Virus record (IMG/VR): IMGVR_UViG_3300038678_000034
Location: 1 to 44,256 of that record
Strand: one strand, 5' to 3'
Source of the DNA: a virus
DNA length: 44,256 bases
In this document: in pieces, positions 1 to 44,256 of the stretch
How positions within the stretch are numbered: position 1 is the stretch's first letter
Layout: each line of letters opens with the position of its first letter
Notes under the pieces: generated by a model
What the model was told of the DNA's origin: nothing
Database searches by the model: none
What the model saw: the letters and a program-made list of their open reading frames with translations, nothing else
Position numbers and translations under genes: made by a program

Positions 1-127
1 ACATAGGAGTGCAAGGACAAACAGATGCCATGATAGGCATTGGAATGAATAGAGACTATGAATTGCAAGGTAGAAGGGTGCTTAACATCACTAAGAATAA
101 ATTAGGTGGTGAACATGGCTCCTTAGT
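1..127. repeat. Terminal overlap, copy 1 (circular assembly)
   Basis: The first 127 bases are identical to the last 127 (44130-44256). The repeat lies in the middle of one reading frame, the helicase gene, and 127 is a common maximum k-mer of short-read assemblers. It therefore marks closure of a circular contig and is not a biological terminal repeat. The genome is circular, or circularly permuted, at about 44,129 bp. Confidence 0.95.
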
Positions 128-176
128 TGTTCTACTTAACAATAAGATATCAGCATTTAAGTCAATAGGTAAATAA
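1..176 (+). CDS. DnaB-type replicative helicase, 3' part of split gene
   Basis: This is the C-terminal end of the helicase whose start is at 43082. The frame entering from the right end continues with codons at 3, 6 and so on, reads ...KSIGK and stops at TAA 174-176. Joined over the 127-base overlap the gene encodes 407 residues. The part here holds the end of the RecA-like ATPase core, with a Gly-rich segment and the LNITKNKLGG stretch that is typical near the end of DnaB-family helicases (RxxKxRxG-like). The next gene starts 1 base after the stop. Confidence 0.9.
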   Translation, partial: IGVQGQTDAMIGIGMNRDYELQGRRVLNITKNKLGGEHGSLVVLLNNKISAFKSIGK

Positions 177-177
177 G

Positions 178-474
178 ATGACTAAACAATTTGAAATTGG
201 TAAACAATATAGATTAGTAGATATTAATAAAGCTGCTCGTCAACCAACAATACTTATTTTTATAGATGGTATGTTAACACTGCCTAGTAATAATATTTTT
301 GTTTGTACTGGCCGGATGGATGATGTAGGCATGTGTCTTAGTACAACAGAGGGTGTACTATGGAAAGGTAAGGATATACCCTCAGGTTTTGAGTCTGAAT
401 GGAGGGAAAATGGTGGCTGGGCAGTAGCCTTTGATGAGGATTTAGAAGCAGGTGCATTTGAATTAGTGGAGTAG
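178..474 (+). CDS. Small hypothetical protein (98 aa)
   Basis: Unrecognised acidic protein of 98 residues directly after the helicase stop. It opens with FEIGKQYRLVDI, which resembles the TFKVGxxV start of the small beta-barrel family at 39548, 40047 and 42871, so it may be a diverged member. The end is strongly acidic (DEDLEAGAFELVE). The start has an AGGT element upstream. Its position between helicase and polymerase suggests early or replication-phase expression; no function can be assigned. Confidence 0.7.
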   Translation: MTKQFEIGKQYRLVDINKAARQPTILIFIDGMLTLPSNNIFVCTGRMDDVGMCLSTTEGVLWKGKDIPSGFESEWRENGGWAVAFDEDLEAGAFELVE

Positions 475-477
475 CTT

Positions 478-744
478 ATGACTAAGCAATCTTATAGTAT
501 AGACTTCACTCCCATCTGTACTCAGGTGAGAGTGTATGAACAGTGGGGTAGCTATGCTAATCGTGACAAGTATATAGGGGTAGCTACTATCCAATACTTA
601 ACTGTTGATACTGTGTATATTAGTGGAGTGTTAGGTATACTCACAGCAGCAATACGTACATTAGTATTTAAGAAGTTAAGAGCACTAGGTGTTAAGCATG
701 TTCATTATGAACGCAATGGTATACAACAACAGGTGGAATTATGA
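478..744 (+). CDS. Small hypothetical protein (88 aa)
   Basis: Unrecognised protein. A GGAG sits 8 bases before the ATG, and the stop overlaps the next start (ATGA). The C-terminal half has a helix ending FKKLRALGVKHV followed by ERNG. That resembles the end of GNAT-like phage proteins, in which a helix leads into a strand with an R-x-G turn, but the whole is too short for an acetyltransferase domain and I assign no activity. Confidence 0.7.
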   Translation: MTKQSYSIDFTPICTQVRVYEQWGSYANRDKYIGVATIQYLTVDTVYISGVLGILTAAIRTLVFKKLRALGVKHVHYERNGIQQQVEL

Positions 745-971
745 CACGTAAATTTACAGTAACAGCAGCAGGGAAAGAAGCTTTATCAGCAGGTATTACA
801 TTAACTAGTGATGTTATAGAGCTAACTAATGGAGATGGCCCTTGTGCATGGACTATACAGTCAACGTTTGTGGGAGATGAGCCTCTTGATGATGAAGGAT
901 GGGCACCATGGATGCCGGGAGATACTATTGAAGTAGCATTAGAAAAAGGGTACATCAAGGAGCTATCATAA
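741..971 (+). CDS. Small hypothetical protein (76 aa)
   Basis: Unrecognised beta-rich acidic protein. It starts at an ATG 5 bases after AGGTGG and ends in a TAATG overlap with the next gene. Size and predicted strand content fit the neighbouring small beta proteins, but the VKLL signature is absent. It contains a Gly/Asp/Pro-rich middle (NGDGPCAW, DDEGWAPWMPGD). Confidence 0.7.
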   Translation: MTRKFTVTAAGKEALSAGITLTSDVIELTNGDGPCAWTIQSTFVGDEPLDDEGWAPWMPGDTIEVALEKGYIKELS

Positions 972-1171
972 TGGGTGCATTATTAGTAAAGATATTAGAA
1001 GCACAATCTGGATGGCCTGCTTACATCTTTCATAAAGATTTAGTGGGGATGACTCTAGAAGCTACAGTATGTAACGATGGTGTAGGCTACATGGTACGTG
1101 TACCTGTAGGGGTAGGTAAAAAGTCTGAGTATTACTTTATGTCAAGTGAAGTGGAGATAGTTAATGAGTAA
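971..1171 (+). CDS. Family B small beta protein (VKIL...EVEIV)
   Basis: Member of a phage-internal family with paralogues at 1164, 3630, 3833, 4075 and 40821. Shared features are a first strand LxVK(I/L)LxxxG, a central V(G/E)xxxxAxV segment and a C-terminal strand EVEIVNE, consistent with a small SH3-like barrel (fold inferred). The sites beginning AAGGAG 9 bases upstream and the TAATG overlap support the start. Function unknown; tandem members suggest diversification for host interaction or regulation. Confidence 0.75.
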   Translation: MGALLVKILEAQSGWPAYIFHKDLVGMTLEATVCNDGVGYMVRVPVGVGKKSEYYFMSSEVEIVNE

Positions 1172-1373
1172 ACAATTAAGAGTTAAATTATTAACTGATG
1201 GAATGTATAGCTTTGGTGCTGACTACATAGGGCAGGTGTTACCAGCAGTAGGTAATAATAATAATAATAATGCAGGATATGATGTGAAGTTTCCAGTTGC
1301 ACTAGGAAATGATGATACACCTAAAACTACATGGTACTATGCACCTCGTGAAGTGCAGGTGATTGATGAGTAA
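1164..1373 (+). CDS. Family B small beta protein with hexa-asparagine loop
   Basis: Second tandem family B member: LRVKLLTDGMY at the start and REVQVIDE at the end. Between the second and third predicted strands it carries six asparagines in a row (residues 31-36), encoded by six AAT codons. That trinucleotide tract is prone to slippage, so loop length may vary between isolates. It overlaps the previous gene by 8 bases and the following one by 8. Function unknown. Confidence 0.8.
   Translation: MSKQLRVKLLTDGMYSFGADYIGQVLPAVGNNNNNNAGYDVKFPVALGNDDTPKTTWYYAPREVQVIDE
1254..1271. repeat. (AAT)6 microsatellite inside a gene
   Basis: Six perfect AAT units encode Asn31-36 of the protein starting at 1164. 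Identical synonymous codons throughout point to replication slippage rather than selected amino acids. In-frame unit changes would alter only the loop length. Confidence 0.95.
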
Positions 1374-1581
1374 GCTAACATCAGCAGCAGTGGCTGCTCC
1401 TCAAGGTGTGTCTTATCCTTGTTTAATGCGAGGTACACTAACAGGGACCATTTATTTAATGAGGAATGATGCAGATGGCATCATAATACAGGCTGCTGGT
1501 GTACTGCCAGTGGGGCACAAGAGACATGACTTACAAAACTTAGAACCATTCTATGGTGTAGTAACTTTAACTCAGGAGTAG
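1366..1581 (+). CDS. Small hypothetical protein (71 aa)
   Basis: Unrecognised. The open frame extends to a TTG at 1363, but the ATG at 1366 has AGGTG 5 bases upstream and is the better start. It overlaps the previous gene by 8 bases. The sequence is beta-rich with a Tyr/Met-rich centre (GTIYLMRNDADG), an HKRHDLQNLEPFYG stretch and an acidic end. It lies directly before the DNA polymerase gene. Confidence 0.7.
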   Translation: MSKLTSAAVAAPQGVSYPCLMRGTLTGTIYLMRNDADGIIIQAAGVLPVGHKRHDLQNLEPFYGVVTLTQE

Positions 1582-1584
1582 TGT

Positions 1585-3600
1585 ATGAGAAGAGGAACAG
1601 TAGCTAGTCCTTTAGCTAAGATACCCAGAGCTATGCTTAAGGCACTGCCCTCCTTCTTATTGCAGCCTAATCCAGAGCTATATCTCTCTGATAATTTTGT
1701 AGTTGTTGATTTAGAAACTAATACAAAGGGAGATGATGGTAGTCCCATGCCATGCTGGCCTGTTAATAGTATTGTATGTGGTAGCTGGTGCCATGGATTA
1801 AGAGGTGAAGCTCATAATATATATGGTAATGAGTTAGAGATAGGGGAGTTAGTGCAAGCAGTGGAGGATGCTGACTTTGTAGTAGCACACAGTGGTAAGT
1901 TTGATATCGGGTGGCTGAAGAGAGCTGGTATTGATATGTATAAGGTGCTCCTATATGACACTATGATAGCAGAGTATTGTTTGAATGGTAATCTTAAAGC
2001 TGAGCTATCCTTAGATGCTCTATCAACTAAATACTTAGGGAAGAGTAAGGCCCCTTACATTAACATATGTATGAAGGGAGGAGTTGACCCGGGAGATATG
2101 CCAAAGAGTAAACTAATTGCCAGATGTAACTGGGATATCACACAAACTCGTGAGTTATTCTTGCAGCAGTTAGATAAGGTGTGTGACAGAGGGTTGTTGG
2201 GGCATGTGTACACCAGATGCATCCTCTCGCCTGCGTTAGCAGACATAGAGGCTAAGGGTATGCACATAGACAGTGAGCGTGTTAACGAGCGTTACAGAGA
2301 GTCTGCTGCTAAGCTAGCTGCTAGTGCTCAGGCTATAGATGAATTCACTGGTGGTATTAACCCCCGTAGTCCTAAGCAAGTGAAAGAGTTTGTCTATGAA
2401 GTACTCAAGTTTAAGCCTAAGCGTAGAGGGAGGGGAAGGCACAGTAAGCCTATATACAGCACTAAGAGTGATGACCTACTTGCTCTTAAGGCTACCACTA
2501 AACGGCAAAGAGAATTTGTTAAACTAAAGAAAGAATATGCAGGACACAATGCAGATGTAGGAAAAAACCTACTGTTCTTTCATGGAGTAGCTACTGATAA
2601 GAGAAAGGACATAGCCCCGGGTATATTCTATGCACAGTTTAATCAGTGTGTGACTGTTACTCATAGGCTTAGTAGTAGTGGTATTAAACGTACCTTCTCT
2701 CATCTTAAGGATGATAAGGGTAAGGAGATAACCAAGTCAGTACAGTTTCAGAACTTTGGCAGGAAGTTTAAGCCTCTGTTCTGTCCTTGTAAGAAGGGAT
2801 GGTCAATGGGAGAGGCTGATGGAGCACAGGTGGAGTTTAGAGTGGCTGCATTTCTTGGCCAATGCCAAGTAGCTACACAGGCTATCGTAGATAACTTAGA
2901 TGTACATGCTGACACTGCCTCACAACTACATAGTATGGACTTGGATGAGTTTAAACGTAAGCATGCAGCTCATGACCCAGAGGTGGAGGGATGGCGACAG
3001 GATGCTAAGCCAGATACATTTAAACCTCTATATGGAGGTAAAAGTGGGACTAAGGGACAGATGGCCTACTACAAATGGTTTAAGGAACACTACAGGGGGA
3101 TAGGAGAAACCCAGCAAGCATGGCTGGATGAAGCATTAACTTCCAAGAAGGTGAAGATGATACATGGATTTACTTTCTTCTTTCCTGACTGTAAGTTGCA
3201 AGGCTCCGGGTATATAACAAACAGTACTAATATTTGTAACTATCCTGTGCAGCACTTTGCTACAGCAGAGATAATACCAATAGCTGTCGCTTACATGTGG
3301 CATGCCATGAAGACAATGGAATCCTTTTTAGTTAATACTATACATGATTCTGTGATAGCTGAGCTACATCCTGATGAGCATGAACAGTTTAAGGAGTACA
3401 GCTTACATGCATTCACTACCTTAATGTATTACTACCTCAAGGAGGTGTATGGAGTGGAGTTTAATGTGCCCTTGGGCATTGGAGTTAAGATAGGGGAGCA
3501 TTGGGGAGAGGGACATGAGGTTAAGTGTGTGCCTATGGCACCATACCTTATGGATGGTATAGATTATAAAGAACTAATAACTGAATGGGTGAATGATTAA
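1585..3600 (+). CDS. DNA polymerase, family A (T7-like), with 3'-5' exonuclease
   Basis: Replicates the phage genome with its own proofreading; 671 residues, close to T7 gp5 (704). The N-terminal DnaQ-like exonuclease shows VVDLETN (D42, E44), the second motif ending KFDIGW (D107) and CNWD (D184). Polymerase motif A is EADGAQVEFR (D412), motif B is R471-K475-F479-Y483-G484, and motif C is HDS (H587, D588). The residue equivalent to E. coli Phe762 is Phe479. The start has CAGGAG 6 bases upstream. The primase, helicase, SSB-like and 5' exonuclease genes are nearby on the same strand and complete the replisome. Confidence 0.96.
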   Translation: MRRGTVASPLAKIPRAMLKALPSFLLQPNPELYLSDNFVVVDLETNTKGDDGSPMPCWPVNSIVCGSWCHGLRGEAHNIYGNELEIGELVQAVEDADFVVAHSGKFDIGWLKRAGIDMYKVLLYDTMIAEYCLNGNLKAELSLDALSTKYLGKSKAPYINICMKGGVDPGDMPKSKLIARCNWDITQTRELFLQQLDKVCDRGLLGHVYTRCILSPALADIEAKGMHIDSERVNERYRESAAKLAASAQAIDEFTGGINPRSPKQVKEFVYEVLKFKPKRRGRGRHSKPIYSTKSDDLLALKATTKRQREFVKLKKEYAGHNADVGKNLLFFHGVATDKRKDIAPGIFYAQFNQCVTVTHRLSSSGIKRTFSHLKDDKGKEITKSVQFQNFGRKFKPLFCPCKKGWSMGEADGAQVEFRVAAFLGQCQVATQAIVDNLDVHADTASQLHSMDLDEFKRKHAAHDPEVEGWRQDAKPDTFKPLYGGKSGTKGQMAYYKWFKEHYRGIGETQQAWLDEALTSKKVKMIHGFTFFFPDCKLQGSGYITNSTNICNYPVQHFATAEIIPIAVAYMWHAMKTMESFLVNTIHDSVIAELHPDEHEQFKEYSLHAFTTLMYYYLKEVYGVEFNVPLGIGVKIGEHWGEGHEVKCVPMAPYLMDGIDYKELITEWVND

Positions 3601-3629
3601 CATCATAGCTTTAAAAGGTGGACGACTAA

Positions 3630-3833
3630 ATGAAAGTTAAAATATTAGAAGATAAATGTTTCAATGTCTTTGCTACTACTATGGATTTTAGTACAGTATT
3701 TGAAGTAACTAACACTGAGGATAGGGCAGTTCATATTAGTAGCAGTGCTTTATTAGCTGCAGGTGGAGAGTTCTTTCATATGTGTGAGAGTTATACCTTC
3801 CTACTTCAGGAAGTAGAGATTGTAGAAGAGTAA
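3630..3833 (+). CDS. Family B small beta protein
   Basis: Family B paralogue: VKILEDKCF at the start, SALLAAGGEFF in the middle and LLQEVEIVEE at the end. The SALxAAGG segment recurs in the family member at 40821. It is the first of three tandem copies after the polymerase gene, preceded by GGTGG, and overlaps the next start by one base (TAATG). Function unknown. Confidence 0.75.
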   Translation: MKVKILEDKCFNVFATTMDFSTVFEVTNTEDRAVHISSSALLAAGGEFFHMCESYTFLLQEVEIVEE

Positions 3834-4078
3834 TGGCTAAACGTTTGAGGGTGGTGTACTTAGGTAATAGTCACTACCTAGCAATGCAGTCTGTTAAACA
3901 AGGCACTGAGTTTAAAGCTGTGGAATACAGAGATGAGGATGGTGTATTCATTGGTGCTATGATAAGAGGCAGCACTCTAGCGAAAGCTAGTAAGACTAAG
4001 GGTATATTTGTAGCTAAGCAATATCTATTTGCTATTGGAAACTATGCAACACTAAATGAGATGGAGATTATTAAATGA
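3833..4078 (+). CDS. Family B small beta protein, diverged (81 aa)
   Basis: Diverged member: LRVVYLGNSHY, then GTEFKAVEYRDEDG, ending LNEMEIIK in place of EVEVVEE. It has an insertion rich in Lys, Ala and Thr in the middle. Stop and next start overlap by 4 bases (ATGA). Position between two clear family members supports common descent by tandem duplication. Confidence 0.7.
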   Translation: MAKRLRVVYLGNSHYLAMQSVKQGTEFKAVEYRDEDGVFIGAMIRGSTLAKASKTKGIFVAKQYLFAIGNYATLNEMEIIK

Positions 4079-4272
4079 AAGTAAAACTATTAACTGATGG
4101 AAACTACACTGGAGCTGAGGCTATAGTGGGTAAAGTATTTAATGCTGTATTTGATATGGGTAGTTTTGATATAACAGTACCTGAATTAATAACTCAAGGA
4201 TTTATTCCTGATGGTAGTGAGCAGTCTACTTTATGTTGGTTTTCTGGAGAGGTAGAGGTAGTGGAGGAGTAA
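4075..4272 (+). CDS. Family B small beta protein
   Basis: Clear member: VKLLTDGNYTG, IVGKVFNAVFD, and the terminal strand GEVEVVEE. VKLLTDG is identical to the paralogue at 1164. Its stop overlaps the following ATG as TAATG and supplies the GGAGG ribosome site for that gene. Function unknown. Confidence 0.75.
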   Translation: MKVKLLTDGNYTGAEAIVGKVFNAVFDMGSFDITVPELITQGFIPDGSEQSTLCWFSGEVEVVEE

Positions 4273-4484
4273 TGGCATTCGTTAAGATAATAACTAACGA
4301 ACATGGTACAGTCTTACGTAACATAAAGATGACAGGACACAGCACTAAGGCAGTGGACCAAGCAGCTGTAGCTCTTGAGAGTATTATATGTGAGGACCGT
4401 GAGGTAGTACATATTGAAGTGAATTATGAAGGATGTGATGACAGCAAAACAATTGAAGGGATATTCCCTGAGGAATTAATATGA
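4272..4484 (+). CDS. Small hypothetical protein (70 aa)
   Basis: Start placed at the ATG at 4272 (TAATG overlap, GTGGAGG upstream) rather than at an in-frame codon at 4233. The 70 residues look like an alpha-beta fold: a strand (FVKIITNEHG), a helix (KAVDQAAVALESII), then strands (VVHIEVNY). Acidic C-terminus. Translationally coupled to the SSB-like gene by a 4-base ATGA overlap. No family recognised. Confidence 0.7.
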   Translation: MAFVKIITNEHGTVLRNIKMTGHSTKAVDQAAVALESIICEDREVVHIEVNYEGCDDSKTIEGIFPEELI

Positions 4485-5134
4485 GTGACCATATAGAAGG
4501 AATCGTAGCACGAATTAGTGCTAAAGCTGGTGGACGTAGTGGTGATAAAGTATATAACATCTGTATGGAAATAGATGGGGAAGATGATGCATGGTTTGGG
4601 CATGGATTTGATGAGCCTGTGTTTCAAGAGGGAGACGAAATAGAATTTGATGTTGAATACAATGGAGACTTTGAGAATGTGGACAAGGAGACAGTTAATA
4701 TTATTAGTGAAGGTAGTCCTAAGCCTAAGTCTCGCAGTCGTAGTGGCGGCAGTTCTCGCAGTAAGCCTAACCGCTCTAATAAAAGCTCTAGTAGTAGAGC
4801 CAAGCCTAGCAGAGGTGGTAACAGAGCAGCTAAACCTGCTGCTGCTGATGACAAGATGAGTAAGGAAGAGTGGGCACAGAAGGACCAGATGATTCGTAGG
4901 CTTGCTTGTATGAATACATCAATCAAATTGTGTACTCTGTTAATTGCTGAAGGTGCTGTTACCATACCTAAGAAGAAATCGGATGCCTATGATGCAGTGG
5001 TAGCCTTGTGTGATGAGGAAGCTGGACGCTTATATGACCAGTATGAAGAACAGGTGTATGGTAGCCCTAAGTCAGCTGGTCGTGGTCGTAATAAGCCAGC
5101 GAACAATGACTACGATGATGATGTTCCTTATTGA
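4481..5134 (+). CDS. ssb: Single-stranded DNA-binding protein with SSB-type acidic tip
   Basis: Probably coats single-stranded DNA at the fork. Residues 1-80 read as five short strands, compatible with an OB fold (not proved). Residues 80-122 form a low-complexity Ser/Arg/Lys/Pro linker, followed by a helical segment around 125-185. The last eight residues are DYDDDVPY, almost the bacterial SSB tip DDDIPF that docks partner proteins. Position between polymerase and 5' exonuclease supports a replication role. The ordered helical domain between linker and tip is unusual for an SSB. Confidence 0.65.
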   Translation: MSDHIEGIVARISAKAGGRSGDKVYNICMEIDGEDDAWFGHGFDEPVFQEGDEIEFDVEYNGDFENVDKETVNIISEGSPKPKSRSRSGGSSRSKPNRSNKSSSSRAKPSRGGNRAAKPAAADDKMSKEEWAQKDQMIRRLACMNTSIKLCTLLIAEGAVTIPKKKSDAYDAVVALCDEEAGRLYDQYEEQVYGSPKSAGRGRNKPANNDYDDDVPY

Positions 5135-5142
5135 TAAATAAT

Positions 5143-5170
5143 GGAGGGGTAACTCCCTCCTCCTTGGAGG
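5143..5170 (+). promoter_or_regulatory. Competing hairpins over the ribosome site of the gene at 5175
   Basis: GGAGGGG (5143-5149) can pair with TCCCTCC (5154-5160) around a TAAC loop. The same CCTCC (5156-5160) can instead pair with the Shine-Dalgarno GGAGG at 5166-5170. The two hairpins exclude each other, so one exposes and the other hides the ribosome site. No T-run follows, so it is not a terminator. Confidence 0.45.
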
Positions 5171-5174
5171 CACT

Positions 5175-5519
5175 ATGAATAGTGTAAACATTAAAGAATT
5201 AGCAATGAGAGTGAGAGAATTTGTAGAGCAAGCAGCTCCTAAAATAGCCTGCGTTATAGTGAAGCAGGGAGTACCCCTAGAGCTTGATGAGGGAGGTATC
5301 CCTATCATCACATACTTAGAGAGTGATATCATGTTAGATACATGGATGAGACTACCTGATGGACCATTCTCTCCTATGTTTATAGGCTGGTGCATAGCTA
5401 GGGGAATTAATGTGGATGAGTTTACTTATTCAGATGTAATAAGAGCTGCCTATTATGCAGCAAATGATAGGTTTATAGAAGATGTACATGTAGATGAGGG
5501 ATGCCATGGGCCGCACTAG
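5175..5519 (+). CDS. Hypothetical protein (114 aa)
   Basis: Unrecognised, mostly helical protein with an acidic, His-containing end (DVHVDEGCHGPH). The ATG follows GGAGG by 4 bases. It overlaps the following exonuclease gene by 14 bases. The gap before it is the only sizeable one in this part of the operon and carries the competing hairpins described at 5143-5170. Confidence 0.75.
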   Translation: MNSVNIKELAMRVREFVEQAAPKIACVIVKQGVPLELDEGGIPIITYLESDIMLDTWMRLPDGPFSPMFIGWCIARGINVDEFTYSDVIRAAYYAANDRFIEDVHVDEGCHGPH

Positions 5520-6564
5520 TAAGTTTAATAAGGAACGTGTACTAATTCTTGACAGTGATAGCAGCGTATATGCTGTTGGATTTATGACTCAAAAGAAAAC
5601 CCACTATGCTATAGATTCTACAGGCAAGATAGTATATCAAACTGAAAAGAAAATTGAATATAACAAATGGATTAAGAAACAAGCCACCCCTGATGCATAT
5701 GTCTATGACTATACAGAAGAGATAGAACCAGTGGCGTATGCCCTGTCCTCATGTAAGAAGTTTGTAGCTAATACATTAGAATTCACAGGCTGTAGCAGAG
5801 CTGTCCTCCTGCTCACTAAGGGAGGTAATTGTTTTAGGCACCACTTAGCTACCATACAGAAGTATAAAGGCAATAGAGACGTGCTGACTAAGCCTCATCA
5901 CTATGATGCTATACGTGAATACTACATGACATACTACGATGCTAAGATGTATGCTAAATGGGAAGCTGATGATGCATGCTGTATGGCATTACATCAAGGC
6001 AGTGGTGTTGATGGAGTGGAGTATGTGCTAGCAGCTATTGATAAGGACTTAGAACAGATGCCCGGGAAGCATGTCAATCCTTCTAAGAAAGATGAGGGAG
6101 TGTACATCCTGACAGAAGCAGAGGGATGGTATAACTTCTATCATCAGATGCTATGTGGTGATGCAGCTGATAATATTAAAGGACTAAAGGGTACAAGACA
6201 ATCCCCCGGGATTAGTAAAGCTAAGGCACATAAGCTATTAGATGTAGCAGAAGATAACATAGCTACTATGTGTCAGATTGTGTATGACCAGTACTTAATT
6301 AGGTATGGCTTTGATACATTCTCTTATGCTCCATGGTGGACAGACTTAGAGAAGTATCCTGACAATGAATTCTATGGTGTTAAGCCTAATGTATTAGAAG
6401 GTACAGCACTCTCTATGTTTAGGGAGAATGCAAACTTATTGTACATGCTACGTACACCAGAGGACCAGTACCTACCACACTGTGACACACTGCTAAGCAT
6501 ATGGAAAGAGTATCCTAGTGGTACAGTGGAACAATTCTTGCCAACAGAAGAGGAAGAAGAGTAA
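5506..6564 (+). CDS. 5'-3' exonuclease, FEN/PIN-like
   Basis: Likely removes RNA primers or degrades duplex ends, as T7 gp6 does. Start set at 5506 because GAGGG lies 5 bases upstream, better than an ATG at 5494. The 352 residues show the acidic motifs of FEN-type nucleases: LILDSDSS (D16, D18), KYKGNR, EADDACC, an AAIDKD strand-turn, and CGDAADNIKGLKG, which resembles the helix-hairpin-helix DNA-binding stretch with GDxxDNIxG. The C-terminus is poly-Glu. Located right after the SSB-like gene, and the stop overlaps the small membrane peptide gene. Confidence 0.88.
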   Translation: MGRTSKFNKERVLILDSDSSVYAVGFMTQKKTHYAIDSTGKIVYQTEKKIEYNKWIKKQATPDAYVYDYTEEIEPVAYALSSCKKFVANTLEFTGCSRAVLLLTKGGNCFRHHLATIQKYKGNRDVLTKPHHYDAIREYYMTYYDAKMYAKWEADDACCMALHQGSGVDGVEYVLAAIDKDLEQMPGKHVNPSKKDEGVYILTEAEGWYNFYHQMLCGDAADNIKGLKGTRQSPGISKAKAHKLLDVAEDNIATMCQIVYDQYLIRYGFDTFSYAPWWTDLEKYPDNEFYGVKPNVLEGTALSMFRENANLLYMLRTPEDQYLPHCDTLLSIWKEYPSGTVEQFLPTEEEEE

Positions 6565-6644
6565 TGACAGCAACATTAAGTGTGTTTGGATTAATAGCAG
6601 TGGCTGTAATCATAGTTATTTTCATAGGTGTTAGGAGTAAGTAA
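6564..6644 (+). CDS. Small membrane peptide (26 aa)
   Basis: A 26-codon frame exactly fills the gap between two genes, with TAATG overlaps at both ends (6562-6566 and 6642-6646). The upstream GAGGAAGAAGAG provides a ribosome site. The peptide has one membrane-spanning run of about 17 residues (FGLIAVAVIIVIFIGV) and a basic end VRSK. It may alter the host membrane or serve in lysis timing; function unknown. Confidence 0.65.
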   Translation: MTATLSVFGLIAVAVIIVIFIGVRSK

Positions 6645-6841
6645 TGGCTAAAATATTAACAGATAGTGAAGGTGTTACACACCTACGAGGTGAACCTATA
6701 GGTGCCTTATGTGGTGCAGTAATACCAGAAAATTCTACATCAACAGATGGTACATTAACATGTCCTGAGTGTGCAAAGATTGCACTAACTGCAATAGAGC
6801 TTAGCACTAAGGCTGAGCGTAGACTATGGCGTGAGCTATGA
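6644..6841 (+). CDS. Small zinc-binding protein (65 aa)
   Basis: One potential metal site is made by His13, Cys23, Cys40 and Cys43 (LTCPEC), a pattern common in small phage zinc proteins that start with a THL strand. The C-terminal helix is charged (KAERRLWREL). The start overlaps the membrane peptide stop and the stop overlaps the metallophosphoesterase start. Role unknown; binding to nucleic acid or to a host enzyme is possible. Confidence 0.7.
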   Translation: MAKILTDSEGVTHLRGEPIGALCGAVIPENSTSTDGTLTCPECAKIALTAIELSTKAERRLWREL

Positions 6842-8031
6842 GTATCATTAATAAAATAGATGATACAATCTATGACCTTGCCACCCTGAGACAGAAGGAA
6901 GTTATAGATACTGTACGTGCATACAGTACATTAACTGAAGCTGGTAAGGAGCTTGGCTTAGCAGCAAGCAATGTACATCATAGACTACAGGCAGCTATCA
7001 CAAGAGCAGCACGTAAGGGTTACTGTCCTGAGCAGGGATTAGATACTCCCTATCCTGATGGATTCTTAATGGAGAAGGTTACTATACATGAACGTGGTGG
7101 CAAAGTAACTGAGACATGGGCACGTATGTGCGCTGATAAAGAGAAAGCTCTTGCAATGCTACGCTTAGCTATAACTGCTATCTGTGAGGATGTGCAGCCA
7201 CTGGCTGCTACTTCTTCTGCTCACACTCAGTATTGTGAAGAAGACCTGATGGTTAACATCCCGGTGGGGGATGCACATATAGGTATGTTAGCATGGGGAG
7301 AAGAATGTGGGGAAGACTACGATTTGAGTATAGCTGAGAGCATTCACTGTCAGGCTATTGATATGCTTATAGCACAAGCACCTAATGCTAAGTACTGTAC
7401 CATTATAGACCTAGGTGACTGGATGCATGCTGATAACGTAATAGGTATCACCACACGTGGTGGTAATGTACTTGATATGGATGGTCGGTGGCACAAAGTA
7501 CTACGCTGTGCTATACGTATCGTTATTTATTATATCACTCAATGCTTGAAGAAGTTTGACTATGTTACCTTCCGGCCTGAGATAGGTAATCATAATGACA
7601 CCAGTGCTATTGCTACACAGGAATGGTTGTCCATTTTGTATGCAAATGAACCTCGTGTTACTATTGGGAACACTCCGGGCAATGTATACTTTTGGCAGCA
7701 TGGACTTTGCTTCTTTGGCAGTCATCACGGACACGAGATAAAGTTTGATAAGCTCCCGGGAATAATGGCAGCTAAGATAATGGATGACCATATAGAAACT
7801 AAGTATCGTAAGTTTTATTGTGGCCACATACACCACAAAACTATGAGAGCATCAGACTTCCAAACATGTGAGGTGCAGACATATCGCACCCTAGCACCAA
7901 AGGATGCCTATGCTAGTAGTCATGGGTATGTAGCTCCAAGAGATATAACAGCTGAGACATGGCATAAGAAGTATGGACATATGGGAACAGTTAATATTAA
8001 TATACCAATGATGGAGGCTAGTGATGAGTAA
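6838..8031 (+). CDS. HTH-metallophosphoesterase fusion
   Basis: Calcineurin-like phosphoesterase: GDAHIG (144-149), LGDW (192-195), GNHND (250-254), HHGH (296-299) and GHIHH (329-333) form a complete dinuclear metal site. Residues about 15-55 (RQKEVIDTVRAY, LTEAGKELGL, SNVHHRLQAAI) resemble a sigma/LuxR-type helix-turn-helix, so the enzyme may be targeted to DNA. Possible substrates include DNA 3' ends or nucleotides. It follows the exonuclease gene and overlaps its upstream neighbour by 4 bases. The catalytic family is sure; the substrate is not. Confidence 0.9.
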   Translation: MSIINKIDDTIYDLATLRQKEVIDTVRAYSTLTEAGKELGLAASNVHHRLQAAITRAARKGYCPEQGLDTPYPDGFLMEKVTIHERGGKVTETWARMCADKEKALAMLRLAITAICEDVQPLAATSSAHTQYCEEDLMVNIPVGDAHIGMLAWGEECGEDYDLSIAESIHCQAIDMLIAQAPNAKYCTIIDLGDWMHADNVIGITTRGGNVLDMDGRWHKVLRCAIRIVIYYITQCLKKFDYVTFRPEIGNHNDTSAIATQEWLSILYANEPRVTIGNTPGNVYFWQHGLCFFGSHHGHEIKFDKLPGIMAAKIMDDHIETKYRKFYCGHIHHKTMRASDFQTCEVQTYRTLAPKDAYASSHGYVAPRDITAETWHKKYGHMGTVNINIPMMEASDE

Positions 8032-8539
8032 TTATAAATGTGTATTAACACAGTTTAAGTTTGACCACCTTACTTTAAATAAGATATATGATGTAGGTGT
8101 TACTAGTAGCCTTATAAACTTTGTAGATGATAATGGATGTCACCGCTCATGGCCTGTGAAGTTCCTTAATGAACAGTTTGAGTTAGTAAAAGATGAGCCT
8201 GCTAACACTCTAGGCCTGTGTGCTCCTACTGTGGCAGAGCAACGTAAAGCCACCCCAGTGTATAGCGGAGTGCTTAAGTACTTCCCATTAGCCTTACAGG
8301 AGGTGGCAAGGTGCAGTAAAGCAGGGAATGACCAACATAATCCCGGAGAACCCTTGCATTGGGCAAGAGAAAAGAGTGGGGATGAGCTTGATGCTCTTAC
8401 AAGACACCTCTTAGATGCTGGCACTGTTGATACAGACGGTGTACGACATAGCACGAAGGTGGCATGGCGGGCACTAGCCAACCTAGAGAAAGAACTAGAA
8501 GACTTACAATGTGACCCAGTGGAGGCAGCTAATGCATGA
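8024..8539 (+). CDS. Family A beta domain fused to dATP/dGTP pyrophosphohydrolase-like domain
   Basis: Start at ATG 8024, 6 bases after GGAGG. Residues 1-58 resemble the small beta family at 39548/40047/42871 (FKFDHLTLNKIYDV, DDNG, FELV). From about residue 80 the sequence matches the phage dATP/dGTP diphosphohydrolase N-terminal family (DUF5664, all-alpha NTP-PPase type): YFPLALQEVARCSKAG, a W, then DELDALTRHLLDAG and a helix with AWRALANLEKEL. The helical domain would hydrolyse dNTPs and tune the pool. The fusion partner is unusual. Medium confidence on function, high on gene. Confidence 0.75.
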   Translation: MSNYKCVLTQFKFDHLTLNKIYDVGVTSSLINFVDDNGCHRSWPVKFLNEQFELVKDEPANTLGLCAPTVAEQRKATPVYSGVLKYFPLALQEVARCSKAGNDQHNPGEPLHWAREKSGDELDALTRHLLDAGTVDTDGVRHSTKVAWRALANLEKELEDLQCDPVEAANA

Positions 8540-8609
8540 TGATACTTATGAAAAACATGTAAGAGAGCAACGACAGAAACAGCAGAACAAGCCTAACCCA
8601 GTGGAGTAG
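8532..8609 (+). CDS. Short hydrophilic peptide (25 aa)
   Basis: A 25-codon frame overlaps the end of the previous gene by 8 bases. It has GGAGG 6 bases before its ATG and stops just before the next gene. The peptide is very polar and Gln-rich (REQRQKQQNK) and ends PVE. Spacing and ribosome site favour translation, but the length makes this tentative. Confidence 0.4.
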   Translation: MHDDTYEKHVREQRQKQQNKPNPVE

Positions 8610-8615
8610 AATATA

Positions 8616-8801
8616 ATGTTAGAACTAAGAATTGAAGAATTAAATAATGGGTATATAGTTTATACATTACCAGAGCAGCAGGGCTATAGGAGTAAGGCAC
8701 AACATGTAGCTACTAACATACAAGCCTTAGGCTTATTAGTTAAACAGCTAGCAGGAGCTGAGAAGCATGAGCAATGTCAAGCTAAAAGGAAACATAAATG
8801 A
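8616..8801 (+). CDS. Small hypothetical protein (61 aa)
   Basis: Unrecognised. Residues 1-35 look like a two-strand segment (LRIEELNNGYIVYTL) and a basic turn, followed by a helix (ATNIQALGLLVKQLAG) and a Lys/His/Arg-rich tail (KRKHK) that might touch nucleic acid. GGAG lies about 9 bases before the ATG. Overlaps the next gene by 4 bases. Confidence 0.65.
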   Translation: MLELRIEELNNGYIVYTLPEQQGYRSKAQHVATNIQALGLLVKQLAGAEKHEQCQAKRKHK

Positions 8802-9139
8802 TTTACTTAGCTAGTGTATATAGCTTAGATGCTACCACTGATAGTGTAGCTGATAGGCTAACTAGACAGATGCGATACAACACTGTAATGATGAAGGCAG
8901 CAGAGCTTCTAAAGGCAGGGGAGAAAGTGTTTAGTCCTATCACACACTGTCATCCTATGTCATGTACTTATAACATGCCTGCATCATTTGAATTCTGGAT
9001 GGAGTTGGATGAGGATTACATACGTCACTGTGACAAGGTGTTAGTGTATCGTATGAAAGGATGGGAACGAAGTAAAGGTATTACACATGAAATCGCCTAT
9101 GCTGAGAGCTTAGGTATACCTGTAGAATATATAGATTAA
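8798..9139 (+). CDS. DUF1937 protein, nucleoside 2-deoxyribosyltransferase-like
   Basis: 113 residues with the signature of the DUF1937/nucleoside 2-deoxyribosyltransferase-like fold: IYLASVYS at the start, a helix with KAGEKVFSPITHCHP, FWMELDEDYIRHCDKVLV, GWERSKGITHEIAYAE and GIPVEYI. Relatives bind nucleosides or nucleotides and some cleave or transfer N-glycosidic bonds. Here it lies next to the dNTP pyrophosphohydrolase-like gene, fitting nucleotide-pool control. Because the fold is shared with enzymes acting on NAD-derived signals, a counter-defence role is conceivable but only inferred. Confidence 0.8.
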   Translation: MIYLASVYSLDATTDSVADRLTRQMRYNTVMMKAAELLKAGEKVFSPITHCHPMSCTYNMPASFEFWMELDEDYIRHCDKVLVYRMKGWERSKGITHEIAYAESLGIPVEYID

Positions 9140-9150
9140 GAGGACACTGA

Positions 9151-9507
9151 ATGACATTTAAATATACACCAAGAGGCTGTGCTGATGCTAAAGCCTACTT
9201 AGAAAGTAAGCTATCGCAGTATGAATATCACGTAGCAATTAATCAGGATGGCTACTCCATAGTATCATTGGCCAACTATCACCATGACCAAGAGCAAGTG
9301 CATCATCACATTGAAACTTACACAGACATACAGCTACTAGCTGAATTGATTAGACGTACAGTGCTATACCCTGCTCCTAGAAGTAGAGGCTATGGAACAC
9401 CACATAAAGAAATTACAGTAGGCATAGGCCCTGACCACATAGCTACTATTACACTAGAACAAGACGCATTAGTAGAGTTACATGATTTAATTGAAGGAGG
9501 ATGCTAA
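9151..9507 (+). CDS. Hypothetical protein (118 aa)
   Basis: Unrecognised. His- and Tyr-rich N-terminal half (HHDQEQVHHHIETY), then a helix with ELIRRTV, then a beta segment (KEITVGIGPDHIATITLEQDALVEL). GAGGA precedes the ATG. Its 3' end supplies the GAAGGAGG ribosome site of the next gene, with a TAATG overlap. Confidence 0.7.
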   Translation: MTFKYTPRGCADAKAYLESKLSQYEYHVAINQDGYSIVSLANYHHDQEQVHHHIETYTDIQLLAELIRRTVLYPAPRSRGYGTPHKEITVGIGPDHIATITLEQDALVELHDLIEGGC

Positions 9508-9698
9508 TGGCTACAGGTAAGTATGACAAACTACAAAGGTTTGTTGAGTTAGAGTATTTAAAATCTATGTCATTAGAAGAAATTAATGATGTGTTAAGAC
9601 TACAGCATGAACTGATAACAGAACTAAAAGAGTGGCAAGCTCTAGCATTTAAAGCTTACCCTAATATAGATTTAGATATTGAAAGGATAATTAGATAA
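9507..9698 (+). CDS. Small helical protein (63 aa)
   Basis: Start chosen at 9507 because GAAGGAGG (9493-9500) is 6 bases upstream; an in-frame ATG at 9501 would abut the ribosome site. The protein is predicted fully helical (LEYLKSMSLEEINDVLRLQHELITELKEW), probably a short coiled coil. TAATG overlap with the next gene, also a coiled-coil protein, suggests they may act together. Confidence 0.7.
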   Translation: MATGKYDKLQRFVELEYLKSMSLEEINDVLRLQHELITELKEWQALAFKAYPNIDLDIERIIR

Positions 9699-10396
9699 TG
9701 GCAGCAAGAAAACTTGTAGTGTATAAAGAAATCATGGCTGAGTTAGTTAAGTTTGAAGCAGACTACTCATCCATTGTAGTTGATTGTTCAGATGCTAAAG
9801 GTATGAAGTCAGCTAAGGATTGTCGTAAAGAAATTAGAGATGCACGTAGCAACCTCGAAGACTTACGTAAAGAAACTAAAGCTCCTGTGTTAGACAAAGG
9901 GAAACAGATTGATGCAGAAGCTAAGGCTATTACAGTACGCTTAGATGTGCTGTTCACTAAGTTTGATACAGCCATCAAGGCAATAGAAAACAAAGCTGCT
10001 ATAGCTAAGCAGACAGCACTAGATGAAGCTCTAGCTAAGGTGAAAGAACTTGAAACAAGAGAACAAGCAATCATTGCAAAAGAAATCGAGCTTGGATTAC
10101 GGGAAGCTCCTGAAGATAGCAGTAAGGATATACCTAGTAGTAACACTACTACCTCTGCTGTTACTAGCACCAATAGTAGTATGGAAGTTTCTAGCAGTAG
10201 TGCTAATGTAGATGTCCCCACTATATGTGAACCACATATCAAGGCAGCAGCTGAACGACTAGCAGTCATTAAGAAAGTAAGAGGTTTAGTAGAGCCTACG
10301 GATGCACAACCTACTGGCGATATTGATGCTGAGATTGCGCGTAAGCATGATGAAGTGCTAGGAGAAATCTGGGACTTAGTGGACCGTTACAAATGA
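9698..10396 (+). CDS. Coiled-coil protein (232 aa)
   Basis: Long charged helical protein. Residues about 5-125 form coiled coil (KDCRKEIRDARSNLEDLRKETKAP; KFDTAIKAIENKAAIAKQ). A Ser/Thr-rich linker follows at about 135-165 and a second helical part to the end. The KETKAPVLDKGKxID segment resembles phage DUF1351-like coiled-coil proteins encoded near recombination and replication genes, so a DNA-metabolism accessory role is plausible. Not firmly assigned. Confidence 0.75.
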   Translation: MAARKLVVYKEIMAELVKFEADYSSIVVDCSDAKGMKSAKDCRKEIRDARSNLEDLRKETKAPVLDKGKQIDAEAKAITVRLDVLFTKFDTAIKAIENKAAIAKQTALDEALAKVKELETREQAIIAKEIELGLREAPEDSSKDIPSSNTTTSAVTSTNSSMEVSSSSANVDVPTICEPHIKAAAERLAVIKKVRGLVEPTDAQPTGDIDAEIARKHDEVLGEIWDLVDRYK

Positions 10397-10620
10397 GTAA
10401 GCAACGACAACTAAAGGGGTATATATTTAAGACTATTAGAGGATGGTATTATGGAGCTGTAAGATGTGGCTCTGTATTAGATAGAGCTTCTGCTTATGTA
10501 TACTCCCTGAAAGAGATTGAGGAGATGGTGCAGAAAGATAAAGACCTCAATGATAATTATATAGGTAGATGTGGATGGGGAGGGAAACGTTGTGGCACTT
10601 GGATATTAGTATATGAATAA
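10393..10620 (+). CDS. Small hypothetical protein (75 aa)
   Basis: Unrecognised. Basic and aromatic start (LKGYIFKTIRGWYYGAVRCG), a helical centre (LKEIEEMVQKDKDL), then CGWGGKRCGTWILVYE with paired Cys/Gly/Trp. Overlaps its neighbours by 4 and 8 bases. The end WILVYE resembles a small barrel-closing strand. Confidence 0.65.
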   Translation: MSKQRQLKGYIFKTIRGWYYGAVRCGSVLDRASAYVYSLKEIEEMVQKDKDLNDNYIGRCGWGGKRCGTWILVYE

Positions 10621-10846
10621 TAAATACCGGGTAGTCTTAGGTTATTGTGTACTAGAGCAACGACAAGTAAGAGAGGGGAATGCTATGCTGCTGCAGTTTC
10701 GTTCAGTTGTACATAATCCTGATGGTAGTATAGAAACTCCTGAATGGATTACTTCAGGCAGAATAGATAACTATGGAGATGTTTTTGATAAGAAGCTCTC
10801 CCTATGGCAATGCTTTTGTAATTGGTGTATGGGAAGTAGTATATGA
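10613..10846 (+). CDS. Small hypothetical protein (77 aa)
   Basis: Unrecognised. Beta-rich start (YRVVLGYCVLEQRQV), a VVHNPDGSIETPEW hairpin, and a C-terminal Trp/Cys cluster (LWQCFCNWC). The cysteines are too few and irregular for a confident zinc site. Overlaps both neighbours by 4-8 bases. Confidence 0.65.
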   Translation: MNNKYRVVLGYCVLEQRQVREGNAMLLQFRSVVHNPDGSIETPEWITSGRIDNYGDVFDKKLSLWQCFCNWCMGSSI

Positions 10847-11082
10847 ATAACAATGAACTAGCAAAGCAGTTAACTACAGTAATTGCACAAACCTTATACA
10901 ACTATGAGAAGCATTTATTGCATGAACATATTGATGCAGAGGATTTGTTAACAGGTTGGAGAGAAAAGTATAACCCTCCTAGACCTAAGGCATTCGCTAC
11001 TACCTTGCAATACAATATATTTAAGAATATTGTGGATGCTGCCGTAGCTAATATTATGTGTAGTATGCAAGATGAGGATTAG
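10843..11082 (+). CDS. Small helical protein (79 aa)
   Basis: Unrecognised. Helical throughout apart from a Pro-rich turn (KYNPPRPKAF), with an acidic tail ending MQDED. GGGAAG lies upstream of the ATG. It overlaps the LigA-related gene by 11 bases. Confidence 0.65.
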   Translation: MNNNELAKQLTTVIAQTLYNYEKHLLHEHIDAEDLLTGWREKYNPPRPKAFATTLQYNIFKNIVDAAVANIMCSMQDED

Positions 11083-11365
11083 TAAGTGCTCCACATTCTG
11101 TGAGCTTATTAAACGTAGAAGATTACAGTTAGCCTTACACTCTTACATTTACTATGAACTAAATGATAATGTAATTAGTGACCACCAATGGCAGACATGG
11201 GCGCAAGAGCTTATCGTATTACAGGAGCAGCACCCTAATCATACTGATAAGCTAGATGTATATTTCAAGGGGTGGGATGGTACTACAGGCTTTCATCTAT
11301 GTGCTATCCCGGACATAGGGAGTAGAGCTACAACAGTGAGGAGATATGCTTATGAGCAGGCTTAG
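11072..11365 (+). CDS. LigA-related small protein (DNA ligase Ia-like domain)
   Basis: Residues 10-58 resemble the Ia domain that precedes the adenylation domain of NAD-dependent DNA ligases: LIKRRRLQLALHSYIYYEL, NDNVISDHQW, and LIVLQEQHP, matching the family pattern R..L...YYvlD.P.iSD..Y..L...L..LE..HP. No KxDG nucleotidyltransferase motif follows, so it is not a ligase. In LigA this domain recognises the NMN half of NAD. Stand-alone phage copies exist; their role is uncertain (NAD or nicotinamide binding is a possibility). Followed by the HNH endonuclease with a 14-base overlap. Confidence 0.7.
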   Translation: MRISKCSTFCELIKRRRLQLALHSYIYYELNDNVISDHQWQTWAQELIVLQEQHPNHTDKLDVYFKGWDGTTGFHLCAIPDIGSRATTVRRYAYEQA

Positions 11366-11999
11366 TAAAGTAAGGCTAGTAGCAGTGGCTACATCAGGAG
11401 CAGAGGCAGGACTATATCCTGCTAAAGCTATTGTTGCTATCACTCAAGGTAAGGAACCATGGGAACAATGCCCTGATGTATGGAAAACTAAGGCTCAGTT
11501 CTTCCAATGGATGAGAGGACAGATGAGAAGAGCATGGTCTAGGCATCCCGTTAAGGTAGCTTACATGGCTAAGCACAGAGTGCGTGCACCCTTGGGTAGG
11601 GTAACAGTTAAAAACCCTAAGGGACTTGTGTGGGGCTGCCAGTGCGAGCATTGTAAGCAGGAGTTTAAGCAAACAGAGTGTGAGGTGGACCACATTGATG
11701 CCGCTGGAAGCTTCAAGGGATGGGAAGACTTCGAAGCATGGATGCATAAGCTAATGCATATCAACTTCGATAGCATACGGATAGTGTGCAAGGAATGCCA
11801 TAGAATTATTAGCTATGCTGAGCGTATGGGAATAAGCTTTGAAGAAGCTAAGCTTGAGAAGAAGGTGATAGCCTTCGGTCTACTTAAACCTGCAGTGCAG
11901 CGCAAGAGACTTGATGCACTGGAGCTGGTAGGTAACTGTCAAGCTAACAAGGATTCTCGTAAGGCTACCTACAGACAATATTTACAGGAGAAACTATGA
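11352..11999 (+). CDS. HNH endonuclease (215 aa)
   Basis: HNH nuclease with a zinc-knuckle frame: CxxC at 98-101, DH at 113-114 (catalytic His in EVDHI), and CxxCH at 146-150. About 90 N-terminal residues (RLVAVATSGAEAGLYP onward) are basic and could bind DNA. Start set at 11352, 8 bases after GAGGAG; an ATG at 11346 is too close. It sits in a continuous operon between the LigA-related gene and the nucleotidyltransferase, so it behaves as a resident enzyme rather than a homing insert. The DNA target is not known. Confidence 0.85.
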   Translation: MSRLSKVRLVAVATSGAEAGLYPAKAIVAITQGKEPWEQCPDVWKTKAQFFQWMRGQMRRAWSRHPVKVAYMAKHRVRAPLGRVTVKNPKGLVWGCQCEHCKQEFKQTECEVDHIDAAGSFKGWEDFEAWMHKLMHINFDSIRIVCKECHRIISYAERMGISFEEAKLEKKVIAFGLLKPAVQRKRLDALELVGNCQANKDSRKATYRQYLQEKL

Positions 12000-12553
12000 G
12001 TGAGGTAACTAAAGAGTTAGTACAAGAGCTACTAGATGTATTACGAGGTATGGGGTATATATGTCAGTTAGTAGGAGGAGCAGCATACACCTTATATACT
12101 GAAGATAAGCTTACTCCTATAAAGGATTTAGATATTAGATTTCCTATTGTATTAACTCCCGAAGATGATGCTAGATTCACAGCGCAGGGTATAACATTAA
12201 CTCAGTACTTAGATGTAAATAGTATTGGAAGCTATAGAGATAGTGTAGCTAGAAAGTCTACACTTAATGCTGAGTTTGAAGATAGAATTAAGTACTTAAC
12301 TAAGGCTCAGTATAAAGGAATTGACATAGACCTAATAGTATTTGCAGAGGATGAGCTGCAGGCTGCACTTAGCACCTTTGATATATCATTTAATTGTATA
12401 GCTTATGATGGTAGTTTTATTAAGGGTAGCTTATTTGATGCAGATGTAGGGATATGGCTTAAGGAAGTTACCTTCCAAAGATATCATCATATGTGTACTA
12501 AGTTTAAGCATAAAGCTATACGACCTAACACAAAAGGAATACTATATGAGTAA
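11996..12553 (+). CDS. Pol beta-type nucleotidyltransferase (185 aa)
   Basis: Shows the nucleotidyltransferase core: QLVGGAAYTLYT (G27, G28), then KDLDI with D44 and D46 and a third acidic motif GIDIDLIVF (D110, D112), followed by LSTFDISFN. This is the G-G...DxD...D pattern of enzymes that transfer NMP to RNA, protein or small molecules. No tRNA-binding domain is evident. Relatives include toxin-type (MenA/AbiEii-like) and antibiotic enzymes. The phage may use it to modify host RNA or protein. AGGAG precedes the ATG, and it overlaps the next gene by 8 bases. Confidence 0.85.
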   Translation: MSEVTKELVQELLDVLRGMGYICQLVGGAAYTLYTEDKLTPIKDLDIRFPIVLTPEDDARFTAQGITLTQYLDVNSIGSYRDSVARKSTLNAEFEDRIKYLTKAQYKGIDIDLIVFAEDELQAALSTFDISFNCIAYDGSFIKGSLFDADVGIWLKEVTFQRYHHMCTKFKHKAIRPNTKGILYE

Positions 12554-12956
12554 GCACTATGGAGTACATCACTCTGAACATACAACATCGTTAATTAAAA
12601 CTGTGGCTATACAAGCTCTAATAGTACTGTTCACAGTAGTAGCTGTCTTCTCATGTGAAGCCAATGCTAAAGAGGTGGTGAGTCCTGCCTTAGTAAAGCA
12701 TAATGCTATCTGCTTAGTATATGCACAGTATGCTGAAGTACCAGATAGTGACTTAGTTGTCTACACATCCAGAGTTAATGTACATAATGAAGTAAGCATT
12801 GATAGCACTCACTTTATGGGACTAGCTGAAGGATTAATGATTGCTTCCATAGAGTACAACTTACGTCTATTCAATGGAGATAGGCAGGCTACTACACTAG
12901 TAGTAGCAGCTAAGTATTTAAAGACAAACAACTGTAATACATTACTAAGTATTTAA
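12546..12956 (+). CDS. Secreted or membrane-anchored protein (136 aa)
   Basis: A hydrophobic run of about 17 residues (IQALIVLFTVVAVFS) is followed by C-E-A-N-A-K-E. The ANA/KE junction suits signal peptidase I, and VFSC could serve as a lipobox. The rest (about 95 residues) is a mixed domain with two further cysteines. AAAGGAAT precedes the ATG. Placed between the nucleotidyltransferase and the Tad2-like gene, so a host-envelope role such as superinfection exclusion is possible but unproven. Confidence 0.7.
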   Translation: MSKHYGVHHSEHTTSLIKTVAIQALIVLFTVVAVFSCEANAKEVVSPALVKHNAICLVYAQYAEVPDSDLVVYTSRVNVHNEVSIDSTHFMGLAEGLMIASIEYNLRLFNGDRQATTLVVAAKYLKTNNCNTLLSI

Positions 12957-12981
12957 CTATAACTAAAAGTGAGAAAATAAA

Positions 12982-13263
12982 ATGAAAAATGGTAATTTTG
13001 GACAAGCAATAGAAGAATTAAAAGCAGGTAGAAATGTGTTTCGCAAAGGTTGGAATGGTAAAGGTATGTGGTTGACATTAGTGCCTAGCTCTCAACCTTT
13101 CGTACAGGAAAATACACCCTACCATCAAGCAGGCTTGTTGGGTAAAATATTTATTGATGCTCACATTGATATGTTCACTGCCAAAGGTACAATGCAGCCC
13201 GGATGGCTGGCAAGTCAAGCAGATATGCTTGCAGATGATTGGAATTCTGATAGAATCTACTAA
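12982..13263 (+). CDS. tad2: Tad2-like anti-Thoeris protein (DUF2829)
   Basis: Matches the DUF2829/Tad2 family along its 93 residues: FGQAIEELKAG (6-16), GWNGKGM (23-29), HIDM (61-64), and GWLASQADMLADDW (74-87). Tad2 proteins bind and sequester the cyclic ADP-ribose signal made by Thoeris TIR proteins, and some bind other nucleotide signals, blocking abortive defence. The gene is among the last of the rightward arm, next to small and membrane genes. Its ligand has not been shown here and cannot be read from sequence, since the family includes members with different nucleotide preferences. Confidence 0.88.
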   Translation: MKNGNFGQAIEELKAGRNVFRKGWNGKGMWLTLVPSSQPFVQENTPYHQAGLLGKIFIDAHIDMFTAKGTMQPGWLASQADMLADDWNSDRIY

Positions 13264-13279
13264 GTATCTAGGAGAGACT

Positions 13280-13495
13280 ATGTTTAAGATTAATTGGAAG
13301 AAGGCCCCCGAGTTAGCCACACATGCTGTGTCTACAGGCCCTAAATGGAACGGTGGTGATGAGTTTAAAGGAACTACTAGGTTTGCACAGCTTGCTGATG
13401 ATAAGTACTACGATGTCACTACAGGAGAGCCTGAAGGCTACTTCAATATAAGCAAGAGAGGATGGGAAGTAATAGAGGAGCGTCCTAATGCTTGA
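13280..13495 (+). CDS. Small hypothetical protein (71 aa)
   Basis: Start set at 13280 after GGAGAG; the open frame extends upstream without a ribosome site. Beta-rich: MFKINWKKAPELATHAVST at the start, a Gly-rich turn (WNGGDEFKG), then YYDVTTGEPEGYF and a final strand. No family recognised. It lies between the Tad2-like gene and a small membrane protein, and overlaps the latter by 8 bases. Confidence 0.7.
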   Translation: MFKINWKKAPELATHAVSTGPKWNGGDEFKGTTRFAQLADDKYYDVTTGEPEGYFNISKRGWEVIEERPNA

Positions 13496-13688
13496 GATTA
13501 TACTAGGAGTTATCATATGTATCATAGTAGGGGTTGTGTGCTATGCTAGAGGGAGAAACCAAACTGCTGGTGGTGCTAAGATAGAAGGCGCTATAATGTT
13601 AATGGAAACTTATGACTTGTTACATGGACACAATGGGGATTTATATGATGTCTATGTAGCCTTAGCTGATAAGGGATTTAAAGTTTAA
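13488..13688 (+). CDS. Small membrane protein (66 aa)
   Basis: N-terminal transmembrane helix (LEIILGVIICIIVGVVCYA, residues 2-20) followed by RGRN, so N-out with the soluble part inside, or signal-anchor like. The remaining 40 residues are mildly amphipathic. GAGGAG is 7 bases before the ATG. Last gene of the rightward arm, just before the terminator. A lysis or anti-defence membrane role is possible; unassigned. Confidence 0.7.
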   Translation: MLEIILGVIICIIVGVVCYARGRNQTAGGAKIEGAIMLMETYDLLHGHNGDLYDVYVALADKGFKV

Positions 13689-13783
13689 TACATAGTACAA
13701 GCTAAGAAGTAATCTTATGCGTACATATAAATATAGAATGAATACATAACAAATCTAGACATATGTGTGCGTATGCATAATAA

Positions 13784-13810
13784 GGAGGCATTAAGCCTCC
13801 CTTCTTTTAT
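13784..13810. terminator. Rho-independent terminator at the convergence of both arms
   Basis: GGAGGC (13784-13789), loop ATTAA, GCCTCC (13795-13800), followed by CTTCTTTT. It is strong on the plus strand. On the minus strand the hairpin is followed by TTATTATG, giving a weaker signal. It lies between the last rightward gene (ends 13688) and the last leftward gene (ends 13814), so it may stop both. Confidence 0.85.
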
Positions 13811-13813
13811 CTA

Positions 13814-14455
13814 TTACTCTGTAGCTGCTGCCTTGTTTTCCTGTATATTGGATTGCACTGCAGCCATTCTATTAGCTAATCGTATTGCCCTATTGCCTAC
13901 TTGTTTTAACCAGTCTGATTTACCCGTTCCTTTAGCATTAAGAAGCATCTGTTTACTAGCTTCTTGCCAGTCTCCCACTTCAACAGCAGCCCACATATCC
14001 TCAAACTCTTCTATACCTTCTTCCCCTAGATTGAATGTCATGTTAAGGAGGATGCTATACACCTCATCTGGAACATGTACTGCCTTCTCTTCTAGGATAC
14101 CAGTGAGAAGCTGGTCAGCCTCCTTCATATCTGTTTGAAACCACTGTCCCACCACTGTATCAGGGATAGCTGTGTCTGTAGGATATTGTTTAATTTCATC
14201 CTCAGTTAAAAGATGTCCTCTCCCTCCTGTTGGAAGTTTCTTAGAGTCTCTGTATGACACGTGAGAGCCTTCTTTATTACGTCTAACACCTTCGTCCTTC
14301 TTAATCACTGCTTCCTCAGCAAATGGCTCCTGCTTATCCTCAGCTAGTAATTGCTTCTCTTCCTTGGGTAAACCATTCAATGCTTGTATCATTTCTTCTT
14401 GACTAGTACCCTCAGGGAAGTCATATCGTTTGCCTTCAAACTCAGCAATAGGCAT
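13814..14455 (-). CDS. GH24 (T4-lysozyme-like) muramidase, virion or lysis
   Basis: Cleaves peptidoglycan. The T4-type triad is visible: E55 in KKDEG, D70 in SYRDS, T76 in LPTGGRGHLLT. Further family segments are ILLNMTFNLG and GNRAIRLANRM. The first 50 residues (FEGKRYDFPEGTSQEEM) are not part of the enzyme and resemble the N-termini of injected phage proteins. Start set at 14455, right after the upstream stop with AAGGGG before it. Being the last gene after three ejection proteins, it may act as a virion lysozyme during entry, as the endolysin, or both. Confidence 0.9.
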   Translation of the reverse strand: MPIAEFEGKRYDFPEGTSQEEMIQALNGLPKEEKQLLAEDKQEPFAEEAVIKKDEGVRRNKEGSHVSYRDSKKLPTGGRGHLLTEDEIKQYPTDTAIPDTVVGQWFQTDMKEADQLLTGILEEKAVHVPDEVYSILLNMTFNLGEEGIEEFEDMWAAVEVGDWQEASKQMLLNAKGTGKSDWLKQVGNRAIRLANRMAAVQSNIQENKAAATE

Positions 14456-14456
14456 A

Positions 14457-16244
14457 TTATTCCCCTTCAGTGGCAAGCACGAGATTACCATCAGCATCAC
14501 GAATAAACTTAATAACTTTAACATCCTCTTCCTCTCTTGGTTGTACTAAGTTACCAGCTGCTTCTTTCACTGTGCCCCAATAAGCTTCACTGCCTTGATA
14601 TCTTGAAGAAGGAAGGATACCAGCCCCATTGTACTTAGCTGATATACCATTAGCTCTGTTAAACCTACGAGCATATGTAGCCATAGCTGTGTCAGCTGCT
14701 AACGCTGTCTGAGCTAAGCCTGTACGTTCTATCTGTGTACGGGGAGTTACTGATAAGCTACCGCTGTTGTCTAACACTAGCCGTTCCATCTGCACATCAG
14801 GATTACCAGCTAACAATACTAAATCTTGGCTAAGACCTGCTGTAGTGGTTGCTTGCATATTAATGAATGCCGCCTTGAGCCTATTACTTTTACCTGTAGC
14901 GCTTAGCCAACTGTTACTATTAAAACCACTCCATGTTAACTCTGTATTACGATACAGTGTAATGTCTTCCAATGACTTCATTTGATATTCTTCTCCTGCA
15001 GCACTATTAGATACACCATGTCCTGCTGCCACTACTCGTGCGTTAATCTGAGCAGCAGTTTCTAATGCCTCTCCATTACCCACTATTGTAGCTTGTTTAA
15101 GTATTTCATCAACATCACTTATTGCTGCTGCATCTTTATTAAATACTTTAGCTAGAGCCAATGCTTCTGGGTTTTTACCATACTTAGTTTTGAACTCCAT
15201 AAACTTAAGTGTACCTTCATGCCCTAACACAGCATATAAGGGACCATATTCTGCATTGTTAAGGAATGTATTCTGGGCATCAGCAATAATGGTTTCATTA
15301 TGTTGAGATAACATACTCTGCAAAGTATCATCCTCAATCATTTTAATTACATTATCACGTAAGGCATTTAATGGAGTAAGTTCTGCATTAATAGCAGTAC
15401 CTGACACGTTTAGTCCTGTTGTCTTAGCTAATATAGCTGAGGTAGCTGCACCGAAGGATGCATTAACCTGTGCTACTAGTGCTTGCTTCTCTTCTACTCC
15501 TATAGCCTGTCCAGCTGTAGCTAGGCGTTGTACAATCGCCATAGTATCAGTCATTAATCCTGCACCTCTATTAATAATTTCACTTCTTGAAGTATTAAGA
15601 GTGTATGTGCCTTGTTTAGCAGCTAAATCAAATTTATTCTGTTCAATTTTATTCAGTGCAGCTACTTGATTCATATTTATTAGTTGGTCCCGGGTAATAC
15701 CCAGCTTAATAGACTCTACATCCAACTGTTCAAAGGCTTTCTGCTCTGCTGTCTTCTGTGTAGTTTCACTAAGTAGTCTACCAAATAAGGCTTTCTGTGG
15801 GTCTACTCCCGTAGCATCCCTCATAGCTGCACGTATTTCTGCCTCAAATGCAGGAGCATTACGTATAGCATTATTCTGTATTAATTCAAGTCGTTCTAAT
15901 GCAAAGTTAGATGGCAGTTTGTTTTGCTTTACAGCTTCTTGAATCTCAAAGAAGTTATCTAAAGCTAAGCGTACATTAGGGTCGCCTAATGCCTCCTCAC
16001 TAAACTCTTTCTCCGCTAATGAGGGGAAACGATGAACTTTAAGAGCTAAACTAACTGACCTAGCTTTGCCTGTTACATCATTAGTTAAGTCATCCTCTAA
16101 GTTCTGCTGTATTACAGGGATAACAGTGTTAGCTACATTAACCACTGCATCTGCTAGCCCTGTGTCGGGAGTAAACCCTCCCTTAAGCTGTACAGGAGCT
16201 ATATCTGCTACATTACCTGATGTTGCGAATGGTGCTGCGGCCAT
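14457..16244 (-). CDS. Internal virion / ejection protein (595 aa)
   Basis: Helical, low-aromatic, Ala/Gln/Asn-rich protein between the giant ejection protein and the lysozyme, in the position and size range of T7 gp15 (747 aa). It lacks signal peptide and enzyme motifs. TAATG overlap with the preceding gene and GAGGAG upstream support the start. Inferred to be a component of the internal core that is injected with the DNA. The assignment rests mostly on gene order. Confidence 0.65.
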   Translation of the reverse strand: MAAAPFATSGNVADIAPVQLKGGFTPDTGLADAVVNVANTVIPVIQQNLEDDLTNDVTGKARSVSLALKVHRFPSLAEKEFSEEALGDPNVRLALDNFFEIQEAVKQNKLPSNFALERLELIQNNAIRNAPAFEAEIRAAMRDATGVDPQKALFGRLLSETTQKTAEQKAFEQLDVESIKLGITRDQLINMNQVAALNKIEQNKFDLAAKQGTYTLNTSRSEIINRGAGLMTDTMAIVQRLATAGQAIGVEEKQALVAQVNASFGAATSAILAKTTGLNVSGTAINAELTPLNALRDNVIKMIEDDTLQSMLSQHNETIIADAQNTFLNNAEYGPLYAVLGHEGTLKFMEFKTKYGKNPEALALAKVFNKDAAAISDVDEILKQATIVGNGEALETAAQINARVVAAGHGVSNSAAGEEYQMKSLEDITLYRNTELTWSGFNSNSWLSATGKSNRLKAAFINMQATTTAGLSQDLVLLAGNPDVQMERLVLDNSGSLSVTPRTQIERTGLAQTALAADTAMATYARRFNRANGISAKYNGAGILPSSRYQGSEAYWGTVKEAAGNLVQPREEEDVKVIKFIRDADGNLVLATEGE

Positions 16245-19200
16245 TATTTATTCTCCTCTTCTAATGTAGTTTGGAATGGTTGTACAATGGCTTGCTTATT
16301 AAATACATTACTAGGATTTAGTCCTAATGTAGTATCAAGTATAACACCTTCCGTTAATTTCTCTGGTACTGTACGCTCAAAGAATGCCTTCATTCCACGA
16401 GCAAGTAATGAATCAGGTTCACTAAATATCTTACGCTCTACTTGCTCCATCATTTTATTAATTTTATATTCATTATCCAATGACTCTTGCATTAGCTGTA
16501 CAAGTCTAGTTACAGACTTAGCATACTTAGGATTCATATCGTGTGTATACACAAACCTATGGTATGCAGCAACAACTACATCCGCTGCTGCTGTAATCTC
16601 CTCATCCACTTCTCGTTTACTTGCATTTAAAATATAAGCTCGACTTTCAGCCGTAAAGGCAAAGCCAGCTGCTACACCCATTTTATCTGCAAATGTAAAG
16701 CCTCTTGCTATATCATCTTCTGCAACTACTATGCGCCCCCTACGGTCAAGTATCTTACCTGAGTTATGCATCATACGAGCTTTGAGTGCATTACGTCCCA
16801 CTGATGTTATCTTAGTCATTATAGTAGCTATATCAGCCATAGTTTCTAACATTGTAGGCTCATCCATAGCTTCTTCCCCTGACCTATCATGCATTAACAT
16901 TGGCTCAAGCTCCGCTAAGCTAGTAAATGCTTGAGATTGTAGCACCATACTGGATTCCAGCACCGCTTCACCTATACGCTGTCCTGTAGTGCCTGTTACA
17001 GCTAGAAACTTAGACCACATAGGGTCTTTACTAGTCATGATATCTTTCACAGTTTCAAAGGTGCTGGAGAACAAGGAAGCTCTATCAGCTACATCTATGT
17101 CTGCTCCAAAACCTTCTTTAACTACTACTCCTGTAACTCCTTGATTAATTGTATTACTAATAGTATCAGTAAGCTCTATACCCAACCATATAGTTAGAGC
17201 TGGTGCTACAAATTTTAATAGGGGATTACCTGCAGCACCAAACGTTAATGTTTGTCCTAAAGCTATACGAGCTTTCTGTCTAGAGGTAAAGCCTCCTCTC
17301 TTAGGTCCTTTGGCAGTAGCCTCTACAGTCTTAGCTAATACTTGTTGGAACTGCCCAGTCATAGAGAATATTCTCTGTGGTGCAGCTTTTCCTGCTCCCC
17401 CTTGCCACCATGCTTTATTAGCAGCATTCAATTCAAGCATAGTCTTATTAGCTTCCTGTATCACTGCAGTTAAGGCATCATCATCTAGTTTAGCAGCAGT
17501 ATTTTCTGCTCTCCATCTAGTATAAGCAGATATAAAGCTTAAGCGTCTGTTTGTTAACTCTCCTGCACGATAGAACATAAGGCTAATATTACCTGCTTTA
17601 CGTAATACATCTGCAGTGATACCCACTCCAGTACTGGATATATAGTTCATGTCTGCATTACTACGTACAGATTCATATAATCCTGAACGCCTCCACGCCC
17701 TATACAATTCTTCTTCTTTACTAGTTACTTGCTTATCATTAACTAGGAGTTTAAATACTTTATCAAAGGTACTATCATTTCTTATATTATCTAACATAGT
17801 AAATCTAGCAGCTGTTGCTATTATTCCCGGGATGTCACTAATCTTAACAAGAGACATTCCCACTACAGCAGCTGATGCCTGTACATAAATCTGTGCAGGA
17901 TTTAAAGCACCTAACATAAGATGCATATTAGCTGTTAACACAGCAGCAATAGGGTCTGTATGCTTAAGCCACAAAGCATGCTTAATACTATTCTTATTTA
18001 GCCCCATACCACGGCTACCCTCTAGTGCCCAGTCGTGATACTTCTGCATCATTCCCTCAAACATGCTTTCCTGTCTGCTGGATACTCTATTCCATGTATT
18101 AATCTGGTCACGCAGTCTACCCAAGGCTTTGCCTTCGGGAGAGTTAGGTAAATTTGTTCCATTGAATCCCTCAATCTTAATAGAGCTATCCATTTTCTGT
18201 ACAGTGTTAAGCCACTGCTTCTCTTGTCCTATTCTCCACTCATTACGAGTTAAGGCAGTACCCATATGGTCAATATAACGCCCAAATGCCTCACTAGAAG
18301 CCATACGCTCAATAGGAACACCATCTAGTCCCATCAGTAAGTCATCTACACTACGTGTACCAGTGTATAGTCCTCCTGAGCCACTGAGAGCACTCTCCAT
18401 ACGCTCCATTTGTTTCATTTGACTGCCATCAGCAAGCTCAAACAGACGAGCAGCATCTTCAGGTAATACACCCGGATTCTTGGCAACCATTAAATCAACT
18501 TGGCGTTGTATAAATGTTTCAGCATCTTTCTTAGAACTAAAGGCACGTAGAGTTTGGTCGATAGTGTGACCTTGTACACCCTGTTTAGTAACAGGGAACT
18601 TCTGTTTAACTACAAACTCCACCCCTTCATTAATCTTAGGCACATAGCCCAGCTTATAATGTAAAACTTGTTCTGGTAAGTTTCTTAGACGATTAGATTC
18701 TATAAATAAATACTCAACTACTTCACCACCTACTGCTAAATCACCAGCTCCTGTCACATTCCAGTCATTACGAGAGCGTACAAGTATTCTACCCTTGTCA
18801 TACATTCTATCAATTAACTCTGCAGTTAATACAGTAGTGACATCTTCATTAACTAGATGCACAGCAAAGTTAGGACGTAGTCCTGCTGATGCTTTGGCTG
18901 CTTCAGGAGTAGCAAACTGTTTAACTGCTAGCTGCTGCCCTTTGGCAGTAATAGAATTATTAAAGCCTCCTAGTTCTAACTCTCTACGTGATACAAAGTT
19001 CTGCATATCCCATATGGAGTCAGCAAACACTCTGCGTTTATAGTAAGCTTCAATTTCATTAGGCTTAGTTAGGTGTACTGTACCCCTAGATGTTTGTACT
19101 CCTGCAATAAGTTCACGTTCTGTGAACATCTTACCTCTAATCTGTGTACCCTTATTAACATACTCATCACCAGCTAATTCAATAGCCTCTATGCGACCTC

Positions 19201-21031
19201 TAGCTGCTAAATCTTTTAGCCCACTAATGCTTTCATTAGCCTCTATCCAATTTAAGTTTATACGTTGCTTAGTAGCTACGGTTAAGTCTTCTAGCGCTAT
19301 AGACTGCTTAACTGCATCATTAAAATCTAGCTCCTGCCCGGGCTTAGTAACGGACCATGCAGCGGGGGATTGTCCGGGAATGCTACTGCTAGTAGGAGCT
19401 GCTAAATCTTTAACTGTCTCAACAAAGTTACCTGTAACCTCATCCACTCTCCATGACCTGAATGCTGTATGTGTGGTTGGTATTATTTCACCAGCTCCAC
19501 CACCAGCAGGAATGAATTCTTGTTTAGTATTTGTAATAGTGTATTCATAAGAAAATCCCATAGCATTCTGTGAGCCGGGGATTACTTTTAAGTCTGTTAA
19601 GTGTATACCTTCTTGTAATAAGTCTTCTGTTTTTAATTCCATTTCGTTATAGAAGTTACGAACAACTAAAGCCCGGTCTGATTTGTTTAATGCTCCTATT
19701 CGTAGCAACTCTGACTCAGTAGTCATACTACGTACAAAGCCTTGCTGTCCACGAATGAATCCATTCATAATCTCTGCAGTTTCTGCTGACAGCCCCTTAA
19801 TAAATCCGGGAGTCATAGACGTACCTTGAATAGGCATAGCATTAGTATATGCCACATCTGCTGGCATACCATAAGCTTTAGCTACGTCAACATCAGTCAT
19901 TACTTTTAAGTTTAATGCTGCAGCTTCCTTAGTATCTCCTGCTTGAGCTATTAACTTAATAGGATTGTTAATCTTACGAGAATATTCAGCTGCATTCCCA
20001 AAGATACCCTCCATTATCTTACGAGTATCAAGAGGAATCTTATTAAGGGCTGCTAACTGTGTACCAGCTCTAGCACTACGTGCTGCACTAAAAGCATCAG
20101 CTCCAATACCACCAATACCTAACCCTACTATATCTATTGCAGTAAATACACCCACTTGACGTGTTGCACGTTCTCCGCCTTCAGGCTGTAAGAACTTTAA
20201 TAGAATACCAGCTGCATTAAGTACATTCTTATCTGTTTTAAGTGCAGGAATACCTAGCCCAAGGGAGTAATCTACTCCTGTGGCTGCGAGAATAGCCTCT
20301 GTAAGGGGTTTAATTAACACTTGCTTACGAGCAGTAGGCAGTGCTTGCCATGTAGCAATCATGCCCTGTATAGACTCCCCATCAATGACATCTTTTAATT
20401 CTTGATGTTCACGAATGTTTTCTCTTACATCAGAGAAGTCCATACCTTGGCGGAAGGGAATGAAGTTACCTCCTATGTCTGAGATGAAATCTAACTTACC
20501 TGATTCATCCATCATACGAGATATCTCATTACGTACACCAAGACTAAATGCTAGTTCCTCGCGTACAGCTTGGTCAAGGGATACTGTAGTAGCACGTTCA
20601 ATAACAGCTAGCTCAGTAGCTACAGGACTACTCCGCATATCATTAATAGTTTGCTGTCCTGCCACTAGCTGGTCAATTACTCCGGGTAATTCATTAGGAG
20701 CTATCTCACCAAAGGCTTTACCTGCATCACTAAGTCTTCCTTCTAGTGTAAGGAATAAGTCTTCTGCTGCCATGGCTAATGATGTAGTAGCATTGAAGTC
20801 AGCCTTAGCTAAGTTAATAGTAGCCAAGTCTGTACCTCTACCCTGCACCATAGCATTCTGAGTAGCTAGTTCATTAGTTCTAGCACTACCTGTAGTTAAA
20901 GCATTGTCAAATAACAATGCCATATTATCAGGAGTTACTAGTCCCACTCCCTCAGTGTCTTGGTCTAAAGCCTCAACATCCGTGTCCAGCACTTTACCAA
21001 AGTCATCAGGATTTATTAATGGTAATGCCAT
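16244..21031 (-). CDS. Giant ejection / internal virion protein (1595 aa)
   Basis: The largest gene, more than a tenth of the genome. By position and size it is the counterpart of T7 gp16 (1318 aa), which crosses the envelope during DNA entry. Mostly helical and Ala-rich. Around residues 300-320 a hydrophobic glycine-rich stretch (IVGLGIGGIG) could insert in membranes. No clear transglycosylase motif is seen; the muramidase is separate at 13814. AGGATAAC before the ATG supports the start. The order gp14-like, giant, internal protein, lysozyme indicates one ejectosome operon. Confidence 0.75.
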   Translation of the reverse strand: MALPLINPDDFGKVLDTDVEALDQDTEGVGLVTPDNMALLFDNALTTGSARTNELATQNAMVQGRGTDLATINLAKADFNATTSLAMAAEDLFLTLEGRLSDAGKAFGEIAPNELPGVIDQLVAGQQTINDMRSSPVATELAVIERATTVSLDQAVREELAFSLGVRNEISRMMDESGKLDFISDIGGNFIPFRQGMDFSDVRENIREHQELKDVIDGESIQGMIATWQALPTARKQVLIKPLTEAILAATGVDYSLGLGIPALKTDKNVLNAAGILLKFLQPEGGERATRQVGVFTAIDIVGLGIGGIGADAFSAARSARAGTQLAALNKIPLDTRKIMEGIFGNAAEYSRKINNPIKLIAQAGDTKEAAALNLKVMTDVDVAKAYGMPADVAYTNAMPIQGTSMTPGFIKGLSAETAEIMNGFIRGQQGFVRSMTTESELLRIGALNKSDRALVVRNFYNEMELKTEDLLQEGIHLTDLKVIPGSQNAMGFSYEYTITNTKQEFIPAGGGAGEIIPTTHTAFRSWRVDEVTGNFVETVKDLAAPTSSSIPGQSPAAWSVTKPGQELDFNDAVKQSIALEDLTVATKQRINLNWIEANESISGLKDLAARGRIEAIELAGDEYVNKGTQIRGKMFTERELIAGVQTSRGTVHLTKPNEIEAYYKRRVFADSIWDMQNFVSRRELELGGFNNSITAKGQQLAVKQFATPEAAKASAGLRPNFAVHLVNEDVTTVLTAELIDRMYDKGRILVRSRNDWNVTGAGDLAVGGEVVEYLFIESNRLRNLPEQVLHYKLGYVPKINEGVEFVVKQKFPVTKQGVQGHTIDQTLRAFSSKKDAETFIQRQVDLMVAKNPGVLPEDAARLFELADGSQMKQMERMESALSGSGGLYTGTRSVDDLLMGLDGVPIERMASSEAFGRYIDHMGTALTRNEWRIGQEKQWLNTVQKMDSSIKIEGFNGTNLPNSPEGKALGRLRDQINTWNRVSSRQESMFEGMMQKYHDWALEGSRGMGLNKNSIKHALWLKHTDPIAAVLTANMHLMLGALNPAQIYVQASAAVVGMSLVKISDIPGIIATAARFTMLDNIRNDSTFDKVFKLLVNDKQVTSKEEELYRAWRRSGLYESVRSNADMNYISSTGVGITADVLRKAGNISLMFYRAGELTNRRLSFISAYTRWRAENTAAKLDDDALTAVIQEANKTMLELNAANKAWWQGGAGKAAPQRIFSMTGQFQQVLAKTVEATAKGPKRGGFTSRQKARIALGQTLTFGAAGNPLLKFVAPALTIWLGIELTDTISNTINQGVTGVVVKEGFGADIDVADRASLFSSTFETVKDIMTSKDPMWSKFLAVTGTTGQRIGEAVLESSMVLQSQAFTSLAELEPMLMHDRSGEEAMDEPTMLETMADIATIMTKITSVGRNALKARMMHNSGKILDRRGRIVVAEDDIARGFTFADKMGVAAGFAFTAESRAYILNASKREVDEEITAAADVVVAAYHRFVYTHDMNPKYAKSVTRLVQLMQESLDNEYKINKMMEQVERKIFSEPDSLLARGMKAFFERTVPEKLTEGVILDTTLGLNPSNVFNKQAIVQPFQTTLEEENK

Positions 21032-21032
21032 G

Positions 21033-21470
21033 TTATCCTACCAAATCAGTTACGGCTGCTAGTGCTTGTGGATTCTGTGATAATCCTCCAGCTATAGCTC
21101 CGACTGCTTGAAAGCCAGCTTGTCCTGTCTGTGCTCTACTAATGTCATCAGCAAAGCCTGCACTAAACTGTTGACCTGTTAACTGCAAGTTAGACTGCCC
21201 AATAGTACTAGCTGTATCACTTAGTACTCCTGCTCGTGCTCCCTGTACAGCTGTGCCACCACTAACTCCTAGTTGGAATCCTAAGGACTGCTGTTGTGCC
21301 ACCTGAATACGAGAAGCTGCAATAGACCTTTTGATTGCCCGCTGTCTGGTAATAGCTGCTATCTTATTAGTTAGTTTGTTCTGCTTTTTCTGTGCTTTGC
21401 TAACTTTACGTTGCTGTACAAAGCTACCTACTGCACTTACTAATTGTATTACGAGTGCTGCTTCTGCCAT
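21033..21470 (-). CDS. gp14-like internal virion protein (145 aa)
   Basis: N-terminal hydrophobic helix (AALVIQLVSAVGSFV), then a Lys/Gln/Arg-rich helix (KVSKAQKKQNKLTNKIAAIT, RQRAIKRSIAASRIQ). A Gly/Ser/Ala-rich tail ends near QNPQALAAVTDLVG. This is the composition of podoviral gp14-type ejection proteins (T7 gp14 has 196 residues), which form an outer-membrane pore. Located directly upstream of the giant protein. Confidence 0.75.
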   Translation of the reverse strand: MAEAALVIQLVSAVGSFVQQRKVSKAQKKQNKLTNKIAAITRQRAIKRSIAASRIQVAQQQSLGFQLGVSGGTAVQGARAGVLSDTASTIGQSNLQLTGQQFSAGFADDISRAQTGQAGFQAVGAIAGGLSQNPQALAAVTDLVG

Positions 21471-21952
21471 TATGTTAATTCCTTAGTGTATGAAGACTCT
21501 GTACATATGTATCCCTTAGCATGTATAAACTGCTGCATCTTATCAATGTGTGGCATATTAGGGTTGAGTCCTACTGTTAAAAATCTAATGCCATTACTTT
21601 GTAAATCATCTTCGATATATGCAAGTAAGGTTTTAAATGCCCCAGTACTTCTGTACTCAGGTTTAATATAAAAAGCATCCACTACTCCGCGCAGGGTGCC
21701 TCTATGATGTATCATTTCCGTTGCCATTAATGTAGCATATCCTGCATAATTACCATTCACGGATACCATATAAGTTTTACCATATCCAATATCTTCAGAG
21801 TATTGATATACCTCATGTACGAGGTCTAACTCTAATTGGAAATTCCCGAAGGGAACCTCTGCTAAATGACTCACGGGGTCATTATCTATTATGGTTATAA
21901 GTTCTTCATAACTTAGATTAGTTACTTCTATAAGGTTGATATTACTTGACAT
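21470..21952 (-). CDS. GNAT-family acetyltransferase (160 aa)
   Basis: Acetyl-CoA-dependent N-acetyltransferase fold: strand DAFYIKPEYR, then the pyrophosphate loop region RSTGAFKTLLAYIEDDL, and the following strand FLTVGLNPN. The usual R/Q-x-x-G-x-G/A loop is R-S-T-G-A-F. Its substrate is unknown. It lies inside the structural operon, between the tail adaptor group and the ejection proteins, as in several podoviruses. The ribosome site is weak (AAAGG about 13 bases upstream). Confidence 0.8.
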   Translation of the reverse strand: MSSNINLIEVTNLSYEELITIIDNDPVSHLAEVPFGNFQLELDLVHEVYQYSEDIGYGKTYMVSVNGNYAGYATLMATEMIHHRGTLRGVVDAFYIKPEYRSTGAFKTLLAYIEDDLQSNGIRFLTVGLNPNMPHIDKMQQFIHAKGYICTESSYTKELT

Positions 21953-22018
21953 AGTTATTAAATACCTTTAAGCTGAAGCAAGGACGCTGAAGCTAATACA
22001 CTACAGGGAAGTAGATAA

Positions 22019-22075
22019 GCGATTTGATTAATCGCTATATAGTATAAGGAGTAGCGGTCCGATAGAGCTACTCCT
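22019..22075. other. Two hairpins in the gap between tail and ejection genes
   Basis: GCGATT-TGATT-AATCGC at 22019-22035 and AGGAGTAGC-N11-GCTACTCCT at 22047-22075 (9 bp stem) are perfect inverted repeats. They sit in the 133-bp gap between 21952 and 22086, the largest inside the leftward arm. Neither is followed by a good T-run on the minus strand. They may act as transcript-processing sites or a partial terminator that lowers downstream expression. Confidence 0.6.
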
Positions 22076-22085
22076 ATATAGTGTA

Positions 22086-22316
22086 TTATTTACACAGTCT
22101 TTGTAGTCTGAATTTTCTTCTATCTTCTAGCTCCACTTCTTCTTGTACTGTCCAAGTATCATATTGATATAGTAACTGTCTTGTCACCACTTGATAGCGC
22201 AATCTAAATCTATGGCGCCTATCAAATATATTAATATGTAAGTATAATATCTTAAACTTCCAATCTATACTAATACCGGGTGATGTAGTGTCACACTCTG
22301 AAATAAAATGTAGCAT
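22086..22316 (-). CDS. Small hypothetical protein (76 aa)
   Basis: Unrecognised. The frame can start at a GTG at 22328, but the ATG at 22316 follows the upstream stop by one base with GGGTGAA nearby and is preferred. Beta-rich and basic (RRHRFRLRYQVVTRQLLYQYD), ending in a charged helix (VELEDRRKFRLQRLCK). Located after the tail adaptor genes and before the hairpin gap. Confidence 0.6.
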   Translation of the reverse strand: MLHFISECDTTSPGISIDWKFKILYLHINIFDRRHRFRLRYQVVTRQLLYQYDTWTVQEEVELEDRRKFRLQRLCK

Positions 22317-22317
22317 A

Positions 22318-22518
22318 CTAATATTCACCCACTAACCTAGCTTCTAATGTATCTGCATAATCTAACATATAACCTAGTTGCTTTCTCATTAACAACACTT
22401 CTGCGTAGTCCACTCCGGTGCGTTCCGTGGAAGTTCCATATAAAAAGTCAGTTAACTTTTTTATCTTTAAACTTAATTCTTGATGCTCTTCAGACATTCT
22501 ATCTAAATAAGTATTCAT
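22318..22518 (-). CDS. Short helical phage protein (66 aa)
   Basis: Two predicted helices: MSEEHQELSLKIKKLTDFLY and DYAEVLLMRKQLGYMLDYADTLEARL. The pattern E..EL...I.KL..FL...LM..QL..M..Y...L..R resembles a very common short phage protein (crAss001_48-related type) found in unrelated phages. Its function is not known. AGGT upstream of the ATG is weak. Confidence 0.7.
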   Translation of the reverse strand: MNTYLDRMSEEHQELSLKIKKLTDFLYGTSTERTGVDYAEVLLMRKQLGYMLDYADTLEARLVGEY

Positions 22519-22519
22519 C

Positions 22520-22789
22520 TTATGATTTACCTTTACTAAACTTAGTGCCGTCCACTTTAATTTCTTTAGCCTTAACTCCTGCTAAGTAGGACTCTGTAGC
22601 ATGCCTCGCAGCCTGTATAGAGCTATATCCCCCTCGCAATTGCTTAGGCAATAAGCCTCCACTCCCAAATGCAATCATTCGTACAGAACAATTAGGTTTA
22701 CGTACGAGATAAATCTCTTTTCCTTTCTCTGTAGTACCAAGTAACTCTCTCAAGTCTACTTTATCTACCGCTTCTACTCCTGCGACCAT
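22520..22789 (-). CDS. Hypothetical virion-region protein (89 aa)
   Basis: Start set at 22789, where AGGAGG lies 7 bases upstream, rather than at a codon at 22828. The sequence has KGKEIYLVRKPNCSVRMIAFGSGG, then LPKQLRGGYSSIQAARHATESYLAG. The latter (P..L.GGyss...A..A...Y) is a recurring motif in small proteins next to tail adaptor genes, so it may be a minor tail or head-completion factor. It overlaps the adaptor gene by 29 bases. Confidence 0.65.
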   Translation of the reverse strand: MVAGVEAVDKVDLRELLGTTEKGKEIYLVRKPNCSVRMIAFGSGGLLPKQLRGGYSSIQAARHATESYLAGVKAKEIKVDGTKFSKGKS

Positions 22790-23531
22790 AGTTGGCCTCC
22801 TGTGTATCTTTATTGGTAATGTTCTCATTTTCTCTTAGGGATATATGTTGTCTTCGTGCTATCCTATCAGCTCTAGGGTCCCTTGTTTGTCTGAGTCTAT
22901 AGTTACAATAGCTTAGTGCTTCATTAAAGATTAAAGTTTCCATTCTTTCTGGTACTTTAAGTGTAGCAGTTGGGTCTGCATAATCTATAACTGGTACTAC
23001 ATCAGCTATTATAACACTATCTGCAATTAAATTCCCTGTTCCTATTGATGCATCATAGGCATCAAATGTAATATTCTCCTCATCGAACGAGGTCCATCTA
23101 GTAGGAGCATTGTCCGTAAGGACATTAATTAATACACCATCATCATTAGCGATGGCAGTTATGTTAGAGTCTGTAGAGTTACGTGCTTGTACAAACTCTA
23201 TAAATTCACAGGGCTGCATCTCTGTTAAATCAAGGAACGTAGTTACATCAGTGTTATTAGTATCCCTATATCTTAAGCAATTAACCCGGGTTACATCACT
23301 AGGGATAACTAAAGTATTTAACTGAGTACTACCCCCTGCTCTGTCATCTAGTTGGCGGATTCTATCCTTAAGAAACTCCCATCTCTTCCTACTAATAACT
23401 TCTGTTACTGTCTGCTCAAGTATGTCAGCTATCTCTGAAGCTTCAATAGTTTCATCTAGAGTATCAATCTCATCAGAGCCTATAGCTGCACCTAAGTCTT
23501 GTACTAGCTTTAGTATGGTTCTCTTAGCCAT
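22761..23531 (-). CDS. Tail adaptor (tail tubular protein A, gp11-like)
   Basis: Likely the ring joining portal to the tail nozzle. 256 residues. Helical N-terminus (RTILKLVQDLGAAIGSDEID; ILEQTVTEVISRKRWEFLKD), a beta middle (NTLVIPSDVTRV) and a C-terminal helical part rich in Arg (SYCNYRLRQTRDPRADRIAR), the arrangement of podoviral adaptors. It stands downstream of the nozzle and appendage genes. Identification is by gene order and general pattern. Confidence 0.65.
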   Translation of the reverse strand: MAKRTILKLVQDLGAAIGSDEIDTLDETIEASEIADILEQTVTEVISRKRWEFLKDRIRQLDDRAGGSTQLNTLVIPSDVTRVNCLRYRDTNNTDVTTFLDLTEMQPCEFIEFVQARNSTDSNITAIANDDGVLINVLTDNAPTRWTSFDEENITFDAYDASIGTGNLIADSVIIADVVPVIDYADPTATLKVPERMETLIFNEALSYCNYRLRQTRDPRADRIARRQHISLRENENITNKDTQEANYGRRSRSGR

Positions 23532-23535
23532 AGTA

Positions 23536-23823
23536 TTATCCTTCTGTCTCAGCAGTGAACGGTGTTACCCTGCCTATTAATTCAAAGTCTTTTCCTGCTT
23601 CTGATTCGTAGCGATACACTACTACTCTGCCTGTGCCTCTTACTCTTAAGCGAGTATCTACCACACTGTAAGGATAAGCATCCTCTATACCATTAACTTT
23701 AGCTAGTCGCAGAGTGCTATACTTAAATGCTTGCTGTGGTGTACTCCATTTACCAGAATTATTATCAATAGCAAAGTCAAATTTAGCTGTAAGTAAACAG
23801 CTATATGTGCTAGACACTTGCAT
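23536..23823 (-). CDS. Small tail-region protein (95 aa)
   Basis: Unrecognised beta-rich protein (FDFAIDNNSGKW, DTRLRVRGTGRVVVYRYESEAGKDFELIG). The C-terminal part resembles a bead of a beta-sandwich in nozzle proteins. It could therefore be a nozzle-domain protein or a tail-completion protein. AAGGAAAT precedes the ATG. Confidence 0.65.
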   Translation of the reverse strand: MQVSSTYSCLLTAKFDFAIDNNSGKWSTPQQAFKYSTLRLAKVNGIEDAYPYSVVDTRLRVRGTGRVVVYRYESEAGKDFELIGRVTPFTAETEG

Positions 23824-24854
23824 TATATTTCCTTAAATGTAATAGTTATACCACTACCTACAGCAGCTACTTTAGCCTCAGTCCATGTACCATCATCAGA
23901 TGGGTCTGTGTCTCTAACATAAGTGTCTATGAAATAATCACCTGCACCTGCTACATATTCTATATCATCACTAAACCTTGCACCTGCTACAATCAGTTCA
24001 TTCTTATGTCTTATTGTTCCTGCATCTGTACGCAGTGTAGCATTAGAACACTGTACACCAAAGATAATTCCCGGAGTTATAGACCTCTCAGCAAAGCTAT
24101 CATTGTTGTAATCCTCAGAAGCTCCTATTAATCCTGACTCCACATAGGTAGCTCCATCTACCAAGACCTCATCTACCATTTCAAAATTATCAAATAAAGA
24201 ATCACTAGGAGTCCAGTCATTAAGACTACCATCAGCATTTGCTGCCATAGTAGTTATACGTACATCACCTAAATAACCGTTGTTACTAGTACCCTCTGCA
24301 TTGAGTATATATAAATCATCTAATAGGTAACGTGGGGAGTTAGTACCATCATCTAATATCTGAAAGCCTGCTATATCATCTATAGCAGCTACAGTCGTAT
24401 CCCCTGTCACAGTAGCTACTACAGCTTCATCTACTCGTAGCTCTGCAATACCTCCTGTATTCTTAGCAGTATAATGTATCTCAATATAGCTCCACTGAGA
24501 TGTAGGTAAAGGTGTTACAGCAGAGTCTGATTGCCCTCCTGCATTAATAGACAATATACCCGCAGAAGTTATATTAACACTACATATAGTTGCTCCTGCT
24601 AAGTCTAGTATTCTCCACATAGACTCAGTAACCCCCGGAAATCCGGGAGGGAAATAAGCTATACCAATAAATATTTCATCCTGTATACCAAAACTAGTAG
24701 TATTGGTGCCTGCTCCATTTTGAAATTGCTTCTTAATTGCATTACCTCCGAAGCGCCCTGCTACATATGTAGGCATTTCGAGGCTACTTACTACCTGCCA
24801 TTTTAAGCGTATGTCGGTGTAATGGTCAAAGCCATCTATAAATAATAAAGACAT
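23823..24854 (-). CDS. Tail appendage with LamG/concanavalin-like domain (343 aa)
   Basis: Start set at 24854 with AAAGGAAT upstream; the frame reaches further to 24881. Residues 1-185 read like a jelly-roll carbohydrate-binding domain: LLFIDGFDHY, RFGGNAIKKQF, WSYIEIHYTAKNTGGIAELRVDE, and YLLDDLYILN with the conserved D-D-hydrophobic-Y. The second half is also beta-rich. It likely binds a host surface glycan. Placed right after the nozzle protein, whose end carries an unusual helical repeat. Confidence 0.7.
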   Translation of the reverse strand: MSLLFIDGFDHYTDIRLKWQVVSSLEMPTYVAGRFGGNAIKKQFQNGAGTNTTSFGIQDEIFIGIAYFPPGFPGVTESMWRILDLAGATICSVNITSAGILSINAGGQSDSAVTPLPTSQWSYIEIHYTAKNTGGIAELRVDEAVVATVTGDTTVAAIDDIAGFQILDDGTNSPRYLLDDLYILNAEGTSNNGYLGDVRITTMAANADGSLNDWTPSDSLFDNFEMVDEVLVDGATYVESGLIGASEDYNNDSFAERSITPGIIFGVQCSNATLRTDAGTIRHKNELIVAGARFSDDIEYVAGAGDYFIDTYVRDTDPSDDGTWTEAKVAAVGSGITITFKEI

Positions 24855-24855
24855 T

Positions 24856-27030
24856 TTAAATTCCTTTATGTAGTACTTCAAGTACTGATTGACTCAGCCT
24901 TAAATCTGATATAGGTCTATGTAAAACTTCTAATACAGACTGACTTAATCTTAATCCTGTACTAGTATAATAAAATGGAGGTAGTTCATAGTAACCACCT
25001 GATGCTAAGTTTTTACTAGTCTTACTAAAATAACTGTGTACGTGAGTAGGTCTACCCTTAGTGTGTATAGCTCCTAGGTTAAACTCAGCAAACTCAACAA
25101 AAGAGTCCATGGGCTTACCTACCCCTGCAGGGTCGAAGTCCCTCCAATCAGTAAAAGACCTATCATGGAAGGTAGAGAATGTCATCTTATAACCACTACT
25201 CAATGTAGAGAATGTTAAGGTAGCCGCCTTCAATGAACTAGTCTGAGCAGCATCAGTCTCAATATCTTGTGTTAATGTACTACCATCTGTTAATGTTACG
25301 GGGGTTAAATCTGATTCAGTTATAATTTCTGTAACTATAGTTCCTGCAGCTATGGGCTTAACTAAACTAAGTCCTACTATTTCAGGAAAATTATTATCAG
25401 TATCTTCAGCTACTGTATACTTATAAAATCCTTTAATATCCAAGTCTAGTATTAAAAACTTATTAAAGTTTCTGAGTGTCTGTGTATCATCTTTAGCTGT
25501 ATCTCTGTATGCCCAGTATATCTTACGTTGTTCTGGAATATATACCCCTACTGCTTTCTCTCTGGCAGATGCAGATATATTAATATAAAATTGTTGAATA
25601 CTGTTCTGTGTAATGTTAGTAGCAATAGCACTGTTAGCCTCGTCTAAGGCAATCTGCATAATACCTTCTACACCAAAATAATATAGTTGTCCTTCAGCTT
25701 GTACTACACTGGAAGCACTTAATGCTCCTGATGAATGTACTTTATCTAAACGAATACTAGTAGCTGTTACAGCACTACCTATCTCTGCTCCTGTGATATA
25801 CCATACGCCATTAGATGCTAATATGATTACGCCATTAGAGAATTCTTCCAGATGGAATACTTGTCCTACTCCCGGTATAGGTAGGAAGCCCCCATCAGTG
25901 GCTATAAGGTCATTAATTTCTGCTGCTGTAGGGTCAGCCTCTTGAAAACATTTAGCAGCTCTATCATCACTCAGGAGATTCTGAGAGTAGAATATACCAT
26001 TACCTCTGTTCTGTACAGCAGGAGAAGAGTAAAATACTCTACCCTGATGAAATGCTATAGCTTGAGGTCTAGTAGGAGTTATTTCACTACCTATACCTGC
26101 ACAGTTTGCTGCAGTATCATATTGTTTATTGAATGCATCAAGTATGAAGTGTCCTTTAGGTGCGGGGGTATTACCTAAGAAGTCTTCTATAATAAATTCA
26201 CGATTAAATTCTAAATCTCCTGAACTATTAACTACAATACCAACAGTCATTATATCTGAATTGCTGGGCCATGTATTACTATCTAAAGCGGGAGCACCTG
26301 CTCCTACTGTAAGTTCACATAGAGTGCCATCTAATTCTCCTATGGTTACTTTAAAGGGGAAAATCTCTATAGTTAAATCTATATAGCCAGCAAACTTTGC
26401 TATGTTTTCATCTGTCCATCCTTGGTTAAGCAAATTATAATAATGACTTTTAGTTAGTAATATAGGACGTTCATCAATAGCTAAGCCATCATCTAACCCA
26501 TCAAAATCTCTTTGTTGTATAGTGATAGTAGTTGCAGTGAAAGTAGTACCATCATAAGTAATCTTAAGAGGTTCTAAATATTCACTAACAAGAAACAAAC
26601 TACCTAATCCTGAAGACATTGCAATATTAGCTACTTCTAATTTAGCTGTATCTTTTGCATAAGGAGTTAAATCTAATTCCCCTAAGAAGTTAGCAGAGAC
26701 TGCACCAATCTGTGCATAGAACTGTAATATTAATCCTATCTGCTCCACCACAATATTAAGAGTACCTGAGTTAGATACAAACTCCCATAGATGTGTACTA
26801 AAGGCTTTAGTTTGAATGTCACCTTTAGCTAGTACACCTCCATTAATATCATTAAGTGCAAAGGATTGTTCTAAGTCAACCCCCGGTCTACGTCTAACAC
26901 TACCATCAGTATCTATAATACAATTATCAATATCAATAGCTGCTTCCTGAGGAAAGCCTACAGGAGTAAACTCAGTGACAAAGCCACGGGTGACTTGTAT
27001 CTTAGTATCAACAGCTTTTTGTCTAGCCAT
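24856..27030 (-). CDS. Tail nozzle / stabilisation protein (gp12-like, 724 aa)
   Basis: Forms the tail tube end. N-terminus RGFVTEFTPVGFPQEAAIDIDNC, then DGSVRRRPGVD, is the diagnostic start of podoviral nozzle proteins (IDxDNCxxxxDGxxxRRPG). Beta-propeller-like middle: RPQAIAFHQGRVFYSS, GVWYITGAEIG. Close in size to T7 gp12 (794). The C-terminus has two copies of a 12-residue repeat (693-704 and 710-721) that is absent from T7 gp12. AGGAGCTATC precedes the ATG. Confidence 0.85.
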   Translation of the reverse strand: MARQKAVDTKIQVTRGFVTEFTPVGFPQEAAIDIDNCIIDTDGSVRRRPGVDLEQSFALNDINGGVLAKGDIQTKAFSTHLWEFVSNSGTLNIVVEQIGLILQFYAQIGAVSANFLGELDLTPYAKDTAKLEVANIAMSSGLGSLFLVSEYLEPLKITYDGTTFTATTITIQQRDFDGLDDGLAIDERPILLTKSHYYNLLNQGWTDENIAKFAGYIDLTIEIFPFKVTIGELDGTLCELTVGAGAPALDSNTWPSNSDIMTVGIVVNSSGDLEFNREFIIEDFLGNTPAPKGHFILDAFNKQYDTAANCAGIGSEITPTRPQAIAFHQGRVFYSSPAVQNRGNGIFYSQNLLSDDRAAKCFQEADPTAAEINDLIATDGGFLPIPGVGQVFHLEEFSNGVIILASNGVWYITGAEIGSAVTATSIRLDKVHSSGALSASSVVQAEGQLYYFGVEGIMQIALDEANSAIATNITQNSIQQFYINISASAREKAVGVYIPEQRKIYWAYRDTAKDDTQTLRNFNKFLILDLDIKGFYKYTVAEDTDNNFPEIVGLSLVKPIAAGTIVTEIITESDLTPVTLTDGSTLTQDIETDAAQTSSLKAATLTFSTLSSGYKMTFSTFHDRSFTDWRDFDPAGVGKPMDSFVEFAEFNLGAIHTKGRPTHVHSYFSKTSKNLASGGYYELPPFYYTSTGLRLSQSVLEVLHRPISDLRLSQSVLEVLHKGI
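24868..24954 (-). repeat. Two copies of LRLSQSVLEVLH at the nozzle C-terminus
   Basis: Residues 693-704 and 710-721 of the nozzle protein are identical (12 of 12). They lie at 24919-24954 and 24868-24903, 17 residues apart, linked by RPISD. The two DNA copies differ at many third positions, so the protein sequence, not the DNA, is conserved. Amphipathic repeats of this (RLSQxVVEVL) type occur at the ends of other phage tail and head proteins. Confidence 0.9.
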
Positions 27031-27038
27031 GATAGCTC

Positions 27039-27755
27039 CTAATAATCACTATTGGTAATAGCACGTATATACCATCCATGTACTCTGACAGTATCTGTAG
27101 TTCCTGTATCAGAACGTACTTGTATCTTATGTACTCCGTCACGTACACCTGCACTACCAATAAAGAGGGAATAAAATCTTATTAGCTTAGCTGCTGTAAC
27201 TGCAGTTTTAAAGTTTTGACGTATTAGTAATAAAGGGAAGTTAATATCTATAGGAGCAGTATCCATATCAAGCTGCACTTCAATTTCATGGTTAGCCCCT
27301 GTAGTAGTTATATCTAAATCTATACGTATGTCTACAGTATCTCCTATCTTTAAATCACTGAAGTCAAAAGAGGATGTACCAACATTCCATAAGTTACCTA
27401 CCTCAGGTAAATCAAAAGTAGTATCTGTTTGAGCACTAGCTCCATCATCAGTCATGTCCACAAAAGTAGCAGTAGGAGTTAAGGTTATAGGTGTAGTGGC
27501 TGTAGCAACATCTCCATAATTAGACCAGCCCATACGACAAGAAGTTTTAGCAACTACTAATCCAGATGCAGCTACACCTATCTGTCCATCTGCAGCTCCT
27601 GTTGCTAACTCCGTAAAGTCCAGTTTACGTACTTCAGATGTACCATCTCCTTTACTTACAACTACTTCACCTATATCACCAGCACCTCCTGTAGAAGCAC
27701 TCATACCTTTAGGTTCATGTAACTCCACCCCAGTTAGGGCATTATGTAGAGTCAT
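27039..27755 (-). CDS. Virion beta-rich protein with LHEPKG start (238 aa)
   Basis: N-terminus HNALTGVELHEPKG is a recurrent start of phage head-decoration or fibre proteins. Residues 30-70 hold a Gly/Asp-rich linker (KLDFTELATGAADGQIGVA). The C-terminal 120 residues form a beta-sandwich (DLKIGDTVDIRIDLDITT; VRDGVHKIQVRS; VRVHGWYIRA) like TNF-type jelly rolls. It probably decorates the capsid or forms a short fibre. Downstream of the coat-protein terminator, so expected at lower levels. Confidence 0.7.
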   Translation of the reverse strand: MTLHNALTGVELHEPKGMSASTGGAGDIGEVVVSKGDGTSEVRKLDFTELATGAADGQIGVAASGLVVAKTSCRMGWSNYGDVATATTPITLTPTATFVDMTDDGASAQTDTTFDLPEVGNLWNVGTSSFDFSDLKIGDTVDIRIDLDITTTGANHEIEVQLDMDTAPIDINFPLLLIRQNFKTAVTAAKLIRFYSLFIGSAGVRDGVHKIQVRSDTGTTDTVRVHGWYIRAITNSDY

Positions 27756-27771
27756 AATTTATCCTTATAAA

Positions 27772-27795
27772 TAAAAAGGGGAGCACAAGGCTCCC
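27772..27795 (-). terminator. Terminator after coat and decoration genes
   Basis: On the minus strand GGGAGC, loop CTTGT, GCTCCC (stem 27779-27784 with 27790-27795), followed by C and TTTTT (27777-27773). It follows the stop of the 27828 gene and precedes the 27039 gene. T7-like phages have a similar terminator after the major coat gene that gives high coat and lower tail expression. Confidence 0.85.
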
Positions 27796-27827
27796 GATTT
27801 AAACTAAGTCCTTGCATGGAGCTTATC

Positions 27828-28334
27828 CTATGCGCGGTCTAATAACTCTCTATACTTAATTTCTAACACAGCTTTACCAGCAGTGTAAGTACCTGTAGCT
27901 GCAACTACAACTTGTCCAGCTGCTGTACCAATGCCTACTAGTAAACCTACTAGAGCACCATCACATACTACACTATCACCAATAGCATCCATCTCAGTTA
28001 GAGCTAGAGCAGAACCACTAATACCATCTGCATCAATAGTAGTACCATCTGCTTCTTCTAAGCCAATTAGGTAGGATGTACCACCAGCGAAGGCTGTAAT
28101 TACGCGAAGAGATACACTATCAATGTAGCAGTTAGCAGGTAGTCGAAGGTTAGCTTCATCTAAACTAGCCACAGGCAAGTCGTCAAAGCTAAAGGTTACT
28201 GCTAATGTATTAATGCCATCAGTACCAGCATATTTACTTGGTAAAACATCTTCTATTTCACGAGCACCATAGTGAGTAGCTGCTCTACGGCTGCTGCCAC
28301 CAGAGGCACCAGTTGTAATACTTATACGAGTCAT
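27828..28334 (-). CDS. Capsid decoration-type protein (168 aa)
   Basis: Directly downstream of the major coat gene. Opening with YGAREIEDVLP, it has TFSFDDLP, LRLPANCYIDSVSLRVITAF, then AGGTSYLIGLEEADGTTID and ATGTYTAGKAVLEIKY. That organisation is typical of beta-sandwich decoration proteins in marine podoviruses. AGGAGATTAGT precedes the ATG. The exact role is inferred from position. Confidence 0.7.
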   Translation of the reverse strand: MTRISITTGASGGSSRRAATHYGAREIEDVLPSKYAGTDGINTLAVTFSFDDLPVASLDEANLRLPANCYIDSVSLRVITAFAGGTSYLIGLEEADGTTIDADGISGSALALTEMDAIGDSVVCDGALVGLLVGIGTAAGQVVVAATGTYTAGKAVLEIKYRELLDRA

Positions 28335-28343
28335 ACTAATCTC

Positions 28344-29294
28344 CTAAGATACTTGGTCGGTGTCACTAGCAATAACTACTAGATTTTCATCACGAACTAA
28401 ACCAGAACCCCAACGAGCAGTGGTATCCACTTCAGTTTGTTTTAACTTGTTGTTCCATTCAGAAACTAACATAGGCTTACGTCTCCATGCTAATACAAAT
28501 GGTGCCAAAGCAGGACGTGCTAATGACATAAACAGATTTGCTTTACCTGCTGCAGTAGTAACACCATCAATAGTTTCATTCATTGTTGGAAGTAAGTTAG
28601 ATTCAAATACATCAAATCCATATACATTCTTAATGAAGCGGAAGTTCTGGTCGATACCACTTTCAATGATACCTTCCCAGTGAGGGTTGTTACTAACGTT
28701 AACTAAGTTAGTGGAAGTCTCTAATGCAAAAGCAACAGATGGGTCCACAATAGAAATTAAGTTAGTTGTAGGTACTTTAGCTTTAAGTAAAGAATACTTA
28801 GCAAAAGCAAAATCCTGTGGTTCCATAACTTCGTTAGTACCACCAGCAATCTTCCGATGAGCAACACCGTTAATGTTGTTTAAGTCGTCAGTGCCGTTAA
28901 ATTGCTGCATAGCTAAAGCTAATGTGTCAGTTTCAAATCGTTCCATGATAGCCTGAGCCTGTTCAATAGGGATAGATGCAATGGCTTCTGCAGCCCACAT
29001 GCTATCTTCCATTAAAACTTGACTAAGACTGTTAGCTGCAATTACAGGAGCATTCATTGTGATAGTGGTTTCACCAGTATCTAATGCATCAAATGTAACT
29101 TCAGCTCCTTCAGGAAGGTCACGCACAATAGGCGTACCAATAGATGGCATAGTAAATGCTGTACCATCTGGAAAATCTACTTGGCGAACAAAAGGAACGC
29201 CCAATAGAGTCTCATGTAAAATCTCTTCCAACTGGATTTGCCATAACTCGGAACGAATTATACTATCGGAGTTGGATGTAGTATTACCAGACAT
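28344..29294 (-). CDS. Major capsid protein
   Basis: 316 residues with HK97/P22-type coat features: helical N-arm (SELWQIQLEEILHE), an E-loop/P-domain segment (DFPDGTAFTMPSIGTPIVRDLPEG), MERFETDTLALAMQQF, and C-terminal RKPMLVSEWNNKLKQTEVDTTARWG. It lies between scaffold (29304) and decoration (27828) genes, and is followed by the strong terminator after the next gene. AGGAATTTATT before the ATG. No internal frameshift is needed for the full frame. Confidence 0.92.
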   Translation of the reverse strand: MSGNTTSNSDSIIRSELWQIQLEEILHETLLGVPFVRQVDFPDGTAFTMPSIGTPIVRDLPEGAEVTFDALDTGETTITMNAPVIAANSLSQVLMEDSMWAAEAIASIPIEQAQAIMERFETDTLALAMQQFNGTDDLNNINGVAHRKIAGGTNEVMEPQDFAFAKYSLLKAKVPTTNLISIVDPSVAFALETSTNLVNVSNNPHWEGIIESGIDQNFRFIKNVYGFDVFESNLLPTMNETIDGVTTAAGKANLFMSLARPALAPFVLAWRRKPMLVSEWNNKLKQTEVDTTARWGSGLVRDENLVVIASDTDQVS

Positions 29295-29303
29295 AATAAA
29301 TTC

Positions 29304-30038
29304 CTATTTATTATAGAACTTATCACCAAGCTTTAATGCTTGATTCATTTCTAATTCAAATTTCTTCTCTCGTGACATACCACCTTTCTTATAAAGGTCT
29401 TGAATACCTTGGTAGTTTAACTCTCCATTAACGGAAGTGTCAGGCTTACCAAAGCCACTGGTATGTGTACTTGGTGGTAGGCTGCTATGCTGCTGATTAG
29501 GTTGTCCCTGTCCAGTACATAAACGAATAACTGCTTCAGGGGAGGTCTTAGATAGTTCATCTAAGTCTACACCTAAGTCTTTACCTACTTTGGAATACAC
29601 TTCATTAGCTCGTGTACCTAGTGCCTCACTTAAGGCGTTAGTGACTAATTCTGTATTAGTAACTGATTGCTGGTTACGAGTTTGTAATGCTAGTGCTTCC
29701 TGTACAGTCTTATTAATATCAACTTCACTAGAGCCGGGGGCTGGCGGGTCTGCTGGCTTAAGGTCATCATCTGGTTTAGGAGTATTACTTTGTCCTGCTT
29801 TAATTGCAGCTAGTATATCGTCTATACTTGTCTGCTTTGCTTGAGTATCTTTAAAGGTGGTTGCCTCTTGCTCAAGCGTAGTAATGTGAGATTGACTATG
29901 TACCATAGCCTTAGCTAGTTCTTCAGCAGAAGCATATTTAGCTCCATCTCCTACTAAAAGTTTTAGTGCATCTTCACCTGATAATTCCGGTGGGTTATTA
30001 GAATTATCATTATTATTACTAAATAAACTATTACTCAT
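29304..30038 (-). CDS. Scaffolding protein (244 aa)
   Basis: Acidic, Gln/Ser/Pro-rich, helical protein directly before the coat gene, as scaffolds are. Start at 30038, where AGGAG sits 6 bases upstream. Poly-Asn/Ser start (FSNNNDNSNNPP), a helical zone (EELAKAMVHSQSHITTLEQE), then PKPDDDLKPADPPAP linker, and a basic C-terminal helix (REKKFELEMNQALKLGDK) suitable for coat binding. Expected to leave or be degraded during maturation. Confidence 0.85.
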   Translation of the reverse strand: MSNSLFSNNNDNSNNPPELSGEDALKLLVGDGAKYASAEELAKAMVHSQSHITTLEQEATTFKDTQAKQTSIDDILAAIKAGQSNTPKPDDDLKPADPPAPGSSEVDINKTVQEALALQTRNQQSVTNTELVTNALSEALGTRANEVYSKVGKDLGVDLDELSKTSPEAVIRLCTGQGQPNQQHSSLPPSTHTSGFGKPDTSVNGELNYQGIQDLYKKGGMSREKKFELEMNQALKLGDKFYNK

Positions 30039-30342
30039 TATAGTCTCCTGATTGGTCATCGTCAAGTACTTTCGTTTCTTCTGTCAACAAACGAATTAGT
30101 TTAAGGGTGTTTGCTCGTTCCGCTAATTTAAAAGCTACATAGCGGTCAGAGCCTTCATTTTGATATAAAGCCTTAGGGTTTTCAAGTACTTTATCTATTT
30201 TAGATACTTCATGGTTTAAATAATCTACAATACATTTTATCACAGCGTCACTATTATTAAATGCTTCAGCTGTATTCTTTAAATCTCTAGGAGTTAATTG
30301 TTGTAAACTCTCTAGTAGTTTTACTAAACGAATGGTCTTCAT
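30031..30342 (-). CDS. Small protein between portal and scaffold (103 aa)
   Basis: Unrecognised, helical throughout (IRLVKLLESLQQLTPRDLKN; DYLNHEVSKIDKVLEN), with an acidic end VLDDDQSGDYNE. Preceded by GAGGAAT. It overlaps the scaffold gene by 8 bases. T7-like phages often carry a small gene here with head-assembly functions, but no homologue is recognised. Confidence 0.7.
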   Translation of the reverse strand: MKTIRLVKLLESLQQLTPRDLKNTAEAFNNSDAVIKCIVDYLNHEVSKIDKVLENPKALYQNEGSDRYVAFKLAERANTLKLIRLLTEETKVLDDDQSGDYNE

Positions 30343-30345
30343 TTA

Positions 30346-32136
30346 TTATTCCTCTCCATCTTCCTCTATAGGTTCCTGAGCATTCACGGCATCTACTTCT
30401 TGTACTGCTTGTGTTGATTGATTAACCATTTGCTGTGATTGTGCATCTTCTTGAATACCGATGTTAGGCACAAACAATTGTAATTCTTTAAGGTCTGCTA
30501 AGTCCTCTAATGCTACAGCTAATTTAGTTCTAGATGTATGTGGTTTAATAAGTTCAAATGCGGGAGTATTAAATATACCTAATAAGTTCTGTAAAGCATT
30601 TGCTTTCTCTGCAAACATACGACTACCACGAGCACGTAATATACCACTGATGTTAAGGTCTGACTTGCTTACAGCTAAGAACTGCTGAGTATTAAACTCA
30701 GTACTCTCAGTGGAAACTAAATCAGTTTCACCCATATTATCTAATGCTAATTCGACCATGTCATTTAAGATAGGTTCAATAAACTCACGTTCAAATTTAT
30801 TAGTCTTAGTTCTAAATATTCTGTTAGCTCCATTATCTAAGAACTGTACTTCAAACTTAGTCTTCTCCCCCGGGGTGCGGAAGCCTGAAGAGTTACGGGG
30901 ACTACCTGCCATCTCTTCCATAGTTCCCATAGTGTTAGCCATCTGTGAGTCAGCAGTGAGTACTTTAGCATCTAGGCTTAGCTCAGTAACATCCCCATTC
31001 TCATCCACTACATAGCGACCACCGGGTGCTCCTCGTGTACCATAGAACTCAACATCTCCTTTCTCTACTAGGGGTGGATTAATAATTCTATCAAAGGCAT
31101 CAGCTCTTTGATTCTCAAGCTTATCCAGTTTATACTGCATGCCTACTAGTCTAGCTAAAGGAGACATACCCATTAGATTATTAGGACGGTCTTCCCATCC
31201 TGAATAATAAATATATTGGCTACCATTGCGAGAACGAATAGGGTCCATACTTATTACTTTTCTACGGTCAGCTACAATAATCTTATGATTCTGTAAGTAC
31301 TCTCCACTCTGAAGAGAATAGAAATCTCCATAGAATTCTAATATCTCGACAGTATCTCCTTGCATATAGTTTAATAAATCACCAAAGCCTGCTTTACTAA
31401 GAGCCTCAGACTTCCAGTCAATACCACTCTGCCCTCCTGTGATTCCAGAACTACGGACAAACTGTCTAGTAGTACGCATCTCTTCTAGCATCTCATGAGT
31501 GAAGGGAGTATTAGCATCCTCATCAAGTAGCCTACGTATATCACCTAAGCCATAAGTCTTACGAATAATCTTACGTGCTTTAGCAAACGTAGAAGCTGTC
31601 ACATCAAACACTATATCTTCAGGATTAATTCTCTCAAGTACAGGACCTTGATATAACATCTTCTCATGACCATTGATATCTTCATAAGTTTCTGTTATAT
31701 ACCTCTGCTGGGCAAATGTAGCCCCATCATCAATCCAATCAATAAGATTCTTATTAAGAATTCCTTCATAGTCTTTACGTCTAAGCTTAGTACGAACATA
31801 GGCTTCTACTACATCCTTGCTACTCTTGGCAGAAGCATCTTCATTGAATGCCTCAAACTGTGCCCAGTTAGGATTGCTAAATAAATGAGCATTGTAGTTA
31901 GCTTGTAAGTTCATTGCTATTTGTGATAGCTTAGGAACTGTAGTTGAATTCTTAAATCCTACTTGGTTTAATTCAGTGGTACGGGTGGATGTAGCATACT
32001 TATAATTCCGTATCTCTATCATCTCAGCTTCCCAAGAACTACGAGCAGTCTTAAATGTATCCCATAGGATACTAATCTCATTTGCCATAGTCTCGGGTGT
32101 TAGTAGCTGCACTATTGCATGTGCATCAGTTGTCAT
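30346..32136 (-). CDS. Portal protein (head-tail connector)
   Basis: Forms the dodecameric ring at the packaging vertex. 596 residues starting at 32136, six bases after GGAGG. Has the podoviral start (LWDTFKTARSSWEAEMIEIR), AMNLQANYNAHLF, NLIDWIDDGATFAQQ, ERINPEDIVFD, then GMSPLARLVGMQYKLDKLENQRADAFDRI, the helix region of portals, and a low-complexity acidic end. Placed downstream of the large terminase gene. Confidence 0.92.
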   Translation of the reverse strand: MTTDAHAIVQLLTPETMANEISILWDTFKTARSSWEAEMIEIRNYKYATSTRTTELNQVGFKNSTTVPKLSQIAMNLQANYNAHLFSNPNWAQFEAFNEDASAKSSKDVVEAYVRTKLRRKDYEGILNKNLIDWIDDGATFAQQRYITETYEDINGHEKMLYQGPVLERINPEDIVFDVTASTFAKARKIIRKTYGLGDIRRLLDEDANTPFTHEMLEEMRTTRQFVRSSGITGGQSGIDWKSEALSKAGFGDLLNYMQGDTVEILEFYGDFYSLQSGEYLQNHKIIVADRRKVISMDPIRSRNGSQYIYYSGWEDRPNNLMGMSPLARLVGMQYKLDKLENQRADAFDRIINPPLVEKGDVEFYGTRGAPGGRYVVDENGDVTELSLDAKVLTADSQMANTMGTMEEMAGSPRNSSGFRTPGEKTKFEVQFLDNGANRIFRTKTNKFEREFIEPILNDMVELALDNMGETDLVSTESTEFNTQQFLAVSKSDLNISGILRARGSRMFAEKANALQNLLGIFNTPAFELIKPHTSRTKLAVALEDLADLKELQLFVPNIGIQEDAQSQQMVNQSTQAVQEVDAVNAQEPIEEDGEE

Positions 32137-33740
32137 ACACAACCTCCAAAGCGACTATGATACTTCACAGTGCCTATATAATTTCTTGCCATCTCTTCTT
32201 GTCTAGAAGGTTTACGGGGTTTACGAATATACTCAGAACTTAATCCATCAGCTAAAGTGTTCTTGATATCATCATGCTCCGGGTTATCCAATAAAATCTC
32301 TTCTTCGAGGTAGGTACATAAACCGCCTTTGTAGTGGTATACCTTACCTTCTTCATAACGAGGAAGTAAGGCTGCTTCCATACGTTCTTCTTTAGCACCA
32401 TCATACTTGTTAGGACGATGGGATTCAATTCTACAATGAATACCTTCTTCCATTGCTTTGTCCTTTAAGGACTGTACAATAACTTCTTGAGCTGCTGTAA
32501 CTTCTGCACGAAGTCTGCTAAACTCCCATTTGATTAACATATCTTTAAAGTTACTAAAGTATATAGATGTCTTGTTAGTTTTAAATCGTATAATGTCTAG
32601 AATATAAACATTGAATTCCCAATCAATACCAAATACTACTATACAAGTATAGTCAGCTCTTTTACTTTTACTGAATGCAAAATCCATTGCAGCATATACA
32701 TTGAGCCTTCTACTATCCCCCTCATAACCTTTAGTACTACCTTTGCCATAATGCCAATGGCCTGCATGCATAAAGATATGTTCACGCTTGTAGTATTTGA
32801 AGTTACCTCGTTCAACACTTCTGTTTTCTAAATCATTAGGGTTATTATAGTACTGAGCAAAGAACTGTAGTCTATCAGTGTACTTAGCTTTCTTCCTATC
32901 TAACTCACGGAAGTTAAAACCAAACATTTTACCATCAGACTTACGTGCTTCCCGAGGCCACAGGAATACCCCATCAATTTCTACTTGCCTTTCATGAACA
33001 GCATACACATTGTGTTCATCTATGATTTCATCATATTCATTCCTGATAGGCTCAGTCATAACCTTAAGTGTAGCATAATGGTCTTTAGGATGATAGCGTG
33101 TACCTACTGCACACTCCTTGCCTCCTGTTGTAAGTATGGATGCAAACTGAGAACAGCCCGACTCCACCTTCTTCCTGCCCTCTATGGTGTATGCGTTGTC
33201 AGGAACAACCACATCATCCTTGGCTAAGAAGATACAATGCCATCCTGTAGTGTTAGTGGTTAGTCCACAAGTAGACACTGTAGGGTCCCTCACCCCTTCA
33301 GCTTCCCTCTTAGGGTGGTCCACTGATATACCTGTGGTGTTCCACATGGAACGTTTACCTTTGTCCTTGTGAATCATATCAGGAGATAATCGTCTGAAGT
33401 AGCGGGATTCCATTATGTTTTGTATGTCTAGTAGCTGCCTCTCAGCTAAGCCAGAGGTAGCAGATAAATAAATTATTGTAATAGCCGGGTCTTTATATAT
33501 CTCCCATGCACAACGAACAGCCAATGCATGAGACTTCTGATGGTCACGAGGCATCAAGGCTAAGGTATTATCTATAGCATCTACATCTGACAATTGCCAG
33601 AAGGAGAACAACTCCCGATGACAATCACCCCACACTCTGTGTGGTTCCACCACACAGGCAAAGGCATATAAGGAGTTTCTACATCTCTCTCTCAGGTCTT
33701 CTAGCCGTGAGGCTTCCGTAGGATTACTAGAGCTTCGCAT
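32133..33740 (-). CDS. terL: Terminase large subunit
   Basis: Packages DNA: N-terminal ATPase with a Walker A-like loop PRDHQKSH (64-71), IIYLSATSG (motif), and a hydrophobic strand ending KDD (175-176) as Walker B. The C-terminal nuclease begins at AAMDFAFSK (D353) with NTLADGL near the end. 535 residues is close to T7 gp19 (586). Its Walker A departs from the classic GxxxxGKS by having Q before K, as in T7-type terminases. The start overlaps the holin-candidate gene by 14 bases. Confidence 0.93.
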   Translation of the reverse strand: MRSSSNPTEASRLEDLRERCRNSLYAFACVVEPHRVWGDCHRELFSFWQLSDVDAIDNTLALMPRDHQKSHALAVRCAWEIYKDPAITIIYLSATSGLAERQLLDIQNIMESRYFRRLSPDMIHKDKGKRSMWNTTGISVDHPKREAEGVRDPTVSTCGLTTNTTGWHCIFLAKDDVVVPDNAYTIEGRKKVESGCSQFASILTTGGKECAVGTRYHPKDHYATLKVMTEPIRNEYDEIIDEHNVYAVHERQVEIDGVFLWPREARKSDGKMFGFNFRELDRKKAKYTDRLQFFAQYYNNPNDLENRSVERGNFKYYKREHIFMHAGHWHYGKGSTKGYEGDSRRLNVYAAMDFAFSKSKRADYTCIVVFGIDWEFNVYILDIIRFKTNKTSIYFSNFKDMLIKWEFSRLRAEVTAAQEVIVQSLKDKAMEEGIHCRIESHRPNKYDGAKEERMEAALLPRYEEGKVYHYKGGLCTYLEEEILLDNPEHDDIKNTLADGLSSEYIRKPRKPSRQEEMARNYIGTVKYHSRFGGCV

Positions 33741-33969
33741 CTAATAACTTAATCAACATGGCTTTTATTTCTGATAAGTCTTTCTGTACATTCAGCAGCC
33801 CTACTTCATAAGGCTTTAGTTTTAAATCAATTAGTTTATCAGTTTCTGCTTTAGTATAAACGTCCATTAGCCTCACCTTATTATCTCTTACCTGTACCTG
33901 TATATACTTTAATAGAATAACAAATCCTACAATCTGTCCTATATTCCATAACATCCATGGCTCAAACAT
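33727..33969 (-). CDS. Holin candidate: one TM helix plus coiled coil (80 aa)
   Basis: N-terminal Trp/Ile-rich transmembrane helix (WMLWNIGQIVGFVILLKYIQV, about residues 5-24), then an extended amphipathic helix (YTKAETDKLIDLKLKPYEV, LNVQKDLSEIKAMLIKLL). In T7 the single-TM holin gene 17.5 also lies beside the terminase genes. AGGAGG precedes the ATG. Consistent with a holin or a XhlA-like lysis protein; not proven. Confidence 0.55.
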   Translation of the reverse strand: MFEPWMLWNIGQIVGFVILLKYIQVQVRDNKVRLMDVYTKAETDKLIDLKLKPYEVGLLNVQKDLSEIKAMLIKLLDAKL

Positions 33970-33977
33970 ATAGCCTC

Positions 33978-34553
33978 CTAGTGCTTATGCTGAGTGCTTG
34001 GTTCAGCTCTTTCTAACATACTATCTAAATCGTCCATGACCACATCATTTTTTCTCTTTCCTCTCGCGGGAGTCTTTCCTACAGGAGCAGGTTTCTTATT
34101 ATTTAATAATGTACGTGCTGCTGTGACGTTACCAGCTTCTGTTAATGTTACTAGTTTACTTCGGGCCAGTGCTTCCTCTCGTAGTAACAGCTCAGCATTC
34201 CATGCTTCCAAGTGGTCTATAAACCACGAACATTTCTTAAGCTTAAGCCAATGTGCATAGTTTCCTAATAGCTTAATAGCAGCTTCATATTCACTATCAC
34301 AGCTGATGTATATTAAATACATAGAGCGATATAATGTACCATCCAGTGTATGGTCATGAGGTTTTAAACAATAAGGAGCTGTGGTAGGTGATGTAGTTTG
34401 AAATCTAAATTCAAAGAATAGAGCTTGTGTGGTGCCTACTAATGTAGCATCAATAGGAAGGTCTTCCCCTACTCGGGGTAGGAGAGTCTTTTTATCTACA
34501 GAATAAATGGTTTCTTCTTCAGGAAGAACTACTGGATGAGTTGATTTTCTCAT
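33978..34553 (-). CDS. Terminase small subunit candidate
   Basis: Selects the genome for packaging. The 191-residue acidic-to-basic protein precedes the large terminase. Around 115-150 it has WFIDHLEAWNAELLLREEAL, ARSKLVTLTEAGNVTAART, then KPAPVGKTPARGKRKND, a helical arm with a basic tail, like T7-type small terminases. No HTH could be assigned with certainty. GGTGGAG is upstream. Confidence 0.65.
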   Translation of the reverse strand: MRKSTHPVVLPEEETIYSVDKKTLLPRVGEDLPIDATLVGTTQALFFEFRFQTTSPTTAPYCLKPHDHTLDGTLYRSMYLIYISCDSEYEAAIKLLGNYAHWLKLKKCSWFIDHLEAWNAELLLREEALARSKLVTLTEAGNVTAARTLLNNKKPAPVGKTPARGKRKNDVVMDDLDSMLERAEPSTQHKH

Positions 34554-34777
34554 TCAAAATCTCCACCAATGTTATGAAACAATCCCCTATCATGTAGGTC
34601 AGCATCCAGACAAGGAGCAGAGAGTAAGACTCTACTCATTAGTCCTTGGCAAACTTTACAACGAACTTCAGGAGTCTTAGATGCACTGTGACGTACTTCT
34701 CTTATCTCTCCACAGGAGCATTTATAGGTATAATTAATCCCTGTATTAGCACCTTTATAATTAATTTTAAATGACAT
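34550..34777 (-). CDS. FmdB-like zinc-ribbon protein (75 aa)
   Basis: YTYKCSCG...VRCKVCQG: Cys20, Cys22, Cys40 and Cys43 fit the FmdB/CxxC zinc ribbon (Y-x-C-x-C-G...C-P/K-x-C-x). After it an acidic tail DLHDRGLFHNIGGDFE. Such ribbons are common in phage structural operons and probably bind zinc for folding or DNA contact. Overlaps the small terminase gene by 4 bases. Confidence 0.75.
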   Translation of the reverse strand: MSFKINYKGANTGINYTYKCSCGEIREVRHSASKTPEVRCKVCQGLMSRVLLSAPCLDADLHDRGLFHNIGGDFE

Positions 34778-35457
34778 TATGATACATCCTGAATGGTAGC
34801 TATAACAAAATCTAAAGTCACTGTAGTGTCTGAGAAGAATATTAAAAATTCAAAGTAATCAGTTGCAGCGACTGACAAACCTAATACTGTAACAGTATTA
34901 CCAAAGAGGGCAGCACCTACTTGTCCCTTATTAACTATATCATTTAATATAGTACCACCAGAGTTTTTGTGACGTATTAGAAATTCAAAATTAGTTCCTA
35001 TAGTTACTGTAGAGGTAGTTAATAATACAGCATTAACATTAACTCGGGTAACATCAGTAGGAACTGTTATCCTAGTAGCATCTGCACCTAGGTCTATAAA
35101 ACCATCATCATCATATATCTCAGTTTGGAATGCTACAGTATATAATGTGGCTATAGCTAAGTCTGTATCTCTACGAGCACTACCTGCTGAGTTACTACCT
35201 CCTCCCCCGGTAGGAGTAGCCCATTTAACCCCTGTAGCTTCTGCACTATCAGCAGTTAATACTTGTCCATTAGTTCCTACTGCTACTCTCTGGTCACCAG
35301 TATCATAAGACATGATGTCACCTTTAGTAGTTAAAGGAACATCCCCTGTTGGCCCGGTAGGACCTGTATCACCTGTCGCACCAGTGGCACCTGCAGGTCC
35401 CGGAGTGCCTCTACTATCAGGGTCATCAGATACATGTGTACTTCCTAATCTAGTCAT
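34777..35457 (-). CDS. Collagen-like fibre protein with TNF-like head (226 aa)
   Basis: Residues 17-40 form eight G-X-Y triplets (GTPGPAGATGATGDT...), a trimeric collagen-like stalk. Then the common phage fibre linker LTTKGDIMSYDTGDQRVAVG, TNGQVLTADSAEATGVKW, and a beta-rich C-terminus of 130 residues (TLYTVAFQTEIYDDDGFI; RVNVNAVLLTTSTVTIG). It likely is a head or tail fibre that contacts the host surface. AGAGGCATAGT precedes the ATG. Confidence 0.8.
   Translation of the reverse strand: MTRLGSTHVSDDPDSRGTPGPAGATGATGDTGPTGPTGDVPLTTKGDIMSYDTGDQRVAVGTNGQVLTADSAEATGVKWATPTGGGGSNSAGSARRDTDLAIATLYTVAFQTEIYDDDGFIDLGADATRITVPTDVTRVNVNAVLLTTSTVTIGTNFEFLIRHKNSGGTILNDIVNKGQVGAALFGNTVTVLGLSVAATDYFEFLIFFSDTTVTLDFVIATIQDVS
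35338..35409 (-). repeat. Collagen-like G-X-Y repeat in fibre gene
   Basis: Eight consecutive Gly-X-Y codons triplets encode residues 17-40 of the fibre protein at 34777-35457. The DNA is a degenerate 9-bp repeat and could vary in length by slippage. Confidence 0.8.
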
Positions 35458-35466
35458 ACTATGCCT

Positions 35467-35757
35467 CTAGTTTACAAGTTGACGTACATGCAATGTAGCA
35501 GTACCAGAACCAGCTGTCACATTAACCCGAACACTCCTAACAGGGAATACATAGTTTCCATCTTGGGCTGTAGTTTGTGCAGTATTATCTGAGTTATCAA
35601 AGAAGGTACTACCATCAAGAGAATGCTGTACTGTATACGTAGCAGACCCACTTAAGGATACTGCATAGGATACACGAACATCATTTGTATCAAGTACATC
35701 AATAGCAGCAGAAGCTCCCACTCCCCCTTGTGTTACAAATCTAGTCTTTATTGTCAT
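35467..35757 (-). CDS. Small virion beta protein (96 aa)
   Basis: Beta-sandwich type: SYAVSLSGSATYTVQHSLDG, TAQDGNYVFPVRSVRVNVTAG, ATLHVRQ. Paralogue of the next gene (35761), sharing the order strand-turn-strand and the R-hydrophobic-R-V-T-A motif. Proteins like these decorate virions. No exact family recognised. Confidence 0.7.
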   Translation of the reverse strand: MTIKTRFVTQGGVGASAAIDVLDTNDVRVSYAVSLSGSATYTVQHSLDGSTFFDNSDNTAQTTAQDGNYVFPVRSVRVNVTAGSGTATLHVRQLVN

Positions 35758-35760
35758 GAG

Positions 35761-36042
35761 CTAATCCTGAATAGTTGTTAGTGTTACAGAGCCACCTGTT
35801 ACAGCAGTAACCCTAATCCTAATACCAGCAATAGGAGAAGTAATAACTCCGTCTACACTCACTGTGCCTGATGCTGCTACTGTATGAAAGGCTACACCAT
35901 TGTATGTAACTTCCACTACAAAAGTAATAGTACCAGTTACATCAGCAGCAAAGCTCATGTTGAAGGGTTTACTAGAACCTCGGGGGACTAGAGTGGAACC
36001 AGAAGTGACCGTAGTCACAGTATCATTTTGAACATTACTCAT
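35761..36042 (-). CDS. Small virion beta protein, paralogue (93 aa)
   Basis: Paralogue of 35467 with GTITFVVEVTYNGVAF, DGVITSPIAGIRIRVTAVTG and SVTLTTIQD. The shared end (IRxRVTA/RVNVTA...(T/L)x(T/H)) and same length suggest tandem duplication. The start overlaps the u-spanin candidate by 4 bases. Function likely structural. Confidence 0.7.
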   Translation of the reverse strand: MSNVQNDTVTTVTSGSTLVPRGSSKPFNMSFAADVTGTITFVVEVTYNGVAFHTVAASGTVSVDGVITSPIAGIRIRVTAVTGGSVTLTTIQD

Positions 36043-36416
36043 TTATTATTCCTGTTTTTAATATAATTAAAAATTCTAGTAGGGGTAGGTAAACATAGAA
36101 ATACTACATTGCCTATTAGCAATACTACAATTAACCATCCCGGGTAATTAGTATTAGATACTTCTAATGTATCCACTGTAGTAGCAACAACAGAACTATC
36201 ACTTCCTCCTACCACCTTCCCCACGGAGTGAGCTTTAACATCTTGGTTAGAGCCTAGAACTTGTTCTTTATCTCCTACCACAAGCTCTGTATTAATGCCT
36301 CCCTTACTACCACCTGTCACTTGGTCCATAGCAAAGTCTGCTAACATGGAGCAGCTAGTTACAAGAGTTATAATTAGAAACATTGCCATAAACTCAGGAC
36401 GTATAGAATCAAACAT
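36039..36416 (-). CDS. Unimolecular spanin candidate (lipoprotein plus C-terminal TM)
   Basis: N-terminal signal with lipobox-like V-T-S-C (Cys22) after FMAMFLIITL, a 70-residue polar periplasmic part (GGSKGGINTELVVGDKEQVL), and a C-terminal transmembrane helix (about 92-110, PGWLIVVLLIGNVVFLCLP) with a basic cytoplasmic end. A lipoprotein anchored at both ends is the u-spanin layout (T1 gp11, 131 aa), which fuses inner and outer membranes in the last lysis step. The lipobox is non-ideal and no biochemical support exists. Confidence 0.6.
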   Translation of the reverse strand: MFDSIRPEFMAMFLIITLVTSCSMLADFAMDQVTGGSKGGINTELVVGDKEQVLGSNQDVKAHSVGKVVGGSDSSVVATTVDTLEVSNTNYPGWLIVVLLIGNVVFLCLPTPTRIFNYIKNRNNK

Positions 36417-36419
36417 AAT

Positions 36420-36782
36420 CTATACCCAATCAAAACAAGCTGAGGGGTCTTTTTCAAAGCGTTTAGCTTTTATAGTTGTTCGCTTCATTAGTATAGCCTT
36501 TGCTAATCTATGCCTACCATCAATTATAAAACCATCTTCATTTAATAAGATAGGATAGCTTAGGTCTGCTTCCTGCACTGCTTTAACATGTTCTATGAAA
36601 GACCTCAAGGAGGAGTCACAAGGACTACTATAACTTATATACATATCTTCAATTAGTAATTCTTTTACTTCAATATCTCTAGCTAGAGTTATAGCTGCAT
36701 ATATATTATAGTTCTTACCCTTAACAGTTATAAATTGGTCTTCATTAAATTCCCAAGGTTTATCTATATTCAGTTTAGTCAT
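36420..36782 (-). CDS. ParB/sulfiredoxin-like domain protein (120 aa)
   Basis: C-terminal half reads SYPILLNEDGFIIDGRHRLA, KAILMKRTTIKAKRF, the ParB/Srx superfamily fold in which the G-R-H-R (residues 89-92) loop binds nucleotide. The family includes CTPase partition proteins, nucleases and adenylate-binding proteins. The first 65 residues are an unrelated start. In the leftward early position it may regulate or help genome handling. GAAGGTG precedes the ATG. Confidence 0.7.
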   Translation of the reverse strand: MTKLNIDKPWEFNEDQFITVKGKNYNIYAAITLARDIEVKELLIEDMYISYSSPCDSSLRSFIEHVKAVQEADLSYPILLNEDGFIIDGRHRLAKAILMKRTTIKAKRFEKDPSACFDWV

Positions 36783-37045
36783 AACACCTTCACGAAGTTA
36801 GCCACTAAATCATTAGTTGCATTCGGATGTTCAAACTCAACTACATATTCAGGAGCCATTGCTCCTTCCATTACGGAGTCAAAGAGACAACTGCATCCTA
36901 TATACTCAAACCTACCATAACCCCAGTTATGGATAGCAGCAGTAATAAATACATTACTAAGTAATACAAGTAATGCTCTCATTGCTTCTGGGTCTTGTGT
37001 AGTAACATCAGTTACTTTAAAATTACCTACTCGTGCATAATCCAT
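36779..37045 (-). CDS. First gene of the leftward arm (88 aa)
   Basis: Unrecognised acidic mixed alpha-beta protein (MRALLVLLSNVFITAAIHNWGYG; GAMAPEYVVEFEHPN). Strong ribosome site AAGGAGG 5 bases before the ATG. Being first after the control region it is likely expressed early. The cysteines (CSC near 51-53) have no clear role. Confidence 0.7.
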   Translation of the reverse strand: MDYARVGNFKVTDVTTQDPEAMRALLVLLSNVFITAAIHNWGYGRFEYIGCSCLFDSVMEGAMAPEYVVEFEHPNATNDLVANFVKVL

Positions 37046-37074
37046 GAATCCTCCTTATACCATTTAATTATTAT

Positions 37075-37103
37075 AGTTTAGCTCAATTACACCTCTTTGT
37101 CTA
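37075..37103 (-). promoter_or_regulatory. Candidate leftward promoter
   Basis: Reading the minus strand, TAGACA (37103-37098) is followed after 17 bases by TAAACT (37080-37075), and a perfect TATAAT lies slightly further on (37075-37070). It would drive the leftward arm from 36779. LexA-like box 1 abuts the -35 element. Weaker than the rightward promoter; tentative. Confidence 0.35.
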
Positions 37104-37123
37104 TACTGTATATTTATACATGT
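37104..37123. promoter_or_regulatory. LexA-like box 1
   Basis: TACTGTATATTTATACATGT matches the E. coli SOS box consensus (TACTGTATATATATACAGTA) at 16 of 20 positions. The right half-site ACAG is ACAT. Shares its last base with box 2. Confidence 0.5.
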
Positions 37124-37142
37124 ACTGTATGTCTGTACAGTA
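37123..37142. promoter_or_regulatory. LexA-like box 2 (best match)
   Basis: TACTGTATGTCTGTACAGTA matches the SOS consensus at 17 of 20 positions with both half-sites CTGT-N8-ACAG perfect. It is a perfect inverted repeat over seven bases (TACTGTA/TACAGTA). Confidence 0.6.
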
Positions 37143-37192
37143 GACTAAATAAATTAGCACTATAATAGTTTCCAAACAACTACTTAACGTAG

Positions 37193-37212
37193 TACTGTAT
37201 AAACGAACAGTA
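37193..37212. promoter_or_regulatory. LexA-like box 3, abutting the rightward -35
   Basis: TACTGTATAAACGAACAGTA matches 16 of 20 with perfect CTGT-N8-ACAG. It ends one base before a TTGACA at 37213 and lies 10 bases before the better -35 at 37223, so a bound repressor would hinder RNA polymerase. Confidence 0.55.
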
Positions 37213-37222
37213 TTGACAGGGG

Positions 37223-37251
37223 TTGACATCAAATTGCTAGAGAGATATACT
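37223..37251 (+). promoter_or_regulatory. Strong rightward sigma70 promoter
   Basis: TTGACA (37223-37228), 17-base spacer, TATACT (37246-37251): 6 of 6 and 5 of 6 consensus with ideal spacing. A second TTGACA lies at 37213-37218. Transcription would start near 37258. No gene begins for the next 1050 bases. Confidence 0.75.
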
Positions 37252-37257
37252 GAATAC

Positions 37258-37490
37258 TCTTCCTCTTTTATTTCTTTTTAGAAATTTTTCTCCTTCTGTT
37301 TCATATTATACTATTAGATACTATTTAGTAACACACTCCTTAGAGTGTTTAGATAAACTAATATATGTATATAAATAAATATTGCATTTAGCTAGAGTAT
37401 GTAATATAATTAGTTATATAAAGTTTAGTCATAGACCTTTAGTTATAACCTCGTATGTCCTCCTTGCCCTCTTAATGAGGGCTTTCTTTT
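37258..37490 (+). ncRNA. Candidate small RNA from promoter to terminator (about 230 nt)
   Basis: The span between the strong promoter (37223-37251) and the terminator (ending 37490) has no convincing reading frame. A hairpin ACACTC-CTTA-GAGTGT (37333-37348) lies in the middle. The arrangement predicts a discrete transcript of about 230 nt. It could instead be a leader whose terminator is overcome by antitermination. No known RNA family recognised. Confidence 0.4.
37466..37490 (+). terminator. Rho-independent terminator in the control region
   Basis: GCCCTC (37466-37471), loop TTAAT, GAGGGC (37477-37482), then TTTCTTTT. Functional on the plus strand only, because the minus strand has no T-run after the hairpin. 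Confidence 0.85.
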
Positions 37491-37847
37491 GAGTTACACT
37501 CAACGTCCTTATACTTCTTAGCAGTTATCTAAGCTTTCTTTTGTAAATTCCACATTTATATGCACCAGTATTGGTTATTATTCCACACTTATAGGGACTA
37601 AATATCAATAGTAGTCAGTAGTGGTGAACATTAAAAGCTACCCACATTCCCCCGATTTATCATAATTATAATAGAAATTATTTATACGTAATGCTCTGCT
37701 ATCTGCTCCTTTGTAATCCCCCTTGTACCCCCAAATCAATACAACCAGTGCAATCATATATGAAATGAAAGGCTACCAAGATATCTCTAGCTAGGGATAA
37801 GATGGAGAAATGTTGCATTCCACTATCGTTATACCCCCCACTCTTTA

Positions 37848-37867
37848 TACTATACACTTATACAGTA
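37848..37867. promoter_or_regulatory. LexA-like box 4 (weaker)
   Basis: TACTATACACTTATACAGTA matches the SOS consensus at 16 of 20, with the left half-site CTAT in place of CTGT. It is isolated, about 640 bases from the others, and may be coincidence. Confidence 0.25.
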
Positions 37868-38120
37868 GTCTCAATAGGTTACTCTATATTTTAACGCTCA
37901 TGACCCTCCTCGCGTTGTACTTTATCCTATCCTGCTCATCAAACTGTATTCACATATTTATTTTATGGTGTATTTCACAGTATAATACCCCACTCCGTGA
38001 GAGGCTCTTAGAGCCATTCTAAGCATACTTAGGTATAAAGTGTCACTAGGGTGTACACTAAAGCTTTTGGCAGGTTGGCACGATATTTAATCAATGACTT
38101 ACGTGACTGGTAAGACCTAT

Positions 38121-38135
38121 TAACTATATTAGTTA
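38121..38135. other. Perfect palindrome in control region
   Basis: TAACTA-TAT-TAGTTA forms a six-base inverted repeat with a three-base loop. AT-only stem, more likely a protein-binding site or part of an unwinding region than a terminator. Confidence 0.5.
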
Positions 38136-38194
38136 CATATACTTACAAGGAACACTGGATATGTGTACAGGTATAGATTACTAGGTGGTTTATG

Positions 38195-38212
38195 TATTAG
38201 CTAGGGCTAATA
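38195..38212. other. Palindrome near first rightward gene
   Basis: TATTAGC-TAGG-GCTAATA is a seven-base perfect inverted repeat about 100 bases before the first rightward gene. It could be an operator for early rightward transcription. No convincing promoter pair was found around it. Confidence 0.5.
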
Positions 38213-38309
38213 TTCACGGGGATTATCTTTACTATCATTCACTTGTATTAACACTATCTCAGGAGTGGTCTATTATGTAAGTACCAAGCAAATGATAAGA
38301 GTATTTCTC

Positions 38310-38468
38310 ATGACATATAAACAAATGCAGTGGGCTGGTGGACATGACTGGTTCCGTAGTGCAAGCTTAATTAATGGCAAGTTTAATGTTACTGTTAAAA
38401 ATGACATGGGTGGTGAGGATTTAATCTTCACTGATTTCGATGAGCTTTATATATGGGCGGGATACTAA
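38310..38468 (+). CDS. First gene of the rightward arm (about 52 aa)
   Basis: Start uncertain. The frame is open from 38265 (GTG) but the ATG at 38310 (MTYKQMQWAGGHDWF) is the most plausible because the WAGGHDWF motif follows. AAGAG lies 8 bases upstream. The segment AGGHDWFRSASLINGKFNVTV and LYIWAGY at the end suggests a small beta protein. An upstream AGGAG points to an ATG that is immediately followed by TAA (38275-38280). Function unknown. Confidence 0.55.
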   Translation: MTYKQMQWAGGHDWFRSASLINGKFNVTVKNDMGGEDLIFTDFDELYIWAGY

Positions 38469-38569
38469 TGACACCTACTGAATGGGCTATGCTTATTACG
38501 TTGCTAGCTGGGCTATTTATTTATGCTGTGCTTAAGGGCACAGATTATGATGATAAAGGGGACAACTAA
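38468..38569 (+). CDS. Small membrane protein (33 aa)
   Basis: Frame with TAATG overlaps at both ends and GGGCGGG upstream. One transmembrane run (AMLITLLAGLFIYAVL) then an acidic end (KGTDYDDKGDN). Too short for family recognition. Similar in type to the peptide at 6564. Confidence 0.6.
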   Translation: MTPTEWAMLITLLAGLFIYAVLKGTDYDDKGDN

Positions 38570-38733
38570 TGGAAACTGTTACTGCTTTTAATGCAGCATA
38601 TAATTTAGCACAAACTCTATCAGCCTCTCCTGATGTAGTAGATTTAGAACATCAGGAACCAATGCTCTATTTATGGCAAGTGAGAGACATTATCACTAAC
38701 TTAAAAGTAGCATTAGATAATGAGGAGCACTAA
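38569..38733 (+). CDS. Small helical protein (54 aa)
   Basis: Overlaps the genes on both sides (TAATG). Helical, acidic (FNAAYNLAQTLSASPDVVDLE; VRDIITNLKVALDNEEH). AAAGGGG precedes the ATG and GAGGAG at its 3' end serves the next gene. Unrecognised. Confidence 0.6.
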   Translation: METVTAFNAAYNLAQTLSASPDVVDLEHQEPMLYLWQVRDIITNLKVALDNEEH

Positions 38734-38927
38734 TGGGTACACTCACTAGCCTTAGATATGTAAGAACAGGTGATGTAGTGACAAGTAAGTATACCACTTA
38801 CTCCTTCTTGCAAGGCGGTAGGTATGTCGTGGAAGGTATAGGAAACTGTAAGCATGGTATCACCTTAAAAATAAAGGGAGAATATCATTTAAAATCTCAC
38901 TTTAACTTAGGGGAGGGTATAGAATGA
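38733..38927 (+). CDS. Small beta protein (64 aa)
   Basis: Unrecognised small beta protein: RYVRTGDVVTSKYTTYS, GGRYVVEGIG, GITLKIKGEYHLKSHF. The pattern of short strands with GxY..VE is like the barrel families elsewhere in the arm but no clear homology. GAGGAG precedes the ATG. Confidence 0.65.
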   Translation: MGTLTSLRYVRTGDVVTSKYTTYSFLQGGRYVVEGIGNCKHGITLKIKGEYHLKSHFNLGEGIE

Positions 38928-39115
38928 AATCACTACAATTCACTAACACTATTGGAGACATCTTTCCTTTACGTGTAATGGGTAAGGGTATTCCCGGCAC
39001 TGATAGCTTTCGTTGGCTCGTGGTGCATCCTGACATGACAGTGTTGGGAGTGTATCGCTACACCAAGAATGCTTTTGCATGCGCTCGTATGATTAAACGT
39101 TTAGGGGAATTGTAA
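38924..39115 (+). CDS. Small hypothetical protein (63 aa)
   Basis: Unrecognised. LQFTNTIGDIFPLRVMGKG, RWLVVHPDMTVLGVYRY then a helix (KNAFACARMIKRLGEL). Looks like a small beta-alpha protein. GGGGAGGG precedes the ATG. Coupled to neighbours by overlap. Confidence 0.65.
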   Translation: MKSLQFTNTIGDIFPLRVMGKGIPGTDSFRWLVVHPDMTVLGVYRYTKNAFACARMIKRLGEL

Positions 39116-39531
39116 TGAATGCATTAACACAAGGTAAGAAGTTCACTGTTATATGCAGTGCATACCAACACACTGCTGATAGCCTTACTAATATGCTAGC
39201 CACTGATGAGATGGCTAAGTATTTAACAGCTCATATATTTGTTGAGTATACCCGTGTTGTGGGTGTATACCGTGGTCAAGGTGAACAATCATTCGTTATT
39301 AATACCAACTCATCTAGTGCTATTAGTAACATCACACGTTACTGTCAACACATACATAATCAAGAGTGTGTGTTAGTGAGTAACAATCAAAGACATTCAA
39401 TCAAGCTGCACTTTGAGGATGGTAGCAAGGAAGAAATAGGGCATAACTTTGGGGTGCATGGTAGTAAACCATCAGCTAAAGTAGACTCATATACTGTGCT
39501 AAATGGCAATGAATATTACGTAGTTTATTAA
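39115..39531 (+). CDS. Hypothetical protein with EQSFVI...QECVLV segments (138 aa)
   Basis: The segment GVYRGQGEQSFVI, then a helix (AISNITRYCQHIHNQ), ECVLVSNNQRHSIKLHFEDG matches a recurrent arrangement in early proteins of unrelated phages (G-x-x-E-x-S-F ... QESVL ... DG). Its role there is not known to me. AGGGGA precedes the ATG. Confidence 0.7.
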   Translation: MNALTQGKKFTVICSAYQHTADSLTNMLATDEMAKYLTAHIFVEYTRVVGVYRGQGEQSFVINTNSSSAISNITRYCQHIHNQECVLVSNNQRHSIKLHFEDGSKEEIGHNFGVHGSKPSAKVDSYTVLNGNEYYVVY

Positions 39532-39544
39532 CAGGAGTAAACAG

Positions 39545-39569
39545 ATTATGAGTACATTTAAAGTAGGTA
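39545..39569. repeat. 25-bp direct repeat, copy 1 (start of a family A gene)
   Basis: Identical to 41777-41801: the ribosome-to-codon-8 region ATGAGTACATTTAAAGTAGG with two to four flanking bases. The gene at 42871 starts with nearly the same sequence. Evidence of recent duplication or recombination at family A starts. Confidence 0.85.
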
Positions 39570-39766
39570 GTAAAGTTACAATAGCATATGATAATTTGGA
39601 TGCTATCGGAATGGAGTGTGTCAAAGATGTAACACCAGACAAAGTATACACTTTAGTCGATGTTACCCCTAGTAATTGTCATCCCGGAGGTATGCGTATA
39701 GGTTTCATTGATGATACAGGAGATGAGGTAGGCTTACCTTGTGCTTATGTAACGTTAGTAAACTAA
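39548..39766 (+). CDS. Family A small beta protein (72 aa)
   Basis: Family A: TFKVGSKVTIAYDN, DVTPDKVYTLVDV, IGFIDDTGDEVGL and a final strand YVTLV. Paralogues at 40047 and 42871 and related starts at 41780 and 8024. Short-strand pattern with a conserved K-x-Y and D-D-x-G suggests an SH3-like fold (inference). AGGAG precedes the ATG. Function unknown. Confidence 0.75.
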   Translation: MSTFKVGSKVTIAYDNLDAIGMECVKDVTPDKVYTLVDVTPSNCHPGGMRIGFIDDTGDEVGLPCAYVTLVN

Positions 39767-39807
39767 GCACTACATTTTAATATTTAACCAAGAAAGGAAA
39801 ACATATT

Positions 39808-40020
39808 ATGTCAATCAAAACAGTAGCACTAAAGTTAATCAGTAAATTTATTGCACCACGTGCAGTACCTGTGTTAAATAGTAAAGGACAAGAACCATCA
39901 GCTCGTGAGCTTGCATTCACTGGTCGAGGTAAGAGTGGTAAGGTGTCACACAAGAGAGGCAATGCAGCACAGCTTAAACGCATGTCTCTTAAGCGTAACA
40001 ACATCCGTAAACATTCATAA
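39808..40020 (+). CDS. Small highly basic protein (70 aa)
   Basis: Basic throughout, with RGKSGKVSHKRGN and LKRMSLKRNNIRKHS at the end, likely binding nucleic acid or ribosomes. AAAGGA precedes the ATG. No family recognised. A small early host-takeover protein is plausible. Confidence 0.65.
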   Translation: MSIKTVALKLISKFIAPRAVPVLNSKGQEPSARELAFTGRGKSGKVSHKRGNAAQLKRMSLKRNNIRKHS

Positions 40021-40046
40021 ACATTTAATTAGAAGGATAACATATC

Positions 40047-40265
40047 ATGACAAATACATTCAAAGTAGGTGATTATATTACAGTTAATGCAGACGATGTT
40101 GTAAACAATCACTGTGCTAGAGATACCACTATAGGTAAGGCTTATAAATTAGAGGCAATTGATACTCCACAATGTAACGAGGCAGAGCCTCATGATGTAC
40201 AGTTTACCGATGATGTGGGGGATACAGTTATTTTGTTTCCAGAACACGTAACATTGGTATCTTAG
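40047..40265 (+). CDS. Family A small beta protein (72 aa)
   Basis: Family A member: TFKVGDYITVNADDV, ARDTTIGKAYKLEAIDT, VQFTDDVGDTVIL, and the end EHVTLVS. Compared with the 42871 member, it shares TVNA, CxRDxTxGKxYxL and the HVTLV end. AAGGA upstream. Function unknown. Confidence 0.75.
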   Translation: MTNTFKVGDYITVNADDVVNNHCARDTTIGKAYKLEAIDTPQCNEAEPHDVQFTDDVGDTVILFPEHVTLVS

Positions 40266-40275
40266 TTACTACCTA

Positions 40276-40298
40276 ATAGCATAGTGCGAGTATGCTAT
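40276..40298. other. Hairpin between genes
   Basis: ATAGCATA-GTGCGAG-TATGCTAT gives an 8-bp perfect stem in the 62-bp gap before the cysteine-protease-like gene. No T-run follows, so it is probably an mRNA structure or processing site. Confidence 0.5.
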
Positions 40299-40327
40299 CT
40301 GATATTAACTGACCAAGGTATAGGATT

Positions 40328-40816
40328 ATGGACAACATACACACACTACTATCTAATGGGCTGCCTAGTATTAATGGTAAGCTTAACGCTATTAACTGTG
40401 GGGGCTGTGGTTTATTTGCTCTTGAATTATCAAAGGCTCTTATGATGCATGATATTCCAGCTAGTATTGTGTTAGTAGAAGCTTGCTTCTATGATGAGGG
40501 TGACGTAGCTAATTTCATTAGTGGTGCTAGTGAGGAAAATATTAGTGATGCTTACCTTAAGCAAGGAGTTAATGGTAGTGACCCTTGCATTGGGCACATA
40601 TGTGTGGTTATTGATGGGGTGTTATATGATAGCAATGGACAGCACGAAAGACCTGCTATTAGTGAGTCCATAAGTCATGCAGCTATGGCACATATGTTAA
40701 CTCTACCTGAAGAATGGAATGATACATTCCTATGTAGTAATAACATGTCTACTGAGTGTATCGTTACTGTATTACAAGAATTCTTTACAACCATGTTATC
40801 ACCACTGAAAGGATAA
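40328..40816 (+). CDS. Cysteine-protease/transglutaminase-like protein (162 aa)
   Basis: INCGGCGLFALELSKAL places C24 (or C27) at the start of a helix, GHICVVIDGVLYDSNG provides H90 and D101: the Cys-His-Asp order of papain-like/transglutaminase-like enzymes. Between them is a helical and acidic region. It might cleave or deamidate a host protein early in infection, or be an inactive binder. AGGA precedes the ATG. No exact family known to me. Confidence 0.6.
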   Translation: MDNIHTLLSNGLPSINGKLNAINCGGCGLFALELSKALMMHDIPASIVLVEACFYDEGDVANFISGASEENISDAYLKQGVNGSDPCIGHICVVIDGVLYDSNGQHERPAISESISHAAMAHMLTLPEEWNDTFLCSNNMSTECIVTVLQEFFTTMLSPLKG

Positions 40817-40820
40817 GATT

Positions 40821-41099
40821 ATGAGTGACGTAAGAGTAAGACTATTAAATGATGGAGGCTGGCCGGGCTTAGAAAAGCTTGACCTTAATGCTGTGTTAGA
40901 TGCACGTGAGTACTACTCTATGGAGCATAAGTGTCTTGGAGTAGAAGTGCTAAGGTCTGCTTTAATAGCAGCAGGAGGAGTAGCAACACAGCTTCCTGCT
41001 CGTGAGTATTACTTCAGTAATGGCAAGAGTATTGGTAATTGTTTAGTTGAGTACGAGGTAGTGACTGATGAGCAAGAAGACGAAAGCACAATTGAATGA
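40821..41099 (+). CDS. Family B small beta protein (92 aa)
   Basis: Sixth family B member: VRVRLLNDGGW, a middle with SALIAAGGVATQL, REYYFSNG, and a terminal strand VEYEVVTDE followed by an acidic extension. Located in the early arm, far from the cluster at 971-4272. AAAGGATAAG upstream. Function unknown. Confidence 0.7.
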   Translation: MSDVRVRLLNDGGWPGLEKLDLNAVLDAREYYSMEHKCLGVEVLRSALIAAGGVATQLPAREYYFSNGKSIGNCLVEYEVVTDEQEDESTIE

Positions 41100-41244
41100 T
41101 GAATACTTAGCTAGTATGAGAGCTAAGGGGTGGGACTGGGTGTTCCTTAGTGAACTACCCTATCCTAAATCAACTCGTAACTGCTCCTTAATTTTAAAGG
41201 TTAATGGGAGGCAGGTACTAATTAGAGATGAGGTGACAACATGA
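41068..41244 (+). CDS. Small hypothetical protein (58 aa)
   Basis: Frame in the apparent gap, overlapping the end of the previous gene by 32 bases and the next start by 4 (ATGA). GAGG precedes the ATG. Sequence MSKKTKAQLNDEYLASMRAK, GWDWVFLSELPY, then NCSLILKVNGRQVLIRDEV: a helix followed by a strand-turn-strand. Unrecognised, but ribosome site and coupling support it. Confidence 0.65.
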   Translation: MSKKTKAQLNDEYLASMRAKGWDWVFLSELPYPKSTRNCSLILKVNGRQVLIRDEVTT

Positions 41245-41492
41245 CTACCTTATTCTGTCACTGTCCTATATCTAATACAATCAGGACAGGAGCTGGAGAT
41301 TTAGTAGCTAGCTATATGCTTGGTCATTGGGTGATAGACCCAGACCCAGCAGTATTACTGGACATGGTGGTGTATGCTACCACTGTATTATACAACAACC
41401 CACAAATTAAGTGGAGCAAGCAAGCTAACACAGGAGCTAGCTTTATATCTAAACTATCACATTACAGAGGCATGACAGCTGGTCGTGCTTAA
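41241..41492 (+). CDS. Hypothetical protein (83 aa)
   Basis: Unrecognised helical protein: NTIRTGAGDLVASYMLGHWV, DMVVYATTVLYNN, SKQANTGASFISKLSHYRG. N-terminal cysteines FCHC are not enough for a metal site. The ATGA overlap couples it to the previous gene. Confidence 0.65.
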   Translation: MTTLFCHCPISNTIRTGAGDLVASYMLGHWVIDPDPAVLLDMVVYATTVLYNNPQIKWSKQANTGASFISKLSHYRGMTAGRA

Positions 41493-41507
41493 CTTGGAGA
41501 GTATATT

Positions 41508-41762
41508 ATGAAACACAATCAATATTATATGGAAGTTATCTTGTCTGTATTACATAGACATGTGGATAAATTTGCAGTGCTCAACCTAAGCACCAATGAA
41601 ATCCACTACACTCGTGCTGCTAATCGTAAGATTAAACATGGCATGAATTCAATAGAATGTAAGCGTGTGTTTGAGGACTTGTATGGTCCCTTAGATACAC
41701 AGTGTGTACACAAGTGGCAACGTACTATCAAACGCCTTCGTCAAGCTACTACACGTAGATAA
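41508..41762 (+). CDS. Basic hypothetical protein (84 aa)
   Basis: Unrecognised basic protein ending KWQRTIKRLRQATTRR. Predicted helical with SVLHRHVDKFAVLNL at the start. The strong positive charge suggests nucleic-acid contact. GGAG lies upstream. Confidence 0.65.
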   Translation: MKHNQYYMEVILSVLHRHVDKFAVLNLSTNEIHYTRAANRKIKHGMNSIECKRVFEDLYGPLDTQCVHKWQRTIKRLRQATTRR

Positions 41763-41776
41763 TAAATAGGAGAATT

Positions 41777-41801
41777 ATTATGAGTACATTTAAAGTAGGT
41801 A
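41777..41801. repeat. 25-bp direct repeat, copy 2
   Basis: Identical to 39545-39569. It covers the start of the gene at 41780. Confidence 0.85.
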
Positions 41802-42043
41802 CTAAGTATGAGATGCTCATCCCAGTAGCTAAACAGTTAGCAGATAAGATGGGTTTAAAATTCACAGACAATGTAAACTATCAGTTTACATGTCATGGCA
41901 TTGCTAGTGGTATGTTATGGTCTAGAGATATTAGTTATCACCCACCGCAAGGTGTACCAGCTCCTCCACCTCCTCACCCAGTGTATGGGTCCCCCTTTGG
42001 TGACTACTGTAATGCATACATAAGGGAAGCTAGTGATAGCTAG
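41780..42043 (+). CDS. Family A-start protein with proline-rich middle (87 aa)
   Basis: Starts exactly like the family A gene at 39548 (STFKVGTK, DNA identical over 25 bases) but then diverges: a helix (VAKQLADKMGLKF), a strand (NVNYQFTCHG), and a Pro-rich stretch (PPQGVPAPPPPHPVYG). It looks like a chimera between a family A start and another sequence. It overlaps the primase gene start by 11 bases. Confidence 0.65.
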   Translation: MSTFKVGTKYEMLIPVAKQLADKMGLKFTDNVNYQFTCHGIASGMLWSRDISYHPPQGVPAPPPPHPVYGSPFGDYCNAYIREASDS

Positions 42044-42869
42044 TACTGTACAACAGAGCGTAAGAGAGCAGGCACTAGCTCTACCTGAAGGCTGCAGCAT
42101 TAGGGGTGTATGTCCTAAATGTGGTACTACATCAGCCTTCAGCATGACTCGTGCAGCAGGAGAGGTGAGATACATATGCTTCTCTGCCTCTTGTGGTTGT
42201 CGTGGTGTTATAACATCTAAGTCTACAAGAGATACATCCTTAGCACAAAATGTTATTAAGAATAGGAAGCTATTTGATAGTGACTTAACAGTGCTAGAGC
42301 CATGGGAAATTGACTGGCTTGCTAATAAATTTAACATACAAGAGCAGTGGCTTACTAGCTTACGCTACTGTGAAGAGGATAGAAGGGTGTACTGTCCTCA
42401 GTATGATGTAACAGGGAGGATACAAGGATACATAGCAAGGTACTATCCTGAGCTAGCAGGAGGGAGGAAACTGAAGGGGGCTAAGGCCCTATGGAAGGCA
42501 GTGCTACCAACAGATGTTGAGCTATGCTTCCCTGTAATGGAGGTGTTACTCCAAGTAGCAGACACTAAGCAACTGATAGTAGTAGAAGACTATATGTCTG
42601 CACTACGTATGAATTCACAGCTTGGTAAGCCTACGTGCTGCTTAGGAGGCACATCTATCTATGCTTCACATCTTAGTACTATGATAGCTTTAGGTGTAAA
42701 GGAACTAGTGATTGTGCTTGATGCTGATGCCACTACTAAGGCTGTCAAGCTTAAGCGTAGCCACTCCTTAACATTCAATAGAGTTATGATAGTACCACTG
42801 TTAGGGTACGATATAAAAGATATGTCAATCAGTGAGTTTGATAAGACATTCCAACAACTACGAGGTTAA
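42033..42869 (+). CDS. DNA primase (zinc finger plus TOPRIM)
   Basis: Makes primers for lagging-strand synthesis. 278 residues: zinc finger C27, C30, C49, C54/C56 (CPKCGTT...CFSASCGC), then RNA polymerase core with TOPRIM E185 (VVEDYMSA) and D230/D232 (VLDADATT). The start is GTG at 42033 with AAGGGA about 6 bases upstream; the next ATG would lose the zinc finger. In T7 this domain is fused to the helicase (gp4); here the helicase is the next but one gene, so the two are separate proteins. Confidence 0.9.
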   Translation: MIASTVQQSVREQALALPEGCSIRGVCPKCGTTSAFSMTRAAGEVRYICFSASCGCRGVITSKSTRDTSLAQNVIKNRKLFDSDLTVLEPWEIDWLANKFNIQEQWLTSLRYCEEDRRVYCPQYDVTGRIQGYIARYYPELAGGRKLKGAKALWKAVLPTDVELCFPVMEVLLQVADTKQLIVVEDYMSALRMNSQLGKPTCCLGGTSIYASHLSTMIALGVKELVIVLDADATTKAVKLKRSHSLTFNRVMIVPLLGYDIKDMSISEFDKTFQQLRG

Positions 42870-42870
42870 T

Positions 42871-43080
42871 ATGAATACATTTAAAGTAGGCAGTAGAGTT
42901 ACAGTGAATGCACCAGTAGATTTTGCATCAGCAATGTGTACAAGGGATGTCACTCAAGGTAAAGAGTACATTCTAACAGAAGTGGATACGGATGAAGCTA
43001 AGGATGATGTCGTATTTTATGATGATACAAACGAGCGGGTACTCCTTCGTAAAGAACATGTTACCTTAGTCGAAGGTTAG
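42871..43080 (+). CDS. Family A small beta protein (69 aa)
   Basis: Family A member: NTFKVGSRVTVNAPVDF, CTRDVTQGKEYILTEVDT, DDVVFYDDTNERVLL, and EHVTLVEG. The ATG at 42871 follows GAGG; the upstream open frame lacks a site. Located between primase and helicase. Nearest to the 40047 member. Function unknown. Confidence 0.75.
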   Translation: MNTFKVGSRVTVNAPVDFASAMCTRDVTQGKEYILTEVDTDEAKDDVVFYDDTNERVLLRKEHVTLVEG

Positions 43081-43081
43081 T

Positions 43082-44256
43082 ATGAATGAACGTCATATAG
43101 TAGCAGCTCTGATACAGTCTAGGAGTGCTTACGTTAGTGTGCATTCCTATCATGATGAGGGTGACTTCAGTGATATGGCGGAGCTAATTTATAAGGAGCT
43201 AGTTAAGTACTATGAAAGGGATGAAGATGCACAGTGTATGAGTACATCCTCCCTTCTCTCTAGGTTGAAGAGGTTGTATCCTAAGAGGTATGAAGGGTTT
43301 GAAAACTTTATTAAAGACATGAAGACTGTATCTGTCTCTAATATAATGGATGACTACTGTGCTATGAAAGCTGATAGCTTAGGGGAGGTGCTGGGAGGCT
43401 ACCTATTAGCAGGAGAGCATGCCAAAGCAGCTCCCTTAGTGGAGAAATACATAGCATTACAGAGTGAGGGCTTACAAGATAAGGCTGATGCTCCTATTGT
43501 ATACACTGATGCTGATGTTGATAGCTTTGCTGAGTCTTTAACTCTTGGTAATAGAATACCTATTGCACCTCGTGCCTTGAATGATATGCTAGGGGGAGGG
43601 TTAATTCCCGGTAGTCACTTGCTAGTGTATGCTCCTCCTGAAGTAGGGAAGACAGCCTTTGCTATCAACTTGGCTTACTCTACTGCATGTACTAAGAGAG
43701 CAAGAGAGGGTAGTAAGACTCTATACATAGGCAACGAGGAGGCAGCTGACATGTACTTAATGCGCTTACTCTGTCGCTTCACTCAATGGAATGAAGAGGA
43801 AGTGCAGGCTGATAGAGAGGAGGCTATGCAGCTAGCTCGTAGTAGGGGATGGAGTAATCTAATATTTGTACACCTATCCCCCGGAACAGTAGCACAGGTG
43901 CAGGCTCTAATCATAGAGCATAACCCTGATGTAGTTATCATTGACCAGATACATAATTTAATCCTTGGTAAAGGTAAGGAACCTGAGAAGACCCAGCTAT
44001 TAGAACGTTTAGCTTATGCTATGCGTATGTTTTATAGTAGGCATAAGGTGGCAGGGATTAGTATATCTCAGGCAGATGAGAAGGCCATAGGTAAGCTGTA
44101 TCTAACCATTAAGGATGTGTACTACAGTAACATAGGAGTGCAAGGACAAACAGATGCCATGATAGGCATTGGAATGAATAGAGACTATGAATTGCAAGGT
44201 AGAAGGGTGCTTAACATCACTAAGAATAAATTAGGTGGTGAACATGGCTCCTTAGT
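43082..44256 (+). CDS. DnaB-type replicative helicase, 5' part of gene split by the join
   Basis: Unwinds DNA at the fork. The frame starts at 43082 (GAAGG upstream) and runs off the window end; joined with 1-176 it gives 407 residues. Residues 1-150 are a helical N-domain. The RecA-like ATPase has Walker A APPEVGKT (184-191), in which Ala replaces the first Gly, a Glu-containing NEE at 218-220, and Walker B VVIID (284-288) followed by Q, as in DnaB. Together with the separate primase it replaces the T7 gp4 fusion. Confidence 0.93.
   Translation, partial: MNERHIVAALIQSRSAYVSVHSYHDEGDFSDMAELIYKELVKYYERDEDAQCMSTSSLLSRLKRLYPKRYEGFENFIKDMKTVSVSNIMDDYCAMKADSLGEVLGGYLLAGEHAKAAPLVEKYIALQSEGLQDKADAPIVYTDADVDSFAESLTLGNRIPIAPRALNDMLGGGLIPGSHLLVYAPPEVGKTAFAINLAYSTACTKRAREGSKTLYIGNEEAADMYLMRLLCRFTQWNEEEVQADREEAMQLARSRGWSNLIFVHLSPGTVAQVQALIIEHNPDVVIIDQIHNLILGKGKEPEKTQLLERLAYAMRMFYSRHKVAGISISQADEKAIGKLYLTIKDVYYSNIGVQGQTDAMIGIGMNRDYELQGRRVLNITKNKLGGEHGSL
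44130..44256. repeat. Terminal overlap, copy 2
   Basis: Identical to positions 1-127. Only one copy exists in the circular map; the second is an assembly artefact. Confidence 0.95.

Follow-up and report, generated by a model that had tools for sequence, protein, structure and literature searches.

A candidate right-end transcription unit in an uncultured Zobellviridae-like phage

Described phage systems and the genome under study

In phage lambda, the constitutive-looking promoter pR' gives a leader RNA of about 200 nt (the 6S RNA) that ends at the intrinsic terminator tR'; the genes follow directly after tR', and Q brings about release. In T7, whose chromosome is linear and bears direct terminal repeats, the promoter phiOR lies close to the right end; this phage uses its own RNA polymerase, no terminator stands between phiOR and the end, and the primary origin is a promoter followed by AT-rich DNA. 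At the right end of VpV262 (Zobellviridae), a promoter with a doubled TTGACA (11/12) is followed, with no gene between, by an intrinsic terminator and, about 140 bp further on, by the annotated direct terminal repeat. Some 250 bp from the ends of their records, the V. breoganii phages 1.015.O and 1.139.A carry a TTGACAGAGGTTG promoter and a C/U-rich leader with a mirror repeat.

The window (the whole stretch of DNA analysed, i.e., the 44,256 bp of IMG/VR virus record IMGVR_UViG_3300038678_000034, with 39.5% G+C) resembles VpV262 in its doubled promoter, gene-free interval and terminator, but the leader of VpV262 is a G-rich purine tract without the C/U mirror tract, and LexA-like palindromes were not seen there. 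With the two V. breoganii phages it shares promoter and leader, whereas in those phages the operator was not found, the spacing between TTGACA and TATACT is 19, and no terminator was found between promoter/leader and record end, so that the terminator is not universal. As in lambda, a promoter, a leader RNA (about 230 nt, predicted) and an intrinsic terminator succeed one another; unlike in lambda, the genes are predicted to be cut off from the unit by a chromosome end, and the protein scans (one of them covering the first 25 of 43 families) recognised no Q-like or other antiterminator gene. A position like that of phiOR, close to the end of the chromosome and apart from the early arm, holds for the annotated ends of VpV262 and is predicted for the window; T7 differs in its own polymerase and in having no terminator before the end, whereas the window has one before the predicted end.

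We consider it somewhat better than an even bet that the locus is a self-contained transcription unit at the right end of a linear, terminally repeated Zobellviridae-like chromosome, with an RNA of about 230 nt, variable cargo and an insulating terminator. As a promoter-terminator unit at the end of a phage chromosome, the element is of an ordinary kind; its leader is odd. A right-end unit of this kind was not described in the literature that we found, which also held nothing usable on transcripts of ICP2 or VpV262.

By sequence, the phage is a Zobellviridae-like podovirus, because its TerL is closest to those of the V. breoganii zobellviruses (54% identity) and of VpV262, ICP2, CVT22 and others (46-49%); its genes form two opposed arms, with DNA polymerase A, nucleases and primase on the + strand and terminase, head-tail adaptor and tail proteins on the - strand. 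No near relatives at the DNA level were found among annotated phages, the first late and first early proteins used as queries returned no related loci, and a scan of genome contigs gave distant terminase relatives in metagenome bins only and no host. Positions 1-127 and 44130-44256 are identical (127 bp), which fits circularisation by assembly, so that the physical chromosome ends are not visible in the record; these identical ends, which lie far from the predicted chromosome end, are probably an assembly overlap rather than a phage terminal repeat.

Promoter, leader, body and terminator

The candidate unit and its upstream flank contain the following features:
37104-37142, no strand: two adjoining LexA-like palindromes beside the leftward (late) promoter region; 64% of columns invariant among relatives
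37193-37212, no strand: third palindrome, TACTGTATAAACGAACAGTA, abutting the promoter, centre at about -55; invariant in 90% of columns among the four phages
37213-37251, + strand: sigma70-type promoter with doubled TTGACA, kept in L004, L010 and L021
37258-37310, + strand: C/U-rich, almost G-free 5' leader of the predicted RNA, also in V. breoganii 1.015.O and 1.139.A
37333-37348, + strand: hairpin ACACUC-CUUA-GAGUGU, by inspection
37466-37490, + strand: intrinsic terminator, predicted to act on this strand only, with equivalents in L004, L010, L021 and VpV262

The promoter consists of TTGACA (37223-37228), a 17-bp spacer and the -10 hexamer TATACT (37246-37251), scoring 11/12; a second TTGACA (37213-37218), 10 bp from the first, was the source of the start coordinate in the preliminary description. 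Across the entire 44-kb window, one sigma70-type site of at least 11/12 occurs on the + strand (37223-37251) and one on the - strand. A looser scan gave 33 sites against 49.7 in shuffled sequences, i.e., fewer than by chance, so weaker "promoters" mean little here and weight was placed only on the top match and its conservation. Judged by TTGACA and TATAAT hexamers, a spacer of 16-18 bp and a position kept in relatives, the site recurs in the same place at 10-11/12 in the three relatives holding the region (L004, L010 and L021; TerL 77-82% identical, that of L021 from a partial TerL), and the near-consensus + strand promoter proposed earlier is confirmed at the level of sequence.

The window and these relatives share one order: LexA-like palindromes, operator, doubled TTGACA, -10, C/U-rich leader, body, terminator and conserved non-coding blocks. 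In all three relatives the operator (T)ACTGTATAAA(C/G)GAACAGTA abuts TTGACA-N4-TTGACA. Invariant columns among the four phages amount to 94% in the doubled TTGACA, 90% in the operator, 49% in the leader (the most conserved transcribed part) and 12% in the body; the terminators stand at differing distances and are therefore not superposed in this alignment. The comparison shows the putative promoter, leader and terminator kept in place and the body variable.

The upstream palindromes have their own pattern. The first (37104-37123) is degenerate and the second (37123-37142, TACTGTATGTCTGTACAGTA) perfect; counted as CTGT-N8-ACAG with TACTGT...ACAGTA flanks near promoters, two perfect 12/12 LexA-type sites lie within 90 bp, and CTGTN8ACAG occurs four times in the genome against 0.56 expected. 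Palindromes of the form TACTGT-N8-ACAGTA are located at 37104-37212 and 37848-37867 in the window, at 3442, 4238, 4308 and 4362 in L004, at 3438, 4344, 4414 and 4432 in L010, and at 565, 1586, 1656 and 1674 in L021. Conserved copies flank both the late and the right-end promoters, and the protein scans (one of them over the first 25 of 43 families) revealed neither a repressor nor an integrase. They are candidate sites for possible SOS control or for another phage regulator, and a phage protein, rather than host LexA, could use them.

The terminator is a stem-loop, GCCCTC-TTAAT-GAGGGC (37466-37482; stem -10.9 kcal/mol), followed by TTTCTTTT to 37490; a T run thus trails the GC-rich hairpin on the + strand and is missing from the other, in keeping with the earlier call of a rho-independent terminator working on the same strand only. 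Besides this one at 37466 (+), the genome has two strong terminators, at 13784 (+) and 27795 (-). Its equivalents lie at 4010-3993 in L004, whose stem is identical to that of the window, 4018-3994 in L010, 1167-1143 in L021 and 3116-3135 in VpV262 (L153). The statement that no gene separates promoter and terminator also held, as 37258-37490 contains no ORF of at least 40 aa and the window's RNA no plausible ORF. No Rfam family reached its cut-off in this interval (the single low-scoring hit, RprA, is at chance level, with E=0.94 and 27.9 bits where 70 are required), no tRNA was found in the window, and no known RNA family in the region apart from tRNAs in relatives.

The unit, which combines the best + strand promoter with one of the strong terminators, is probably transcribed and probably makes a short non-coding RNA. 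Host RNA polymerase (the same protein scans, one with 25 of 43 families, recognised neither a phage RNA polymerase nor a sigma factor) would start at about 37258, and the resulting RNA of about 230 nt, C/U-rich at its 5' end, would stop at 37490, some 200 bp short of where the terminal repeat is predicted to begin.

In the window, L010, L021, L004 and the V. breoganii phages alike, the predicted transcript opens with 40-50 bases that are rich in C/U and poor in G. In the window, the leader has mirror-symmetric outer arms flanking a weak 6-bp hairpin (AUUUCU/AGAAAU). Mirror scores exceeded the maximum of dinucleotide shuffles in L004 (19 vs 14), V. breoganii (20 vs 14), the window (12 vs 11) and L010 (11 vs 10), and the score of L021 (10) was matched by 3 of 150 shuffles. 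Because the symmetry was spotted post hoc and the tracts are of low complexity, we treat it as a lead only; the mirror repeat clearly exceeds shuffles in two lineages, and an ordinary explanation is lacking. The arms of L004 and V. breoganii span 20-22 bp and share the symmetry with differing sequence, H-DNA being expected of homopyrimidine mirror arms of at least 10 bp, above chance. There is perhaps a slender chance that the block was selected to form an intramolecular DNA triplex, driven by transcriptional supercoiling near the chromosome end, that would regulate initiation, replication or concatemer processing; if true, a bacterial virus would here have a triplex element under selection.

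The mid-leader hairpin is found in the window, L010 and L021, with two compensated pairs between the last two, and is absent from L004 and the V. breoganii phages. Counterparts of the hairpin at 37333-37348 were seen by inspection in L004, L010 and L021, with differing stems and the loop CUUA, CUUAA or CUCAA. Both hairpins come from inspection and single-sequence folds. On covariation, put forward earlier as a check, the automatic consensus fold of the aligned RNAs contained zero pairs; the covarying stems and the two compensated leader pairs were found by inspection.

In three of the four phages the predicted RNA is more stably folded than its shuffled versions (z about -2.7), the exception being L004 (z = -0.1). 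This folding, the hairpin with covarying stems and the 5' end as the best conserved transcribed part would suit a trans-acting regulatory small RNA, whose single-stranded C/U-rich 5' end would pair with Shine-Dalgarno or purine-rich targets in host or phage mRNAs; we regard such a role as rather unlikely, given the value for L004, the unconserved body, the lack of an Rfam match and the fact that pairing of the leader to phage translation starts was matched or beaten by 38 of 40 shuffled leaders. An anti-Shine-Dalgarno seed, tried against 61 phage translation starts (phage targets only), did no better than shuffled leaders and was rejected.

At lengths of 100, 150 and 200 bp, the most AT-rich segment of the genome falls in the body. 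Together with the location near the chromosome end and the conservation of promoter and leader but not body, this might suggest that transcription itself matters rather than the RNA, the locus being a transcription-dependent origin or a concatemer-processing element near the genome end, similar to phiOR or the primary origin of T7. However, the body is not the extreme of AT-richness in the relatives, and the terminator would halt polymerase short of the chromosome end, so that we think this quite unlikely. GC-skew switch points fall at the arm boundaries and, being confounded by transcription direction, were not used as origin evidence.

The predicted chromosome end and the early arm

Three features lie beyond the terminator:
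37673-37690, no strand: predicted terminus of the chromosome, at about 37690, where the direct terminal repeat would begin; placed by alignment to relatives that match the terminus HMM
37718-37732, no strand: CCCCCTTGTACCCCC block, family-wide, just inside the predicted terminal repeat, by alignment
38248-38276, + strand: a further promoter candidate, TTAACA-17-TATTAT (10/12), immediately upstream of the first rightward gene and kept in L004, L010 and L021

The terminal repeats of ICBM1 were mapped with PacBio reads, and the ends of VpV262 and RIO-1 are cited as characterised (PMC6775973); that of Klyazma is annotated (PMC9960094). The annotated direct terminal repeats of VpV262, ICBM1 and Klyazma are all inside the same divergent region. 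In the family alignment adjacent columns hold the repeat starts of ICBM1 and VpV262, and the deposited records of 1.139.A, 1.077.O and GX1 end no more than about two columns away from them (columns counted by hand). A terminus-motif HMM built from cultured phages without VpV262 recovered the annotated VpV262 end (E 0.054) and matched L021 (1.5e-6), L165 (2.8e-5), L004 (1.3e-4) and, weakly, L010 (0.45). The window gave a partial, weak match, and its predicted end at about 37690, about 200 bp beyond the terminator, was placed through alignment to relatives, on the same column at which the annotated repeats of VpV262 and ICBM1 begin. Klyazma departs from this pattern, with an annotated repeat of 711 bp whose start lies about 100 bp further in. 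The family-wide motif yields a testable prediction of the physical ends of uncultured zobellviruses.

Since the predicted end falls between them, the unit and the early arm would lie at opposite ends of the injected linear molecule, the unit on the right, next to where the late arm begins, and the early arm on the left, and the terminator may keep polymerase from the concatemer junction and the early arm. The position of the annotated repeats in the divergent region and the early arm's own conserved promoter candidate favour this right-end unit; against it stand the window's weak HMM match, the offset in Klyazma, the missing terminator of the V. breoganii phages and the sister phage L165, in which rightward genes directly follow the terminator.

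The first rightward gene starts at about 38265-38312, some 800 bp past the terminator with non-coding DNA between, as the preliminary description had reported. That description had offered a stand-alone small RNA or an attenuated leader of the rightward arm; the former is supported as a short RNA unit by the conserved promoter and terminator and the folding (z = -2.7), whereas the latter found no support in this phage. An attenuated leader would hold polymerase from 37223 at 37490 until antitermination opened the rightward genes, as at lambda pR'-tR', and it does agree with the circular map order (promoter, terminator, genes) and with the sisters L165 and L170, in which a long non-coding leader with a conserved ACCAGTGCGNTTCGCTACCGC has its terminator 20-25 nt upstream of rightward genes. 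We nevertheless judge it very unlikely for the window phage, because the unit would be at the right end and the early arm, with its own promoter candidate, at the left; about 800 bp of non-coding DNA follow the terminator, and no antiterminator gene was recognised (one scan with the first 25 of 43 families). In L165, a second terminator, about 70 bp short of the terminus motif, closes the rightward genes that directly follow the first, suggesting that the right-end unit may include regulated genes in some lineages. Given the terminators just upstream of rightward genes in L165 and L170, attenuation may occur in the wider group.

The sister-lineage non-coding segment (L165 4859-5150, L170 2111-2430, L019 31-115; minus strands) carries a conserved GTGCGNTTCGCTACCGC before its terminator, which precedes a rightward gene in L165 and L170; Rfam gave no match to this segment.

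Variable cargo and further observations

The slot between promoter and terminator, which may serve as a variable cargo site, is occupied in L010 by a 31-codon ORF and in L021 by a tRNA together with a broken copy of this ORF; in the window and L004 it is without recognisable content. The ORF (MKVRYVVWVHPYFDTDGQPCFTYHESLTCWT; L010 4103-4195, minus strand) is preceded by AAGGA; its copy in L021 has an in-frame TGA where L010 has TGG. The slot features of L021 lie at 1177-1244 and 1320-1412 (minus strand), and its tRNA reaches the Rfam cut-off and was missed by ARAGORN. The tRNA and/or 31-aa ORF in the slots of L021 and L010, and their absence from the window and L004, could mean that the window retains a leftover cargo unit whose RNA is made but has no function, an explanation that we find doubtful in view of how well the window and L004 both keep their promoter, leader, hairpin and terminator. 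If transcribed, the locus would be a defined right-end unit of an uncultured Zobellviridae-like lineage, with variable cargo (tRNA, micro-ORF or bare RNA) and a conserved C/U-rich leader.

The more distant L170 has a tRNA-Asn in a longer non-coding stretch, which a terminator closes just before a gene. An RNA-like block (GTCGGGGCCACAnCACAGCCCGAAA...) is common to ICP2 (L060, about 6330-6520, minus) and VP41s3 (L064, about 7270-7480, minus); it occupies the equivalent region, on the other strand, with a terminator-like hairpin and T run at its end.

Among the window's proteins are an S-adenosylmethionine lyase (PF23780, 2.3e-20; 39115-39531, + strand), an early protein of anti-restriction type, and, elsewhere, a Tad2-like (PF11195) anti-Thoeris domain. 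The late protein at 34777-35457 (- strand) has matches to a short segment of many viral contigs that are otherwise unrelated (loci L027-L054), with multiple matches inside some single contigs, which suggests that it carries a modular or repeated domain.

Follow-up and report, generated by a model that had tools for sequence, protein, structure and literature searches.

An open reading frame (ORF) at positions 40328–40816 on the plus strand of a 44.3-kb virus record is genuine and conserved, and its 162-aa product is probably a catalytic thiol protein of phages, putatively an early one. Hereafter, "the window" refers to the whole stretch of DNA analyzed (44,256 nucleotides). The best reading, which draws on predicted structures, is that the protein would be an accessory early thiol enzyme acting as a hydrolase or an acyl-transferase. 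More specifically, we consider the balance to lean slightly toward a small intracellular enzyme of papain/transglutaminase fold, located early in the genome of a VpV262-like podophage and directed at a host or defence protein; for this enzyme we infer the fold class, catalysis, early expression and host target. Observed directly were the conservation of the three candidate catalytic residues, their order and predicted secondary structure, the position of the gene and its patchy occurrence. Support is good for the enzyme class and for the chemistry suggested in the original prediction.

Genomic Context of the ORF

The window comes from a podophage, as judged by its large proteins. Its family-A DNA polymerase was closest to that of Vibrio phage VpV262 of the Zobellviridae (46% identity), and its head-closure/stabilization-type protein has relatives that include Vibrio phages listed as zobellvirids and SIO1-like phages. 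A terminase is also encoded. The structural genes run leftward from ~37 to 14 kb, and the replication genes run rightward from ~38 kb. The following genes are relevant to the locus.

39115–39531, plus strand: S-adenosylmethionine (SAM) lyase, upstream in the same cassette (PF23780, E 2.3e-20, 73.4 bits against a cut-off of 28)
40328–40816, plus strand: thiol-enzyme ORF with an ATG start, 162 aa, a predicted papain/transglutaminase-like Cys-His-Asp enzyme (identified from the ORF, seven relatives and an AlphaFold2 model)
42033–42869, rightward: primase (PHROG 47)

The 40328–40816 ORF is the fourth after the SAM lyase. It belongs to a variable cassette ahead of both primase and helicase, with a group of small ORFs on one side of it and the primase gene on the other. 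The chance of a frame of this length at the base composition of the window is ~2e-5 per start. The original prediction had described this ORF with its NCGGCG (N23–G28), GHICV (G89–V93) and YDSNG (Y100–G104) motifs, and all of these details were exact. It had also assigned the gene to the early arm, which is correct as a map position given the location just ahead of the primase and helicase and near the SAM lyase. Here "early" is a statement of map position, and early expression is presumed. In Sphaerotilus phage vB_SnaP-R1, the corresponding gene is gp4 of 50 and likewise precedes the primase gene, gp14. Host-takeover and counter-defence genes usually occupy such early positions.

The PHROG match names the 39115–39531 product an SAM-dependent methyltransferase, a label that is probably a misnomer. 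The first SAM lyase to be discovered came from phage T3, where it counters restriction-modification, as outlined in PMC7877911. SAM lyase was detected in 7 of the 20 records tested, with 6 exceeding the cut-off. Among the contigs related to the window, G003 has the lyase gene directly upstream of the thiol-enzyme gene, and in G017 the lyase gene again precedes it, with other ORFs intervening. Because G009 has kept the lyase and carries other ORFs in the following stretch, the place after the SAM lyase appears to accept exchangeable cargo. One of these G009 ORFs (L023:3553–4134, minus strand, 193 aa) sits after the lyase where G003 has the thiol enzyme, and we regard it as another early accessory gene. 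The lyase was present in all three zobellvirus-type records having the thiol-enzyme gene and in one of the four long ones lacking it; we do not claim an association between the two genes since these records (3/3 vs 1/4) are too few.

Several additional features were observed in this part of the window. Small ORFs with an MSTFKVG-like start are scattered in the cassette on the plus strand (39548–39766, 40047–40265, 41780–42043 and 42868–43080), and four copies of a 34-nt direct repeat mark their 5' ends. For three of these small ORFs, ORFs of G003 and G009 could be aligned. These ORFs and repeats might be recombination points for cargo swapping. In the divergent region between the late and early genes, a near-consensus sigma-70-like promoter (11 of 12) is located at 37223–37251 on the plus strand, followed by a terminator-like hairpin at 37466–37482 on the same strand. 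The promoter-like site is a lead only, since the number of sigma-70-like sites in the 36.8–41.3 kb region was not above that in shuffled sequences (12 observed vs 18.6).

Relatives of the 162-aa Protein

Seven divergent relatives were gathered, all from phage or viral records: two window-related podophages (G003 and G017), Pseudoalteromonas phage PH357, vB_SnaP-R1 (gp4), a 635-kb megaphage and two IMG/VR contigs. The family members range from 137 to 178 aa, and their pairwise identity averages ~26%. When 50,697 phage records were searched by BLAST, PH357 alone was matched (26%, E 0.07), and its alignment with the window protein retains GGCG, His and Asp. A terminase search yielded 25 related contigs, and a two-row profile run on 24 of these 25 records detected the gene in two of the 24, namely G003 (E 1.2e-27) and G017 (E 1.6e-26). 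Among the six longest related records searched (18.8–44.6 kb), G003 and G017 have the gene and G009, G014, G016 and G019 lack it; it was also absent from five of six cultured phage records. The megaphage member (LR745206) was obtained by BLAST with the G003 protein (E 4e-3), the L044 member by alignment scanning, and the L048 member with a DNA pattern built on the C-terminal side, for which one of nine stretches was a member. The predicted structure of the window protein retrieved the 178-aa protein A0A6B9SZT1 of vB_SnaP-R1 (probability 1.00, TM 0.64), and a profile search of this phage independently led to gp4, likewise of 178 aa (E 5.3e-6).

The window protein and its seven relatives constitute the eight-row alignment A8. 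In a search of 3,559 ORFs (members included), the A8 profile gave 119–177 bits for the eight member loci and 12.1 bits for the best other ORF, the high member scores being partly circular as the profile was built from the same eight loci. Other searches yielded no relatives: none of 3 stretches from a single-protein scan of viral contigs was related, a two-row alignment scan gave 0/94 and a PH357-based scan 0/8, and tblastn found none in plasmids. PDB sequences gave chance rows only; apolipoprotein L1, for example, was matched at E 0.23 and an envelope glycoprotein of a virus at E 0.72. A DNA pattern containing TGT and a 148–178 base gap gave no member among 11 stretches, one of which was open but out of the motif frame. 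In bacterial genomes, 0/32 stretches found by alignment and 0/8 found by pattern were related, and 369 genomes of G028's class, in a run without a positive control, gave 0 relatives. The family was seen here in phage and viral records only, which is weak evidence for its absence elsewhere.

Conserved Residues and Predicted Structure

Twelve of the 162 positions are invariant in the eight rows (N23, G25, G26, C27, G28, L38, H90, D101, G104, W130, N131 and F134). The window protein has 22 Cys, His and Asp residues, and just one of each kind is invariant in 8/8 rows: C27 out of 7 Cys, H90 out of 6 His and D101 out of 9 Asp. Cys24 or Cys27, His90 and Asp101 had been proposed to occur in catalytic order; C27, H90 and D101 agree with this proposal, but C24 varies. 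Since the relatives have Glu, Tyr or Trp, as well as Cys, at the latter position, C24 was ruled out as the nucleophile and C27 is the candidate. The conserved elements are as follows.

40394–40411, plus strand: N23-C24-G25-G26-C27-G28 box (N23, G25, G26, C27 and G28 invariant in 8/8 rows; C24 varies)
40406–40408, plus strand: C27 codon, candidate nucleophile (invariant in 8/8; residue 1 of predicted helix 27–40)
40595–40597, plus strand: H90 codon, candidate general base (invariant in 8/8; opens predicted strand 90–95)
40628–40630, plus strand: D101 codon, candidate third triad member in D-x-x-G104 (invariant in 8/8; closes predicted strand 98–101)
40715–40729, plus strand: W130-N131-x-x-F134, C-terminal signature of the family (invariant in 8/8 rows)

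Because L044 and L048 were found with patterns containing conserved boxes, conservation was recounted without both. When the count was confined to the six rows obtained by means other than motif patterns, the invariant set was unchanged except that M1 was added, and W-N-x-x-F stayed invariant without the two rows found by W-N-containing patterns. The His-Asp spacing was H-x10-D in 6/6 rows measured and H-x14-D in vB_SnaP-R1 gp4. The distance from the GGCG box to His varied from 37 to 70 residues, which would fit the expectation for an insertion loop.

AlphaFold2 model 1, based on a three-row alignment, was poor (pLDDT 57.9), and model 2, based on a five-row alignment, was good over the core (pLDDT 78.1, pTM 0.78). 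In both models, C27 is the first residue of helix 27–40; in model 2, H90 is the first residue of strand 90–95 and D101 is the last residue of the next strand, 98–101. Structure prediction had been suggested as a check of the Cys-His-Asp arrangement, and the predicted placement, in which Cys opens a helix, His opens a strand and Asp ends the next one, agrees at the level of secondary structure with papain/transglutaminase-type enzymes. Model confidence was lowest in the variable loop before H90 (residues 53–87 in model 1 and 80–87 in model 2).

Model 2 matched four phage proteins at probability 1.00 in a viral structure library, including the 178-aa vB_SnaP-R1 protein. On the other hand, when solved structures in the PDB were searched by Foldseek, neither model 1 nor model 2 had a match at E ≤ 0.001; UCH-L3 ranked first for model 2 (E 0.48, TM 0.18). 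A second fold search with the poor model 1 returned four chains at Z ≥ 2, specifically 2hly (4.9), 3isr (3.2) and CtaG variants (2.6 and 2.2). The 3isr entry is titled putative cysteine protease and the 2hly row reads just "genomics APC5867"; the folds of 2hly and CtaG presumably resemble cysteine proteinase. The same search with model 2 returned one chain, the axonemal entry 9fqr (Z 3.3), and did not recover the papain-like rows of model 1. We do not claim a PDB fold match, given the low Z scores on a poor model and the disagreement of the model 2 search. Because the solved-structure matches were insignificant and the second searches were weak and discordant, the putative fold class is based on the order of the residues, their conservation and the predicted secondary structure. 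The original prediction is supported in part: its papain/transglutaminase-like assignment is retained as a likely one for the order of the triad and its predicted helix and strand placement, but not as a significant match to a solved structure.

Proposed Function and Alternative Explanations

In the proposed mechanism, the nucleophile would be Cys27, which follows a Gly-Gly turn and opens a helix. It would be activated by His90, the first residue of a strand, and Asp101 on the adjacent strand would orient His90. A thio-acyl intermediate would be formed on an amide and then hydrolysed or transferred, resulting in cleavage, deamidation or transamidation, and the substrate site is probably shaped by the helix that carries the conserved W-N-x-x-F close to the C-terminus. 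The substrate would most likely be a host or defence protein and not a virion protein; we favour this assignment because the gene appears to be a swappable accessory one in an exchangeable early cassette near the SAM lyase. An extended form of this proposal, which we regard as improbable, is that the protein would be a stand-alone thiol enzyme of counter-defence whose target is a bacterial immune component, which it would cleave, deamidate or free of a covalent modifier. It would travel as interchangeable cargo beside an SAM lyase directed against SAM-dependent restriction, and podophages, larger phages and a megaphage would each have acquired it separately. No phage counter-defence enzyme of the cysteine-protease/papain kind was described in the titles and abstract openings of the literature searched.

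The same conserved features could be read in other ways. It is rather unlikely, though worth weighing, that the protein is a degenerate, binding-only papain-like scaffold that grips a host or defence protein, with Cys, His and Asp retained for structural reasons or for metal binding. Binders are frequent among the small early proteins of phages, the libraries of solved folds gave no confident enzyme match, and a metal could be ligated by one conserved residue each of Cys, His and Asp. However, binding-only scaffolds usually lose their catalytic residues, whereas here just one Cys, one His and one Asp survive a mean identity of ~26%, and they do so at what the model predicts to be the catalytic places of the fold. 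We consider it unlikely that the same fold serves an enzyme of peptidoglycan or small molecules (NlpC/P60-, CHAP- or arylamine N-acetyltransferase (NAT)-like) in entry, lysis or metabolism. The order of G-G-x-C box, His and Asp is also that of NAT. Among the papain-like proteins of phages, many are peptidoglycan hydrolases of the NlpC/P60 or CHAP kind, as outlined in PMC7824862 and PMC10318531. Nevertheless, Pfam scans taken to E 10 for the window protein and to E 1 for 7 members showed no NlpC/P60, CHAP or NAT family, the gene lies in the early arm with the structural genes on the opposite strand, and no hydrophobic N-terminal stretch was visible in the 162-aa sequence by eye.

Processing of the phage's own early or virion proteins by a peptidase is a further explanation, which would be in line with virion maturation being common among phage peptidases, as sketched in PMC7824862. 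We judge it very unlikely, as the gene is not next to the head genes and is dispensable for a similar virion, being missing from four of the six longest related records and five of the six cultured phage records. Returning to the accessory early thiol enzyme, if it is catalytic, it would represent a compact family (137–178 aa) of early phage thiol enzymes across very different phages. A cultured member, vB_SnaP-R1 gp4 with the host Sphaerotilus natans, would then be at hand for seeking host targets, and C27A would be a clear mutant.

Comparison with Known Families

No family profile reached its own cut-off for the members scanned. Transglut_core (PF01841) matched PH357 alone (E 0.088, 13.5 bits against a cut-off of 23), i.e., one of seven members scanned up to E 1. 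None of the eight members was convincingly matched by PADLOC defence families, the sole row, for the G003 protein, covering 26 residues of a profile 438 long at E 0.011. The window protein resembles the papain-like/transglutaminase superfamily (clan CA type) in the Cys-His-Asp order and, according to the model, in having Cys at a helix N-terminus, His at the opening of a strand and Asp at the end of the next; it differs in having no significant match to a solved member, by sequence or by Foldseek. The closest comparison is with vB_SnaP-R1 gp4 (QHJ75333.1) and PH357 APC44492.1, both annotated merely as hypothetical proteins, which belong to the same family and share GGCG, His, Asp and W-N-x-x-F. 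Their identity to the window protein is ~23–26% within the aligned region, and gp4 differs further in that 14 residues separate its His from Asp.

PF24591 (Phage YunG-like) was the sole recurring Pfam family. Six of the eight members matched it, all below the curated cut-off of 27 bits; the best score in the family was 24.3 bits (E 2.8e-5), the window protein scored 14.7 bits, and L044 and vB_SnaP-R1 gp4 gave no match. The earlier statement that no established family was recognised holds insofar as no profile exceeded its cut-off, but PF24591 is a known, if distant, family and partly fills this gap. Two proteins above the PF24591 cut-off (L064 and L066), one encoded in a Lachnospiraceae genome and one in a second genome of the same order, have G-G-C at the nucleophile, H-x10-D and D-x-x-G, as in the present family. 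In contrast, the Cys-His gap is 23 in L066 (positions 46 and 70) as compared with 37–70 between GGCG and His here, both proteins have Tyr where the present family has G28, and the C-terminal W-N-x-x-F was not seen in either. When hhalign was run against PF24591 proteins, the Cys box alone was aligned (16 columns, probability 21%), and the reverse search of the two true PF24591 proteins with the A8 profile gave E 0.18 and 0.43. Judged by these profile scores, the present family is formally outside PF24591, and we read the two as having a distant common origin, with the present family as a putative separate branch marked by GGCG and W-N-x-x-F.
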